A stretch of 64,000 nt of DNA from Motilibacter peucedani. GTDB taxonomy: Bacteria > Actinomycetota > Actinomycetes > Motilibacterales > Motilibacteraceae. The stretch spans positions 1-64,000 of the forward strand of contig NZ_RBWV01000001.1 of NCBI RefSeq assembly GCF_003634695.1, written 5' to 3'. A program made the position numbers and the translations under genes. Of this stretch, positions 1 to 64,000 are shown piece after piece (within the stretch, counting starts at the first letter, position 1; every line of letters begins with the position of its first letter). A model generated the notes under the pieces. That model did not search any database. It was not told the origin of the DNA and saw only the letters and a list, made by a program, of their open reading frames with translations.

Positions 1-106
1 GGTTCTTCGACAGCTCCACCCCAGCTCCGGGGGCCTTCCCTGATCAAGTACCGCTAGAGGCGTGTCGCCCTGCACCAACCTGTCCGGTCAGTACACCTCG
101 CCGGGC

Positions 107-1791
107 TCAGCGCGTGGTGACGGTCACGGGCCGGCTGGTGCCAGGCCCGTGCACCCCGCGCAGCGCGGGCACGACGACGCGCAGGACGTGGGCGCCGGCC
201 GACCTCTCGACGACCGCGGTCGAGAACCGGCCGTGCGCGAGGACGAGGCGGGCCTCGTCCGCCACCGGCCGGCGACCCGCTCCTGCAGCACCGCTGCCGT
301 GCGGGTCGCGCGGCCGGTGACGGTCGCGGTGACCCGGAACGGCCGGCCCGCGGCGGCGGTGCGCGGCGCCGCCACCGCCACCGCCGGTGTGACGAGCAGG
401 CGGGCAGCGGTCCCGACCGCCCCGACCCGCGAGGTGCCGCCGGCGCAGTGCCACACGAGGTAGCCCGACGCCCGGACGCGCACCGTCGCGGCCAGGTGCC
501 CGGACGAGTCCGAGGTCGTGCGGGCGAGGACGTGCGGGCGGGCGCCGGTCAGCGGCTCGAGGCCGAGCGTCGCCGGCTGTCCCGCGAGCGGTGCCTGCGA
601 GGTCGCGTCGACCAGGGTGCCCGTGACGTGCAGGGGCGCGCCGGCGAGCACGGTCCTGCGCGCGGTCGGGCGGTCCGGCAGCGACGCCGCGGCGACCCCG
701 AGCACGACCACGTCGGACTCGGGCGAGTAGGCCGGGAAGGACGACCGGGCGCGGACGTGGAGCGTGACCGGCCCGTTGCCCGGCGACTCCACGAGGACGT
801 GCTGCACGCCGTCGGGGCCCGGGGCGCTGGGGAGGTCGTAGTGCTGGCGGTCCACTCCGGCGGCGTCGAGGAGCGTCACGATGACGCCGGAAGCGGCGGC
901 GGGCGGGCGCAGCGCGAGCTCGATCCGCTGCGCCGGGACGCCGAGCGCGCCCCGCGCCCCCGGTCCGAGGCCGGTGACGCCGAGCACCGCCGTCGCGGGG
1001 AGCGCAGCGCGAGGGGTGGTCTCCCGTGCGGCCGGTGTGCGGTCGCGGGTCTCCCCGACCACGCCGAGGACCACCACTCTGACGCGGTAGCTCGTCCCGT
1101 CGGTCAGCCCGCCGACGACCGTCGCGGTCGTAGCGGCGCCGAGCGTCGGCGACGCGACCGGGGCGCCGTCAGGGCCCGTGACCTCGACGCGGTAGCCGGT
1201 GACCCCGGATCCCGCGTCGGTCGGCGGCGACCAGGACACGGCCAGGCTCGCGTCACCGGGGACGACCCGCACCGCCTTCACGGGGCCCGGCAGGCGGCCC
1301 ACCACGAAGCTCGGCGCTGGCGAGAACGGGCCGACCGCCTCGTTGCCCGCGGCGTCCACCACGTCGTAGTCGGCGACGGTCCACGTGCCCGCGTCCAAGC
1401 TGTCGAGCGCGACCGTCACCCACCAGTCGGAGGCCGTGAGGCTGCCGCGGACCACGCTCAGGCAGCCCGCTGCAGGCGCGGAGCAGTAGAGCCGGTAGCT
1501 GCCGTCGGGTGCGCGCAGGCGCAGCGAGGCGGCGGCCACCCCGCTCGCGTCGTCCGTGACCGGCACGCGCACCTGTACCGCGCGGCCGTACCCGTCCCCC
1601 GGAGTGGGGAAGGCGACGACGGCGCTGCTCAGCACAGGCACGCCCACCGTCGGCGGCACCGAGTCCCCGACCGGCGCCGCGGCCGCGGCGCCGGTCGCCC
1701 CGGCCAGCGTCGAGAGGGCTGCGCCGCACGCGAGCAGGACGGCGAGGGACGCGGTGCGGGCGCAACGGGACGGCGGGAGGACGAACGGCAT
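107..1791 (-). CDS. Secreted fibronectin type III domain protein, apparent frameshift near the 3' end
   Basis: The start at 1791 gives a signal peptide (SRCAR, then a long hydrophobic stretch ending in an Ala run), so the protein is exported. Residues of roughly 170-255 form a fibronectin type III domain (AVSWSPP, GYRVEV and SYRVRV strands), with Ig-like beta repeats before and after. The reading frame breaks near 257-262. The main frame runs into Arg/Ser/Pro-rich nonsense and stops at 124, while the neighbouring frame continues with normal beta-strand sequence (DEARLVLAHGRFSTAVVERS) to a stop at 107. Restoring one G on the coding strand would join them as RWRDEARLV. An upstream ATG at 1857 adds 22 residues without signal character. 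No enzyme domain is visible; an adhesive or structural role is only inferred. Confidence 0.7.
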
Positions 1792-1894
1792 GACGGAGGG
1801 CACCTCGCGGCGGGTCAGGGCCGCGACGTGCGGGCCGTGCGCCGTCGAGGGTGCCACGGGCGCGCGCCCGTGGTCTGCCGGTTCCCCGAACGGG

Positions 1895-2245
1895 TCAGAC
1901 GTTGAAGCCGAGCGCCCGCAGCTGCTCGCGGCCGTCGTCGGTGATCTTGTCGGGACCCCACGGCGGCATCCAGACCCAGTTGATGCGCACGTCGTCGCAC
2001 AGCCCGTCGAGGGCCGAACGCGTCTGGTCCTCGATGACGTCGGTCAGCGGGCAGGCCGCCGAGGTGAGCGTCATGTCGAGGACGGCGATGCGGCTGCGGT
2101 CGTCGACGGTGATGCCGTAGACGAGGCCGAGGTCGACGACGTTGATGCCGAGCTCGGGGTCGACGACGTCGCGCATCGCCTCCTCGATCTCCTCGACGGT
2201 GCCGAGGTCGGGCGTCTCGGGCACTGCGGTGGTGGGCTCGGTCAT
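1895..2245 (-). CDS. sufT: SufT, DUF59/MIP18-family Fe-S assembly factor
   Basis: A 116-residue DUF59 protein with the family signatures DPELGINVVDLGLVYG and TSAACPLTD; the Cys is the conserved one expected to act in Fe-S maturation. SufT-type proteins help deliver or finish clusters on target proteins. The ATG overlaps the sufU stop (ATGA), so it is probably translated by coupling, and it is the last gene of the suf operon, as in Mycobacterium. The C-terminal half has the usual VWMPPWGPDKI segment. The length is normal for the family. Confidence 0.9.
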   Translation of the reverse strand: MTEPTTAVPETPDLGTVEEIEEAMRDVVDPELGINVVDLGLVYGITVDDRSRIAVLDMTLTSAACPLTDVIEDQTRSALDGLCDDVRINWVWMPPWGPDKITDDGREQLRALGFNV

Positions 2246-2706
2246 GGCTTCTCCTCGTTCGCAGCGGTCACCTGTGCAACGGCGCGGGCCGTCGCGTCCT
2301 TCCACGCCATCCAGCCGAGCAGCGCGCACTTCACCCGGGCGGGGAACTGCGCGACGCCGGCGAAGGCGATGCCGTCGCCCAGCAGGTCCTCGTCCGGCGG
2401 CGACTCGCGCGCCAGCATCGCCTGGAAGGCGGCCAGCGCGTCGAGCCCCTCGGCGACCGTCGAGCCGGTCACCAGCTCGGAGAGCACCGAGGACGACGCC
2501 TGGCTGATCGAGCAGCCCTGCCCGCTCCAGGACACGTCCTCCACGGTCGCGCCGTCGGGCGAGACGCGTACGCGCAGGGTCACCTCGTCGCCGCACGTCG
2601 GGTTGACGTGGTGCGCCTCGGTCGTGAAGGGCTCGCGCAGGCGGGCACCCCGCGGGTGGCGGTAGTGGTCGAGGATCACGTCCTGGTAGAGCGCCTCGAC
2701 GCTCAC
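2242..2706 (-). CDS. sufU: SufU, zinc-dependent sulfurtransferase for SufS
   Basis: A 154-residue SufU/IscU-like protein. The zinc and sulfur-accepting residues of Gram-positive SufU are present: C38 and D40 (NPTCGD), C65 (GQGCSISQAS) and C127 (VKCALLGW). It takes persulfide sulfur from SufS and passes it to the SufBCD scaffold. The GTG start at 2706 overlaps the sufS stop (GTGA) and gives the normal N-terminus (ALYQDVILDHYRHP). The open frame extends far upstream only as a shadow of sufS. Confidence 0.92.
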   Translation of the reverse strand: MSVEALYQDVILDHYRHPRGARLREPFTTEAHHVNPTCGDEVTLRVRVSPDGATVEDVSWSGQGCSISQASSSVLSELVTGSTVAEGLDALAAFQAMLARESPPDEDLLGDGIAFAGVAQFPARVKCALLGWMAWKDATARAVAQVTAANEEKP

Positions 2707-4010
2707 GCGAACCACTTCCGGACCACGCCGAGCCCGTCGACCAGTGCGTCGACGTCGGCGGTCGTCGAGTAGGCGTAGAACGACGCCCGGCTGGTGGCGG
2801 GGACGCCGAAGCGGTCGCACACCGGGCGCGCGCAGTGGTTGCCGACGCGTACGGCGACGCCCTGCGCGTCGAGCACCTGGCCGACGTCGTGGCTGTGGAT
2901 GGGGCCGCCGGCCCCCTCCATGACGAACGACACGGCGCCGCCGCGCTCGAGCATGGTCCCGGGGCCGACGACCCGCAGACCGGGCACCTCGGCGAGCCGC
3001 TCGAGCGCGTAGGCGGTGATCCGCTGCTCGTGGGCCGCGACCGCGTCCATGCCGAGGCCCGAGAGGTAGTCGACGGCCGCACCGAGGCCGACCGCCTGCG
3101 CGATCGGCGGCGTGCCGGCCTCGAACTTGTGCGGCAGGGCGGCGTAGGTCGAGCCGGCCATCTTGACCGTCTCGATCATCTCGCCGCCGCCGAGGAACGG
3201 CGGCAGCTCGGCGAGCACGGCCTCGCGGCCCCACAGCACGCCGATGCCGGTGGGTCCGGCCATCTTGTGGCCCGTGAACGCCACCAGGTCGACGCCGTCG
3301 GCGGCCAGCGCGCCCACGTCGTAGGGCAGCTGCGGCACGGCCTGCGAGCCGTCGACGACGACCAGCGCGCCCGAGACCTGCTTGGCGCGCCGGGCGACCT
3401 CGGCGACCGGGTTGACCGTGCCGAGGATGTTGGAGACGTGGACGAGCGAGACGACCTTCGTGCGCTCGGTGAGCAGCTCGTCGAGGTTCGAAAGGTCGAG
3501 CCGGCCCTCGTCGGTCAGCCCGATCCAACGCAGCGTGGCGCCGGTGCGCTCGCACAGCAGCTGCCACGGCACGATGTTGGAGTGGTGCTCCATCTCGGTG
3601 ACGAGCACCTCGTCGCCGGGACCGACGCGCCACCGGCTCCCCCACGCCACGACGTTGGCGACGAGGTTGAGCGCCTCGGTGGAGTTCTTGGTGAACACCA
3701 CCTCGCTGCGCGACGCGGCACCGATGAACGACACGAGCTTGTCGCGCGCGCCCTCGTAGAGCGCGGTCGCCTCCTCCGCCAGCGCGTGCACGCCGCGGTG
3801 CACGTTGGCGTTGGAGCGGCGGTAGTAGCTGTCGAGCGCGTCGAGGACGACCTGCGGCTTCTGCGAGGTCGCCGCGGAGTCGAGGTAGACCAGCGGCCGC
3901 CCTCCCGACCCGTCGGCGTCGTGCACGGTGCGCGACAGGATCGGGAAGTCGGCGCGCACGGCCTCGGCGTCGAGCACGGCCGGCGCGACCCGCTGGACGT
4001 CAGCGGTCAC
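2703..4010 (-). CDS. sufS: SufS, PLP-dependent cysteine desulfurase
   Basis: A 435-residue class V aminotransferase-fold enzyme that removes sulfur from L-cysteine for Fe-S assembly. The PLP-binding lysine is K249 in FTGHKMAGP and the persulfide-carrying cysteine is C393 in VGNHCARP. Other family marks are LDSAATSQKP near the N-terminus and TEMEHHSN, which holds the cofactor-stacking His. The GTG start at 4010 overlaps the sufC stop (GTGA). Its partner sufU follows directly, which fits a SufS-SufU pair. Confidence 0.95.
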   Translation of the reverse strand: MTADVQRVAPAVLDAEAVRADFPILSRTVHDADGSGGRPLVYLDSAATSQKPQVVLDALDSYYRRSNANVHRGVHALAEEATALYEGARDKLVSFIGAASRSEVVFTKNSTEALNLVANVVAWGSRWRVGPGDEVLVTEMEHHSNIVPWQLLCERTGATLRWIGLTDEGRLDLSNLDELLTERTKVVSLVHVSNILGTVNPVAEVARRAKQVSGALVVVDGSQAVPQLPYDVGALAADGVDLVAFTGHKMAGPTGIGVLWGREAVLAELPPFLGGGEMIETVKMAGSTYAALPHKFEAGTPPIAQAVGLGAAVDYLSGLGMDAVAAHEQRITAYALERLAEVPGLRVVGPGTMLERGGAVSFVMEGAGGPIHSHDVGQVLDAQGVAVRVGNHCARPVCDRFGVPATSRASFYAYSTTADVDALVDGLGVVRKWFA

Positions 4011-4765
4011 GAGGCCAGCTTGGTGTAGCGCTCGTAGCCCTCGGCCTCGAGCCGCTCGGCGAGCTCCTTGCCGCCCTGCTCGGCGATGCGCCCGTCGACG
4101 AACACGTGCACGAAGTCGGGCTCGATGTAGCGCAGGATGCGGGTGTAGTGCGTGATCAGCAGCACGCCGACCTCACCGGTGGCGCGCACCCGGTTGACGC
4201 CCTCGGACACCACGCGCAGCGCGTCGACGTCGAGGCCGGAGTCGGTCTCGTCGAGCACGGCGATCTTCGGCTTGAGCAGCTCGAGCTGGAGGATCTCGTG
4301 GCGCTTCTTCTCGCCGCCGGAGAAGCCCTCGTTGACGTTGCGCTCGGCGAACGCGGGGTCGACGCCCAGGCGGTCCATCGCCTCGCGGACCTCCTTGACC
4401 CAGGTGCGCAGCGCGGGCGCCGAGCCGCGGGTCGCCGTGGCCGCCGTGCGCAGGAAGTTCGACACCGAGACGCCGGGGACCTCGACGGGGTACTGCATCG
4501 CCAGGAAGAGCCCGGCCCGCGCGCGCTCGTCGACCGGCATCGCCAGCACGTCCTCGCCGTCGAGCGTGACGCTGCCGCCGGTGACGGTGTACTTCGGGTG
4601 CCCGGCGATGGAGTAGGCCAGCGTCGACTTGCCCGAGCCGTTGGGGCCCATGATCGCGTGCGTCTCGCCCGCCCGGACGGTCAGGTCGACGCCGCGCAGG
4701 ATCTGCTTGGCACCGGCTTCGGTGTCGACGGTGACCTGCAGGTCTCGGATCTCGAGGGTGGACAT
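4007..4765 (-). CDS. sufC: SufC, ABC-type ATPase of the SufBCD scaffold
   Basis: A 252-residue cytosolic ABC ATPase that powers the SufB-SufD scaffold. Walker A is GPNGSGKS at 40-47, the signature is SGGEKKRHEI from about residue 149, and Walker B with its Glu is IAVLDE at about 168-173. The SGGEKKR form of the signature is typical of SufC and separates it from transport ATPases. The ATG has a GAGGAG about 10 bases upstream. It lies between the Rieske ferredoxin gene and sufS. Confidence 0.95.
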   Translation of the reverse strand: MSTLEIRDLQVTVDTEAGAKQILRGVDLTVRAGETHAIMGPNGSGKSTLAYSIAGHPKYTVTGGSVTLDGEDVLAMPVDERARAGLFLAMQYPVEVPGVSVSNFLRTAATATRGSAPALRTWVKEVREAMDRLGVDPAFAERNVNEGFSGGEKKRHEILQLELLKPKIAVLDETDSGLDVDALRVVSEGVNRVRATGEVGVLLITHYTRILRYIEPDFVHVFVDGRIAEQGGKELAERLEAEGYERYTKLAS

Positions 4766-4791
4766 GCGGGAGGGCTCCTCAGGGGTGGGGA

Positions 4792-5109
4792 TCAGGCCTC
4801 GGGCGAGACGTCGACGAGGACGTCGTCACCGGCGAGGGTCACGGGGTAGACGGGCACGGGGGCGGTCGCGGGCGGCCCGGAGGGCTTGCCCGTGCGCAGG
4901 TCGAACATCGAGCCGTGCAGCCAGCACTCGAGCTCGCAGCCGTCGACCTCGCCCTCGGAGAGCTTGACGTTGGCGTGGCTGCAGCGGTCCTGGATCGCGA
5001 AGAACCCCTCGTCGGTGCGCACGACCGCGACCTGGACGCCCTCGACCGTGACGGCCAGGGGCGCGTCGAGGGCGAAGTCGGCGACCGAGCCGACGCGTAC
5101 AGCGCTCAC
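4792..5109 (-). CDS. Rieske-type [2Fe-2S] ferredoxin in the suf operon
   Basis: A 105-residue single Rieske domain. The ligands are C43-S-H45 and C62-W-L-H65, so the cluster site is complete. Small Rieske proteins like this resemble ferredoxin components of dioxygenases, but no oxygenase gene is nearby. The gene sits between sufD and sufC and its GTG overlaps the sufD stop (GTGA). In actinomycetes this position suggests an electron-transfer role in Fe-S assembly, which is inference. Confidence 0.9.
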   Translation of the reverse strand: MSAVRVGSVADFALDAPLAVTVEGVQVAVVRTDEGFFAIQDRCSHANVKLSEGEVDGCELECWLHGSMFDLRTGKPSGPPATAPVPVYPVTLAGDDVLVDVSPEA

Positions 5110-6293
5110 GCGCGGCCCCCGGCGAGCTCGGCCTCGATCGCGGCGATGAGCCGCTCGCGGACCGCCGGCACGGTGATCTTCTGCAGGACGTCGACGAAGA
5201 AGCCCTGCACGACCAGGCGGCGGGCCTCGTCCTCGGGGATGCCGCGCGCCTGCAGGTAGAACAGCTGCTCGTCGTCGAAGCGGCCGGTGGCGCTGGCGTG
5301 GCCGGCGCCCTCGATCTCGCCCGTCTCGATCTCGAGGTTGGGCACCGAGTCGGCGCGGGCGCCGTCGGTCAGGATGAGGTTGCGGTTGAGCTCGTAGGTG
5401 TCGGTGCCGCCGGCCTCGGCGCGGATCAGCACGTCGCCCACCCAGACGGTGTGGGCCGACTCGCCCTGCAGGGCGCCCTTGTAGGTCACCCGCGAGCGGC
5501 AGTTCGGCTGGCTGTGGTCGACGAAGAGCCGGTGCTCCTGGTGCTGGCCGGAGTCGGCGAAGTAGAGCCCGCGCAGCTCGGCGTCGCCGCCGGGGCCGGT
5601 GTACTCGACCGTCTCGACGACGCGGACGAGCTCGCCGCCCAGCGTGACCTGGGTGGAGGAGATGCGGGCGTCGCGGCCGAGGCGTACGCCGTGGTGCGCC
5701 GCGTGCACGCTGCCGTCGTCCCAGCCCTGGACGCTCACGAGCTCGAGCGAGGCGCCGTCGCCGACGACGACGGAGACCTCGGCGCCGTAGCGGGCGGCGC
5801 CGTCGTGCTCGAGCACGACCGTCGCCTTCGCGAACGCGCCGACCTCGACGACCACGTGGCCCCAGACGACGTCGGCCGCGGAGCCGGTGCCGGTGAGCCG
5901 GACGACCGCGGGCTCGTCGAGCTGGGCCTCCTTGGGCACGGAGACGACCAGCGCGCCCTCCGAGCGCGTGGCGGCGAAGGCCGAGACGCGGTCGACGGGT
6001 GCCGGCACCGAGCGCAGGAACGGGTCGTCGGCGCCGACGGTGCGCAGCTCGACGCCGTCGGGCAGCTCGCTGGAGACGCTGAGCCGGTGCGCCGACGGCT
6101 CGCCGTCGAGCAGGCCGCCGAGGGTGTCGAGCGGGGTGAAGCGCCAGTCCTCCTCGCGGCCCGAGGGCCGCGGGAAGTCGGCGGGGTCGAAGGAGCGCAC
6201 GCTGTCGGCGCGGCTGCGCACGTCGACGACGGGTGCGCCCCCGCCGTGGGAGTGCTCCTTGACCACGACAGGAGCGAGGACGGACTCGGTCAT
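5106..6293 (-). CDS. sufD: SufD, Fe-S cluster scaffold subunit
   Basis: A 395-residue SufB/SufD-family protein with the right-handed beta-helix core and the family C-terminus ([32 protein letters not shown]). It forms the scaffold heterodimer with SufB. The ATG overlaps the sufB stop (ATGA) and begins MTESVLAP. The N-terminal [11 protein letters not shown] segment is typical of SufD. Sequence upstream of this start in the same frame is a shadow of sufB. Confidence 0.93.
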
Positions 6294-7702
6294 CCGACGG
6301 CGCCTTCCATCTGCAGCTCGATCAGGCGGTTGAGCTCGAGGGCGTACTCCATGGGCAGCTCGCGCGCGATGGGCTCGATGAACCCGCGCACGATCATGGC
6401 CATGGCCTCCTCCTCGGTCATGCCGCGAGACATCAGGTAGAACAGCTGGTCCTCGCTGACCTTCGAGACCGTGGCCTCGTGCCCCATCTGCACGTCGTCC
6501 TCGCGGACGTCGACGTAGGGGTAGGTGTCCGAGCGGCTGATCGTGTCGACCAGCAGCGCGTCGCAGCGGACCGTCGACTTCGAGTGGTGCGAGCCCTCGA
6601 GCACCTGGACCAGGCCGCGGTAGGACGTGCGGCCGCCGCCGCGGGCGACGGACTTGCTCACGATCGAGGACGACGTGTAGGGCGCCGCGTGGACCATCTT
6701 CGAGCCGGCGTCCTGGTGCTGGCCCTCTCCCGCGAACGCGATGGAGAGCGTCTCGCCCTTGGCGTGCTCGCCGACCATCCAGACGCCGGGGTACTTCATG
6801 GTGACCTTGGAGCCGAGGTTGCCGTCGATCCACTCCATCGTCGCGCCTTCGTGGGCGACGGCCCGCTTGGTGACGAGGTTGTAGACGTTGTTGGACCAGT
6901 TCTGGATCGTCGTGTAGCGGACGCGGGCGCCCTTCTTGACGACGATCTCGACGACGGCCGAGTGCAGCGAGTCGCTGGAGTAGATCGGCGCGGTGCAGCC
7001 CTCGACGTAGTGGACGTAGGAGTCCTCGTCGGCGATGATCAGCGTCCGCTCGAACTGGCCCATGTTCTCGGTGTTGATGCGGAAGTACGCCTGCAGCGGG
7101 ATGTCGACGTGGACGCCCTTGGGCACGTAGATGAACGAGCCGCCCGACCACACCGCGGTGTTGAGCGCCGAGAACTTGTTGTCGCCGGTCGGGATGACCG
7201 TCGTGAAGTACTCGCGGAACAGCTCCTCGTGCTCGCGGAGCGCAGTGTCGGTGTCGAGGAAGATGACGCCCTTCTCCTCGAGGTCCTCGCGGATCTTGTG
7301 GTAGACGACCTCGGACTCGTACTGCGCCGCGACGCCGGCGACGAGGCGCTGCTTCTCGGCCTCGGGGATGCCGAGCCGGTCGTAGGTCGACTTGATGTCC
7401 TCGGGCAGCTCCTCCCACGAGGAGGCCTGCTTCTCGGTCGAGCGCACGAAGTACTTGATGTTGTCGAAGTCGATGCCGCCGAGGTCGGAGCCCCAGGTCG
7501 GCATGGGCTTCTTGTGGAACAGGCGCAGGCCCTTGAGGCGCAGGTCGAGCATCCACTGCGGCTCGTTCTTCCGTGCGGAGATGTCGCGCACGACCTGCTC
7601 GGAGAGCCCGCGCTTGGCGGTGGCACCGGCCGAGTCGGGGTCGGCCCAGCCGTACTCGTAGCGTCCGAGGCCGTCGAGCTCGGGGTGGGCAGTCTGCGTC
7701 AT
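6290..7702 (-). CDS. sufB: SufB, Fe-S cluster scaffold subunit
   Basis: A 470-residue scaffold on which [4Fe-4S] clusters are built. Family features are [14 protein letters not shown] near the N-terminus, the central [10 protein letters not shown] segment with its conserved Cys, and the C-terminal [18 protein letters not shown]. The ATG at 7702 overlaps the sufR stop by one base (TGATG), showing direct coupling to the regulator. No intein is present, unlike the SufB of some mycobacteria. It is the first structural gene of the suf operon. Confidence 0.95.
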
Positions 7703-8433
7703 CAGTGCATCCCTCCGGAAGAGGCTGTTGTGGAGCTGGTGGTCACGTGGGTGGTGCAGACGTGCTCGCCGTGTGCGAGCGTCGCGAGCCTGCGGGTCGG
7801 CGCCCCCACCAGGCGCGCGAACGAGGCCGCCTCGGCGTCGCACAGCTGGGGGAACTCGGCGGCGACGCTCTGCACGGGGCAGTGGCCCTGGCAGAGCTGC
7901 GCGCCGCCGGCCGGCGAGGTGCGCACGCTGGCCGCGTAGCCGTCGGCCGACAGGGCGGCGGCCAGCGCGTCGAGCCGCTGGGCGGGATCCTCCCCGGCGG
8001 CGTCGACGGCCGCGGCGTAGCGCGCCTCGACCTCGCCGACGCGTGCCCTGGCGAAGGCGTCGACCGCGGCCTCGCCGCCGGTGGCCGCGAGGAAGCGCAG
8101 CGCGGAGACGGCGAGGTCGTCGTAGGAGCTGGCGAGCGCCGCGTGCCCGGTGCCGGTGAGCGCGAACTCCTTGGCGGGGCGTCCGCGGCGGCGCGGCCCG
8201 GCGGCGCGCTCCTCGCGCGCCTCGACGTGGCCGGCGGCGAGCAGGGCGTCGAGGTGGCGGCGCACGGCGGCGGGGGTCAGCCGGAGCTGCCGGGCGAGGG
8301 CCGCCGCGGTGAGCGGGCCGGCCTCGGAGATGGCGCGCGCGACACGGTCGCGCGTGCGGGCGTCGGGCTCCTGCGGGCGCGCCTCGGAGACCGGCTCTGC
8401 GCCGGTCCCCTGCACGCTCGCGTCCACGACCAT
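7702..8433 (-). CDS. sufR: SufR, Fe-S-sensing winged-helix repressor of the suf operon
   Basis: A 243-residue DeoR/ArsR-like regulator. The N-terminal winged helix covers about residues 25-90 ([14 protein letters not shown], then the RGRPAKEF wing). The C-terminus has cysteines C181, C185, C198 and C226, including CQGHCPVQ and the C-X12-C spacing expected of a cluster ligand set. SufR represses its operon when it holds a cluster. The ATG at 8433 is chosen because homology starts soon after. In-frame GTG codons just upstream (8442, 8445) are alternatives that would place the start inside the operator. Confidence 0.9.
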
Positions 8434-8438
8434 CAATT

Positions 8439-8453
8439 GCACAACACCAGTGT
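8439..8453 (-). promoter_or_regulatory. Putative SufR operator
   Basis: On the coding strand the sequence reads ACACT, five bases, TGTGC. This matches the inverted repeat reported for mycobacterial SufR (ACACT-N5-TGTGA) at 9 of 10 arm positions. It ends 6 bases before the sufR ATG, where a bound repressor would block initiation. The match and position are seen directly; binding is inferred. Confidence 0.65.
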
Positions 8454-8612
8454 GTCCTAATTCGCTTCCCGCTGTCGCGCAGGGCTGAGTGGGCCGCGTC
8501 ACGGAAGGCTCCCCTAACCCGGCACGGACGGGCAGGGACGAGGTGTACGCAACCGGCCCGTACGCGCTCATCCCGGGTGCATGCTGTTCACACGACGCAC
8601 CGGAGGTGCGGG

Positions 8613-10934
8613 ATGGCGACGAGCGACGGCCCGGGCGGGCCACGGCGCGGAGCAGGTGCCCGCGCGGCGCTGCTGCGCTGGCTGCAGGGCACGGCTGCGC
8701 CGGTCACCCTGCTGCCCGGCCGACCCCCCGACGCACCGCCCGCTGCCGCGCGACCGGCGCGGGACGGGGAGCCGCTGCGCGCCGTGTGCTGCTCGGGCGG
8801 CGGCATCCGCGCCGCCGCGTTCGCCCTCGGCGGGATGCAGGGCCTGCACCGCCGGCCCGCGGGCGGCGGCGCGAGCTGGTACGACGGCGTACGCCTGGTC
8901 ACCGCCGTCTCCGGCGGCGCCTACATCGCGGCCTCGGCCGCCATCGTCAACCACCACCTCACCGACGCCCAGCGCGCCGAGCTGCCCGCCTACGCGCCCG
9001 GCTCCCCCGAGGACAACCGGCTGCGGGCGCACACGCGCTACCTCGCCGAGGACCCGAAGGTCGCGGCCTACGGCGCGCTGAGCATCCTCTACGGCCTCGT
9101 GCTCAACCTCGTGCCCGTCCTGCTCGTGGTCTGCATCGCCGCGCGCCTGGTCGGCTGGGCGCTCTACGAGTGGGACCTCGTGCGGGTCAGCGACGGCGGC
9201 CGCACCTGGGAGGTGGGCGACCTCACGACGGTCGCGCTGGTGCTGCTGGGCGTCGCGGGCGCCGGGCTGCTGCTCTACGCCGTGGAGCGCGTGCGCGACA
9301 TCTACTTCCCGCCCCGCGAGACGTTGTACGCGGCGCTGCGCTCCTGGTCGCTGCGGCTGCTGAGCACGGCGGCCGCGGGCGCCGTGCTGCTGATGGGCGT
9401 CCCCGAGCTGATGCACCTGCTCAGCCAGGTGCGCGACGCCCGGCCGGGACTGGGCGGCGGCGCGCAGACCGGCGGCCTGCTGGGCACGACCTCCGCACTG
9501 GTGGTGCTCGTGAAGAGCACGCTGGGGCGCTTCAAGGGCCAGCTGCAGGCCACCAGCGGGAGCCGGCCGGGGCTGGTGTCGAGCGCGCTGAAGCGCGCCG
9601 TGTCGGCGCTCTCGCCGTGGCTGGGCTCGGGCCTGGCGCTGCTGGCCCTCGTCGCCGCGTTCGTGACCTGGACGACCGGGCCGGCCTGGCACGGGCTCGG
9701 CACCGACGACCGGGTCGTCGTCGCGGTGCTGGCTGCCGCGCTGCTGCTGTGGCAGCTGCTCAGCGACATCAACCGCAACTCGGTGCACCCGTTCTACAAG
9801 GAGCGGCTCTCCTCGGCCTACGTGGTGCGCCGCTCCCCCGACGGCACGAGCGCCGACTCGCTCGACTACACCCAGCCGGTGCGCTTCTCCGACTTCGCGC
9901 AGCCGCACGACGTGCCGGAGCTCGTCGTCTGCGCCGCCGTCAACACCGCCGAGGAGGGCCGCGCGCCCTCTGGCCGCGGCTGCGCGTCGTTCACCTTCTC
10001 CGCTCGGCACACCGGCGTCACCGCAGGGCCGCTCGACACCCCCGAGCGGCTCGCCGCGGCCCACCGCGCCGGCCACCTGCGCGACACCGCGGAGTACGAG
10101 CGCATCGCCGGCGTACGCCTGCTGACCCTCCCCGCGGCGGTCGCTGTCAGCGGCGCCGCGGTGTCGCCGCTGATGGGCCGCTACACCCGGGCCCCGCTGC
10201 GGCTGCTGCTCTCGCTGGCCAACGTCCGGCTCGGGCTGTGGCTGCCGAACCCCATGCACCCGGGCTGCCGGCTGCAGGCGCCGGACCCGGAGGACGGGCC
10301 GCTCGTGAAGGTGTGGCGCCTGCTCCGCACCCAGCTGCGCCAGCCCGGCATCCCCGGCCTGCTGCGCGAGATGAGCGGCCGGGTGGGGCTCTCCGGCCGC
10401 TGGGTCTACGTCACCGACGGGAGCCACTACGAGAACCTCGGGCTGGTCGAGGCCCTGCGCCGCGGAGCCGACGAGATCGTCGTCTTCGACGCGTCCGGCG
10501 ACCTGCCCAACCGGTGGGCGGAGTTCGGCCAGTCGGTGGCGACGGCGCGCGCTGACCTCGGCGTCGCCGTCCGGCTCGACCCGACGACCATGACCACCGA
10601 CGAGAAGACCATGCGCGCCGCAGCGCTGGTGGCGCGCGGGACGTGCGAGTACCCCGACGGCCGCGTCGCGGCGCTCTACCTGTGCAAGCTGGCGCTGCCG
10701 GCCCAGGCGCCGGCCTCGTGGGACGTGCTCGCCTGGGCGTTCGCCCACCAGGAGTTCCCCCACGACACCGTCGCCCAGCAGCTCTACGGCGACCGGGAGT
10801 TCGAGGCCTACCGGCGCATCGGCGAGCTGGCGGCGGCCGCAGCGCTCGACGCCATGGCGGCCGAGGAGCCCGTCGTCCCCGCCGCGCGGGTCGACCTGGA
10901 CGCCGGTCGGACGGTCGCGACGACGCCTTCCTGA
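8613..10934 (+). CDS. Patatin-like phospholipase-family integral membrane protein
   Basis: A 773-residue protein with the parts of a patatin Ser-Asp lipase separated by membrane segments. The oxyanion motif is SGGGIRAAAF at about 61-70, the nucleophile Ser100 is in AVSGGAY, and the candidate catalytic Asp602 is in TDGSHYENLG. Between them are about six hydrophobic helices, including LNLVPVLLVVCIAARLVG, ALVLLGVAGAGLLLYAV and LALLALVAAFVTW. The start at 8613 has GGAGGT six bases upstream; an ATG at 8577 lacks this. It is divergent from sufR. Hydrolysis of membrane lipids is likely but the substrate is unknown. Confidence 0.8.
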   Translation: MATSDGPGGPRRGAGARAALLRWLQGTAAPVTLLPGRPPDAPPAAARPARDGEPLRAVCCSGGGIRAAAFALGGMQGLHRRPAGGGASWYDGVRLVTAVSGGAYIAASAAIVNHHLTDAQRAELPAYAPGSPEDNRLRAHTRYLAEDPKVAAYGALSILYGLVLNLVPVLLVVCIAARLVGWALYEWDLVRVSDGGRTWEVGDLTTVALVLLGVAGAGLLLYAVERVRDIYFPPRETLYAALRSWSLRLLSTAAAGAVLLMGVPELMHLLSQVRDARPGLGGGAQTGGLLGTTSALVVLVKSTLGRFKGQLQATSGSRPGLVSSALKRAVSALSPWLGSGLALLALVAAFVTWTTGPAWHGLGTDDRVVVAVLAAALLLWQLLSDINRNSVHPFYKERLSSAYVVRRSPDGTSADSLDYTQPVRFSDFAQPHDVPELVVCAAVNTAEEGRAPSGRGCASFTFSARHTGVTAGPLDTPERLAAAHRAGHLRDTAEYERIAGVRLLTLPAAVAVSGAAVSPLMGRYTRAPLRLLLSLANVRLGLWLPNPMHPGCRLQAPDPEDGPLVKVWRLLRTQLRQPGIPGLLREMSGRVGLSGRWVYVTDGSHYENLGLVEALRRGADEIVVFDASGDLPNRWAEFGQSVATARADLGVAVRLDPTTMTTDEKTMRAAALVARGTCEYPDGRVAALYLCKLALPAQAPASWDVLAWAFAHQEFPHDTVAQQLYGDREFEAYRRIGELAAAAALDAMAAEEPVVPAARVDLDAGRTVATTPS

Positions 10935-10980
10935 CACGATCGGTCGACATGCTTGACACCGCGTCGCCGCAGGTGGTTCG

Positions 10981-11100
10981 GTGAGGCCCGTGGACACGCA
11001 GCGCCCCGCGGCCCTCCCCGGGCCCGCCCTCGCGCGCCACCTGCTGAGCATGTCGCCGGTGCCGCCGGGCACCTCCTGTCGCGACCTCGCGCGTCGCTGA
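10981..11100 (+). other. Possible short leader ORF upstream of the FMN reductase gene
   Basis: A 39-codon ORF starting GTG (10981, or 10990) and ending in GTSCRDLARR. Short peptides ending in Ser-x-Cys-Arg-like sequence precede many actinobacterial sulfur genes, where they are thought to sense cysteine supply. This ORF does not match the usual leader sequence closely and has no strong ribosome site, so the resemblance is only general. Confidence 0.25.
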
Positions 11101-11186
11101 CCCCCCGCTCGACCCGCCCCTGCCCCAGCCGCCGCCGGCTCGCCGCCGGCCGCGCCCGCGCGCCTGCGTACCTGAGGAGAACCGCC

Positions 11187-11228
11187 ATGACCTACGCCCC
11201 CTCGACCCCTGACCTGGTGCGGGCATGA
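11187..11228 (+). other. 13-codon ORF translationally coupled to the FMN reductase gene
   Basis: An ATG follows a good ribosome site (TGAGGAGAA, ACCGCC spacer) and encodes MTYAPSTPDLVRA. Its TGA overlaps the next ATG (ATGA). The reductase has no ribosome site of its own outside this ORF, so the mini-ORF probably delivers ribosomes to it. It may be a regulatory leader or what is left of a deleted upstream gene. Confidence 0.4.
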
Positions 11229-11797
11229 GCGCCCGCGGGGTCGTCTCGCTGTCGGGCAACCCCCGCAGGGGCTCGCGCACCTCGCACGTCGCCGCGCTGC
11301 TCGGGGCCGACCTGCACGACGAGCTCGGCCTGCCCGGCGAGGCGGTGCACCTCGACCTGGCCGAGCTGCCCAACCCGCTCGCGGCGGGCGCGTCCGAGGC
11401 GCTGGCCGAGGCGGTCGAAGCCGTGCGCGGGGCCGCCGTGCTCGTCGTGGCGACACCCACCTACAAGGCGAGCTACACCGGCCTGCTCAAGGCGTTCGTC
11501 GACCTGCTGCCGCCGGCCGCGCTGGACGGCGTGCTGGCCGTCCCGGTGATCACCCTCGGCTCCCCCGCCCACACGCTGGCCGCGGAGGTGCACCTGCGGC
11601 CGCTGCTGCTCGAGCTGGGCGCCACGACGCCCACGGCGTCGGTCGCGCTGCTCGACGCCGACCTCGCCGACGCGGCTGCCACGTCACGGCGCGTCGTCGG
11701 CTCGCTCGTGCCGTACCTCACAGCGGTCGCTGCGCTCGCGGCGCGCGACTCCCCTGTGCTCAGGGTCACGGCTGCCGGAGCGGGGCTGGCGCCCTAG
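11225..11797 (+). CDS. NADPH-dependent FMN reductase (SsuE/MsuE-like)
   Basis: A 190-residue flavodoxin-fold reductase. The phosphate-binding loop is LSGNPRRGSRTS at about 9-20, and the flavin region has the SsuE-like TPTYKASYTGLLKAFVDLLP. Such enzymes supply reduced FMN to two-component monooxygenases, classically for sulfonate use. No monooxygenase or sulfonate transporter gene is adjacent. The ATG overlaps the stop of a 13-codon ORF. The SsuE family is clear; its partner is not. Confidence 0.85.
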   Translation: MSARGVVSLSGNPRRGSRTSHVAALLGADLHDELGLPGEAVHLDLAELPNPLAAGASEALAEAVEAVRGAAVLVVATPTYKASYTGLLKAFVDLLPPAALDGVLAVPVITLGSPAHTLAAEVHLRPLLLELGATTPTASVALLDADLADAAATSRRVVGSLVPYLTAVAALAARDSPVLRVTAAGAGLAP

Positions 11798-11800
11798 CAT
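11795..11800 (+). promoter_or_regulatory. -10 box for the ABC exporter genes, leaderless spacing
   Basis: TAGCAT overlaps the TAG stop of the FMN reductase gene and lies 6 bases before the ATG at 11807. No -35 box is evident. The spacing puts the transcription start at the ATG. Confidence 0.5.
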
Positions 11801-11806
11801 CGAGGC

Positions 11807-12730
11807 ATGTCCGCCGCTGCCGTCGAGGTCGTCGACCTGGTCAAGCGCTACGGACCCCGGCCCGTCGTCGACGGGCTCTCGCTGCGCGTCGAGCGCGGCT
11901 CGGTCACCGCGGTCCTCGGGCCCAACGGCGCCGGCAAGACCACGACCATCGAGACGTGCGAGGGCTACCGCCGTCCCGACTCGGGCACCGTGCGGGTGCT
12001 CGGTCTCGACCCGGTCCGCGACAGCGCCGAGCTGAAGGCGCGCGTCGGCGTGATGCTGCAGGGCGGCGGCATCCCCAACGCCATCCGCCCGCAGGAGGCG
12101 CTCGAGCACGCGGCCGCGCTCTACGCCGACCCCCTGCCGCCGGGCCTGCTGGTCGAGCGGCTCGGGCTGGGCGGCTCGCTGCGCACGCCCTACAAGCGGC
12201 TCTCCGGCGGCCAGCAGCAGCGGCTCTCCCTCGCCCTGGCGCTGGTCGGGCGGCCCGAGCTGGTCTTCCTCGACGAGCCGAGCGCCGGGCTCGACCCGCA
12301 CGCGCGCGGGGTCATCGGAGACCTGGTGATCGAGCTGCGCCGGGCCGGGGTGACCGTGGTGCTGACCACCCACCTGATCGACGAGGCGGAGCGGCTCGCC
12401 GACGAGGTCGTGATCATCGACACCGGACGGGTGGTGGCATCCGGCTCCCCCGCCGAGCTCACGGCCGGCGGCGCGCAGACGCGCCTGACCTTCTCCGCGC
12501 GGCCGGGGCTGCCGCTCGAGGCGCTGCGCTCGGCGCTGCCCCTCGGACTCACCGTCACCGAGGAGCCCGCCGGCGCCTACCGCGTCGACGGCCCGCTGAC
12601 CCCGGCAGCGCTGGTGGCCGTGACCGGCTGGTGCGCGGCGCTCGACGTCATGCCGGTCGGGCTCTCGGTGTCGCGGCGTACGCTCGAGGACGTCTTCTTC
12701 GAGATCACCGGCCGGGAGCTGCGCGCGTGA
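11807..12730 (+). CDS. ABC-2 exporter ATP-binding protein
   Basis: A 307-residue ATPase. Walker A is GPNGAGKT at 38-45, the signature LSGGQ begins at residue 132, Walker B is LVFLDEPSAGLDPHARG, and the switch His is in TTHLIDEAERL. The C-terminal 80 residues form the extension common in drug or polysaccharide exporters. The gene overlaps the permease by 4 bases and lies beside ctaA, as in other actinomycetes. The exported substrate is not known. Confidence 0.9.
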   Translation: MSAAAVEVVDLVKRYGPRPVVDGLSLRVERGSVTAVLGPNGAGKTTTIETCEGYRRPDSGTVRVLGLDPVRDSAELKARVGVMLQGGGIPNAIRPQEALEHAAALYADPLPPGLLVERLGLGGSLRTPYKRLSGGQQQRLSLALALVGRPELVFLDEPSAGLDPHARGVIGDLVIELRRAGVTVVLTTHLIDEAERLADEVVIIDTGRVVASGSPAELTAGGAQTRLTFSARPGLPLEALRSALPLGLTVTEEPAGAYRVDGPLTPAALVAVTGWCAALDVMPVGLSVSRRTLEDVFFEITGRELRA

Positions 12731-13548
12731 CGAGCCTGCCCGCCGTGAGCCGGCCCGGGACCACCGGCGCCGGAGCGCCGCCCGTCACGCTCGACCTCGC
12801 CCCGCGGCCGGGGACGGCGCCCGTGCAGCGGATGGTCGCCGCCCAGTCCCGGCTCGAGCTCTCGATGCTGCTGCGCAACGGCGAGCAGCTGCTGCTCGCG
12901 CTCGTCGTGCCGGCGCTGCTGCTCGTGGTCGGCGCGAAGGTCGACCTCGGCACCGCCACTGGCGCCCGCCGGGTCGACGCGGTGACGCCGGGCGTGCTCG
13001 CACTCGCGGCGATGTCGATCGCCTTCACCGGCCAGGCGATCGCCACCGGCTTCGAGCGCCGCTACGGCGTCCTGAAGCGCCTGGGCTCCACACCGCTGCC
13101 GCGCTGGGGCCTGCTCGCCGGCAAGACGGTCGCCGTGCTGGCGGTCGAGGCCGCGCAGTGGGTGGTGCTCGGCGCAGTCGCCGTGGTGCTCGGCTGGCGG
13201 CCCCACGGCGACCCCTTCTCCGTGCTGGCGCTGGTGCTCGTCGGCACCTCGGCCTTCACGGCGCTGGCGCTGCTCATGGCCGGCACCCTGCGCGCGGAGG
13301 CCACCCTGGCCGGCGCCAACCTGGTCTGGGTCCTGCTCCTGCTCGGCGGCGGCGTCGTCGTGCCGCTGTCCGACTACCCCCGCGCCGGCGAGCTGGTCGC
13401 CGAGGCCTTCCCGCTGGCCGCACTGTCCGAGGGCCTGCGCGGCGTGCTCGAGCACGGCCACGCCCTGCCGCTGGGCCCGTTCGCCGTCCTGTGCGCCTGG
13501 ACCGCGGGCGCGGCGGTGCTCGCCGGCCGGTTCTTCCGGTGGGAGTGA
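12727..13548 (+). CDS. ABC-2 type exporter permease
   Basis: A 273-residue membrane protein with a soluble N-terminus of about 35 residues followed by about six helices, including LLLALVVPALLLVVGA and LVWVLLLLGGGVVVPLSDYP. The IAFTGQAIATGFERRYGVLKRLGSTPL segment is typical of ABC-2 permeases. The GTG start at 12727 overlaps the ATPase stop (GTGA). It forms the membrane half of the exporter with the preceding ATPase. The substrate is unknown. Confidence 0.88.
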   Translation: MTSLPAVSRPGTTGAGAPPVTLDLAPRPGTAPVQRMVAAQSRLELSMLLRNGEQLLLALVVPALLLVVGAKVDLGTATGARRVDAVTPGVLALAAMSIAFTGQAIATGFERRYGVLKRLGSTPLPRWGLLAGKTVAVLAVEAAQWVVLGAVAVVLGWRPHGDPFSVLALVLVGTSAFTALALLMAGTLRAEATLAGANLVWVLLLLGGGVVVPLSDYPRAGELVAEAFPLAALSEGLRGVLEHGHALPLGPFAVLCAWTAGAAVLAGRFFRWE

Positions 13549-13582
13549 CCCGCGGCCGGGCTGCGCTGCGCCCGCGACCTCC

Positions 13583-13588
13583 TAGGCT
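13583..13588 (+). promoter_or_regulatory. -10 box for ctaA, leaderless spacing
   Basis: TAGGCT lies 7 bases before the GTG at 13596. No Shine-Dalgarno sequence precedes that GTG, which fits a leaderless transcript. Confidence 0.5.
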
Positions 13589-13595
13589 GGGAGCC

Positions 13596-14531
13596 GTGAG
13601 CAGATCTTGGCGCATCGTCCTCGGCCTGGCCTGGGCCTCGCTGGTCGCCAACTGCCTGCTCGTCGTCACCGGCGGAGCGGTCCGCCTCACCGGCAGCGGG
13701 CTCGGCTGCCCGACCTGGCCGCAGTGCGGCGACGGGTCCTACGTCACCCACTCGGCCTACGGCCTCCACGGGGCGATCGAGTTCGGCAACCGGATGCTCA
13801 CCTTCGTGCTGGCGCTCGTGGCCGTCGCGACGCTGGTCTCCGCGCTGACCGCTCGGCCCTACCGCCGCGGGCCCGTGCTGCTGGCCCTCGGGCTCTTCCT
13901 CGGCATCCCGGCCCAGGCCGTCATCGGCGGCATCACCGTGCTGACCAAGCTGAACCCCTGGGTCGTCATGCTCCACCTGATGTGCTCGCTGCTGATGGTG
14001 GCCGCAGCCGCCCTGCTCGTCGTGCGCGTCCGCGAGGGCGACGCCCCCGCCCGCTCCGAGCTGGCGCAGCCCCTGCGCCACCTGACCTCGGCGCTGCTCG
14101 GGCTCGTCCTGGTCATCTGCTACCTCGGCGCCGTCGTCACGGGCAGCGGTCCCCATGCCGGCGACCTCGAGGCCAAGCGCACGGGGCTCGACCCGGACCG
14201 CATGTCGCAGCTGCACGCCGACGGCGTCTTCCTGCTCGTCGGGCTGACCGTCGCGCTGCTCGTGGCGCTGCACGCCACGGGCGCCCCTGCGGTCGTCCGC
14301 CGCGCGGCGGCCGTCCTGCTCGTCGTCGAGCTGGCCCAGTCGGTCATCGGCTTCGTCCAGTTCTTCACCGGGCTCCCGGCGGCCCTGGTCGCCGCCCACA
14401 TGCTCGGCGCCACGGTCCTCGTGGCCGCTGCCGTGCACCTGGTGCTGTCGACGCGCACGCGCGCCACACGCGTACCCGCCGCGCGTCCTGCCGCGTCCGC
14501 CGCCCGGCCGGCGGTGGCGGCCCGGACGTGA
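13596..14531 (+). CDS. ctaA: CtaA, haem A synthase (COX15/CtaA family)
   Basis: A 311-residue polytopic protein with about eight helices. It oxidises haem O to haem A for cytochrome aa3 oxidase. The N-terminal VRLTGSGLGCPTWPQC contains the conserved Cys pair of the first extracellular loop. Haem-ligand His candidates are in YGLHGAIEFGNR, MLHLMCS, QLHADGV and VAAHMLG. The GTG start is set by a -10 box 7 bases upstream and by homology. The Ala/Arg-rich C-terminal tail is cytoplasmic. Its substrate maker, ctaB, lies about 3 kb away. Confidence 0.93.
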   Translation: MSRSWRIVLGLAWASLVANCLLVVTGGAVRLTGSGLGCPTWPQCGDGSYVTHSAYGLHGAIEFGNRMLTFVLALVAVATLVSALTARPYRRGPVLLALGLFLGIPAQAVIGGITVLTKLNPWVVMLHLMCSLLMVAAAALLVVRVREGDAPARSELAQPLRHLTSALLGLVLVICYLGAVVTGSGPHAGDLEAKRTGLDPDRMSQLHADGVFLLVGLTVALLVALHATGAPAVVRRAAAVLLVVELAQSVIGFVQFFTGLPAALVAAHMLGATVLVAAAVHLVLSTRTRATRVPAARPAASAARPAVAART

Positions 14532-15274
14532 GCGGTCCGGACGACGCGCACGCGGCTGCCGCGGCGTCGTTCGGCGCGGCCGCCGGCGTCTACGAGCGCG
14601 CGCGCCCGGACTACCCCGCCGCCGCGCTCGACTGGCTGCTGCCACCGGGCGCCCGGCGGGTCCTCGACCTCGGTGCCGGCACCGGCAAGCTCACCCGCCT
14701 GCTGCGGGCCCGCGGGCTCGAGGTGACGGCGGTGGAGCCCTCGGCCGGCATGCGCGCCGAGCTCGAGCGGGCGGTGCCCGGCGTGCGCAGCCTGGCCGGG
14801 CGCGCCGAGCAGGTGCCGCTCGCCGACGGCGCGGTCGACGCGGTGCTGGTCGCGCAGGCGTGGCACTGGGTCGACCCGGCCGGCGCGGTGCCCGAGGTCG
14901 CCCGGGTCCTGGCGCCCGGCGGCCGTCTGGGCCTGGTCTGGAACGTGCGCGACGAGAGCCACGAGTGGGTGGCCCGGCTCGGCGAGCTGCTCGACGGCGG
15001 CGGCCGGCCGAACGACACCAGCGTCGACCCGCAGGTGGGGCCGCCGTTCGGGCAGCTGGAGACCCGCACGGTCGCCTGGACGCACGAGACGACGCCGGAG
15101 GGCCTCGTCGAGCTCGCCGCCTCGCGCAGCTACGTGATCCTGCTGCCGGAGGACGAGCGCGCGGCGCTGCTCGGGCGCGTGCGCTCGCTGCTCGCCTCGC
15201 ACCCCGACCTGGCCGGTCGGAGCAGCATCGCGCTGCCCTACCTCACCCGGTGCTACCGCGCTGCGCTCGCCTAG
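14528..15274 (+). CDS. Class I SAM-dependent methyltransferase
   Basis: A 248-residue methyltransferase of the UbiE/type 11 fold. The SAM-binding motif is VLDLGAGTGKLTRLL, followed by the acidic strand VTAVEPS and VDAVLVAQAWHWVDP. This WHW form is common in a large actinobacterial group of unknown substrate. The GTG start overlaps the ctaA stop by 4 bases, so it is in the same transcript. Its stop shares CTAG with the convergent acetyltransferase gene. Confidence 0.85.
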   Translation: MSGPDDAHAAAAASFGAAAGVYERARPDYPAAALDWLLPPGARRVLDLGAGTGKLTRLLRARGLEVTAVEPSAGMRAELERAVPGVRSLAGRAEQVPLADGAVDAVLVAQAWHWVDPAGAVPEVARVLAPGGRLGLVWNVRDESHEWVARLGELLDGGGRPNDTSVDPQVGPPFGQLETRTVAWTHETTPEGLVELAASRSYVILLPEDERAALLGRVRSLLASHPDLAGRSSIALPYLTRCYRAALA

Positions 15275-15567
15275 CGCTCGACGACCAGGTCGGCGAACTC
15301 CTGGTGGCGCTCGACGTAGGCCGAGACGAACGGGCACTGCGCAACCACCTCGAGCCCGCGCCTGCGCGCGTCGGTCAGCGCGTCGTGGGCGAGGGTGCTG
15401 CCGAGGCCCTGGCCCTCGTGGGCCGGCTCGACGACGGTGTGCGTGATCACCATCGTGCTGCCGTCGAGCTCGTAGGCGGCGTAGCCGGCCACCTCGTCGC
15501 CGAGGCGCAGCTCGTAGCGGTGGGCCTCGGGCGCGTCGACGACGGAGGGCTGGGACTGCTCGCTCAT
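15271..15567 (-). CDS. Small GNAT-like acetyltransferase (YjdJ/NATD1 type)
   Basis: A 98-residue minimal GNAT domain. The acetyl-CoA loop is EGQGLGSTLA, preceded by ITHTVVEPAHE and followed by VVAQCPFVSAYVERH, the pattern of the YjdJ/NATD1 group. Small proteins of this group acetylate unknown amines. The ATG overlaps the stop of the ATP-grasp gene, so it lies in the ctaB operon. Confidence 0.85.
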   Translation of the reverse strand: MSEQSQPSVVDAPEAHRYELRLGDEVAGYAAYELDGSTMVITHTVVEPAHEGQGLGSTLAHDALTDARRRGLEVVAQCPFVSAYVERHQEFADLVVER

Positions 15568-16439
15568 GGGGCCAGCATCCCAGCCCGCTCCGCGACGAGC
15601 GCAGCGAGCCGGTCGAGGGAGCCCGGCGCGTGGGCGGTGAACAGGAACGGCTCGACCAGCTCGAGCTCCATCACCCGCGGGTCGCCCGGCTCGCCGACCA
15701 GGTCGACGCGGGCGTAGAGCAGCGGCTCGGGCACCGGAGCGCGGTCGAGGGCGGCGCGGGCCACGGCGAGCTCCGCGGGCGTCGGCGACCAGGCCGCGGT
15801 CGTGCCGCCGTGGTGCTCCTGCACCCGGAAGTCGCCCGCGCGGGGGACCTTCACGACCGCGTGGGAGAAGGCGCCGTCGAAGAAGAGCAGCGAGCGCTCG
15901 CCGTCGGCCACGCCGGTCTCGTAGGGCTGCACCAGCGCGTCGCCCGCGGCCACCAGCGCCTCCAGCGCCGTGCGCGCGTCGTCCGCGGAGGCGTGCAGCG
16001 AGGTGCCCTCGGCGCCGGCCGAGACGGCCGGCTTCACCACGACGCCGGCGCGGTCGTCGACGCGGGCGAGGGCGGCCGAGGGGTCGGCACCACGGCGTAC
16101 GAGCTCGGTGGCGACCGTCGGCACGCCGGCCGCCGCGAGCTCGGCGAGGTAGCCCTTGTGGGCGTTCCAGCGCAGCACCGCCGCCGGGTTCTGCAGCGTG
16201 CTCGCGGCGCCGACAGCGTCGGCCCAGGCCAGGAAGGCCTCGACGCGCCCGGTGTAGTCCCAGGTGGAGCGCACGAGCACCAGCGCGGCCGCCGCCCAGT
16301 CGACGTCGGGCGAGTCCCAGAGGACGACCTGCGCCCGGGCACCCCGGCGCTCGAGGGCCTCCGCCAGCAGGGGCGCCTCGGGGTCGGCGACGGGCATGTC
16401 GCTGCCGGTGACCACGAGGACGAGCGGCCCGGCGGCCAT
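15564..16439 (-). CDS. RimK-like ATP-grasp protein
   Basis: A 291-residue ATP-grasp protein. An N-terminal Rossmann-like part (VLVVTGSD, LVLVRSTWDYTGR) leads into the ATP-binding core: VVVKPAVSAGAEGTSL, then DALVQPYE and GERSLLFFDG. Metal-binding residues are in VMELELVEPFLF. ATP-grasp ligases join a carboxylate to an amine or thiol; the substrates here are not evident. The ATG overlaps the ctaB stop by one base (TGATG). No RiPP precursor or glutathione gene is nearby. Confidence 0.82.
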   Translation of the reverse strand: MAAGPLVLVVTGSDMPVADPEAPLLAEALERRGARAQVVLWDSPDVDWAAAALVLVRSTWDYTGRVEAFLAWADAVGAASTLQNPAAVLRWNAHKGYLAELAAAGVPTVATELVRRGADPSAALARVDDRAGVVVKPAVSAGAEGTSLHASADDARTALEALVAAGDALVQPYETGVADGERSLLFFDGAFSHAVVKVPRAGDFRVQEHHGGTTAAWSPTPAELAVARAALDRAPVPEPLLYARVDLVGEPGDPRVMELELVEPFLFTAHAPGSLDRLAALVAERAGMLAP

Positions 16440-17395
16440 CAGCGCAGCAGCGGGTCGATCGCGACCGCGAGGAACAGCAGGGACAGGTAGCTGATCGAGC
16501 CGTGGAAGAGCCGCATGGGCTTGAGCGCGGCGCCGCGCACGCCGGCCCGGGCGCGGGCCTGCAGGGCGTGGGCCTCCCGCAGGAACGCGGCGCCCAGCAC
16601 GAGCGCGAGGGCGCCGTAGACCCAGCCCATCGAGGCGACCGGCCAGAGCAGCAGCGACGCGGCGACCATGGCCCAGGAGTAGACGACGACCTGGCCGGCG
16701 ACGACCGCCTCGGTGGCTACGACCGGCAGCATCGGGACGCCGGCGGTGGCGTAGTCGTCGCGGAAGCGCATCGCGAGCGGCCAGTAGTGCGGCGGCGTCC
16801 AGAGGAAGACGACGGCGAACAGCACGACCGGCGCCCACGACAGCGAGCCGGTGACCGCGGCCCAGCCGATGAGCACGGGCATGCACCCGGCGGCCCCGCC
16901 CCACACGATGTTCTGGGCGGTGCGCCGCTTGAGCACCAGGGTGTAGACGAGGACGTAGAACGCGATGGCCAGCACCGACAGGGCCGCCGAGAGCCAGTTG
17001 ACGACGGTGGCGAACAGCACCACCGACGCGGCGCCCAGCGCGAGGCCGAACAGCAGCGCCTCGCGCGGCGAGACCGCGCCGGTCGCCAGCGGGCGCCCCT
17101 CGGTGCGGTGCATGACCGCGTCGATGTCGCGGTCGATGTAGCAGTTGAGCGCGTTGGCGCTGCCGGCGGCGAGGAACCCGCCCACCAGGGTCGCGACCGT
17201 GACGAGCAGGCCCGGCAGGCCGTCGGCCGCCAGGACCATCGTCGGGATCGTCGTGCAGAGCAGCAGCTCGATGATGCGCGGCTTGGTGAGCGCGAGGTAG
17301 GCCTTCGCGACCGCCGCGGGGCTGCGGGAGGGTCGGCCGTCTCCGCTGGCGCCGGGCGAGGGGGTGATCGCCGGGCGCGGGTCGACAGCCGTCAC
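16439..17395 (-). CDS. ctaB: CtaB, protohaem IX farnesyltransferase (haem O synthase)
   Basis: A 318-residue UbiA-family prenyltransferase with about nine helices. It adds a farnesyl group to haem B to give haem O, which CtaA then oxidises. The first Asp-rich site is [20 protein letters not shown] and the second region is [17 protein letters not shown]. The start at 17395 is preferred because a TAGTCT box lies exactly 6 bases upstream. A GTG at 17401 would add two residues but directly abuts that box. It is divergent from tkt. Confidence 0.93.
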
Positions 17396-17401
17396 AGGCA
17401 C

Positions 17402-17407
17402 AGACTA
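17402..17407 (-). promoter_or_regulatory. -10 box for ctaB, leaderless spacing
   Basis: On the minus strand TAGTCT is followed by six bases and then GTG at 17395. The spacing matches other leaderless promoters in this window and decides between the two candidate ctaB starts. Confidence 0.5.
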
Positions 17408-17467
17408 GCCGTCGCCGTGCGTCCCGCCCGCCCGGCTCCGCGTGACGAGCGCGACAGTGGGCATGGA

Positions 17468-17473
17468 TAGGCT
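17468..17473 (+). promoter_or_regulatory. -10 box for the tkt operon
   Basis: TAGGCT lies about 30 bases before the tkt start, leaving room for a short leader with the GGAGG ribosome site at 17493. There is no clear -35 box. Confidence 0.35.
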
Positions 17474-17503
17474 CAGCGACGGAAGATCCGCCGGAGGGAG
17501 CAC

Positions 17504-19615
17504 GTGGTGACCAGCACGACCAAGAGCAGCGACACGCTCGAGTGGACCGACCTCGACCGCAAGGCGGTCGACGTCTGCCGGGCCTTGGCGATGGACGCCG
17601 TGGAGAAGGCCGGCTCGGGCCACCCGGGCACCGCGATGAGCCTCGCGCCCGCCGCCTACCTGCTGTTCCAGCGCCTGCTGCGCCACGACCCGAGCGACCC
17701 GACCTGGCTGGGCCGCGACCGGTTCGTGCTGAGCGCCGGCCACTCGAGCATCACGCTGTACACCCAGCTCTACATGTCCGGCTACGGCCTCACGCTCGAC
17801 GACCTCGCGCACCTGCGCCAGTGGGACAGCCTGACCCCGGGCCACCCGGAGCACGGCCACACCGTCGGCGTCGAGACGACGACCGGACCGCTGGGCCAGG
17901 GCATCGCCACCGCCGTCGGCTTCGCCATCGCGTCCTACCGCGACCGCGCGACCTACGACCCCGAGGCGGCCCACGGCGAGAGCCCGTTCGACAACACCAT
18001 CTGGGTCATCGCCTCCGACGGCGACATGGAGGAGGGCGTGCAGGCCGAGGCGGCCTCGCTCGCCGGCCACCTGCGGCTCGGCAACCTCGTCGTGCTCTAC
18101 GACGACAACCACATCTCGATCGACGGCGACACCGACGTGGCCTTCAGCGAGGACGTCCTCGCCCGCTACGCCTCCTACGGCTGGCACGTGCAGCGCGTCG
18201 AGGATGCCGAGGACGTGCAGGCGCTCCACGCCGCGCTCACCGCCGCGCAGGCCGAGACCGGCCGCCCGAGCATCGTCGCCTCGCGCTCGATCATCGCCTG
18301 GCCGGCCCCCAACGCGCAGAACACCGCCAAGTCCCACGGGTCGGCGCTCGGCGCGGCAGAGATCGCGGCGACCAAGCAGGTGCTCGGCCTCGACCCCGAG
18401 AAGTCCTTCGACGTCCCCGACGAGGTCCTCGAGCACTCGCGCGAGGTCGTCGCCCGCGGCCGCGCGGCGCACGCCGAGTGGGAGCCCGCCTACCTCGCCT
18501 GGCGCGAGCGCGAGCCCGAGCGCGCGGCCGAGCTCGACCGCGTCACCGCCCGCCGGCTGCCCTCCGGCTGGGCCGACGCCGTCCCGAGCTTCCCCGCCGG
18601 CAAGGACGTCGCGACCCGCAAGGCCAGCGGCGACACCATCAACGCCCTGGCCGGCGTCGTCCCCGAGTTCTGGGGCGGCTCGGCCGACCTGCACGAGTCC
18701 AACCTGACCCTCGTGCACGGCGCGCAGTCGTTCGGGTCGCCGGAGAGCGGCGCCGCCAACGTCAGCTACGCAGGGCGCAACCTGCACTTCGGCATCCGCG
18801 AGCACGCCATGGGCGCCGCGATGAACGGCCTCGCCCTCTACGGCGGCAGCCGGGTCTACGGCGGCACGTTCCTGGTGTTCTCCGACTACATGCGCGGCTC
18901 GGTGCGCCTCGCGGCCCTGATGAAGGCGCCGGTCACCTACGTCTGGACCCACGACTCCATCGGCCTCGGCGAGGACGGCCCGACCCACCAGCCGATCGAG
19001 CACCTGTGGTCGCTGCGCGCGATCCCGGGCCTCAACGTGGTGCGTCCCGGCGACGCCAACGAGACGGCCATCGCCTGGCGCACGATCCTCGAGCGCGACG
19101 ACGCCCCGCACGCACTCGCGCTGAGCCGGCAGGGGATGCCGACCTACGACCGGGCACCCGGCTCGCCGTTCGCCAGCGCCGAGGACACCGCGAAGGGCGC
19201 CTACGTCCTGCGCGACGCGTCCAACGGCCAGCCCGAGGTGCTGCTCCTCGCGACCGGCTCCGAGGTGCAGATCGCGGTCGCGGCGCAGGACCTGCTCGAG
19301 GAGCAGGGCGTGCCCACCCGCGTGGTCTCCGCGCCGTGCCTCGAGTGGTTCGAGGAGCAGGACGAGTCCTACAAGCAGACCGTCCTCCCGCCCGCGGTGC
19401 GCTCGCGCGTCTCGGTGGAGGCCGGCATCGCGCAGGGCTGGTGGCGCTACCTCGGCGACACCGGCGAGGCCGTCAGCATCGAGCACTTCGGCGCCAGCGC
19501 CTCCTACAAGGTCCTCTACGAGCAGTTCGGCTTCACCGCCGAGCGCGTCGTGGCGGCGGCGCAGGCGAGCATCGCCAAGACGGCGCACATCAAGGGCAGC
19601 ACCACCGGCAACTGA
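17504..19615 (+). CDS. tkt: Transketolase
   Basis: A 703-residue thiamine diphosphate enzyme that moves two-carbon units between pentose-phosphate sugars. Features are [13 protein letters not shown] near residue 40, the ThDP/metal motif GDGDMEEG-type ([19 protein letters not shown]), and [13 protein letters not shown] with the catalytic Glu. The donor-binding [16 protein letters not shown] follows. Adjacent GTG codons at 17504 and 17507 both suit the GGAGG site. It heads the tkt-tal-zwf-opcA-pgl group. Confidence 0.96.
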
Positions 19616-19622
19616 CGCGGCC

Positions 19623-19650
19623 GACGGGCGGCGGTGCGCCGTCGCCCGTC
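19623..19650 (+). terminator. Hairpin after tkt
   Basis: GACGGGCG at 19623-19630 pairs with CGCCCGTC at 19643-19650. Four further inner pairs close a 4-base loop, giving a 12-bp stem with one G-T pair. It starts 8 bases after the tkt stop. There is no T-run, as is usual in such GC-rich genomes. Confidence 0.5.
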
Positions 19651-19751
19651 TGACGCGTCACAGCCGGGGGCAAGACGGGAACAACGGGGCCGGTCGGCGC
19701 ACTGACCCCTACAGACAGTCCCACGCGTCCCACGTCCCGAGGAGGACTCCG

Positions 19752-20963
19752 GTGGCACCCTCGACAACAGCTGCACCCGCCCCGACCGAGCTGTCGGCCG
19801 ACCCGCTGCGCGCGCTCAGCGCCGAAGGGGTCGCGGTCTGGCTCGACGACCTCTCGCGGGCCCGCCTCCGGAGCGGCAACCTGGCCGGTCTGGTCCGCGA
19901 CAAGGCAGTCGTCGGCGTGACGACCAACCCGACGATCTTCCAGAAGGCCATCACCGGCTCCGAGGTCTACGACGAGCAGCTGCGGCAGCTCGCGCTGCGC
20001 GGCGTCGACGTCGGCGAGGCCCTGCGCGCCGTGACGACCTACGACGTGCGTTGGGGCTGCGACGTCCTGCGCCCGGTGTGGGAGGCCAGCGGCGGCCGCG
20101 ACGGCCGCGTCTCGATCGAGGTCGACCCGCGGCTGGCCCACGACACCGACCGCACGCTGGCCGAGGCCCGCGCGCTGTGGTGGCTCGTCGACCGCCCCAA
20201 CCTGCTCATCAAGGTGCCGGCGACCAAGGCCGGCCTGCCGGCCATCGCCCAGCTCATCGCCGAGGGCATCAGCGTCAACGTGACCCTGATCTTCTCCCTC
20301 GAGCGCTACGACGCGGTCATGGAGGCCTACGTCGAGGGCCTCGAGCGCGCCCGCGCCGCCGGGCACGACGTCTCCACGATCGAGAGCGTCGCCTCCTTCT
20401 TCGTCAGCCGCGTCGACACCGAGATCGACAAGCGCCTCGACGGCCTGGGCAGCGACGAGGCCAAGGCCCTCAAGGGCAAGGCGGCCGTGGCCAACGCCCG
20501 GCTCGCGTACCAGCACTACGAGGCGGTCTTCAGCACCGAGCGCTGGAAGTCGCTCGAGGCCGTCGGCGCCAAGCCGCAGCGCCCGCTCTGGGCCTCGACC
20601 GGGGTCAAGGACCCCAGCTACGACGACACGATGTACGTCGTCGACCTCGCCGCTCCCGGCACCGTCAACACGATGCCGGAGGCCACCCTCGACGCCGTCG
20701 CCGACCACGGCGTCGTCAAGGGCGACCAGGTCCGCGGGCACTACGCCGAGGCCCAGCAGGTCCTCGACTCGCTCGCCTCGCTCGGCGTCGACTACGACGA
20801 CGTCGTCCAGGTCCTCGAGGACGAGGGCGTCGACAAGTTCGAGGTGAGCTGGAACGAGCTCATCGACTCGGTCTCGGGCCAGCTCGAGAAGTTCGGCGCC
20901 GAGGTCGGCGCCGACGGCTCGACCAGCCCGGCCCACGGCGGCCCGTCCGCTGCGGGCAAGTAG
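19752..20963 (+). CDS. tal: Transaldolase
   Basis: A 403-residue class I transaldolase of the long actinobacterial type. It transfers a dihydroxyacetone unit between pentose-phosphate intermediates. The N-terminal [11 protein letters not shown] and [15 protein letters not shown] are typical. The Schiff-base lysine is in [11 protein letters not shown], and [19 protein letters not shown] follows. The GTG start has GAGGA just upstream. The N-terminus has about 20 Ala/Pro/Thr-rich residues before the conserved domain. Confidence 0.95.
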
Positions 20964-20988
20964 CCCCACCGCACGTAGGTCCATCCCG

Positions 20989-21017
20989 CGCGCCGGGACC
21001 CGCGGGGTCCCGGCGCG
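20989..21017 (+). terminator. Hairpin between tal and zwf
   Basis: A perfect 13-bp stem (20989-21001 with 21005-21017, core GCCGGGACCC) closes a 3-base loop. It lies 25 bases after the tal stop and 27 bases before zwf. It may reduce read-through into zwf. Confidence 0.5.
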
Positions 21018-21044
21018 GCTCCGCGACCGGAAGGCACCCGCTCT

Positions 21045-22601
21045 ATGACTGCCAGCGAGGCGATGGAGAGCGGCCTGCTCTCCGCGTCCAACCCGTTGCG
21101 CGACATCCGCGACCGGCGCCTGCCGCGCGTCGCCGGGCCGGGCGGCCTGGTCATCTTCGGCGTGACGGGCGACCTGTCGCGCAAGAAGCTGATGCCGGCC
21201 ATCTACGACCTGGCCAACCGCGGCCTGCTGCCGCCGGGCTTCGCCCTCGTCGGCTTCGCCCGCCGCGACTGGGCCGACCAGGACTTCGCCCAGGTCGTGC
21301 ACGACTCGGTCAAGGAGTTCGCCCGCACCCCCTTCCGCGAGGAGGTCTGGCAGCAGCTCGCCGAGGGGGTGCGCTTCGTGCCCGGCGAGTTCGGCGACGC
21401 CCAGGCCTTCGAGCAGCTCAAGCGCACCATCCACGAGCTCGACGAGCAGCGCGGCACCGGCGGCAACCACGCCTTCTACCTCTCCGTACCGCCGAAGTTC
21501 TTCCCCGACGTCGTCCGTCAGCTCAAGGAGACCGGCCTGGCCGACGGGCCGCCCGACGCCTGGCGCCGGGTCGTCATCGAGAAGCCGTTCGGGCACGACC
21601 TGGCCAGCGCCCAGGAGCTCAACCGGATCGTCGCCGAGGTCTTCCCGCCGCAGTCGGTCTTCCGCATCGACCACTACCTCGGCAAGGAGACGGTCCAGAA
21701 CATCCTGGCGCTGCGCTTCGCCAACGAGATGTTCGAGCCGATCTGGAACCGCGGCTACGTCGACCACGTGCAGATCACCATGGCCGAGGACATCGGCATC
21801 GGCGGCCGCGCCGGCTACTACGACGGCATCGGCGCCGCGCGCGACGTCATCCAGAACCACCTGCTCCAGCTGCTCGCCCTCACGGCGATGGAGGAGCCGG
21901 TCTCGTTCGACGCGCGCGACCTGCGCCTGGAGAAGCTCAAGGTGCTGGGCGCGACGCACGCCCCGGCCGACCTCTCGCTGGCGACGGCGCGCGGGCAGTA
22001 CGCCGAGGGCTGGCAGGGCGGGGTCCACGTCCCCGGCTACCTGCAGGAGGAGGGCATCCCGGCCGACTCCACGACCGAGACCTACGCCGCGGTCAAGCTG
22101 GAGATCGACACCCGCCGCTGGGCAGGCGTCCCGTTCTACCTGCGCACCGGCAAGCGGCTCGGCCGCCGCGTCACCGAGATCGCGGTCGTCTTCCACCGCG
22201 CGCCCCACCTGCCCTTCACCCGCAACGCGGTCGAGGAGCTCGGCCAGAACGCGCTCGTCATGCGCATCCAGCCCGACGAGGGCATGACGGTGCGGTTCGG
22301 CTCCAAGGTCCCCGGCACCTCGATGGAGGTGCGCGACGTGACCATGGACTTCGCCTACGGCCACTCGTTCACCGAGTCGAGCCCCGAGGCCTACGAGCGG
22401 CTGATCCTCGACGTCCTGCTGGGCGACCCGCCGCTGTTCCCGCGCCACGAGGAGGTCGAGAGCTCCTGGCGGATCCTCGACCCGATCGAGGACTACTGGC
22501 GCACCCAGGGCCAGCCGGAGCAGTACCCCTCCGGCACGTGGGGCCCGACGTCCGCCGACGAGATGCTGGCGCGCGAGGGCCGCGCCTGGCGTCGACCCTG
22601 A
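21045..22601 (+). CDS. zwf: Glucose-6-phosphate 1-dehydrogenase
   Basis: A 518-residue NADP-dependent enzyme for the first oxidative pentose-phosphate step. The dinucleotide loop is GVTGDLSRKKLMPA near residue 40 and the substrate and catalytic site is RIDHYLGKE. The EKPFGHDL segment is also typical. The product 6-phosphogluconolactone is used by pgl two genes downstream. opcA directly follows and encodes its assembly partner. Confidence 0.96.
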   Translation: MTASEAMESGLLSASNPLRDIRDRRLPRVAGPGGLVIFGVTGDLSRKKLMPAIYDLANRGLLPPGFALVGFARRDWADQDFAQVVHDSVKEFARTPFREEVWQQLAEGVRFVPGEFGDAQAFEQLKRTIHELDEQRGTGGNHAFYLSVPPKFFPDVVRQLKETGLADGPPDAWRRVVIEKPFGHDLASAQELNRIVAEVFPPQSVFRIDHYLGKETVQNILALRFANEMFEPIWNRGYVDHVQITMAEDIGIGGRAGYYDGIGAARDVIQNHLLQLLALTAMEEPVSFDARDLRLEKLKVLGATHAPADLSLATARGQYAEGWQGGVHVPGYLQEEGIPADSTTETYAAVKLEIDTRRWAGVPFYLRTGKRLGRRVTEIAVVFHRAPHLPFTRNAVEELGQNALVMRIQPDEGMTVRFGSKVPGTSMEVRDVTMDFAYGHSFTESSPEAYERLILDVLLGDPPLFPRHEEVESSWRILDPIEDYWRTQGQPEQYPSGTWGPTSADEMLAREGRAWRRP

Positions 22602-22617
22602 GAGGCGAGCACCCCGC

Positions 22618-23676
22618 ATGAACATCGACCTGACCGACACCACCGCCGGCAAGATCCACAACGCCATCCTCGACGCCCGCCGGCGCTCGGGGTCGGCCGC
22701 GACCGGCGCCGTGCTGACGCTGGTCATCGTCACCGACGAGCAGGGCCACTACGACGCGCTGAAGGCGGCCACCTCGGCCTCCCGAGAGCACCCGTCGCGC
22801 ATCCTCGTGGTCGTCGCCCGCCCCGGGCGCGGCGAGCCCCGCCTCGACGCCGAGGTCCGCACCAGCGGCGAGTCCGGCCCGGGCGAGGTCGTCATCCTGC
22901 GCATGCACGGCGAGCTGGCGCACCACGCCGACAGCGTCGTGCTCCCGCTGCTGCTCACCGACGCGCCCGTGGTGGCGTGGTGGCCCGGTGGTGCGCCGGA
23001 GAACCCGAAGACCCACCCCATCGGCGCCATCGCCCAGCGGCGGATCACCGACGCGGCCGCCAGCATGGAGCCGATGGAGGAGCTCGCCAAGCGGGCGGCT
23101 GGCTACACCGACGGCGACACCGACCTGTCGTGGACCCGGCTGAGCCAGTGGCGCACGTTCCTGGCCGGCGCCCTCGACCAGGTCCCCGCCCGCGTGACGG
23201 CGGCCTGGGTGGAGAGCGAGCCCGAGTCCCCCAGCGCCGAGCTGCTCGCCCGCTGGCTCGACAACCGGCTCGGCGTCCACGTCGAGCGGGCGACCAGCAA
23301 CGGGCCGGGGATCACCGGCGTACGCCTGACGACCACCGTCGGCGACGTCGCCATCTCCCGCGGCGACGGCCGCGTCGCGGCGATCAGCCTGCCGGGCTCG
23401 CCGCAGCGCTCCGTCGCGCTGCCCCGCCGCCCGCTCACCGAGCTGCTGGTCGAGGAGCTGCGCCGCCTGGACGCCGACGAGGTCTACGGCGAGTCGCTCC
23501 GGGCGCCGCACGACGCCCACCCGGCGGGCGCTGGGCCCGAGCCCCGGGGCGAGGGCCAGCCGCAGGACGACCAGCCGCACACCGACGAGCACGGCGACGC
23601 GCACAGCGGCGACCCGTCGGACGCGCCGGCCGAGGGGGGCTCCGAGCAGGAGGTCCTCGAGGGCCACCCGCAGTGA
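22618..23676 (+). CDS. opcA: OpcA, glucose-6-phosphate dehydrogenase assembly protein
   Basis: A 352-residue OpcA-family protein needed for full activity of Zwf in actinomycetes and cyanobacteria. Family segments are DAPVVAWWPGGAPENP, GAIAQRRITDAA and DLSWTRLSQWRTFLA. The last 50 or so residues are a disordered tail rich in Asp, Glu, His, Gly and Pro that looks lineage-specific. It starts 16 bases after zwf and its stop overlaps the pgl start. Confidence 0.93.
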   Translation: MNIDLTDTTAGKIHNAILDARRRSGSAATGAVLTLVIVTDEQGHYDALKAATSASREHPSRILVVVARPGRGEPRLDAEVRTSGESGPGEVVILRMHGELAHHADSVVLPLLLTDAPVVAWWPGGAPENPKTHPIGAIAQRRITDAAASMEPMEELAKRAAGYTDGDTDLSWTRLSQWRTFLAGALDQVPARVTAAWVESEPESPSAELLARWLDNRLGVHVERATSNGPGITGVRLTTTVGDVAISRGDGRVAAISLPGSPQRSVALPRRPLTELLVEELRRLDADEVYGESLRAPHDAHPAGAGPEPRGEGQPQDDQPHTDEHGDAHSGDPSDAPAEGGSEQEVLEGHPQ

Positions 23677-24425
23677 GCGCCGAGCGGTCCCCCGAGCTGG
23701 TCCGCCGTCCGGACGCCTCGGCGCTCGCCGACGCCGTCGCCGAGAGGCTGCTCGCCCGCATCGCCGAGGCGCAGCAGCAGCGCGGCCGGGCTGCGGTGGT
23801 GCTGACGGGCGGAGGCATCGGCACGGCGACGCTGCGCAGCGTCGCCGCAGCCCCCGGCCGCGAGACCGTGGACTGGTCGCGCGTCGAGCTGTGGTGGGGC
23901 GACGAGCGCTACCTGCCCGCGGGCGACCCCGACCGCAACGACACCGGCGCCGACGAGGCGCTGCTCCGAGCGGTGCCGCTCGACCCGGCCAAGGTCCACC
24001 GCGTCGCGGGCCCCGAGCGCAGCGAGAGCGTGGAGGCCTCGGCCGCCGACTACGCCGAGGCGCTGGGCGCCGCGCCGGCCCGCGACGGGCTGCCCGACCT
24101 CGACGTGCTGCTGCTCGGCGTCGGGCCTGACGCCCACGTGGCCTCGCTCTTCCCGGAGCACCCGGCCCAGGACGCCGACGGGCTGGCGGTGCCGGTGCAC
24201 GACTCGCCCAAGCCGCCGCCGACGCGGGTCAGCCTCAGCTGGCGGGCGATCGGCGCCGCCCGTGAGGTCTGGCTGCTCGCGGCCGGCGGCGAGAAGGCGT
24301 CGGCGGTGGCCGCCGCGCTCGCCCCGGGCGCCGAGCGGCGCACGACGCCCGCCTCGGGCGCGCACGGCCGGGAGCGTACGGTGTGGTTCCTCGACGACGC
24401 CGCGGCCGCCGAGCTGCCCGGCTGA
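23673..24425 (+). CDS. pgl: 6-phosphogluconolactonase
   Basis: A 250-residue SugarP isomerase-fold protein that hydrolyses 6-phosphogluconolactone. Motifs are VVLTGGGIGTATLRSV (phosphate binding), WWGDERYLPAGDPDRND, and LLLGVGPDAHVASLFP with the catalytic His. The GTG start overlaps the opcA stop (GTGA). With zwf and opcA it completes the oxidative branch up to 6-phosphogluconate; gnd is not in this window. Confidence 0.93.
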   Translation: MSAERSPELVRRPDASALADAVAERLLARIAEAQQQRGRAAVVLTGGGIGTATLRSVAAAPGRETVDWSRVELWWGDERYLPAGDPDRNDTGADEALLRAVPLDPAKVHRVAGPERSESVEASAADYAEALGAAPARDGLPDLDVLLLGVGPDAHVASLFPEHPAQDADGLAVPVHDSPKPPPTRVSLSWRAIGAAREVWLLAAGGEKASAVAAALAPGAERRTTPASGAHGRERTVWFLDDAAAAELPG

Positions 24426-24430
24426 GACCG

Positions 24431-24449
24431 AGCCGGCGCTCCGGCGGCT
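24431..24449. terminator. Small hairpin between convergent pgl and rbpA
   Basis: AGCCGG pairs with CCGG-GGCT across a 4-base loop with one bulged C. It overlaps the rbpA stop codon. The stem is short, so its role as a terminator is uncertain. Confidence 0.25.
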
Positions 24450-24795
24450 ACTCGCCCCGGCGCTTGCGCAGCTGCTCGAGCGCCTCGGAGAGGATCGCCT
24501 CTCCGTCGGCCTCGGTGCGCCGCTCCTTCACGTAGGCCAGGTGCGTCTTGTAGGGCTCGGTGCGCGGCGCGGCCGGCGGGTTGTCGCGGTCCTGGCCGGC
24601 CGGGAGGCCGCAGCGCGGGCAGTCCCACACCTCGGGCGGCGCGACACCCGGCTCCTCGGCGAAGCTGGGCTTGCTCTCGTGCCCCCGGGCGCACCAGTAG
24701 GACACGCGGATGCGCGGCGCGGTGTCGCCGCGCTCGGCCTCGCCCATGGGTCCGGCGCCGACGCGGCTCCCCCGGATCGCGTTGCCACTGGCCAC
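24448..24795 (-). CDS. rbpA: RbpA, RNA polymerase-binding protein
   Basis: A 115-residue actinobacteria-specific activator that binds the principal sigma factor and core RNA polymerase. The zinc-site residues are in YWCARGHESKPSF and WDCPRCG (two Cys, with Cys/His upstream), and the sigma-interacting C-terminus is HLAYVKERRTEADGEAILSEAL. The N-terminal basic segment begins ASGNAIRGSRVGAGPMGEAERG, the usual RbpA form. The GTG start at 24795 has GGAGAA a few bases upstream. It lies convergent to pgl. Confidence 0.93.
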   Translation of the reverse strand: MASGNAIRGSRVGAGPMGEAERGDTAPRIRVSYWCARGHESKPSFAEEPGVAPPEVWDCPRCGLPAGQDRDNPPAAPRTEPYKTHLAYVKERRTEADGEAILSEALEQLRKRRGE

Positions 24796-24893
24796 TGGAG
24801 TTCTCCTGGAGGTCGCTCGTGCTGGGGACGGTCGTCGCGCGGGTCGTCGTGCGCGGGTAGGACGGGCCCGGGCGCGCCGGGCTGGGGTGCAGC

Positions 24894-25133
24894 CTAGACG
24901 CGCGCGAGCAGGCCGAGGGCGACGATGCAGGCGAACCACACGATCCCGATGCCGATCGTGAGGCGGTCGAGGTTGCGCTCGACGACGCTTGAGCCGCCCA
25001 GCGAGGTCGAGACGCCACCGCCGAACATGTCGGACAGGCCACCGCCCTTGCCCTTGTGCAGCAGGACGAGCAGGATCATCAGCAGGCTCGCGACGACCAG
25101 CACGGCAGAGAAGATCGTCTCGACGACGCTCAC
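24894..25133 (-). CDS. secG: SecG, preprotein translocase subunit
   Basis: A 79-residue membrane protein with two helices (VVASLLMILLVLLH and LTIGIGIVWFACIVALGLL) joined by the Gly-rich KGKGGGLSDMFGGG loop that marks SecG. It is the accessory subunit of the SecYEG channel. It follows tpiA, the standard gap-pgk-tpi-secG order of actinomycetes. A TACCCT sequence 31 bases upstream could give it its own promoter. Confidence 0.93.
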   Translation of the reverse strand: MSVVETIFSAVLVVASLLMILLVLLHKGKGGGLSDMFGGGVSTSLGGSSVVERNLDRLTIGIGIVWFACIVALGLLARV

Positions 25134-25187
25134 GGGACCTCCGGGGAAGAAGCTGTCACGGACAGGGTACGACGCGGAGCGGGGGGT

Positions 25188-25979
25188 CTAGGACTTCGCC
25201 GCGTCGAACCGCACGATCCGGGTGAAGTCCTCGGCGTCGAGGCTCGCACCGCCCACGAGCGCACCGTCGACGTCGGGCTGCGCCATGATCGCGCCGGCGT
25301 TGCTGCCCTTGACCGAGCCGCCGTAGAGGACGCGCACAGCGCCGGCGACCTCGGGCGAAGCCAGGTCGGCGAGCCGCTCGCGCACCGCGGCGCACACCTC
25401 CTGGGCGTTCTCCGGGGTGGCGACCTCGCCGGTGCCGATCGCCCAGACGGGCTCGTAGGCGATGACGACCTTCGCGACCTCGTCGGCCGACAGGCCGGAC
25501 AGCGCTCCGTCGAGCTGGCTGATGCAGTGGCTGACGTGCCCGTCGGCCTTGCGGACCTCGAGCCCCTCGCCGATGCACAGGATCGGGGTGAGCTCGTGCT
25601 TGAGCGCAGCCTTGACCTTGGCGTTGACGACCTCGTCGGTCTCGGCGTGGTACTGCCGGCGCTCGGAGTGCCCGACGACCACGTAGGTGCAGCCGAGCTT
25701 CGAGAGCATCGAGCCGGAGACCTCGCCGGTGTAGGCGCCCGAGTCGTGCGCGCTGATGTCCTGCGCGCCGTAGGCGATGCCCAGCTTGTCGCCGTCGACC
25801 AGCGTCTGGACGCTGCGGATGTCGGTGAACGGCGGGAGCACGACCACGTCTGCCCGGTCGAAGTCCTTCTCCTCCAGGCGGAAGGCGAGGTCCTGCACGA
25901 GGCGGATCGCCTCGAGGTGGTTCAGGGTCATCTTCCAGTTGCCCGCGAGGAGGGGCTTGCGGGTGGTGGCCATGCTCAT
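25188..25979 (-). CDS. tpiA: Triose-phosphate isomerase
   Basis: A 263-residue TIM barrel that interconverts dihydroxyacetone phosphate and glyceraldehyde 3-phosphate. The catalytic residues are Lys in GNWKMTL, His in VVVGHSERR and Glu in [11 protein letters not shown]. The phosphate loop is [10 protein letters not shown]. The ATG at 25979 overlaps the pgk stop (ATGA); a second ATG two codons later is also possible. Confidence 0.96.
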
Positions 25980-27205
25980 GCTCCCAGTGCCGAGAGACCG
26001 GGCAGCGTCTTGCCCTCGAGGTACTCGAGGCTCGCACCGCCGCCGGTCGAGATGTGTCCGAACGAGGCCTCGTCGAAGCCGAGGGTGCGTACGGCTGCGG
26101 CTGAGTCGCCGCCGCCGACGACGGTGAGCGCGCCGGCCGCCGTGGCGTCGGCGAGCGCCTGGGCCACCGCCCGGGTGCCGCCGGCGTAGGGCTCCATCTC
26201 GAACACGCCCATCGGGCCGTTCCAGAAGACCGTCCGCGCGTCGGCGAGGGCCGCGGCGAACGCGGCGCCCGAGGCGGGGCCGATGTCGAGCCCGAGGCGG
26301 TCGGCCGGGATCGCGTCGGCGGCGACGACCTGCGGGTCGGCGTCGGCCGCGAACGCGGTCGCCGCCACGACGTCGGTGGGCAGCAGGATCTCGATGCCGG
26401 CCTCCTCGGCGCGCGCGAGGTAGCCCCGCGCGGTCTCGAGCTGGTCCTCCTCGAGCAGGCTCTTGCCGACCTCGTGGCCCTGGGCCTTGAGGAAGGTGAA
26501 CAGCATGCCGCCGCCGATGAGCAGGCGGTCGCCGCGCACCATCAGGCGCAGCAGGTTGTCGATGACTCCGAGCTTGTCGGACACCTTCGAGCCGCCGAGC
26601 ACCACCGCGTAGGGGCGGGCCGGGTCGACGGTGAGCCGGCGCAGCACCTCGACCTCGGCGAGCACCAGGCCGCCGACGGCGGCCGGCACGCGCTGGGGGA
26701 CGTCGAACACGCTGGCGTGCTTGCGGTGGACGGCGCCGAAGCCGTCGCCGACGTAGGCGCCGTCCTCGCCGAGCAGCGCGACGAGCGCGTCGGCGAAGGC
26801 GCCGCGCTCGGCGTCGTCCTTGCTCGTCTCGCCCGGGTTGAAGCGCAGGTTCTCGAGCAGCGCGACGTCGCCGTCGCCGAGGCCGGTGACCGCGGCCTGC
26901 GCCTCGGGCCCGACGGTGTCGCCGGCGAAGACGACCGGCGCGCCGAGGACCTCGGCCAGCCGCGCCGCGACCGGCGCGAGGGAGTACTTCGCCTCGGGCG
27001 CGCCCTTGGGGCGGCCGAAGTGCGCCACGACCACGACGCGGGCGCCGCGGGACGCGAGCTCGCGGATGGTCGGCACGGAGGCGCGGATGCGCCCGTCGTC
27101 GGTGATGCGCGGGGCCTCCGGCGCGCCCTCCATGGGCACGTTGAGGTCGGAGCGCACCAGCACGCGGCGGCCGCGCAGGTCGCCCAGGTCGTCGATCGTC
27201 TTCAC
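25976..27205 (-). CDS. pgk: Phosphoglycerate kinase
   Basis: A 409-residue glycolytic kinase that makes ATP from 1,3-bisphosphoglycerate. The N-terminal RSDLNVPM, the central [15 protein letters not shown] and the C-terminal [11 protein letters not shown] nucleotide loop are diagnostic. The start is GTG, with GGAGAAGGG upstream. It is separated from gap by a perfect hairpin, so pgk-tpiA may have a promoter of its own. Confidence 0.96.
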
Positions 27206-27229
27206 GAGGAGCCCTTCTCCGGTAGGCGC

Positions 27230-27267
27230 ACGACAGTCCCGGGCCCGACGGGGCCCGGGACTGTCGT
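27230..27267 (-). terminator. Perfect hairpin after gap
   Basis: A 17-bp perfect stem (27230-27246 with 27251-27267, containing AGTCCCGGGCCC) closes the loop GACG. It lies 13 bases past the gap stop and 24 bases before pgk. It is one of the two strongest hairpins in the window. Confidence 0.7.
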
Positions 27268-27280
27268 CAGCGTGGACGCG

Positions 27281-28312
<1,032 letters not shown>

Positions 28313-28389
28313 TCAAGCCACCTGGAGCCTATCGCGGCCGGGTGCGGGCGCGGACCACGGGTCCAGCCCGTGGACGCTCCCCGCGCTCC

Positions 28390-28407
28390 CCCGACCGGTC
28401 GGTCGGG
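28390..28407 (-). terminator. Hairpin after whiA
   Basis: CCCGACC (28390-28396) pairs with GGTCGGG (28401-28407) around GGTC. It begins 2 bases past the whiA stop and so closes the uvrC-rapZ-yvcK-whiA operon. Confidence 0.4.
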
Positions 28408-28408
28408 C

Positions 28409-29395
28409 TCAGGCCTCGCTCGCCACCTCGGGCGGCACGGAGGCCTCCGTGCCCGGGACGCCGTCGTCGGCGGCGCGCTTGTCGGCCAGCGCGAGCAGCC
28501 GGCGGATGCGCCCGGCGATGGCGTCCTTGGTCATGGGCGGGTCGGACAGCGCGCCCAGCTCCTCGAGGGAGGCCTGCTTGTGCTCGAGGCGCAGCTGGCC
28601 CGCGGTGCGCAGGTGCTCGGGCGTCTCCTCGCCCAGGATCTCGAGGGCCCGCGCCACCCGCGCACCGCTCGCGACCGCGGCGCGCGCGGAGCGGCGCAGG
28701 TTGGCGTCGTCGAAGTTGGCGAGCCGGTTGGCGGTGGCGCGCACCTCGCGCCGCATCCGCCGCTCCTCCCACGCCAGCAGGCTCTCGTGGGCGCCGAGGC
28801 GGGTGAGCAGCGCGCCGATCATGTCGCCGTCGCGGATGACGACGCGGTCGACGCCCCGGACGTCACGGGCCTTGGCGTTGGGGACGCCGAGCCGGCGCGC
28901 GGCGCCCACCAGGGCCAGCGCGGCCTCGGGCCCGGGGCAGGTGACCTCGAGCGAGGACGAGCGACCCGGCTCGGTCAGCGAGCCGTGGGCGAGGAAGGCC
29001 CCCCGCCAGGCGGCCTCGGAGTCGCAGACCCCGCCGCTGACGACCTGCGCCGGCAGCCCGCGCACCGGCCGGCCTCGCCCGTCGAGCAGCCCGGTCTGGC
29101 GGGCGAGCGCCTCGCCGTCGCGGCTGACCCGCAGGAGGTAGCGGTTGCCCTTGCGCAGCCCCCCGGGCGAGACGACGGCGAGCTCGGCGGCCGACCCGTA
29201 GACCTCGGCCAGGTCGCGGCGCAGGCGCCGGGCGGTCTGGGCGGTGTCGAGCTCGGCCTCGACGACGATCTTGCCGTTGACGATGTGCAGGCCGCCCGCG
29301 AAGCGGAGCAGGGCGGCGACCTCCGACTTGCGGCAGCAGGACTTGACGACCGGCAGCCGGCTCAGCTCGTCCTTGACGGAGGCGGTCATCGCCAT
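28409..29395 (-). CDS. whiA: WhiA, sporulation/cell-division transcription regulator
   Basis: A 328-residue WhiA protein: an N-terminal degenerate homing-endonuclease fold ([32 protein letters not shown]) and a C-terminal helix-turn-helix ([21 protein letters not shown]). In Streptomyces it acts with WhiB to start sporulation septation; non-sporulating species keep it too. The start at 29395 gives the family MAMTA N-terminus; an ATG at 29389 is also possible. It overlaps the yvcK 3' end by 10 bases. Confidence 0.94.
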
Positions 29396-30375
29396 GGGGA
29401 GGCTCCTTGCGCGGACGAGGTAGACGAGAAGACGGCGGAGTACGCCTGGGCGAGCAGGTGCGGGTCGTGCGCGTCGCTGCGCCCGGCCGACGCGAGGGGG
29501 GCCACGACCAGCCGGCCCCCCGCCGAGGCGACGACGTCCTCGAGCGAGGAGCGGTCGGTCACGGTGGCGGGGTCGGCGAGCACGACGTCCCACCGCGTCC
29601 CCGGCGCGTGGGCGAGGAGCACCTCGACGTGGGCTTCGGCGCTGAAGCCCGAGGTCTCGCCCGCCTGCGTGGTGAGGTTCAGCGCGAGCAGCCTACGCGC
29701 CGGCGACTCGGCGATCGCCTGCCCCAGAGCGGGGACCTGGAGGTGCGGGAGCACGCTGGTGAACCACGAGCCCGGCCCGAGCACGATCCAGTCGGCGGCG
29801 CGCACGGCCTCGACGGCCTCGCGGCAGGCAGGCGGGTCGGCGGGCAGGAGCTCGACGCCGAGGACCCGGCCCTGGGTGGTCGCGGCGGCGACCTGGCCCC
29901 GCACGGTGCTGACCTCGTCGGGGTTCTCCGGGTCGGCGCCCAGCACGGTGGCCGAGATGTCGAGCGGCACCTCGGCCATGGGCAGCACCCGGCCCTCGGC
30001 CCCCAGCAGCCGGCCCATCCAGTCGAGGGCCGCCACGACGTCGCCGCCCAGGCGCTCCCAGAGGGCGACCAGCAGCAGGTTGCCCAGCGCGTGGCCGTGC
30101 AGGGCGCCGGAGCTGACGAAGCGGTGCTGCACGACCTCGGCCCAGGTGCGGCCCCACTCGTCGTCGCGGCACAGCGCGGCCAGCGCCTGGCGCAGGTCGC
30201 CGGGGGGCAGGACGCCGAGCTCGCCGCGCAGGCGGCCGCTCGAGCCGCCGTCGTCGGCGACCGTCACGACGGCGGTGAGCTCGCGGGTCACCCGGCGCAG
30301 CGCCGACAGCGACGCCGCCAGCCCGTGACCGCCGCCGAGGGCGACGACCTTCGGGCCGCCGTCCGGGGCGCTCAC
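29386..30375 (-). CDS. yvcK: YvcK/GlmR family gluconeogenesis and cell-wall factor
   Basis: A 329-residue CofD/YvcK-like protein with the nucleotide-sugar loop [29 protein letters not shown] and [14 protein letters not shown]. YvcK binds UDP-GlcNAc and adjusts cell-wall precursor supply. The GTG start overlaps the rapZ stop (GTGA). It is the third gene of the conserved uvrC-rapZ-yvcK-whiA cluster. Confidence 0.92.
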
Positions 30376-31289
30376 TCGCGGCCCAGGTCGCGGTGGACGA
30401 CGGTGGCCGAGATGCCTCGCGCGCGCAGCTGGGCCGCGAGGGCCTCGCTCATCGCGACCGAGCGGTGCTTGCCTCCGGTGCAGCCCACCGCGATGGTCGC
30501 GTAGTGCTTGCCCTCGCGCTCGTAGCCGGGGGCGACGGTCTCGAGGACGCGGAGGTAGCCCTCGAGGAACTCGGAGGCCCCGGGCTGGCTGAAGACGTAG
30601 TCGCGCACGGCCTCGTCGCGCCCGGTCCGGGCGCGCAGCTCGGGCACCCAGTGCGGGTTGGGCAGGAAGCGGCAGTCGGCGACGAGGTCGGCGTCGACCG
30701 GCAGGCCGTACTTGAAGCCGAAGGACATCACCGTGGCCCGCAAGCCCGGGTCCTCGTTGCCGGTGAAGTCGCGGGCGACCGCGTCGGAGAGCTGGTGGAC
30801 GTTGAGGACGCTGGTGTCGAGCACCAGGTCGGCCTCGAGCCGCACCTCCTCGAGGATGCGGCGCTCGGCGGCGATGCCGTCGAGGATGCGCCCGATCCCC
30901 TGCAGGGGGTGGGGCCGTCGGTTGGACTCGAACCGGCGCACCAGCACCTCGTCGCTGGCGTCGAGGAAGAGCATGCGGGTGCGCGAGCCCGACTCGTGCA
31001 GCGCCTTGACCGCGGCGCGCAGGTCGGCGGTGAACGCGATGCTGCGCACGTCGATGACGGCGGCGATGCGCGACACGTCGCCACCCGTACGGCCCCCGAG
31101 GTCGGCGAGCCGGGGCAGCAGCGAGGGCGGGAGGTTGTCGACGACGTACCAGCCGAGGTCCTCCAGCGCGTTCGCGGCCGTGCTGCGGCCCGCGCCCGAC
31201 ATCCCGGTGACCAGCACCATCTCGACGGGTGCCGGCTGCTGCTCGGGCGCCTCGTCGGCGCCCGGTGCTCCTGCTGCGGCCTCGGTCAC
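30372..31289 (-). CDS. rapZ: RapZ family nucleotide-binding protein
   Basis: A 305-residue RapZ/YvcJ protein. The P-loop reads GMSGAGRST, with Arg in place of the usual Lys, as seen in other actinobacterial members. The C-terminal [17 protein letters not shown] and FGFKYG are diagnostic. In enterobacteria RapZ controls glmS RNA turnover; the role in actinomycetes is less clear. The GTG start overlaps the uvrC stop. About 20 Ala/Pro/Glu-rich residues precede the core. Confidence 0.92.
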
Positions 31290-33310
31290 TGGTCCCCCTC
31301 CGCCGGCTGCGCGTCGTCGACCAGCACCCCGGCCGGCGAAGCAGAGAGCATCGCACCCGCGGCCGGCGCGCCGTCGTGCAGGGCGGCGACGACCGCCTCG
31401 GCGGTGCGCGGCCCGAACCCGGGCAGGCTGGCGATCTCCTCGGCGCTGGCCTCGCGCAGCCGCTTGACCGAGCCGAACTCGCGCAGCAGCGCCTTGCGCC
31501 GGGCGTCGCCGAGGCCGGGCACGTCGTCGAGGGCGCTGGCGCGCACGGTCTTCGTCTTCTTCTGCCGGTGGTAGGTGATCGCGAAGCGGTGGGCCTCGTC
31601 GCGCACGCGCTGGAGCAGGTAGAGGCCCTCGCTGGTGCGCGGCATGACCACCGGGTGCGCGTCGTCGGGCACCCACACCTCCTCGAGCCGCTTGGCCAGC
31701 CCGCACAGCGCGACGTCGTCGATGCCGAGCTCGTCGAGGGCGCGCTGGGCCGCGGCGACCTGCGGCGGGCCGCCGTCGACCACGACGAGGTTGGGGGCGT
31801 AGGCGAACTTGCGCGGGCGGCCGGTCTCGGGGTCGATGCCGGCGGGCGTGCCCTCCGCCGCCACCTCCCCCGTGCCTGCCGTCGAGTCGACGCCGGCCTC
31901 GCCGGTGCGCTCGCGCTCGTCGAGGTAGCGCTTGAACCGCCGGGTGATCACCTCGTGCATCGAGGCGACGTCGTCGGAGTGGCCGTTGACGCCGCGGATC
32001 GCGAAGCGGCGGTACTCGGAGCGGCGGGCCAGGCCGTCCTCGAAGACGACCATCGAGGCGACGATCTCCTCGCCCTGGTGGTGGGAGACGTCGTAGCACT
32101 CGATGCGCAGCGGCGCCTCGTCGAGCTCGAGCGCCTCCTGGATCTCCTGCAGCGCCCGGCCTCGGGTCGTGAGGTCGCTGGCCCGGCGGGTCTTGTGCAG
32201 CGCGAGGGCCTGGCCGGCGTTGCGCGCGACGGTGTCGAGCAGGGCCTTCTTGTCGCCGCGCTGCGGGACGCGCAGCGCGGTGCGGGCACCCCGCACGACC
32301 TGCAGGATCTCCTGCACCAGAGCGGGGTCGTCGGGCAGCGCCGGCACCAGCACCTCGCGCGGCACCTCGTTGCCGCCGTCGAGGTAGAACTGCTCGACGA
32401 AGCGCTCGACCAGCCCTCCGGTGTCGACCTCCTCCACCTTGTCGACGACGAACCCGCGCTGCCCGCGGACCCGCCCACCGCGTACGTGGAAGACCTGCAC
32501 CGCTGCCTCGAGCTCGTCCTCGGCGAAGGCGATGACGTCGGCGTCGGTGGCGTCGGGCAGGACGACCGCGCTCTTCTCCATCGCGCGGGTCAGCGCGCCG
32601 ATGTCGTCGCGCAGGCGCGCGGCCCGCTCGTACTCCATCTCCTTGGCGGCCTGCTGCATCTGGCGCTCGAGGCGACGGGTGAACTTCGCCGTCGAGCCGG
32701 CCATGAAGTCGCAGAAGTCCTCGACGATCTCGCGGTGCTCCTCGGGCGTCACCTTGCCGACGCAGGGTGCGGAGCACTTGTCGATGTAGCCGAGCAGGCA
32801 GGGGCGCCCGACCTGCTGGGCCCGCTTGTAGACCCCGTTGCTGCAGGTGCGCGCCGGGAAGACGCGCAGGAGCAGGTCGAGCGTCTCGCGGATCGCCCAG
32901 GCGTGGGCGTAGGGGCCGAAGTAGCGCACGCCCTTGCGCTTCGGGCCGCGCATCACCATCAGCCGCGGCACCTCGTCGGCCAGCGTCACGGCCAGGCTGG
33001 GGTAGGACTTGTCGTCGCGGTACTTGACGTTGAACCGCGGGTCGAACTCCTTGATCCAGCTGTACTCGAGCTGGAGCGCCTCGACCTCGGTCGACACGAC
33101 GGTCCACTCGACGCTCGCCGCGGTGGTGACCATCGAGGCGGTGCGGGGGTGCAGCTGCAGCAGGTCCTGGAAGTAGTTGTTGAGCCGGTTGCGCAGGCTC
33201 TTGGCCTTGCCGACGTAGATGACCCGGCCGGACGCGTCGCGGAACTTGTAGACGCCCGGCGAGTCGGGCACCTCCCCGGGACGGGGGCGGTACGTCGACG
33301 GGTCAGCCAC
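31286..33310 (-). CDS. uvrC: UvrC, excision nuclease subunit C
   Basis: A 674-residue nuclease that makes both incisions in nucleotide excision repair. The N-terminal GIY-YIG domain has SPGVYKF and [16 protein letters not shown] Cys-rich linker and the UVR motif ([14 protein letters not shown]) follow. The C-terminal RNase H-like part has [12 protein letters not shown] and VVVDGGPPQ, then a helix-hairpin-helix pair. The GTG start lies 7 bases after a -10 box that belongs to a DNA-damage promoter, and it leads a four-gene overlapping operon. Confidence 0.95.
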
Positions 33311-33317
33311 GGCACCG

Positions 33318-33340
33318 ATGCTACGTTCGCCCGCCGACAG
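33318..33340 (-). promoter_or_regulatory. RecA-NDp (PafBC-type) DNA-damage promoter of uvrC
   Basis: On the minus strand CTGTCGGCG (33340-33332) is followed by exactly 8 bases and TAGCAT (33323-33318). The mycobacterial consensus is TTGTCRGTG-N8-TANNNT, so two bases of the 9-mer differ. The -10 box is 7 bases before the GTG, which gives a leaderless mRNA. Confidence 0.7.
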
Positions 33341-33357
33341 AGGTGGACCGGTGGCCG

Positions 33358-34842
33358 TCAGCCCAGCGCCGCCCGCACCGCCGCACCCACGCCGCCCGAG
33401 GTCAGGGCGCTCAGCCCGTCGACGAGCAGGCCGCGGAAGCGCTCGTCGTGGGGCAGGTCGTCGCCGAAGACCTCGCCCAGCGAGAGGAAGGCGTCCACCA
33501 CTGCCTGCGGCGTGCTCGCGGACGCCGTCACCTGTGCGATCCGGTCGGCGAGCGGGTCGTCGAGCACCAGCGGCGAGCCGTCCTCGGCGGTCCCGGCCGT
33601 CGCGTACCTCATCCATGCGGCGATCCCGAGGCAGGCGAGCCGGGGGTCGACGCCGACCGCCAGCAGGTCGCGGGCCACGGCAACCTGGCGCTGGGGCAGC
33701 TTCTGCGAGCCGTCCATCGCGACCTGCGCGGTGCGGTGGCGCAGTGCCGGGTTCGAGAAGCGCTGCACGAGGTCGGCCTGGTAGCCGGCCAGGTCGAACC
33801 CGTCAGGAACCTGCAGCGTCGGGGTCACCTCGTCGCGCATCAGCCGCTCCACGACCTCGCGCAGGCCGGGGTCGGCGACGGCGTCGGCGACGTAGGGGTG
33901 GCCCGCCAGGCCGCCGAGGTAGGCGAGCGTGGAGTGGCTGCCGTTGAGCAGCCGCAGCTTCATCGCCTCGTAGGGCGTGACGTCGGCCGTGAGCACGGCT
34001 CCGGCCCGCTCCCACACCGGCCGGCCGGCGGCGAAGGAGTCCTCGACCACCCACTGGCGGAACGGCTCGGTGGCCACCACGCCCTCGTCGTCGATCCCCA
34101 GCAGCCGTGCCGCGTCCCGCCGGTCGTCGTCGGTCGTCGCCGGCACGATGCGGTCGACCATCGAGGAGGGGAAGGCGACGCTGTCGCGCACCCAGTCGAG
34201 CAGCGGGCCGCCCTCACCCGCCGGCAGCGCGGCGCAGAACTCGCGGACCAGCCCCGCCAGGACCTCGCCGTTCGACGGCAGGTTGTCGCAGGAGAGCAGG
34301 GTGACCGGCCCGGCGTCGGCGCGGTGGCGGGCCTGCAGCCCGCGCACCAGCTGGCCGACGACCGTACGCGGTGCCCGGCCCCCGAGGTCCGCGACGACCT
34401 CGGGGTCGTCGGTGCGCAGCCGGCGGGTGGCCGGGTCGTGCCGGTAGCCCTTCTCCGTGACGGTGAGGGTGACGACGCGTACGCGGGGGTCCGCCAGCCG
34501 CGCGGTGAGCGCGTCGGGGTCGGCACGCGCGAAGAGCAGCTCGCGCACGGCGGCGCTGACCTGGACGTCGGCACCTCTGGCGGTGCGGACCAGCACCGAG
34601 TAGAGGCCGTCCTGCGGCCCGAGCTGGTCGAGCACGTCGGTGCTGCGCTGGGTCACCCCGCAGATCCCCCAGCCCAGGTCGCCGGTCGCCGCCATGGCGT
34701 CCTGCGTGAAAGCCGCCTGGTGCGCCCGGTGGAAGGCGCCGATGCCGAGGTGGACGATGCCGACGCCGACCTCGCCGGGGTCGACCGGTGGTCGCGCGGC
34801 GGGCGCGACGAGCGGCAGCGTACGAAGGCTGAGGCGCACCAT
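33358..34842 (-). CDS. uxuB: Mannitol dehydrogenase-family oxidoreductase, probable fructuronate reductase
   Basis: A 494-residue long-chain polyol dehydrogenase. The NAD-binding N-terminus has [16 protein letters not shown]; the middle has [12 protein letters not shown]; the catalytic Lys-Asn-His set is in [15 protein letters not shown]. The family includes mannitol 2-dehydrogenase, tagaturonate reductase and fructuronate reductase. The divergent uronate isomerase gene makes fructuronate reductase (fructuronate to D-mannonate) the best guess. The ATG at 34842 is preferred to one at 34890 because only the former leads straight into the conserved domain. It lies just upstream of uvrC. Confidence 0.85.
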
Positions 34843-34870
34843 CAGCGTGACCCGACGGACGCGGCAAGCA

Positions 34871-34930
34871 GACCACTGCATGCCACGCAATGGCCGACGC
34901 GTGCCGACGGAGATGTGGTCACGTGTGGTC
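34871..34930. promoter_or_regulatory. GTGGTC repeat cluster between the divergent hexuronate genes
   Basis: TGTGGTC occurs at 34914-34920 and again at 34924-34930, exactly 10 bases apart (one helical turn), and GACCAC, its inverse, lies at 34871-34876. Such spacing in a divergent 212-bp promoter region suggests an operator for a hexuronate-responsive regulator. No regulator gene is adjacent. Confidence 0.35.
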
Positions 34931-35054
34931 TCCTCTGTGCGCGACGTGTGGCGCAGAAGCCTACGGCGCTGGGGTGGAGAGCCGGTGCACGCCCTTCCGG
35001 GGAGGGGTGGCAGGGTCGTGCGGGACCGGTGCCCGAAGACAGCTGGAGGCCGCT

Positions 35055-36473
35055 GTGCGACCGCTCGTGCTCGACGACGACCGCATCCTGCCGGCCGACC
35101 CGGCCACCCGCGCCGTCGCGCGCCAGATCTACGCGTCGGTTCGCGGCCTGCCGATCGTGAGCATGCACGGCCACGTCGACGCCGGCGTCCTCGCCCGCGA
35201 CGAGCCGTTCAGCGACCCGGCGCACCTGCTCGTCGTGCCCGACCACTACGTCACACGGATGCTCGTCTCCCAGGGAGCGCGGCTGGAGGACCTCGGCGTC
35301 CCGCGGCTCGACGGCGGCCCCGTCGAGACCGACCCGCGCGCCGTCTGGCGGCGCTTCTGCGCAGGGTGGCCGCTGTTCCGCGGCACTCCGAGCCGGCTGT
35401 GGCTCGAGCAGGAGCTGCACGACGTCTTCGGCGTACGCGTCGCGCCCTCCCCCGAGACCGCCGACGACATCTTCGACGCCATCACCGACTGCCTCGCCCG
35501 GCCGGAGTTCCGCCCGCGGGCGCTGTTCGACAGCTTCGGCATCGAGGTGCTGGCCACCACCGACTCGCCGCTGAGCAGCCTCGCCGACCACGAGGCGATC
35601 GCCGCGTCCTCGTGGGGCGGCACGGTGGTGCCGACGTTCCGCCCGGACGCCCTCGTGCACGTGGCGCGCACCGGCTGGCAGCGCGACGTCGAGGCGCTGG
35701 CGGAGGTGTCCGGCGTGGACACGTCGACCTACTCCGGGTTCCTCGACGCCCTGCGCCAGCGGCGCGAGCACTTCGTGCGCCACGGGGCCCTCTCGACCGA
35801 CCACGGGCACGAGTCGGCGGGGACGACGCCGCTCGACCCCGCGGACGCCGGGCGCATCTACGCGGCCGCGCTCGCCGGCCGGGTCGACGAGAGCGACGCG
35901 CGTGCCTTCGCCGGCACCATGCTGTTCGAGATGGCGCGCATGAGCTCCGAGGACGGCCTGGTCATGCAGGTCCACCCGGGCGTCCTGCGCGACCACGACT
36001 CCGCCGTCCACGACCTCTTCGGGCCCGACCAGGGCTTCGACATCCCGGTCGGCGTCGACTTCGTGCACGGGCTGCGCCCGATGCTCGAGGCCTTCGGACG
36101 CCACCCGGGCTTCCGCTGCGTGGTCTTCACCATCGACGAGACGACCTACTCGCGCGAGCTCGCGCCGCTGGCCGGGGTCTACCCGGCGATGCGGCTCGGG
36201 GTGCCGTGGTGGTTCCTCGACAGCCCGCTGGCCATGCGACGGTTCCGCGAGGCCACCACCGAGACCGCCGGGTTCTACAACGGCGCCGGCTTCGTCGACG
36301 ACACGCGCGCCTTCGCCTCGATCCCCGCGCGGCACGATATGGCCCGCCGCGTCGACAGCGGGTTCCTCGCGGGCCTCGTCACGGGCGGGCTGCTGCCGCT
36401 CGACGAGGCCCTCGAGACCGCCACCGACCTCACGGTGACCCTCCCCCGGCTCGCCTACCGCCGCCGCGGCTGA
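35055..36473 (+). CDS. uxaC: Uronate isomerase (glucuronate isomerase)
   Basis: A 472-residue amidohydrolase-fold isomerase that turns D-glucuronate into D-fructuronate (or galacturonate into tagaturonate). The metal-binding SMHGHVDAGVL lies near residue 37. Later motifs are FDSFGIEVLATTDSPL, VMQVHPGVLRDHD, and PWWFLDSPLAMRRFRE at the C-terminus. The GTG at 35055 has GGAGG five bases upstream, so longer in-frame starts are rejected. It is divergent from the fructuronate reductase gene; together they carry out two successive steps. No uronate transporter is in the window. Confidence 0.92.
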   Translation: MRPLVLDDDRILPADPATRAVARQIYASVRGLPIVSMHGHVDAGVLARDEPFSDPAHLLVVPDHYVTRMLVSQGARLEDLGVPRLDGGPVETDPRAVWRRFCAGWPLFRGTPSRLWLEQELHDVFGVRVAPSPETADDIFDAITDCLARPEFRPRALFDSFGIEVLATTDSPLSSLADHEAIAASSWGGTVVPTFRPDALVHVARTGWQRDVEALAEVSGVDTSTYSGFLDALRQRREHFVRHGALSTDHGHESAGTTPLDPADAGRIYAAALAGRVDESDARAFAGTMLFEMARMSSEDGLVMQVHPGVLRDHDSAVHDLFGPDQGFDIPVGVDFVHGLRPMLEAFGRHPGFRCVVFTIDETTYSRELAPLAGVYPAMRLGVPWWFLDSPLAMRRFREATTETAGFYNGAGFVDDTRAFASIPARHDMARRVDSGFLAGLVTGGLLPLDEALETATDLTVTLPRLAYRRRG

Positions 36474-36506
36474 CCGGGCCGCGCGCGCCAGCGGTCGGTG
36501 GGTGCG

Positions 36507-39506
<3,000 letters not shown>

Positions 39507-39595
39507 GACTTCTCGCAGTCCTTCGTCGGAGTGTGCAGCGTCCGTCGGCGGGCCGCGCCGGAGCCGGCGCGGCCGCTGGGGAGGGGTCGACTCCC

Positions 39596-39618
39596 ATGCT
39601 AGGTGCCCTCACTGACAG
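39596..39618 (-). promoter_or_regulatory. RecA-NDp (PafBC-type) DNA-damage promoter of uvrA
   Basis: On the minus strand CTGTCAGTG (39618-39610), exactly 8 bases, then TAGCAT (39601-39596). Eight of nine -35 positions match TTGTCRGTG and the spacing is perfect. No SOS (LexA) box was seen near uvrA. Confidence 0.8.
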
Positions 39619-39711
39619 AGTGCTCCGCAGCGACCGGCGGGCGACCCCGCGCAGCGAGCCCGCGGCCCGGGCGACCGGGCCCCGAGCGACCGGAACCCTG
39701 GAGGACCCCCG

Positions 39712-40374
39712 ATGCCCTACACCGGAGACGTGCAGGTCGGCGGCCCGCCCGACGTGCTCGAGCTCGAGACGCTCACCGTGACGAAGGTCGCGGTCGGGCC
39801 GATGGACAACAACGCCTACCTGCTCCGCTGCCGGCGCACGGGCGGCACGCTGCTCGTGGACGGCGCTGCGGAGGCCGAGACGCTGCTCGCCGTCGTCGGC
39901 TCGGCCGGAGGCGGGCGGCTCGACGGCGTCCTGACGACCCACCGCCACCACGACCACTGGAGCGCGCTCGCCCACCTGGTGCAGGCGACGGGCGCCCCCA
40001 CCTGGGCGGGCGAGGCCGACGCGCCGGCCATCGACGTGCCGACCACCACCCTGCTGCGCCACGGCGACGTGGTGCGGGTGGGCCAGTGCGACGCGCACGT
40101 CGTCGCGCTGCCCGGCCACACGCCCGGCTCGGTCGCCCTGGTGCTCGAGCGGGGTTCTGCCGCCCCCGTGGTGCTCACCGGTGACGCGCTGTTCCCCGGC
40201 GGCGTGGGCCGCACGAGGTCGCCCGAGGACTTCACCTCGGCTCTGGACGCCGTCGAGCGCGAGCTGTTCGGGCCGCTGCCCGACGCGACCCGCGTGCTGC
40301 CCGGCCACGGCCGCGACACCACGCTCGGCGCCGAGCGCCCCGCGCTCGAGGAGTGGCGCGCCCGCGGCTGGTGA
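39712..40374 (+). CDS. MBL-fold metallo-hydrolase
   Basis: A 220-residue metallo-beta-lactamase fold, glyoxalase II-like. Metal ligands are in THRHHDHW, PGHTPGS (His), LTGDALF (Asp) and LPGHG (His), so both zinc sites look complete. It starts at ATG with GGAGG about 6 bases upstream. It is divergent from uvrA and convergent with uvrB. A thioester such as S-lactoylglutathione-like or mycothiol conjugates is a possible substrate, but nothing here decides it. Confidence 0.87.
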   Translation: MPYTGDVQVGGPPDVLELETLTVTKVAVGPMDNNAYLLRCRRTGGTLLVDGAAEAETLLAVVGSAGGGRLDGVLTTHRHHDHWSALAHLVQATGAPTWAGEADAPAIDVPTTTLLRHGDVVRVGQCDAHVVALPGHTPGSVALVLERGSAAPVVLTGDALFPGGVGRTRSPEDFTSALDAVERELFGPLPDATRVLPGHGRDTTLGAERPALEEWRARGW

Positions 40375-40436
40375 GGCCTCCGGCGGTCGGGCCGTCGGGG
40401 CGCGTCGCCGCGTCGGCCGCGGCGGCCGGGCGGCGG

Positions 40437-42557
<2,121 letters not shown>

Positions 42558-42563
42558 CCTTCG

Positions 42564-42586
42564 ACACTACGACGCCCCACCGACAG
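42564..42586 (-). promoter_or_regulatory. RecA-NDp (PafBC-type) DNA-damage promoter of uvrB
   Basis: On the minus strand CTGTCGGTG (42586-42578), exactly 8 bases, then TAGTGT (42569-42564), 6 bases before the GTG. Eight of nine -35 positions match the consensus. The same stretch contains the 11-base palindrome CGACAGTGTCG (42581-42591) over the -35 part. Confidence 0.8.
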
Positions 42587-42609
42587 TGTCGTCCGACGAC
42601 GGTGCCCGC

Positions 42610-43203
42610 TCAGCCCCGCAGCCGCCGCCACAGGGCGTCGACCTGCTCGCGCAGCGCCCTCGGCTCCCCCGAGCCGTCGAGCACCACGTCGGCGGCGGCC
42701 AACCGCTCGGCCCTGGTCGCCTGGGCGGCGACCCGCGCCCGCGCCTCCTCCTCCGCCAGCTCGCGGGTGCCCACCAGCCGCTGCACCTGCAGCTCCTCCG
42801 GCGCGTCGACGACCACCACGAGGTCGAGCCCCGCTGTCAGCCCCTTCTCCACCAGCAGCGGCACGTCGTGCACGACGACCGCGCCCGGGTCGGCGGCGAG
42901 GGCGGCCGCCGAGAGCTCTGCGCGCTGCGCAGCGACCCGCGGGTGCACGATGCGCTCCAGCTGCGTACGCGCCGCTGCGTCCGCGAACACCAGCCGCCCG
43001 AGGGCGGCGCGGTCGAGGGCGCCCGACGGGTCGAGGACCGCGGGACCGAAGGCGGCGACGACCTCGGCGAGCCCGTCGCTGCCCGGCGCGACCGCCTCGC
43101 GCGCGAGCACGTCGGCGTCGACGACCACGGCACCCAGCTCGGCGAGCCGGGCGGCCGCCGTCGACTTGCCGGCGGCGATGCCGCCCGTCAGCCCGACCTG
43201 CAC
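42610..43203 (-). CDS. coaE: Dephospho-CoA kinase
   Basis: A 197-residue P-loop kinase for the last step of coenzyme A synthesis. The P-loop is GLTGGIAAGKST at residues 4-15; VVDADVLAREAV and DVPLLVEKG follow. GTG at 43203 leaves the usual 3 residues before GLTGG; GTG at 43218 is an alternative adding five residues. It lies between uvrB and rpsA, and a terminator separates it from rpsA. Confidence 0.92.
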   Translation of the reverse strand: MQVGLTGGIAAGKSTAAARLAELGAVVVDADVLAREAVAPGSDGLAEVVAAFGPAVLDPSGALDRAALGRLVFADAAARTQLERIVHPRVAAQRAELSAAALAADPGAVVVHDVPLLVEKGLTAGLDLVVVVDAPEELQVQRLVGTRELAEEEARARVAAQATRAERLAAADVVLDGSGEPRALREQVDALWRRLRG

Positions 43204-43252
43204 GCCACCGACTCCCACGCCGCCATCCTGCCGCCGCACCCGCGCCGGACGC

Positions 43253-43291
43253 ACGACGCCCCCCGGACCGCGTGGGTCCGGGGGGCGTCGT
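43253..43291 (-). terminator. Perfect hairpin after rpsA
   Basis: A perfect 17-bp stem (43253-43269 with 43275-43291, with six consecutive G-C pairs in the middle) closes the loop GCGTG. It lies 15 bases past the rpsA stop and upstream of coaE. There is no T-run. Confidence 0.75.
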
Positions 43292-43306
43292 CGACGCGGG
43301 CTGGGG

Positions 43307-44791
43307 TCAGCTGGCGCCGGTGAGCTTCTCGCGCAGGGCCGCGAGCGCCTCGTCCGTGGCGAGCGTGCCGCCGCGGTCCTCCTCGGGGGCCTCGGCCGCC
43401 GAGCTGTAGGACGACGCGCTGCTCTCGCCGGTGGCCTCGGCCTCCGCCTCTGCAGCCGCCGCGATCTGCTTGCGGTGCGCCTCGAAGCGCGCCTGCGCCT
43501 CGGCGTACTGGCGCTCCCACTCCTCGCGCTGCTTCTCGAAGCCGGGGAGCCAGTCGTTGGTCTCCGGGTCGAAGCCCTCGGGGTAGATGTAGTTGCCCTG
43601 CTCGTCGTAGGTCGCCGCCATGCCGTAGAGCGTGGGGTCGAACGCCTCGCTGACGCTGTCGCCGCCCTCGTTGGCCTGCTTGAGCGAGAGCGAGATGCGA
43701 CGGCGCTCGAGGTCGATGTCGATGACCTTGACGAAGATCTCCTTGCCCACGCCGACGACCTGCTCGGGCAGCTCGATGTGGCGCTCGGCCAGCTCGGAGA
43801 TGTGGACCAGGCCCTCGATGCCCTCGTCGACGCGGACGAACGCACCGAACGGCACCAGCTTGGTGACCTTGCCGGGGACGACCTGGCCGATCTGGTGCGT
43901 GCGGGCGAACTGCTGCCACGGGTCTTCCTGGGTGGCCTTCAGCGACAGGGACACGCGCTCGCGGTCCATGTCGACGTCGAGCACCTCGACGGTGACCTCC
44001 TGGCCGACCTCGACGACCTCGCTCGGGTGGTCGATGTGCTTCCACGAGAGCTCGGAGACGTGGACGAGGCCGTCGACGCCGCCGAGGTCGACGAACGCGC
44101 CGAAGTTGACGATCGAGGAGACGACGCCCGAGCGGACCTGGCCCTTCTGCAGGGTCTGCAGGAAGGTGGAGCGCACCTCGGACTGCGTCTGCTCGAGCCA
44201 CGCGCGGCGCGAGAGGACGACGTTGTTGCGGTTCTTGTCGAGCTCGATGATCTTGGCCTCGAGCTCCTTGCCCACGTAGGGCTGGAGGTCGCGGACGCGG
44301 CGCATCTCGACCAGCGAGGCCGGGAGGAAGCCGCGGAGCCCGATGTCGAGGATGAGGCCGCCCTTGACGACCTCGATGACGGTGCCGGTGACGACGCCGT
44401 CCTCGTCCTTGATCTTCTCGATCGTGCCCCAGGCGCGCTCGTACTGGGCGCGCTTCTTCGACAGGATCAGGCGGCCTTCCTTGTCCTCCTTCTGGAGGAC
44501 CAGGGCCTCGACCTCGTCGCCGACCTTGACGACCTCGGAGGGGTCGACGTCGTGCTTGATCGAGAGCTCGCGCGAGGGGATGACGCCCTCGGTCTTGTAA
44601 CCGATGTCGAGGAGGACCTCGTCACGGTCGACCTTGACGATGACACCTTCGACGATGTCGCCGTCGTTGAAGTACTTGATCGTGGAGTCGATCGCTGCGA
44701 GGAAGTCCTCGGCGGACCCGATGTCGTTGATCGCGACCTGCCGGGTGGCGGGCGCTGCGGACGTCAGGGTGTCGACTGGGGTGGCCGTCAT
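43307..44791 (-). CDS. rpsA: 30S ribosomal protein S1
   Basis: A 494-residue S1 with four S1 RNA-binding domains (DIVEGVIVKVDRDEVLLDIG, VVTGTVIEVVKGGLILDIG, GVVSSIVNFGAFVDLGGVDG and GKVTKLVPFGAFVRVDEGI). It helps mRNAs bind the 30S subunit. The C-terminus is a 100-residue low-complexity acidic/Ala tail. No Shine-Dalgarno site precedes the ATG, as is common for rpsA; the bases just before it instead read CCCCTCCTTTC, the anti-Shine-Dalgarno sequence itself. Confidence 0.95.
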   Translation of the reverse strand: MTATPVDTLTSAAPATRQVAINDIGSAEDFLAAIDSTIKYFNDGDIVEGVIVKVDRDEVLLDIGYKTEGVIPSRELSIKHDVDPSEVVKVGDEVEALVLQKEDKEGRLILSKKRAQYERAWGTIEKIKDEDGVVTGTVIEVVKGGLILDIGLRGFLPASLVEMRRVRDLQPYVGKELEAKIIELDKNRNNVVLSRRAWLEQTQSEVRSTFLQTLQKGQVRSGVVSSIVNFGAFVDLGGVDGLVHVSELSWKHIDHPSEVVEVGQEVTVEVLDVDMDRERVSLSLKATQEDPWQQFARTHQIGQVVPGKVTKLVPFGAFVRVDEGIEGLVHISELAERHIELPEQVVGVGKEIFVKVIDIDLERRRISLSLKQANEGGDSVSEAFDPTLYGMAATYDEQGNYIYPEGFDPETNDWLPGFEKQREEWERQYAEAQARFEAHRKQIAAAAEAEAEATGESSASSYSSAAEAPEEDRGGTLATDEALAALREKLTGAS

Positions 44792-44802
44792 GAAAGGAGG
44801 GG
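44792..44802 (-). promoter_or_regulatory. Anti-Shine-Dalgarno-like sequence abutting the rpsA start
   Basis: On the coding strand CCCCTCCTTTC directly precedes the rpsA ATG. CCTCCTTTC equals the 3' tail of bacterial 16S rRNA, so the mRNA cannot pair with that tail and could pair with ribosome sites instead. A role in autogenous control of S1 is speculation. Confidence 0.4.
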
Positions 44803-45035
44803 CTCCGATGCGGGCAAACTGGTAGGCGTCACGCGCTCAGGCCTGTGGTCGGCCGCATCGTCCGGGGCCGGGTCCGCCGGTTGCCCCTGCGGTCGGAGGG
44901 ACCCTCCGGAGGGACACGGCAGCCGCGAGGACGACACCGCTGAGCGCGACCTGCTCCGTCTGAGGACGCGCAGGACTGGGCACGCGTACCTCACTCTACG
45001 CGCACGGCATCATGGCGGTCAACGAGAGGAGCCGC

Positions 45036-45860
45036 GTGAGCGAGCACGAGCCCAGCGGCGTGGCGCGCCGCGCCGCGACGTCCGAGGAGACCGTACGCGC
45101 CAACCGCCTCTGGTGGGACGCCGAGGCCCCCGCCTACCAGCGCGAGCACGGCGCCTTCCTCGGCGACGCCGACTTCGTCTGGTGCCCGGAGGGGCTGCGC
45201 GAGGCGGACGCCCACCTGCTCGGCGACGTGCGCGGCGCGACCGTCCTCGAGGTCGGAGCGGGTGCGGCGCAGTGCTCGCGGTGGCTGCTCGGTGCCGGGG
45301 CCGCCCGCGTGGTCGCGACCGACGTCTCGGCCGGCCAGCTGGCGGCCTCGCTGGAGCTCGACGAGCTGCACGGCACGCGGGTGCCGTTGGCCCAGGCCGA
45401 CGCCCAGCGCCTGCCCTTCGCCGACGCCGCCTTCGACGTCGTGTGCTCCGCCTTCGGCGCCGTGCCCTTCGTCGCCGACTCGGCGGCGGTGATGCGGGAG
45501 GCGGCGCGGGTCCTGCGGCCCGGCGGGCGCTGGGTGTTCTCGGTGACCCACCCGCTGCGCTGGGCGTTCCCCGACGACCCGGGCCCCGGCGGGCTCACCG
45601 CGACCTCGTCGTACTTCGACCGCACGCCCTACGTCGAGCACGACGACGCCGGCCGGGCGACCTACGTCGAGCACCACCGCACGCTGGGCGACCGGGTCCG
45701 CGAGGTCCGGGCCGCTGGCCTGGTGCTGGTCGACCTCGTCGAGCCGGAGTGGCCCGCCGGGCACGAGCGCACGTGGGGCGGGTGGAGCCCGCTGCGCGGG
45801 AGGCTGCTGCCCGGCACGGCGGTCTTCGTCTGCGAGAAGCCGGCTCAGCGCCAGCCGTAG
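45036..45860 (+). CDS. Class I SAM-dependent methyltransferase
   Basis: A 274-residue type 11 methyltransferase. The SAM motif is VLEVGAGAAQCSRWL, with VVATDVSAGQL and FDVVCSAFGAVPFV after it, and LRPGGRWVFSVTHP as the post-II region. The N-terminal NRLWWDAEAPAYQREHG is typical of an actinobacterial group with unknown substrate. GTG at 45036 has GAGAGGAG upstream; ATG at 45012 would add eight residues. It is divergent from rpsA, and its end overlaps the convergent PemK-like gene by 16 bases. Confidence 0.84.
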   Translation: MSEHEPSGVARRAATSEETVRANRLWWDAEAPAYQREHGAFLGDADFVWCPEGLREADAHLLGDVRGATVLEVGAGAAQCSRWLLGAGAARVVATDVSAGQLAASLELDELHGTRVPLAQADAQRLPFADAAFDVVCSAFGAVPFVADSAAVMREAARVLRPGGRWVFSVTHPLRWAFPDDPGPGGLTATSSYFDRTPYVEHDDAGRATYVEHHRTLGDRVREVRAAGLVLVDLVEPEWPAGHERTWGGWSPLRGRLLPGTAVFVCEKPAQRQP

Positions 45861-46294
45861 GACCGCCGCAGCTCGCCGGCGACCCGGTCGAACCGCGCGC
45901 GGTCGAGCACGGCGCCCTCGCGCCGGATGCCCGCCTCGGCCACCTCGAGGACCCGGTCCAGCCGCACCCAGCTCGGCCGCCCGGCGCGGTCCCAGGGACC
46001 CGCGCCGAGGGCCAGCCAGCCGTGCTGGCCGTCGCGCTCGTGCTGGCTCGAGAGCATGAGGCCGAGCAGCGTGCGGCCGGAGCGGGCCACGACGAGCACC
46101 GGCCGGTCCTTGCCCCGCGAGGCGTCCTCCTCGTAGGGCACCCACGTCCACACGACCTCGCCCGGGTCGGCGCGTCCGTCGGGCTGGGGCGCGTAGTCCA
46201 GGTGCCGGCCCCTGGGTGCGGCCGGCCGCACGCGCGCCCGCGCCGGAGGGCGCGGGCGCAGCAGCGCGGCGAGCGCGTCCCAGAGGCCGGCCAC
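45845..46294 (-). CDS. Orphan PemK/MazF-like protein
   Basis: A 149-residue protein with a PemK/MazF-type fold after an Arg/Ala/Pro-rich N-terminus of about 35 residues. The core has EVVWTWVPYEED, KDRPVLVVARSG and WVRLDRVLEV, in the order of MazF beta strands. MazF proteins are mRNA endoribonucleases, usually paired with a small antitoxin gene just upstream. Here the upstream neighbour is an aldo/keto reductase gene 3 bases away, so no antitoxin is visible and toxin activity is doubtful. Confidence 0.75.
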   Translation of the reverse strand: MAGLWDALAALLRPRPPARARVRPAAPRGRHLDYAPQPDGRADPGEVVWTWVPYEEDASRGKDRPVLVVARSGRTLLGLMLSSQHERDGQHGWLALGAGPWDRAGRPSWVRLDRVLEVAEAGIRREGAVLDRARFDRVAGELRRSYGWR

Positions 46295-46297
46295 GTA

Positions 46298-47332
<1,035 letters not shown>

Positions 47333-47512
47333 GGGATCTCCTCGGACGGGTCGGTCGGAGCGGCTCGGGCTCCGGTCGCTGCACGAGCCTCCGGAAGCGT
47401 TCCCGCGGGGCCCGCGCCGAACCGTACGCGCCTGCGCCGTCTGCCTTCAGCGGCGCCTCGCGCTGCCGATGGGCGGGAGGCGCAGGACACGGCACGGGAG
47501 GAGGGTGGACCA

Positions 47513-48742
47513 GTGGCCAAGAACCGCTCGGAGACCGAGCAGCAGGTGGCCGACCTGCTGCGCACGGCGAAGGAGTCGCTCGGCCTGAGCGTCGCCTTCC
47601 TCAGCCGGATGGACGAGACGACCCAGCACCTCGAGGTGGTGGAGTCGGCCGTGCCGTTCGTGTTCAAGGAGGGCTGGAGCACGCCGCGCGAGACCACCCT
47701 GTGCCAGGCGATCATGGACGGGGCGCTGCCCGCGGTGATCCCCGACCTCGCCGAGCACCCGGTGGCCATGGCCCTGCCCTCGGCCCGCTTCCCCCGCATC
47801 CGCAGCTTCGTCTCCGTGCCGGTCGTGCTCAGCGACGGCACGGTCTACGGCACCTTCTGCGGCGCCGGGCTCTCGCGCGACCGGGGCCTGAGCCGGCGCG
47901 ACAAGGCCCTCATGGACGTCCTGGCCCACGCGGCGTCGGTGGTCCTCGAGCCCTCGGTGGCCCGGCGGGCGCGCGAGGCCGAGATCGAGGGCCGGCTCAC
48001 CCCGGTGCTCGAGAGCGGCGGCCCGACGGTGGTCCTGCAGCCGATCGTCGACCTGGCGACCGGCCGGCGCGTCGGCGCTGAGGCGCTGAGCCGCTTCCCC
48101 CGCGAGTGGGCCAAGGCTCCGGACGTCTGCTTCGCCGAGGCCCACAGCATCGGCGAGGGCGACCGCCTCGAGCTCCAGGCGATCGAGCGCGCCGGCGCGC
48201 TGCTCGACGTGGTCACCGGCTACGTCGCGATGAACGTCTCGCCCGCCACCCTCCTGCTGCCCGAGTGCCGCTCGCTGCTGCTGAGCATGCCGCTCGACCG
48301 GGTGCTCGTGGAGCTCTCCGAGCACGACCCCGTCGAGGACTACGAGGTCCTGCGCTCGGTGCTGACCCCGCTGCGGGAGCGCGGCGCCCGCCTGGCCATC
48401 GACGACGTGGGAGCGGGCTTCTCCTCGCTGCGCCACATCGTGCTCACCGCGCCGGAGGTCATCAAGATCGACCGGACGCTCGTCGACGGCGTGGCCGCCG
48501 ACCCGGTGCTCACCGCGCTGGTGAGCTCGCTCGTGAGCTTCGGGCACGGCGCGGGGGCCAAGGTCGTGGCGGAGGGCATCGAGACGGCGACCGACGCGGA
48601 CGCCCTGCTGGCGCTCGGCGTCGACCTGGGGCAGGGCTGGTGGTTCGGCCGGCCGGGGCCCGCCGACGCCTTGAGCGAGGCGTACGTGCCAGCCGCGGCA
48701 CCCGTGCCGCAGGCGTCGTTCGTCGGACAGGCGCACGTCTGA
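47513..48742 (+). CDS. GAF-EAL domain protein, probable c-di-GMP phosphodiesterase
   Basis: A 409-residue cytosolic protein: GAF sensor at about 20-155 (SLGLSVAFLSRMDE, SFVSVPVVLSDGTVYGTFCG) and EAL domain at about 165-395. The catalytic motifs are kept: EAL in GAEALSRF, NVSP, VELSE, DDVGAGFSSL (usual DDFG), KIDRTLV, AEGIET and QGWWFG. It therefore probably hydrolyses cyclic di-GMP. GTG at 47513 has GGAGGAGG about 10 bases upstream. No diguanylate cyclase gene is in the window. Confidence 0.88.
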   Translation: MAKNRSETEQQVADLLRTAKESLGLSVAFLSRMDETTQHLEVVESAVPFVFKEGWSTPRETTLCQAIMDGALPAVIPDLAEHPVAMALPSARFPRIRSFVSVPVVLSDGTVYGTFCGAGLSRDRGLSRRDKALMDVLAHAASVVLEPSVARRAREAEIEGRLTPVLESGGPTVVLQPIVDLATGRRVGAEALSRFPREWAKAPDVCFAEAHSIGEGDRLELQAIERAGALLDVVTGYVAMNVSPATLLLPECRSLLLSMPLDRVLVELSEHDPVEDYEVLRSVLTPLRERGARLAIDDVGAGFSSLRHIVLTAPEVIKIDRTLVDGVAADPVLTALVSSLVSFGHGAGAKVVAEGIETATDADALLALGVDLGQGWWFGRPGPADALSEAYVPAAAPVPQASFVGQAHV

Positions 48743-48786
48743 GCTGGGCGGCGGAAAAGCAGTCGCGGGCGGGAGGACTGGACGCG

Positions 48787-48792
48787 TAGCGT
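48787..48792 (+). promoter_or_regulatory. Possible -10 box for the small hypothetical gene
   Basis: TAGCGT is followed by 7 bases and ATG-CTG-TCC-TGA at 48800, a three-codon leaderless mini-ORF. The 80-residue ORF starts 47 bases after this mini-ORF ends. Confidence 0.25.
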
Positions 48793-48858
48793 CGTGCGCA
48801 TGCTGTCCTGACGCGCTGGTCCGAGCCCCCTCTCCCCCGCGCAGCAAGGAGCACGCCC

Positions 48859-49101
48859 GTGCGACCCAGCACCCCTTCCTCCAGCGGATCGGCCCTGTCA
48901 GCGCTGCTGGCCCTGGTCGACTCCCCCGCCGAGCGCGCCGCGGCAGCGGTGCCGAGCTCGTCGCCCGCCGTGACGCCCGGGCCCGAGGACGCAGCCGCCG
49001 CGACCGGGCAGCCCGCCCACCACGGCCCCCGCCGGCTGGGCGGCCGGCCGCAGGCCCCGTCGACCGGCTCGCACAGCGCCTACAGCTTCCGGAGGGTCTG
49101 A
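48859..49101 (+). CDS. Small hypothetical protein
   Basis: An 80-residue ORF beginning GTG, with AAGGAG seven bases upstream. Codon third positions are strongly G/C as in real genes here. The protein is Ser/Ala/Pro-rich, ends in a Gly/Arg/His-rich half (PRRLGGRPQAP), and shows no known domain, signal or membrane segment. Its end overlaps the convergent ketopantoate reductase-family gene by 22 bases. The ribosome site favours a real gene, but composition alone could produce it. Confidence 0.45.
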   Translation: MRPSTPSSSGSALSALLALVDSPAERAAAAVPSSSPAVTPGPEDAAAATGQPAHHGPRRLGGRPQAPSTGSHSAYSFRRV

Positions 49102-50063
49102 GCGGAGCGGCGTACGTCGTCGACCGTGACGTCGCCTGGCCGGCCGCCGCGGCGCACCAGGTCGTGGACGAGCGCCTGCACCGCCGCGTTGACCGGCGTC
49201 GGCACGTCGTGCAGGCGGCCGAGCAGGACGACCTCGCCGTTGAGGTGGTCGACCTCGGTCGACGTGGCCCCCTTGGTGACGCTCTGCCAGGTCGACCCGC
49301 CGCCGCGCGGCCAGTCGGGCAGGTCGACGAGCTCGACCTGGTCGCCGCGGCGGGCCACCTCCTCCTCGCGGGAGGGCCAGTCGAGCCCGGCTGCCGCGAA
49401 GCACCGCCGCGCCTCCTCGCGGGCAGCGGCCAGCAGGTCGGACGCGTCGGCCTCCGGCCCGCACAGCGCCTCGACGCCGTTGCCGAGGTTGGCGAGCAGC
49501 TTGCCGCGCTTCCACCGCATGACGTCGGGGTCGGGGCGGGCGACGAAGCCGCTGCGCTCGAGGTCGGCGGCCACGGCCTCGCTGGTCGCGTCGGTGCCGC
49601 TCGGGAACCTGCCGAGGTCGAGGTTGCCGCTCATCGGCGCGCCCTGCGCCACGACGACGCCCGGGCGCGGCGAGCTGGCCGGGAGCCACACCCGCACGCC
49701 GTGCACGCGGCTGGTGACGCGCAGCGCGAGCAGCTCGTTGGACACGCCGTTCTGGGCGCACACGACCGGCTGGTCGGGCGCCAGGCCCGCGCGGACGAGG
49801 TCGGCCAGGACGCCCGGGGTGTCCTGGCTCTTGACCGCGAGCAGCACGACGTCGTCGGGTGCCAGCCGGAGCCGCGCGACCTCGGTCTCGACGGCGACCG
49901 CCAGCACGTCGTCGGCTCCGGGGCGCACGAGCCGGAGCCCGTCGCGGCGCATCACCGCGGCGTGCTCGCCTCGCGCGACAAGCAGCACGTCGGCTCCGGA
50001 CTGGTGGAGCCGACCGCCGATGGTGCCGCCCACCGCGCCGGCACCCACCACGACGTAGCGCAC
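49080..50063 (-). CDS. panE: Ketopantoate reductase family protein (PanE/ApbA)
   Basis: A 327-residue 6-phosphogluconate-dehydrogenase-like reductase. The NADPH loop is VVGAGAVGGTIGGRL at residues 4-18. VLLAVKSQDT, VCAQNGVSNE and KRGKLLANLGNGV carry the expected Asn and Lys, and the C-terminus has TEVDHLNGEVVLLG. PanE makes pantoate for coenzyme A, but this family also includes oxidoreductases of other roles. The GTG at 50063 lies 1 base past the polA stop. Confidence 0.8.
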   Translation of the reverse strand: MRYVVVGAGAVGGTIGGRLHQSGADVLLVARGEHAAVMRRDGLRLVRPGADDVLAVAVETEVARLRLAPDDVVLLAVKSQDTPGVLADLVRAGLAPDQPVVCAQNGVSNELLALRVTSRVHGVRVWLPASSPRPGVVVAQGAPMSGNLDLGRFPSGTDATSEAVAADLERSGFVARPDPDVMRWKRGKLLANLGNGVEALCGPEADASDLLAAAREEARRCFAAAGLDWPSREEEVARRGDQVELVDLPDWPRGGGSTWQSVTKGATSTEVDHLNGEVVLLGRLHDVPTPVNAAVQALVHDLVRRGGRPGDVTVDDVRRSAQTLRKL

Positions 50064-50064
50064 C

Positions 50065-52788
50065 TCAGTGGGCCGCGTCCTGCCAGGTGCGGCCCGACCC
50101 CACGCTGACGTCGAGGGGCACCGACAGGGAGGCCGCAGCCCCCATCTCGCGCCGCACGACGGCCTCCAGCTCCTCGAGCTCACCGGGCGCCACCTCGAGC
50201 ACGAGCTCGTCGTGGACCTGGAGGAGCATCCGCGAGCGCATCGAGGCCGCCTGCATCGCAGCGTCGACGCGCAGCATCGCCACCTTGACGATGTCGGCGG
50301 CCGAGCCCTGGATAGGGGCGTTGAGCGCCATCCGCTCGGCCATCTCGCGCCGCTGGCGGTTGTCGCTCGTGAGGTCGGGGAGGTAGCGCCGCCGGCCGAG
50401 CACGGTCTCGGTGTAGCCGGACAGGCGCGCCTCGTCGACGACGTCGCGCAGGTAGTCGCGCACGCCGCCGAAGCGCACGAAGTACTCGTCCATCAGGCCC
50501 TGGGCCTCGCCGTAGTCGATGGAGAGCTGCTTGCCCAGGCCGTAGGCCGACAGGCCGTAGGCGAGGCCGTAGGACATCGCCTTGATCTTGGCCCGCTGCT
50601 CGGGGCTGACCTGCGCCGGCGCCACCCCGAAGACGCGCGACGCGGTGAACGCGTGCAGGTCCTCGCCCGACTGGAACGCCTCGATCAGCCCGGCGTCCTC
50701 GGACAGGTGGGCCATGATGCGCATCTCGATCTGGCTGTAGTCGGCGGTGAGCAGCTGGTCGTAGCCCGGGCCGACGACGAAGCCCTCGCGGATGCGGCGG
50801 CCCTCCTCGGTGCGGATCGGGACGTTCTGCAGGTTGGGGTCGATGGAGGACAGCCGGCCCGTCGCCGCGATCGTCTGGTTGAAGGTCGTGTGGATGCGGC
50901 CGTCGGGCTGGACCTCCGCGAGCAGGCCCGTGACCGTCTGCTTGAGGCGCGAGGCGTCGCGGTGGCGCAGCAGGTGGGCGAGGAACGGGTGCCCGGTCTG
51001 GACGTAGAGCGCCTGGAGCGAGTCGGCGTCGGTGGTGTAGCCGGTCTTGGTGCGCTTGGTCTTGGGCATGCCGAGCTCGTCGAACAGCACGACCTGCAGC
51101 TGCTTGGGCGAGCCGAGGTTGATCTCCTTGCCGATGACCGCGAACGCCTCGTCGGCAGCGAGCTTGACCGCGTCGGAGAAGGCGGACTCCAGCCCGCCGA
51201 GGTGGTCGAGGTCGACGGCGATGCCGGACTGCTCCATGCGGCCGAGCAGCGGCACGAGCGGCAGCTCGACCTCGCGCAGCAGGCGGTCCTGGCCCTTGTC
51301 GGCCAGCTCGGCGTCGAGCGCCGCCGCCAGGTCGATGACCGCGCGGGCCCGCAGCATCGCCGCCGACGCCCGCTGGTGCTCGTCGCCGCCGTCGAAGCTG
51401 AGCTGGCCGTCGTCGTCGGACTCGGCTCGCAGCTCGCGCTTGAGGTAGCGCAGCACCAGGTCGGACAGGTCGAAGGTGCGCGTGTCGGGCCGGGCGAGGT
51501 AGGCGGAGAGCTGGGTGTCGCTGGTGAGCCCCTCGAGCGCCCAGCCCCGCTCGCGCAGCGCGTGGGCCGGGCCTTTGGCGTCGTGCAGCGCCTTGGGCCG
51601 GGCGGGGTCGGCGAGCCAGGCGGCGACCGCCGCGTCGTCGTCGGGGCCGAGCGTCGTGGGGTCGACGAAGGCGGCCGTGCCGTCGGCGGCGGCGAAGGCG
51701 AGCCCGTGGACGTCGCCGGTGCCGCTCCCCCACGTGCCGAGCACGTGCACGCCGGTGCGGCCCTCGCCGCTCGCGTGCTGGGCGAGCCACGCGCCGACCC
51801 CGCCCGGCGCCAGCACCTCGCCGGCGAGGTCGAAGCCCTCGTCGGCGGTGGGCTCCGGGGGCGCGAAGGCGGAGTAGAGCCGCTCGCGGAGCACCCGGAA
51901 CTGCAGGGTGTCGAAGAGCTGGTGCACCGCGTCGCGGTCCCACGACTGCCACACCATGTCGTCGGGCTGCTCGTCGATGGGGACGTCGCGCTCGAGCTCG
52001 GTGAGCTGGCGGTTGCGGATGACCTGGGCCAGGTGGGCGCGCAACGCGTCGCCCGCCTTGCCCTTGACCTCGTCGACGCGGTCGACGAGCGCGTCGAGCG
52101 AGCCGAACTCGACGACCCACTTGGCCGCGGTCTTCTCGCCGACGCTGGGGATGTTGGGCAGGTTGTCGCTCGGGTCGCCGCGCAGGGCCGCGAAGTCGGG
52201 GTACTGCGTCGGCGAGAGGCCGTAGCGCTCCTGCACGGCGTCGGGGGTCATGCGCGAGAGGTCGCTCACGCCCTTGCGGGGGTAGAGCACCGTGACCTGG
52301 TCGTTGACGAGCTGGAACGCGTCGCGGTCGCCCGAGCAGATCAGCACGTCGAAGCCCTGCGACTGCGCGCGCTCGACCAGCGTCGCGATGACGTCGTCGG
52401 CCTCGTAGCCCGGCGCGGTCACCACAGGGATGCGCAGCGCCTCGAGCACCTCGCGGATCAGCGGCACCTGGGAGCTGAACTCGTCGGGCGACTTGGTGCG
52501 GTTGGCCTTGTAGTCGGGGAAAGCCGCCGTGCGGAAGGTCGCGCGCCCGACGTCGAAGGCCACCGCGACGTGGGTCGGCTGCTCGTCGCGCAGCACGTTG
52601 ATCAGCATCGAGGTGAAGCCGTAGACCGCGTTGGTCGGCTGCCCGGTGGTGGTCGAGAAGTTCTCGACCGGCAGGGCGTAGAAGGCGCGGTAGGCCAGCG
52701 AGTGCCCGTCGAGCAGCAGCAACCGCCCGCCGCGCTGGGTGCCGCTCGTGTCCGGGGCGCCGGGGCCGGTGCTGGTGTCGACTGTCAC
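50065..52788 (-). CDS. polA: DNA polymerase I
   Basis: A 907-residue Pol I. The N-terminal 5' nuclease domain has DGHSLAYRAFYALP, AFDVGRATFR, GYEADDVIATL and GDRDAFQL. The central domain lacks the DxE pair and other carboxylates of a 3'-5' exonuclease. The polymerase motifs are intact: DYSQIEMRIMAHL (A), RAKIKAMSYGLAYG (B) and LLQVHDELVLEV (C). It fills gaps after excision repair. The GTG start lies 6 bases after a DNA-damage promoter -10 box. Confidence 0.96.
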   Translation of the reverse strand: MTVDTSTGPGAPDTSGTQRGGRLLLLDGHSLAYRAFYALPVENFSTTTGQPTNAVYGFTSMLINVLRDEQPTHVAVAFDVGRATFRTAAFPDYKANRTKSPDEFSSQVPLIREVLEALRIPVVTAPGYEADDVIATLVERAQSQGFDVLICSGDRDAFQLVNDQVTVLYPRKGVSDLSRMTPDAVQERYGLSPTQYPDFAALRGDPSDNLPNIPSVGEKTAAKWVVEFGSLDALVDRVDEVKGKAGDALRAHLAQVIRNRQLTELERDVPIDEQPDDMVWQSWDRDAVHQLFDTLQFRVLRERLYSAFAPPEPTADEGFDLAGEVLAPGGVGAWLAQHASGEGRTGVHVLGTWGSGTGDVHGLAFAAADGTAAFVDPTTLGPDDDAAVAAWLADPARPKALHDAKGPAHALRERGWALEGLTSDTQLSAYLARPDTRTFDLSDLVLRYLKRELRAESDDDGQLSFDGGDEHQRASAAMLRARAVIDLAAALDAELADKGQDRLLREVELPLVPLLGRMEQSGIAVDLDHLGGLESAFSDAVKLAADEAFAVIGKEINLGSPKQLQVVLFDELGMPKTKRTKTGYTTDADSLQALYVQTGHPFLAHLLRHRDASRLKQTVTGLLAEVQPDGRIHTTFNQTIAATGRLSSIDPNLQNVPIRTEEGRRIREGFVVGPGYDQLLTADYSQIEMRIMAHLSEDAGLIEAFQSGEDLHAFTASRVFGVAPAQVSPEQRAKIKAMSYGLAYGLSAYGLGKQLSIDYGEAQGLMDEYFVRFGGVRDYLRDVVDEARLSGYTETVLGRRRYLPDLTSDNRQRREMAERMALNAPIQGSAADIVKVAMLRVDAAMQAASMRSRMLLQVHDELVLEVAPGELEELEAVVRREMGAAASLSVPLDVSVGSGRTWQDAAH

Positions 52789-52794
52789 GGCTCG

Positions 52795-52817
52795 ATCGTA
52801 GGACCGGGCACCGACAC
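52795..52817 (-). promoter_or_regulatory. RecA-NDp (PafBC-type) DNA-damage promoter of polA
   Basis: On the minus strand GTGTCGGTG (52817-52809), exactly 8 bases, then TACGAT (52800-52795), 6 bases before GTG 52788. Eight of nine -35 positions match TTGTCRGTG. The mRNA would be leaderless. Confidence 0.75.
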
Positions 52818-52857
52818 TCCGCCCCGCTCGGTGCCCTGCGGCCCGGGCGGCCGCACC

Positions 52858-52863
52858 TACGCT
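52858..52863 (+). promoter_or_regulatory. -10 box for the thioesterase gene, leaderless spacing
   Basis: TACGCT lies 6 bases before the ATG at 52870. There is no ribosome site between them. It is divergent from the polA promoter about 50 bases away. Confidence 0.5.
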
Positions 52864-52869
52864 GGGGCC

Positions 52870-53259
52870 ATGCACCCGCTCCCCGCGTCGCTCGGACCGC
52901 TCGTCGACAAGCTGGGGATCGTGGTGCTGGACGCGAGCGCGAGCCAGGTGGTCGGCACGATGCCGGTCGAGGGCAACACCCAGCCGGCCGGCGTGCTCCA
53001 CGGCGGCGCCAGCGTCGCGCTGGCCGAGACCCTCGGCTCGATCGGCGCCGCCCTGCACGCCGGCGCCGGCCGGGCGGCCGCGGGCGTCGAGGTGAGCGCC
53101 ACCCACCACCGCGCGGCCCGCTCGGGCACCGTCATCGGCACGGCGACCGCGCTGCACCTGGGGCGCACGCTGGCGAGCTACGAGATCGTGCTCACCGACG
53201 AGCAGGACCGCCGCCTGTGCACCGCCCGGCTCACCTGCGCCATCACGACGCTGGGCTGA
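52870..53259 (+). CDS. Hotdog-fold thioesterase (PaaI family)
   Basis: A 129-residue single hotdog domain. The active-site region is NTQPAGVLHGGASVALAETL, with the GxxHGG motif and the Glu/Asn positions of PaaI-type acyl-CoA thioesterases. The SATHHRAARSGTVIGTA strand follows. Such enzymes cleave aryl- or acyl-CoA. The start is set by a leaderless -10 box. A homologous gene sits beside polA in mycobacteria as well. Confidence 0.87.
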   Translation: MHPLPASLGPLVDKLGIVVLDASASQVVGTMPVEGNTQPAGVLHGGASVALAETLGSIGAALHAGAGRAAAGVEVSATHHRAARSGTVIGTATALHLGRTLASYEIVLTDEQDRRLCTARLTCAITTLG

Positions 53260-53284
53260 GCCCGCCGACGAACGGGCGGCTCGG

Positions 53285-53875
53285 TCAGTCGCCCATCCCC
53301 GCGAGCCGCAGCCGGCTGCGCGTGCGCATGGACCGGCGGCGCACCAGCAGGTCCTCGACCGCCGAGACGGCGCCCGCGTCGGCCGCCAGGCGGCGGCGCA
53401 CCGTCGCGACGCCGGCCGCGCGCCGGATGACGACGGGGGCGAAGCCGAGCCGTGCGAAGAACCGGTTCTCGTCGCGGGTCTGCGGCAGCGTGCTGGTCAT
53501 CAGCTGCTCCGCGCCGACCTCCTCGGCGAACGACGCCGCGGCCGCGACCAGGGCGTGGCCGACGCCGCGACGGCGGAACTCCGGGCGCACGTGCATGAAG
53601 TGCAGGTGCACCGAGCGGGTGTCGAAGAGCACCGCGAACGGCTGGTGCGTGAGCACCGCCATGCCCGCGACCGCGCCGTCGAGGTCGGCGACCAGGATGC
53701 GCAGGTTGGCGTCGGCCTCGGCGGCCTCCAGCCGCTCGAGCACCCCCCGCTCGCTGGGCACCGGCGCCGCGCGGTCCATCGACCGGGTCGACTCGCGCAG
53801 CTCGCACCACATGCGCAGCAGCTCATCGGCGTCGTCGCGCCGGGCCCGGCGCACGCACACGTTGGCTCGAGGCAC
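53285..53875 (-). CDS. GNAT family N-acetyltransferase
   Basis: A 196-residue GNAT. The acetyl-CoA loop is RPEFRRRGVGHALV near residue 100, with HLHFMHV just before it and ENRFFARLGFAPV after, both standard. An extra basic C-terminal stretch (LLVRRRSMRTRSRLRL) follows the domain. The acceptor substrate is unknown. The GTG start has GGAGGAG upstream. It converges on the thioesterase gene. Confidence 0.85.
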   Translation of the reverse strand: MPRANVCVRRARRDDADELLRMWCELRESTRSMDRAAPVPSERGVLERLEAAEADANLRILVADLDGAVAGMAVLTHQPFAVLFDTRSVHLHFMHVRPEFRRRGVGHALVAAAASFAEEVGAEQLMTSTLPQTRDENRFFARLGFAPVVIRRAAGVATVRRRLAADAGAVSAVEDLLVRRRSMRTRSRLRLAGMGD

Positions 53876-54113
53876 CGCTCCTCCTCCGCAGACACGCCTC
53901 CTCCACGGAGGAAGCGCACGCTGACCCCACCCCGCACACGCCTCGTTCTCCCTGCTCGCAGCGGCCTCCTAGTCTTGGCCGCGCGCCCCCAGCAGGGCTG
54001 CCAACCCCGGGGCCGTGCCCGGAGGTTGGATCAAGCTCGGGCGGAGCCTACGACCATCGCGACACCGCCCGCTAGTCCTTCGTGCAACCAGGTTCGAAAG
54101 AGGGTCCGCCCGC

Positions 54114-54866
54114 GTGGTCGCAGGTACCGGCACGTTGCTCAACGTCACCACGATCCTCGTGGGCACCGCCGCCGGTGCTGCCCTCGGCGACCGGCTGCCG
54201 CGGCGTACCCGCGACGTCGTCACCGACGGCCTCGGCCTCGTGACGATCCTGCTCGGCGGGCTCAACGCGGTGGCGGTGCGCGACGAGGCGCTGCGCGCCG
54301 ACGTCGGCGGCAGCGCCCCGCTGCTCGTCGTCCTGGGCGCCGTCCTCCTGGGCGGGGTGGTGGGCTCCCTGCTCGACCTCGAGGGGCGGCTGGCGGGCGC
54401 CGGGGAGCGCCTCAGACGTACGCTGCACCGCCTCGCCGGGCACGCCGACCCCTCGCGCGAGCGCTTCGTCGAGGGCTTCGTGACGGCCAGCCTGGTCTAC
54501 TGCATCGGCCCGCTGGCGATCCTGGGGGCGCTCGACGACGGGCTCGGCCGCGGCATCAGCTCGCTGGCGGTGAAGTCCAGTCTCGACGGCGTCGCGTCGG
54601 TGGCCTTCGCGGCCTCGCTCGGGTGGGGCGTCGCCTGTGCCGCGCTCCCCGTGCTGCTGCTGCAGGGCGGCGTGACGGCGCTCGGCGCCACCCTGGGCGA
54701 CGTGGTGCCCGGCTCCGACATCAGCGCGATGACCGCGACCGGCGGGCTGCTGCTCGTGGGGGTGGGGCTGCGACTGCTGCGGGTGCGCGACGTGCCCGTC
54801 GCCGACCTGCTGCCCGCGCTCGTGGTGGCCCCGGTGCTGGTCGAGGTGGTCGCGGCGCTCCGGTGA
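54114..54866 (+). CDS. DUF554 family membrane protein
   Basis: A 250-residue membrane protein with about seven helices. The Gly-rich N-terminal GTLLNVTTILVGTAAGAALGDRLP, the VYCIGPLAILGALDDGLG segment and the AALPVLLLQGGVTALGA helix match the DUF554 (YdfK) family, which resembles small transporters but has no assigned function. The GTG start at 54114 has only a weak ribosome site. It is a stand-alone gene convergent with livF. Confidence 0.85.
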   Translation: MVAGTGTLLNVTTILVGTAAGAALGDRLPRRTRDVVTDGLGLVTILLGGLNAVAVRDEALRADVGGSAPLLVVLGAVLLGGVVGSLLDLEGRLAGAGERLRRTLHRLAGHADPSRERFVEGFVTASLVYCIGPLAILGALDDGLGRGISSLAVKSSLDGVASVAFAASLGWGVACAALPVLLLQGGVTALGATLGDVVPGSDISAMTATGGLLLVGVGLRLLRVRDVPVADLLPALVVAPVLVEVVAALR

Positions 54867-54871
54867 GCCGC

Positions 54872-54892
54872 GACGACCTCGACCGCGTCGTC
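54872..54892. terminator. Short hairpin between convergent DUF554 gene and livF
   Basis: GACGAC pairs with GTCGTC across a 9-base loop. The 6-bp stem is weak, but it sits in the 35-base gap between two stop codons and could serve both. Confidence 0.25.
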
Positions 54893-54901
54893 CCGGGGCG
54901 G

Positions 54902-55615
54902 TCAGGCGGAGACGTCGCCGCCGAGGTAGGCGGCGCGCACCGACGGGTCGTGCAGCAGCTCGCGGCCGGTGGCGCTGCGCACCACGCGACCGGTCTCGAG
55001 GACGTAGGCGCGGTCGGCGAGCGCGAGCGCCTGAGAGGCGTTCTGCTCGACCAGCAGCACGGTGACGCCCTGCTCGTTGATCTCCTTGATGATCTGGAAG
55101 ATCAGCTGGATGACCTTGGGCGCGAGGCCCATCGAGGGCTCGTCGAGCAGCAGCACCTTGGGCTGGGCCATGAGCGCGCGGCCGATGGCGAGCATCTGCT
55201 GCTCGCCGCCGGACAGCGTGCCCCCGGCCTGGTCCTTGCGCTCGGCCAGCCGCGGGAACAGCGTGAAGACGCGGTCGATGTCGGCCTTGAGCTCGTCCTT
55301 GCGGATGTAGGCGCCCATGTAGAGGTTCTCGAGCACCGTGAGGCCCGGGAAGACGCCGCGGCCCTCGGGTGCCTGGCAGAGCCCGAGCGCGACGCGCTTG
55401 TGCCCCGGCACCCGCGTGATGTCCTGGCCGCGCAGGCGGATCGCGCCCTTGGTCACCGCACGCAGGCCCGACACCGTCTTCAGGGTGGTGGTCTTGCCCG
55501 CGCCGTTGGCGCCGATCAGCGCGACGATCTCGCCCTCGGCGACGTCGACCGAGATGCCCTTGAGCGCCGCGATCTTGCCGTAGTAGACGGAGATGTCGTC
55601 GATCTCAAGCAGCAT
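54902..55615 (-). CDS. livF: LivF, branched-chain amino acid ABC transporter ATPase
   Basis: A 237-residue ATPase of the HAAT family. Walker A is IGANGAGKTTTLKT, the signature LSGGEQQMLAIGRAL and Walker B LLLDEPSMGLAP are intact. LivF pairs with LivG to drive LivHM. The start at 55615 lies inside the last 11 bases of livG. It is the last gene of the liv operon. Confidence 0.93.
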   Translation of the reverse strand: MLLEIDDISVYYGKIAALKGISVDVAEGEIVALIGANGAGKTTTLKTVSGLRAVTKGAIRLRGQDITRVPGHKRVALGLCQAPEGRGVFPGLTVLENLYMGAYIRKDELKADIDRVFTLFPRLAERKDQAGGTLSGGEQQMLAIGRALMAQPKVLLLDEPSMGLAPKVIQLIFQIIKEINEQGVTVLLVEQNASQALALADRAYVLETGRVVRSATGRELLHDPSVRAAYLGGDVSA

Positions 55616-56378
55616 CTGTGGGCACTCCCAGGTAGGCCTCGATGACCCGCGGGTCGTTCTGCACCTCGGCGGGCAGCCCCTCGGCGATCTTCTGGCCGAA
55701 GTCCAGGACCGCCACGCGGTCGCTGATGGTCATGACGAGGCTCATGTCGTGCTCGATGAGCAGCACGGCGACTCCGGTGTCGCGGATGCGGCGGATCAGC
55801 GCCTGCAGCTCGACCTTCTCGGCCGGGTTCATGCCGGCGGCTGGCTCGTCGAGCAGGAGCAGCTTGGGCTCGGTCGCCAGCGCCCGGGCGATCTCCAGCC
55901 GGCGCTGGTCGCCGTAGGAGAGGTTCTTCGAGGTCTCCTCGGCCACCCGGCGGATGCCGACCAGCTCGAGCAGCTCGAGCGCCCGCGCCTTGCCGTCGCG
56001 CTGCTCCACGCGGTGCAGCGGTAGGCCGAGGATCGCGCTGATGGCACCGGTCTTGTGGCGCGCGTCGGCACCGACCATGACGTTCTCGAGCGCGGTCATG
56101 TTGCCGAACAGGCGGATGTTCTGGAACGTCCGGGCGATGCCGCGGCGGGTCACCAGGTGCGGCGCCCCGCTGGGCAGCTGCTCCCCCATGAACGTCAGCG
56201 TGCCGCTGGTGGCGGTGTAGACCCCGGTGGTCACGTTGAACGCCGTGGTCTTGCCCGCGCCGTTGGGTCCGATGAGGGCGAAGATCTCGCCCTCGTCGAC
56301 GTGCAGGTCGAGCTCGTTGACGGCGGTCAGGCCGCCGAAGCGCATGGTGACGTCGCGCAGCTCGAGCAGCCGGCTCAC
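55605..56378 (-). CDS. livG: LivG, branched-chain amino acid ABC transporter ATPase
   Basis: A 257-residue ATPase. Walker A is IGPNGAGKTTAFNV, the Q-loop region has GIARTFQNIRLFGNMTALENVMVG (typical of LivG), the signature is NLSYGDQRRLEIARAL, and Walker B is LLLDEPAAGMNP. The GTG start overlaps the livM stop (GTGA). Confidence 0.93.
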   Translation of the reverse strand: MSRLLELRDVTMRFGGLTAVNELDLHVDEGEIFALIGPNGAGKTTAFNVTTGVYTATSGTLTFMGEQLPSGAPHLVTRRGIARTFQNIRLFGNMTALENVMVGADARHKTGAISAILGLPLHRVEQRDGKARALELLELVGIRRVAEETSKNLSYGDQRRLEIARALATEPKLLLLDEPAAGMNPAEKVELQALIRRIRDTGVAVLLIEHDMSLVMTISDRVAVLDFGQKIAEGLPAEVQNDPRVIEAYLGVPTDAA

Positions 56379-57487
56379 TCGTCCACCTCCACGTTCTGCA
56401 CCGCGACCGGGCCGACCTCGGCACCGAGGCTGCCCATGCCGCCGGTGCCCTCTTGCATCTCGGCCCTGCGCTGGCGGTTCGGCAGCAGGCCCTCCGGGCG
56501 GAAGATCATGATGAGGACCAGCGCGGCACCGAAGAACAGCTGGCGCCACTCGACGAACTGGCGGAACCGCTCCGGCAGCCAGGCGATGAGGAACGCACCC
56601 AGGATGACGCCGGGGATGTTGCCAGAACCACCCAGCACCACTGCGGCCAGGATGAGCGCCGACAGCACGAAGGGGAAGTTGTCGGGCACGATCGCGGTCT
56701 GCCGCGAGGCGAACACCGCGCCGCCGGAGCCGGCGATGCCGGCGCCGATGAAGAAGGCGGCCAGCTTGAACTTCAGGGTCGGCACGCCCATCAGCTCGGC
56801 GGCGTCCTCGTCCTCGCGGATCGCGGCCCACGCCCGCCCGACGCGGCTGTCCTCCAGCCGCTTCGCGATCAGGATGATCAGCACGATCAGGACGACGATG
56901 ACGTACCAGTAGGCCTTCGCCTTCAGCGCACCGAACTCGAGGGTGTCGCCGACGTTCGGCGGGCGCGGGATCTGCGAGATGCCTCGAGGACCACCCAGCC
57001 AGTCGGTGTTGTTGGCGGTGACGCGGATGATCTCACCGAAGCCGAGGGTGACGATGGCGAGGTAGTCGCCGCGCAGGCGCAGCGTCGGAGTGCCGAGCAG
57101 CAGGCCCGCCGCCATCGAGAGGACGACACCGACGACCAGGGCGGGCCAGAACGACCAGTCGTACTTGGTCGTCAGGACGCCGACGGTGTAGGCGCCGATC
57201 GCGAAGAACGCGACGTAGCCGAGGTCGAGCAGGCCGGCGTAGCCGACGACGACGTTGAGCCCGAGCGCCATGACGATGTAGAGGCCGATGGGGTAGACCA
57301 GCACGCCGCCCCAGTCGTTCTGGGGACTCATGACGTTGGCGATGCCCGGCACCGACGGGAGCCACAGCGCCACGACGAACAGCAGGAGGTACGCGGCCCA
57401 CCGCACCGCCGCGGGCACGCGGTCCCAGCTCGGCAGGGACGGCCGACGGCCGCCCCGCGTCGTGGACCCGCTGACGAGGGTGCTCAT
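56375..57487 (-). CDS. livM: LivM, branched-chain amino acid ABC transporter permease
   Basis: A 370-residue permease with about ten helices. It has the family GLNVVVGYAGLLDLGYVAFFAIGAYT and the cytoplasmic RVGRAWAAIREDEDAAELMG loop that contacts the ATPases. About 30 polar residues precede the first helix and a 30-residue soluble tail ends the protein. ATG at 57487 overlaps the livH stop (ATGA). Confidence 0.92.
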   Translation of the reverse strand: MSTLVSGSTTRGGRRPSLPSWDRVPAAVRWAAYLLLFVVALWLPSVPGIANVMSPQNDWGGVLVYPIGLYIVMALGLNVVVGYAGLLDLGYVAFFAIGAYTVGVLTTKYDWSFWPALVVGVVLSMAAGLLLGTPTLRLRGDYLAIVTLGFGEIIRVTANNTDWLGGPRGISQIPRPPNVGDTLEFGALKAKAYWYVIVVLIVLIILIAKRLEDSRVGRAWAAIREDEDAAELMGVPTLKFKLAAFFIGAGIAGSGGAVFASRQTAIVPDNFPFVLSALILAAVVLGGSGNIPGVILGAFLIAWLPERFRQFVEWRQLFFGAALVLIMIFRPEGLLPNRQRRAEMQEGTGGMGSLGAEVGPVAVQNVEVDE

Positions 57488-58443
57488 GCCTTCGACCTCC
57501 CCATGGACTCGCCCAGCAGACCAGTGGGCCGGAACAGCAGGACCAGGACCAGGATGGAGAACGTGATGACGTCCTTCCACTCGGCGCCGAAGATGCTCGC
57601 GCCGTAGTTCTCCATCAGCCCGATCGACAGCCCGCCGAGCAGGGCTCCGCGCAGGTTGCCGATGCCGCCGAGCACCGCGGCGGTGAACGCCTTGATGCCG
57701 AGCACGAAGCCGATGAGGTTCTTGGTCTGCTCGAAGTAGACGACGTAGAGGGCGCCGGCGAGGCCGGCCATCGCGCCGCCGATGAGGAACGTCAGCACGA
57801 TCACGCGGTCGATGTTGACGCCCATGAGGACGGCGCTCTCGCTGTCCTGCGCGGTCGCGCGGATGCCGCGCCCGAGGCGCGTCTTGTTCACGAAGCGGTC
57901 GAGGACCAGCATCATGAGGATCGCGGCGACGAAGACCAGCAGCTTGTCGGCACGGACGATGCCGTCGCCGATGTGGAACAGCGTGGACTTCTTCAGCACG
58001 CGGTCGGTGTTGATGTAGTCGCGACCGGTGAGGTGGATCGCGCCGTTGTGGATGCGGGCCGCGAAGAGCTCCTGGAGGAACAGGCTGGCGCCGATCGCGG
58101 AGATCAGGGCGGCGAGCCGGTTGCTCCCCCGGTTGCGCAGCGGCCGGTAGGCCACCCGCTCGAGGACGACCGCGCTCGCGCCGGCCGCCAGCATGCCGGC
58201 GGCGGTGGCGCAGAGCAGCACCGCCACGAGCAGGAACCCCGTGGCGGGGGCGTCGAGCCCGAACATCGACACGGTGCCGAGCGCGGCGAACGTGCCGATC
58301 ATGAAGATCTCGGAGTGCGCGAAGTTGATCAGGCGCAGCACGCCGTAGACGAGGGTGTAGCCGAGCGCCACGAGGGCGTAGATCGAGCCGATGGTCAGCC
58401 CGTCGATGGTTGACGACCAGAACTGGTCGACGAAACCGCTCAC
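57484..58443 (-). CDS. livH: LivH, branched-chain amino acid ABC transporter permease
   Basis: A 319-residue permease with about eight helices. It begins with GLTIGSIYALVALGYTLVYGVLRLINFAHSE-type sequence, the LivH hallmark, and has the coupling loop TRLGRGIRATAQDSESAVLMG. The GTG start lies 116 bases after livK, with a hairpin between them, so it may be expressed less than livK. Confidence 0.92.
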   Translation of the reverse strand: MSGFVDQFWSSTIDGLTIGSIYALVALGYTLVYGVLRLINFAHSEIFMIGTFAALGTVSMFGLDAPATGFLLVAVLLCATAAGMLAAGASAVVLERVAYRPLRNRGSNRLAALISAIGASLFLQELFAARIHNGAIHLTGRDYINTDRVLKKSTLFHIGDGIVRADKLLVFVAAILMMLVLDRFVNKTRLGRGIRATAQDSESAVLMGVNIDRVIVLTFLIGGAMAGLAGALYVVYFEQTKNLIGFVLGIKAFTAAVLGGIGNLRGALLGGLSIGLMENYGASIFGAEWKDVITFSILVLVLLFRPTGLLGESMGRSKA

Positions 58444-58490
58444 AAGAGTTCCTCCGTGGACCCCGGCTGCGGGCCGGGTCCGGAACCAGG

Positions 58491-58524
58491 GACCCGGCGC
58501 ACCACCGTGGCGGTGCGCCGGGTC
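58491..58524 (-). terminator. Hairpin between livK and livH
   Basis: A perfect 13-bp stem (58491-58503 with 58512-58524, GACCCGGCGCACC and its complement) closes an 8-base loop, starting 36 bases past livK. It could be a partial terminator or an mRNA-stabilising stem that keeps the binding protein in excess. Confidence 0.6.
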
Positions 58525-58559
58525 ATGGGGTCAGGGCCTTGCGGACGACCGCGAGGGGA

Positions 58560-59765
58560 CTACTGCGGCTTGGCCGTCTTGTAGTCGCCCAGCGCGATGA
58601 TCTTGCCGTCCTTGACCTCGTGCATGTAGACCGAGCCGGAGGTCAGCTCGCCCTTGTCGTCCCACTTGATGGGCTTGGAGATGCCCTTGAAGTCCTCGGT
58701 GCTGAGGAAGGTGTTGATGTCGGCGGGCGAGGTCTTGCCGGCCTGCAGCGCCTTGATGAACGCGGTGGCCGCGTCGAAGCCCTCGGCCGAGTAGGTGGCC
58801 GGGCCGGTGCCGTAGGCCTTGGTGTAGTCGTCGATGAACTTCTGCACGGCCGGGTCGTCGGACGCGGTGGCCAGCACGCAGGTGCAGGACAGGAACGCGC
58901 CCTCGGCCGCGTCCTTGCCGCCGTCGATGAACTTCTGGTCGAGCGTTCCGTCGCCCGAGACGAACTTCGCGGTCACGCCGCCGTCGCGGAGCTGCTTGAC
59001 GAACTTCGCCGCCTCGGCGTAGTAGCCGCCGTAGAAGATCGCGTCCGGGTTGGCGGACTTGATCTTGCTGACGGTCGAGGAGTAGTCGTCGGCCTTCGGG
59101 TCGATCGAGTCGCGGGGGCTGGCCGCCGAGCCGATCGTCTTGGCGACGACGTCGGCGAGGCCCTTGCCGTACTCGCTCTGGTCGTCGATGACGGCGACCT
59201 TCTTGGCGCCGAGCGGGCCGGTGATGAAGCCCGCGACGCCGGGGCCCTGCACGTCGTCGTTCGCGAGGACGCGGTGCCAGAACTTCCAGCCGTTGGCCGA
59301 GAGCGTGGCGTTGGTGGCCGAGGCGGAGATGTTGGGGATCCCCGCCTCCTCGAGCGTCGGGACGGCGGTCTTCGACTCGCCGGAGAAGGCCGGGCCGATG
59401 ACGCCGACGACCTTGTCGGAGGCGACCTTGGGCGCCAGCGACGTGGCCTGGGCGGGGTCGCCCGCCGTGTCGTAGTCCTTGAGCGTGATCTTCACCGCGG
59501 GGTTCGAGGCGTTGTAGGCGTTGATCGCCACCTCGGCGCCCTGCTTGATGTTGATGCCGAGCTGGGCGTTGGGGCCGGTCAGCGCGCCCATGAAGCCGAT
59601 GTTGACCGACGAGCCGCCGCCGCCCGTGCCGCCGCTGGCGGCGCTGGAACCGGCGGGCGCGCTGCCCGAGTCGTCGCTGGCGCTGCTGCCGCCACAGGCG
59701 GTAACGCCGAGGCTGAGGGCCGCGAGCACCGCGAAGACGGATGCCCCTCGCTGGACGTTGCGCAC
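58560..59765 (-). CDS. livK: LivK-type substrate-binding lipoprotein
   Basis: A 401-residue periplasmic-binding-protein-like lipoprotein anchored outside the membrane. The signal ends in the lipobox LGVTACGG, followed by a Ser/Gly-rich linker. The binding domain starts NIGFMGALTGPNAQLG and has VVGVIGPAFSGESKTAVP and ISASATN, as in LivJ/LivK. The GTG at 59765 has AAGGAG six bases upstream. The ligand could be a branched-chain amino acid or another small amide; the sequence does not decide. Confidence 0.92.
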   Translation of the reverse strand: MRNVQRGASVFAVLAALSLGVTACGGSSASDDSGSAPAGSSAASGGTGGGGSSVNIGFMGALTGPNAQLGINIKQGAEVAINAYNASNPAVKITLKDYDTAGDPAQATSLAPKVASDKVVGVIGPAFSGESKTAVPTLEEAGIPNISASATNATLSANGWKFWHRVLANDDVQGPGVAGFITGPLGAKKVAVIDDQSEYGKGLADVVAKTIGSAASPRDSIDPKADDYSSTVSKIKSANPDAIFYGGYYAEAAKFVKQLRDGGVTAKFVSGDGTLDQKFIDGGKDAAEGAFLSCTCVLATASDDPAVQKFIDDYTKAYGTGPATYSAEGFDAATAFIKALQAGKTSPADINTFLSTEDFKGISKPIKWDDKGELTSGSVYMHEVKDGKIIALGDYKTAKPQ

Positions 59766-59910
59766 TGTGTCTCCTTCCTGCGGTCCGGGACACTCCCTGG
59801 ACCGTTCCTGAACATCGCAACCGGCACGCGGAGCCCCCTGGAGGGCGTGCCGCGCTCCGGGATGCAAGTAGTACCAGCCCCCGGCGCCCCTCACGGCACG
59901 CCGCGCACCA

Positions 59911-59937
59911 TTGCAACAAGGTTGTGACACGCGGGAA
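59911..59937. promoter_or_regulatory. GlnR-box-like site upstream of livK
   Basis: On the plus strand GCAAC, six bases, GTGAC, six bases, GAAAC. The actinobacterial GlnR box is built from GTNAC-N6-GAAAC units; the last two elements match exactly and the first in 4 of 5 positions. It lies about 150 bases upstream of the livK start. Nitrogen control is inferred. Confidence 0.5.
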
Positions 59938-60021
59938 ACACGGGCGGCCGACGCGGCGGTCCCCCGGTCCCGTGCAGACCGCCGCAGACCCGGGCAGGGC
60001 GGGCGGCGGGCGTGCCGGCTG

Positions 60022-60633
60022 CTAGTTGGCCTCGGCCTCGACGGCGGGGGCGCCACCGGCCTCGATGACCGACGCGGCGATCTCGCGCATGGGGGCGCGG
60101 CGGTCCATGGCGGTCTTCTGCAGCCAGCGGAACGCCTCGGGCTCGGACAGGCCGAGCGACACCTGGAGCAGGCCCTTGGCCCGGTCGACGAGCTTGCGGG
60201 TCTCGAACCGCTCCTGCAGGTCGGCGACCTCGGCCTCGAGCGCCTTGGTCTCCTGGTAGCGGGCGACGGCGAGCTCGATGGCGGGGACCAGGTCGGAGCG
60301 CCCGAACGGCTTCACGACGTAGGCCATCGCGCCGGCGTCGCGGGCGCGCTCGACCAGCTCGCGCTGGCTGAAGGCGGTGAGCATGACGACCGGCGCCAGC
60401 CGCGCCTCGCCGATGCGGGTCGCCGCGCTGATGCCGTCGAGCTTGGGCATCTTGATGTCGCAGACGACCAGGTCGGGGCGCAGCTCCTCGGCCAGCCGGA
60501 CGGCCTCCTCGCCGTCGCCGGCCTCGCCGACGACCGTCCAGCCCTCCTCCTCGAGCATCTCGCGCAGGTCCAGGCGGATGAGCGCCTCGTCCTCGGCGAT
60601 CACGACACGTCGCTGGGTGCTGGGGCTCGGCAT
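60022..60633 (-). CDS. pdtaR: PdtaR, ANTAR-domain response regulator
   Basis: A 203-residue two-domain regulator. The receiver has acidic residues in [12 protein letters not shown], the phosphorylated Asp in [12 protein letters not shown] and the Lys in [11 protein letters not shown]. The C-terminal ANTAR domain ([25 protein letters not shown]) binds paired hairpins in RNA and prevents termination. In mycobacteria PdtaR works with the kinase PdtaS; that kinase gene is not here. The ATG has GGAGGA upstream. Confidence 0.93.
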
Positions 60634-60765
60634 GGGACTCCTCCGGGTCGGGCAGCTCGTCGCTCCTGCGGCGCAGCAGCAGCGTGTCGGACAGCGTACT
60701 GGTGCGAGCGGGCACCGGCGCCCGGCAGCGTCCGAGCAGCGCTGCACTACGCTGGGCGTCCGCCC

Positions 60766-60851
60766 GCCGGGGTGGTGGAACGGCAGACACGGAGGTCTCA
60801 AAAACCTCTGCCCGCAAGGGCGTGCGGGTTCGAGTCCCGCCCTCGGCACCA
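60766..60851 (+). tRNA. tRNA-Leu (anticodon CAA)
   Basis: Acceptor arms GCCGGGG and CCTCGGC pair (one G-T), and the 3' CCA is encoded. The anticodon stem GAGGT/ACCTC holds the loop CTCAAAA with anticodon CAA, reading UUG. The variable arm TGCCC-GCAA-GGGCG is long, as in Leu tRNAs, and the T arm has GGTTCGAGTCC. Confidence 0.95.
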
Positions 60852-60852
60852 G

Positions 60853-60895
60853 CGACAGCGCCGCCCGGCGGGAGTCCCGCGGGGCGGCGCTGTCG
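60853..60895. terminator. Strong bidirectional hairpin between tRNA-Leu and pyk
   Basis: A 14-bp perfect stem (60853-60866 with 60882-60895, CGACAGCGCCGCCC and its complement) with a second inner stem GCGGGA/TCCCGC. It starts 2 bases after the tRNA CCA and ends 17 bases from the convergent pyk stop, so it can end both transcripts. Confidence 0.7.
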
Positions 60896-60911
60896 TGCGT
60901 GCCGGGGTCGG

Positions 60912-62369
60912 CTACTGGGCCGGGGCCAGGTCGCCGTAGGCGGGCGCGACCTTGTTGACCGCGTCACCGATCTTGTGCACGCGCATCGAGTTGATCGAGC
61001 CCGGGATGCCGGGCGGGGCACCGGCGACGATCACCACGAGGTCGCCCTCCTGCGAGAGCCCGAGCTCGAGCAGCGTCTTGTCGACGTGGAGCACCATCTG
61101 GTCGGTGTGCTGGACCATCGGCACCTCGAAGGTGGTGATGCCCCAGGAGAGCGCGAGCTGGCGACGGGTCGCCGAGTCGGGCGTGAACGCGAGCAGCGGG
61201 GTCTCGTGGCGCAGGCGGGAGACCCGGCGGGCCGAGTCGCCGCTCTGCGTGAACGTGACCAGGTAGGTCGCACCGAGCGCCTCGGCGACCTCGGCCGCGG
61301 CGCGCGTGATGGCGCCCGACTTCGAGTGCGGCCGGCTGGTGAGCGGGCGGATCTCGCCCAGGCCGTTGACCTCGACGGTCTCGACGATCCGCGCCATCGT
61401 GGCGACGGTCTCGAGCGCGTACTTGCCGACGCTCGTCTCGCCGCTGAGCATGACCGCGTCGGCGCCGTCGAGGACGGCGTTGGCGACGTCGCTCGTCTCG
61501 GCGCGCGTCGGGCGCGAGGCCGAGATCATCGACTCGAGCATCTGCGTCGCGACGATGACCGGCTTGGCGTAGCGGCGCGCGATGTCGACGCAGCGCTTCT
61601 GCACCAGCGGCACCTGCTCGAGCGGGAGCTCGACGCCGAGGTCGCCGCGGGCCACCATGATGCCGTCGAACGCGTCGACGATGCCCTCGAGCGCGTCGAC
61701 GGCCTGCGGCTTCTCGATCTTGGCGATGACGGGGAGGCGGACACCCTCCTCGTCCATGATCCGGTGGACGTCCTCGATGTCCTTGGCGTCGCGCACGAAC
61801 GAGAGCGCGATCACGTCGGCGCGCAGGTGCAGCGCCCAGCGCAGGTCGGCGATGTCCTTCTCCGACAGCGCGGGGACGCTGACCCCGACGCCCGGCAGGT
61901 TGATGCCCTTGGAGTTCGAGACGACCCCGCCCTCGACGACGCGGGTGACGACACGCGGGCCGTCGACCTCGACGACCTCGAGCGAGACGCGGCCGTCGTC
62001 GATGAGGATCGGGTCACCGGGGGCGACGTCTCCGGCCAGGCCCTTGTAGGTCGTCGACACGATGGAGGAGTCGCCGTCGACGTCCTCGGTCGTGATCGTG
62101 AAGGTGTCCCCCGCGGCGAGCATCACCGGACCCTCGGCGAAGTAGCCGGTGCGGATCTTCGGGCCCTGGAGGTCGACGAGGACGGCGACAGGCATGTCGA
62201 GCTCGGCCGAGGCGTCGCGGACCCACTTGTAGCGGGCCTCGTGCTCGGCGTGGTCGGCGTGGCTGAGGTTGAAGCGGGCGACGTTCATGCCCGCCTGGAT
62301 GAGGGCCTTGATGCGCTCGTACCCGTCGACGGACGGGCCGAGCGTACAGACGATCTTCGCACGGCGCAT
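60912..62369 (-). CDS. pyk: Pyruvate kinase
   Basis: A 485-residue glycolytic enzyme making pyruvate and ATP. The N-terminal [10 protein letters not shown] and [12 protein letters not shown], the catalytic-site Lys in [11 protein letters not shown], and the [12 protein letters not shown] metal region are intact. The C-terminal regulatory domain has [18 protein letters not shown]. The ATG lies 7 bases after a TACTCT box, and an in-frame ATG upstream at 62429 is rejected. Confidence 0.96.
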
Positions 62370-62376
62370 GGGGCCA

Positions 62377-62382
62377 AGAGTA
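62377..62382 (-). promoter_or_regulatory. -10 box for pyk, leaderless spacing
   Basis: On the minus strand TACTCT is followed by 7 bases and the pyk ATG. No ribosome site lies between. Confidence 0.5.
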
Positions 62383-62399
62383 GTGAACCCGCGCGGGAC

Positions 62400-62443
62400 G
62401 ACGACGCCCGGTACCCCCTGCAGGGGCACCGGGCGCCGTCGTC
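62400..62443 (-). terminator. Hairpin after the S8 peptidase gene
   Basis: GACGACG pairs with CGTCGTC, then after a 3-base bulge CCCGGT pairs with ACCGGG and CCCC with GGGG, around a 5-base loop. It lies 29 bases past the peptidase stop and upstream of the pyk promoter. Confidence 0.5.
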
Positions 62444-62471
62444 AGCGGGTGTCAGCGAGTGACGAGCTGGG

Positions 62472-64000
62472 TCACGGGCGCACGTGCGCCGCGTCGAGGC
62501 CCACCGCGGCGGCGGCGTCGACGACGCCGTAGCCGAAGAAGCTGTTGTAGTGCGCGTCACCGGTGCAGGTGGCGTTGTAGACGGTCGAGAGCGGTGCGTA
62601 GGTCTGCAGCGCCGGCGTGGGGCACGGGGTGTCGGTCGCGGTGCCCAGCAGGACCCGGGCGACCTCCTTGGGCCGCATGGTGAAGTCGGCCTGCGTGCTG
62701 CCCTTGCCGTACTGGCTGACGATCAGCGCCGCCACTCCGGCCGCGTGCGGCGAGGCCATCGACGTGCCCTGGAGCCAGCCGTACCAGCCGCAGAGGTGGT
62801 AGTCGGTGACCCCGGCCGGGCACTGCTCGATGACCCCGTCGACCACGCCGGCGGGCGTGATGTTGCCCGCGGAGTCGACGTCGCCCTCGGCCTGCATGAC
62901 CTCGACGGGGTAGGTCGAGAGCACGAGGTTCTCGTTGGTGCGGTAGGCGGGCGTGCCGTAGCCGTCGTAGAAGTCGCCGCCCGGGGCCGCTACGTCGATC
63001 TGGCCGAGGCCCCAGTTGGAGAAGTAGGACTTGCGGCCGGACTTCGCGATGTCGGACACCGCGATGACGTTCGGGCCCTGGGTCGGCATCGAGACGCAGG
63101 TCGCCGGGTCGATCTGCCGCGCGTGCGGTGCGGCGCCGTAGTCGGGGCTGGACGTGTCGACCGAGGGCGAGGCCAGGTCGGTGTAGTCGTTGCCCGCGGC
63201 CGAGACCATGGTCACGTCGTGGTGGTAGGCGTACTTGAGCGCGCGGTTCATCGCCTTGATGATGACGTGCTGCTCGGCCTGCTCGGCCGGGCTGTCGGCC
63301 GGGTTCTTCTCGCAGTTGAAGAGCCACGGGTCGACGTAGAACGACATGTTGACCACGTCGATGCCGTTGTCGGCCGCGTAGGTGAGCGCGTCGACGGTCG
63401 GCTGCAGGAAGAAGTAGCCGCTGTCCTGGCCGGCGCGCAGGTTGACCAGCGAGACGCCAGGGGCGACGCCGGAGACGCCGAGCCCGTTGGCCGCCGCGGC
63501 GATCGTGCCCGCGGTGTGGGTGCCGTGCTCGGCACCGTCGACGTTCGCCGGGTCCTTGCACCCGGCGTACTCGCAGGGGCCGTCCAGGACGACCGGCTCG
63601 CCCTTGTCGTCGAGCACCGGCTTGCCGTCCGGCCCGATGACGTTGGGGATGTCGGTCGTGAAGTTGCGCGACAGGGCGGCGTTGAAGTTCGGCGCGATGT
63701 CCGGCTGCTTGGCGTCCATGCCGGTGTCGATGTCACCGACGAGCACGCGGGCGTCGCCGGCCTGGACCTGGTGCGCCTGCGCCGCGTGGATCATCGACAG
63801 GCCGTAGGACTTCGCGTCGAGCGGGTCCGGCGTCGAGGTGGTCTTGGCGCCCGGGCGCGGGCGCACGTTCTGACGGACGACGGCCTTGCCGAGCTTCGAG
63901 GGCTCCTTGGAGGCGCGGCGGGTGGTGGCCGCCTTCGCGAGCGCCGCGCGCGCGGCCTTCTCGACCGACGCCGACGGCGCGACGAGCTTGGAACTCGGCG
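62472..64000 (-). CDS. Subtilisin-family (S8) serine peptidase, 5' end outside the window
   Basis: The frame is open to the window edge, so the N-terminus (signal and propeptide) is missing. The catalytic triad is present: Asp in VGDIDTGMDA, His in EHGTHTAGTIAA and Ser in GTSMASPHAAG; the oxyanion Asn is in VSAAGNDYTD. Several Cys in loops (GPCEYAGC, FNCEKN, DPATC) suggest disulfides in a secreted enzyme. The visible N-terminal part is Lys/Arg/Ala-rich, perhaps a propeptide. An internal GTG at 63866 is not a credible start. Confidence 0.9.
   Translation of the reverse strand, partial: PSSKLVAPSASVEKAARAALAKAATTRRASKEPSKLGKAVVRQNVRPRPGAKTTSTPDPLDAKSYGLSMIHAAQAHQVQAGDARVLVGDIDTGMDAKQPDIAPNFNAALSRNFTTDIPNVIGPDGKPVLDDKGEPVVLDGPCEYAGCKDPANVDGAEHGTHTAGTIAAAANGLGVSGVAPGVSLVNLRAGQDSGYFFLQPTVDALTYAADNGIDVVNMSFYVDPWLFNCEKNPADSPAEQAEQHVIIKAMNRALKYAYHHDVTMVSAAGNDYTDLASPSVDTSSPDYGAAPHARQIDPATCVSMPTQGPNVIAVSDIAKSGRKSYFSNWGLGQIDVAAPGGDFYDGYGTPAYRTNENLVLSTYPVEVMQAEGDVDSAGNITPAGVVDGVIEQCPAGVTDYHLCGWYGWLQGTSMASPHAAGVAALIVSQYGKGSTQADFTMRPKEVARVLLGTATDTPCPTPALQTYAPLSTVYNATCTGDAHYNSFFGYGVVDAAAAVGLDAAHVRP

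Follow-up and report, generated by a model that had tools for sequence, protein, structure and literature searches.

Patatin-type hydrolases are recognized by a GGGxR/K loop, a serine nucleophile set in a strand-turn-helix, and an aspartate in a DGG/A motif. Most members of the group IV cytosolic phospholipases A2 (cPLA2) carry a C2 membrane-targeting domain. Alpha-dioxygenases (alpha-DOX) act on free fatty acids. PMC8720084 reports bacterial alpha-DOX from five phyla including Actinobacteria; its main text contains none of the words 'patatin', 'phospholipase', 'catalase' and 'operon'. Among the matches listed from the open-licence literature (titles and the starts of abstracts), we found neither a patatin split by a membrane segment nor a patatin beside an alpha-dioxygenase.

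Here we describe a gene from Motilibacter peucedani, located in a 64-kb window (the whole stretch of DNA that was analysed), whose product resembles these enzymes. We propose that it encodes an integral inner-membrane acyl hydrolase of the cPLA2/patatin fold which, in part of its family, feeds an alpha-DOX, and we give this reading a probability of about 0.65. Catalysis, topology, substrate and the hand-over of fatty acids are inferred from sequence, conservation, a predicted model, structural matches and gene neighbourhoods.

The putative hydrolase gene and its locus

An uninterrupted open reading frame extends from an ATG at 8613 to the stop at 10934 and encodes 773 amino acids. A GGAGG ribosome site lies at 8602-8606, ahead of the start codon, and the window's genome holds a single copy of the gene. 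The features referred to below are as follows.

7702..8460, minus strand: HTH regulator, sufR-like (Pfam HTH matches)
8613..10934, plus strand: CDS of the putative split patatin/cPLA2-like membrane protein, 773 aa (open frame, GGAGG in front, AlphaFold2 model)
8793..8810, plus strand: oxyanion loop SGGGIR, residues 61-66 (sequence motif, family conservation)
8910..8912, plus strand: nucleophile Ser100 in AVSGGAY (conservation; strand-helix elbow in the model)
9054..9761, plus strand: predicted six-helix membrane insert, residues 148-383 (family hydropathy, AlphaFold2 model, loop charges)
9765..10862, plus strand: second catalytic half, residues 385-750 (AlphaFold2 model, structural matches, conservation)
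10416..10418, plus strand: catalytic Asp602 in VTDGSHYEN (conservation; loop after strand 597-601 in the model)
11225..11797, plus strand: FMN reductase (domain search of neighbours)
11807..12730, plus strand: ABC transporter ATPase (domain search of neighbours)

The eight neighbours scanned comprised suf genes, the HTH regulator (the name sufR-like is taken from its position beside sufB), the FMN reductase, the ABC transporter and ctaA. As far as can be told, the flanking FMN reductase and ABC ATPase are not part of the system. In four related genomes (G002, G003, G004 and G084) the regulator adjoins the ABC ATPase, at about 120-160 bp by alignment ends, suggesting that the hydrolase gene was either gained at, or lost from, the corresponding spot; in the congener G001, several kb that include the FMN reductase lie between the two. 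Of 97 other related genomes, 3 contained the hydrolase, and it was not found in G001 or in the family mates G002-G004.

An earlier, sequence-only reading of this DNA had placed an oxyanion loop and nucleophile near residues 61-104 and a catalytic aspartate near residue 602, beyond some six hydrophobic helices. We located the loop SGGGIR at residues 61-66 and the nucleophile at Ser100, and D602 and the intervening insert (148-383) were likewise confirmed. The window protein therefore has the patatin loop, the serine in a strand-turn-helix and the aspartate, with two departures. Ala takes the place of the leading Gly in the classical GxSxG (AVSGG), and the aspartate motif is D602-G-S-H, a DGS instead of DGG that the window protein alone shows among 76 aligned sequences. 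Since Asp602 is kept and human cPLA2 has DSG at the matching position, we expect the window copy to be active.

The window protein scores 16.7 bits against Pfam Patatin (PF01734), below the curated cut-off of 27.7 that the homologues P0004, L042 and L030 exceed (29.1, 34.7 and 34.3 bits). At E <= 0.1, Patatin matched 38 of 46 members and PLA2_B 10 of 46. P0004 also passes the PLA2_B cut-off (26 vs 23 bits), though with its N-terminal segment only, while the window protein has neither a PLA2_B (PF01735) nor a C2 match in Pfam at E <= 1. NCBIfam gave no match for the window protein and, over the 46 members, one 'sunset' domain match besides weak, single ones. A PDB sequence search with the window protein found no match, and searches with two family profiles, A1 and A2, found no significant patatin or cPLA2 match. 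The N-terminal patatin-type rows for A2 were non-significant (ExoU, E 0.017-0.019; VipD, 0.08-0.16; cPLA2, 0.31), and its best rows (E 0.0027 and 0.01) were helical proteins with names that suggest designs, matched by the hydrophobic insert. The second half, searched by itself against the PDB by sequence, found neither patatin nor cPLA2, and its assignment therefore rests on the model and on motif order.

One predicted core from two catalytic halves

We modelled the window protein with AlphaFold2 using the 76-sequence alignment (pLDDT 85.4; pTM 0.86). In the model, the parts before and after the insert make one patatin-type core. Strand 93-98 leads into Ser100 and helix 101-115 leads away from it, forming a nucleophile elbow, and Asp602 follows strand 597-601; the two residues occupy these positions in the patatin-type fold. 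The structure prediction that the sequence-only reading had called for thus brings the two catalytic halves together, as far as a predicted model can tell.

Comparison of the model with solved structures by VIA-align gave cPLA2alpha as the best match (1cjy_B; Z 24.0, rmsd 4.4, 385 aligned residues, model 45-756), and cPLA2delta matched with Z of 22.7-23.3. CapE and CapV scored 17.0-19.0 (CapE Z 19.0), the bacterial PlpD 18.9 (5fya_A; rmsd 3.3, 233/253 aligned, model 54-750), and potato patatin 17.4 (4pka; rmsd 4.6, 281 aligned). The first-ranked Foldseek match was also a cPLA2 (E 8.7e-4). Because 92% of PlpD aligned across model residues 54-750, both halves must share one core in the model. 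The predicted model accordingly matches the patatin fold, through PlpD and patatin, and the cPLA2 catalytic fold, through 1cjy_B.

Together, the predicted helices and the cPLA2/patatin match support the suggestion of a membrane-embedded lipid hydrolase. The contrast that had been drawn with compact patatins was right, yet the nearest structural relative is cPLA2, in which Ser228 and Asp549 are likewise far apart in sequence. The protein is real, conserved and structurally coherent, a variant of the patatin/cPLA2 kind and not a new kind.

The split catalytic domain is a family trait

When genome contigs were scanned with the window protein as a single sequence, the 18 stretches returned included no relative; scanning named genomes with the profile A1 instead yielded 191 relatives, and the best 80 of 191 were retained. 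From these 80 loci we chose 75 relatives, which with the window protein form alignment A2 (76 rows). The choice was made partly by regular expressions, one matching the GGG loop and the other [TSA]DG[GSA][HYFQ]xxN, so the filter itself contributes to how conserved these two motifs look; five loci (L053, L054, L057, L059 and L079) were dropped because one or both motifs were not found in an open frame. Ser100, which was not in the filter, is Ser in 76/76 rows. With the loop and aspartate motifs part of the filter, S61-G64 are invariant, R66 is 99% conserved and Asp602 is Asp in 76/76 rows. The homologue search proposed earlier recovered the same architecture: the segment from Ser100 to D385 shows 5 or 6 hydrophobic peaks in 70/76 rows (range 4-7), and the segment from D385 to D602 shows none in 71/76. 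A catalytic domain split by a membrane insert is a trait of the family.

The sequence-only reading had suggested that such an enzyme may be specific to actinomycetes, which did not hold. Record titles of the relatives are mostly actinobacterial, and the architecture also occurs on metagenome-assembled contigs of Myxococcota (L035), Thermomicrobiales (L042, L052 and L074) and Chloroflexi (L062), where binning errors are possible. The three Thermomicrobiales contigs all come from one bin. Isolate plasmids of the alphaproteobacteria Azospirillum, Phyllobacterium and Rhizobium provide firmer evidence of spread beyond actinomycetes than the metagenomic contigs do; they carry the loop, the nucleophile, 6-7 hydrophobic peaks and DGGH in the same order. 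Those plasmid genes that carry an annotation are for the most part labelled 'patatin-like phospholipase family protein' or 'hypothetical protein'.

An alpha-dioxygenase gene adjoins part of the family

We clustered the neighbours of the hydrolase, up to three genes on either side as called by a simple gene finder, in 75 loci (L074 gave no call). The largest cluster is a protein of about 600 aa. In L069 this neighbour matches the Pfam animal haem peroxidase family PF03098 (E about 1e-106) and, over nearly its full length, plant fatty-acid alpha-dioxygenases in the PDB (4kvj and 4hhr; E about 1e-113). Within the flanks examined, a PF03098-type neighbour occurs in 17/75 loci, with the motif YRMH, which holds the catalytic Tyr and haem ligand, in 14. 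The remaining three comprise two end-cut neighbours without the motif (L060 and L082) and a more distant one (L075, YRWH). As the L070 neighbour has YRMH but runs off its stretch, an uncut neighbour with the motif is present in 13/75. The other 58/75 loci, the window locus among them, have no dioxygenase neighbour in the flanks examined, which extend at least 3 kb on both sides in 59/75 loci, including all 17 linked ones. The alpha-DOX search model was built from 12 neighbours and the L121 protein, which makes re-finding those circular; the Pfam and PDB searches made on some of the neighbours provide non-circular support.

The arrangement of the two genes varies. In one Streptomyces/Kitasatospora clade the alpha-DOX gene precedes the hydrolase and shares its strand; in Virgisporangium it follows the hydrolase directly, in Chloroflexi it lies downstream on the opposite strand, and in Phyllobacterium and Rhizobium jaguaris it is fused to a catalase-like part. 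Kitasatospora aureofaciens (L080) and Streptomyces olivaceoviridis (L071) are among the linked organisms. In an independent search of plasmids, 5/29 hydrolase-bearing records (Phyllobacterium, R. jaguaris and Rhizobium CB3171, CB3060 and NXC24) also had an alpha-DOX, located about 3.4-3.6 kb away from the match to the hydrolase and on its strand. A second protein lies near or fused to the alpha-DOX in 12/17 linked loci. A profile of its stand-alone form, which has 387 aa in L071, aligns with residues 12-330 of the Phyllobacterium fusion L121 (E 3.5e-36), a region that Pfam Catalase also matches (E 8.6e-7). Pfam found nothing in two stand-alone copies, and a PDB search returned a putative uncharacterised protein (3e4w, E 0.016) ahead of a catalase (E 0.29). 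From these weak similarities we call this neighbour putatively catalase-related.

A quick protein tree was made from 84 rows (19 linked, 48 unlinked, 17 not scored). The linked label requires 10 changes on it, of which starred branches force 9; with strict labels (15 linked vs 48) the number is 8. Compared with shuffles (mean 17.5), the label shows stronger clustering, and the changes can be gains or losses.

Since alpha-dioxygenases use free fatty acids, the hydrolase most likely supplies them for oxidation in the linked branch. The same fold and anchoring could instead serve mainly transacylase or lysophospholipid remodelling, with acyl chains moved between lipids. cPLA2delta is among the best fold matches, most loci lack a PF03098-type fatty-acid consumer alongside, and transacylase reactions are reported for human PLA2G4D, a cPLA2 from the family nearest in structure (PMC11621493). 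We regard this role as unlikely, as it leaves unexplained why the gene is found again and again beside one for an enzyme with known relatives that act on free fatty acids.

No alpha-DOX was found in the 64-kb window, and so none within the distance of about 6 kb that we used to define a cassette. The window organism has an alpha-DOX on another contig (612 aa, E 3.3e-114), 56% identical to the Streptomyces neighbours and with YRMH kept. In random genome samples, drawn irrespective of similarity and with several short contigs, the hydrolase and PF03098 were linked (within 7 kb) in only 1/16 distinct carriers, G142, where they lie about 6 kb apart; this speaks against the supply of fatty acids to a dioxygenase as a rule for the whole family. 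PF03098 was found in 6/7 hydrolase carriers vs 31/190 other genomes in the class sample (Fisher 1.9e-4), and in 5/10 vs 35/286 in the phylum sample (Fisher 0.005), where carriers were limited to matches of at least 500 profile positions (10/17 genomes, the other seven having shorter matches). We gave this co-occurrence little weight because the genomes are related, larger genomes hold more, and several matches (in G036, G075, G138, G222, G300 and G408) are partial or weak and not necessarily alpha-DOX. Moreover, G001, G002 and G004 encode full-length PF03098 proteins without the hydrolase, and the dioxygenase thus does not need it. A link to oxidation thus has good grounds in part of the family, whereas for the window copy it is no more than plausible.

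A defence role, in which a membrane patatin destroys the cell's own membrane upon phage infection as the CBASS effectors CapV and CapE do, appears very unlikely. It could draw on CapE and CapV being among the better structural matches (Z 17.0-19.0), and one Streptomyces plasmid homologue precedes a 'Pycsar system effector family protein'. However, PADLOC matched 0 families for the window protein, which leaves the defence reading unsupported, and gave 2 weak stray matches in 46 members; none of the eight window neighbours scanned is a cyclase, and the phage records searched did not contain the hydrolase.

The predicted membrane insert

For the window protein alone, a Kyte-Doolittle scan detects five hydrophobic stretches between residues 150 and 387, and a further one at 498-521, outside the model's six long helices. 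The mean profile of the 76 family members resolves six centres (157-181, 208-220, 249-267, 288-296, 336-354 and 371-380), where 19-residue family means reach about 2.2, and AlphaFold2 places six long helices at 148-186, 205-231, 236-276, 284-313, 321-360 and 364-383. Folded by itself, the insert again formed six helices (pLDDT 85.7), and its best match to solved structures had Z 7.2 among the Foldseek candidates, mostly over short helical stretches.

The insert is poorly conserved. In the 76-row alignment, 1/237 of its columns is conserved at >=90%, compared with 68/458 in the catalytic halves (17/92 in the first and 51/366 in the second), and relatives share a median of 20% identity with the window protein within the insert, as against 39% outside it. 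Conserved residues mark its edges, E133, R138 and Y143 before helix 1, and D385, S390, H392, Y395, R398 and L399 after helix 6. Averaged over the family, net charge is positive in loops 2-3 and 4-5 but negative in loops 1-2, 3-4 and 5-6. By the positive-inside rule, this pattern would place both catalytic halves in the cytosol. Poor conservation together with this fit suggests that the insert anchors an active site lying in the cytosol, and the simplest reading is that it sets the active site on the inner leaflet.

That the insert is instead a working membrane domain, such as a lipid flippase or transporter, with a regulatory or inactive patatin part, is highly improbable: hydrophobic peaks occur in all 76 rows (4 to 7 each) and the helices are predicted confidently when the insert is folded alone, but it is the least conserved part of the protein (1/237 vs 68/458 columns at >=90%). 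We give the slimmest chance to a large hydrophobic soluble lid that is not transmembrane, like the cap that in cPLA2 lies between Ser and Asp, which are also far apart in sequence there, as the helix lengths, hydropathy and loop charges fit membrane spans.

Discussion

We propose that the window protein is an integral inner-membrane acyl hydrolase of phospholipase A or lysophospholipase type. Ser100 would attack the ester, with Asp602 completing the dyad and SGGGIR providing the oxyanion hole. Inserted behind the nucleophile helix, six transmembrane helices would keep the cytosolic active site at the inner leaflet, so that no calcium-dependent recruitment would be needed. In part of the family, the released free fatty acids would be oxidized by the adjoining haem fatty-acid alpha-dioxygenase, and in most linked loci the resulting hydroperoxide may be handled by the putatively catalase-related neighbour. 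Extending the dioxygenase step to the window copy would be a further extrapolation, as its dioxygenase gene is unlinked.

More tentatively, and with rather more doubt than confidence, these genes could make up a dedicated multi-phylum oxylipin cassette, in which a membrane cPLA2 homologue releases acyl chains at the inner leaflet and hands them to a cyclooxygenase-superfamily alpha-DOX and a catalase-related haem protein, with the same two main enzymes present but unlinked in the window organism. If true, prokaryotes would have their own version of the animal cPLA2-to-COX route, built on a phospholipase that is membrane-integral, not calcium-recruited, and this would offer a bacterial setting in which to study the coupling of lipid release to lipid oxidation. 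As for the enzyme itself, a catalytic domain generally regarded as soluble or peripheral would here exist in integral-membrane form, its membrane domain having grown inside the active-site domain. The added value lies in a functional lead, valid for one branch of the family; there, gene linkage suggests a testable function for proteins mostly annotated as patatin-like or hypothetical.

Among known systems, group IV cPLA2 is the best structural match and shares the SGGGxR loop; the window protein differs in being bacterial, in its six predicted transmembrane helices inside the domain, and in that no C2 domain was found. Potato patatin and PlpD have the same Ser-Asp dyad layout, oxyanion loop and fold, but their matched chains of 248-359 residues are too short to hold such an insert. 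The CBASS effectors CapE and CapV are alike in fold, whereas the window protein has the membrane insert and neither a cyclase among the neighbours scanned nor a PADLOC match. With the bacterial alpha-dioxygenases (PMC8720084), the likeness concerns the recurrent neighbour of the hydrolase and not the hydrolase itself.

Proteins recurring at alpha-dioxygenase loci

At four of the loci that we compared, a catalase-like part and a fatty-acid alpha-dioxygenase are encoded together in a single open frame:

Catalase-like/alpha-dioxygenase frames
L121 9336-12185, Phyllobacterium
L139 4577-7426, Rhizobium jaguaris
L070 11514-14108, a Streptomyces
L129 12210-15308, genome G142

A 130-aa protein with a weak DUF4267 match (e.g. 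L069 3048-3440) is present in 11 loci, all 11 of which belong to the 17 having a PF03098-type neighbour.

Hydrolase homologues on plasmids

In one plasmid, the hydrolase homologue is divided between two ORFs:

L123 2954-5302 and 5407-6585, hydrolase homologue, Hymenobacter volaticus plasmid

The break comes after the hydrophobic part and ahead of the second catalytic half, and the second ORF (5407-6585) starts LHHFYRNRL and contains DGGH. This two-ORF state may reflect a frameshift or a true two-chain form. On a Streptomyces aurantiacus plasmid (L122 3922-7663), the gene after the homologue is annotated 'Pycsar system effector family protein'.

Other features of the window and its genome

Within the window, the ctaA reading frame as called (ending at 14531) shares ~34 bases at its 3' end with a tRNA gene:

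14498-14590, tRNA-Leu (gag)

Elsewhere in this genome, a second and weaker animal haem peroxidase match was found at G000:C4:22642-23163.

Alpha-dioxygenase-like protein beside a different hydrolase

On a plasmid of Streptomyces sp. NBC_00069 (L140 1003-5926), a peroxidase family protein that matches alpha-dioxygenase lies next to an alpha/beta hydrolase as well as a cytochrome P450, an arrangement that perhaps follows the same logic as the hydrolase/alpha-dioxygenase loci with a different hydrolase.
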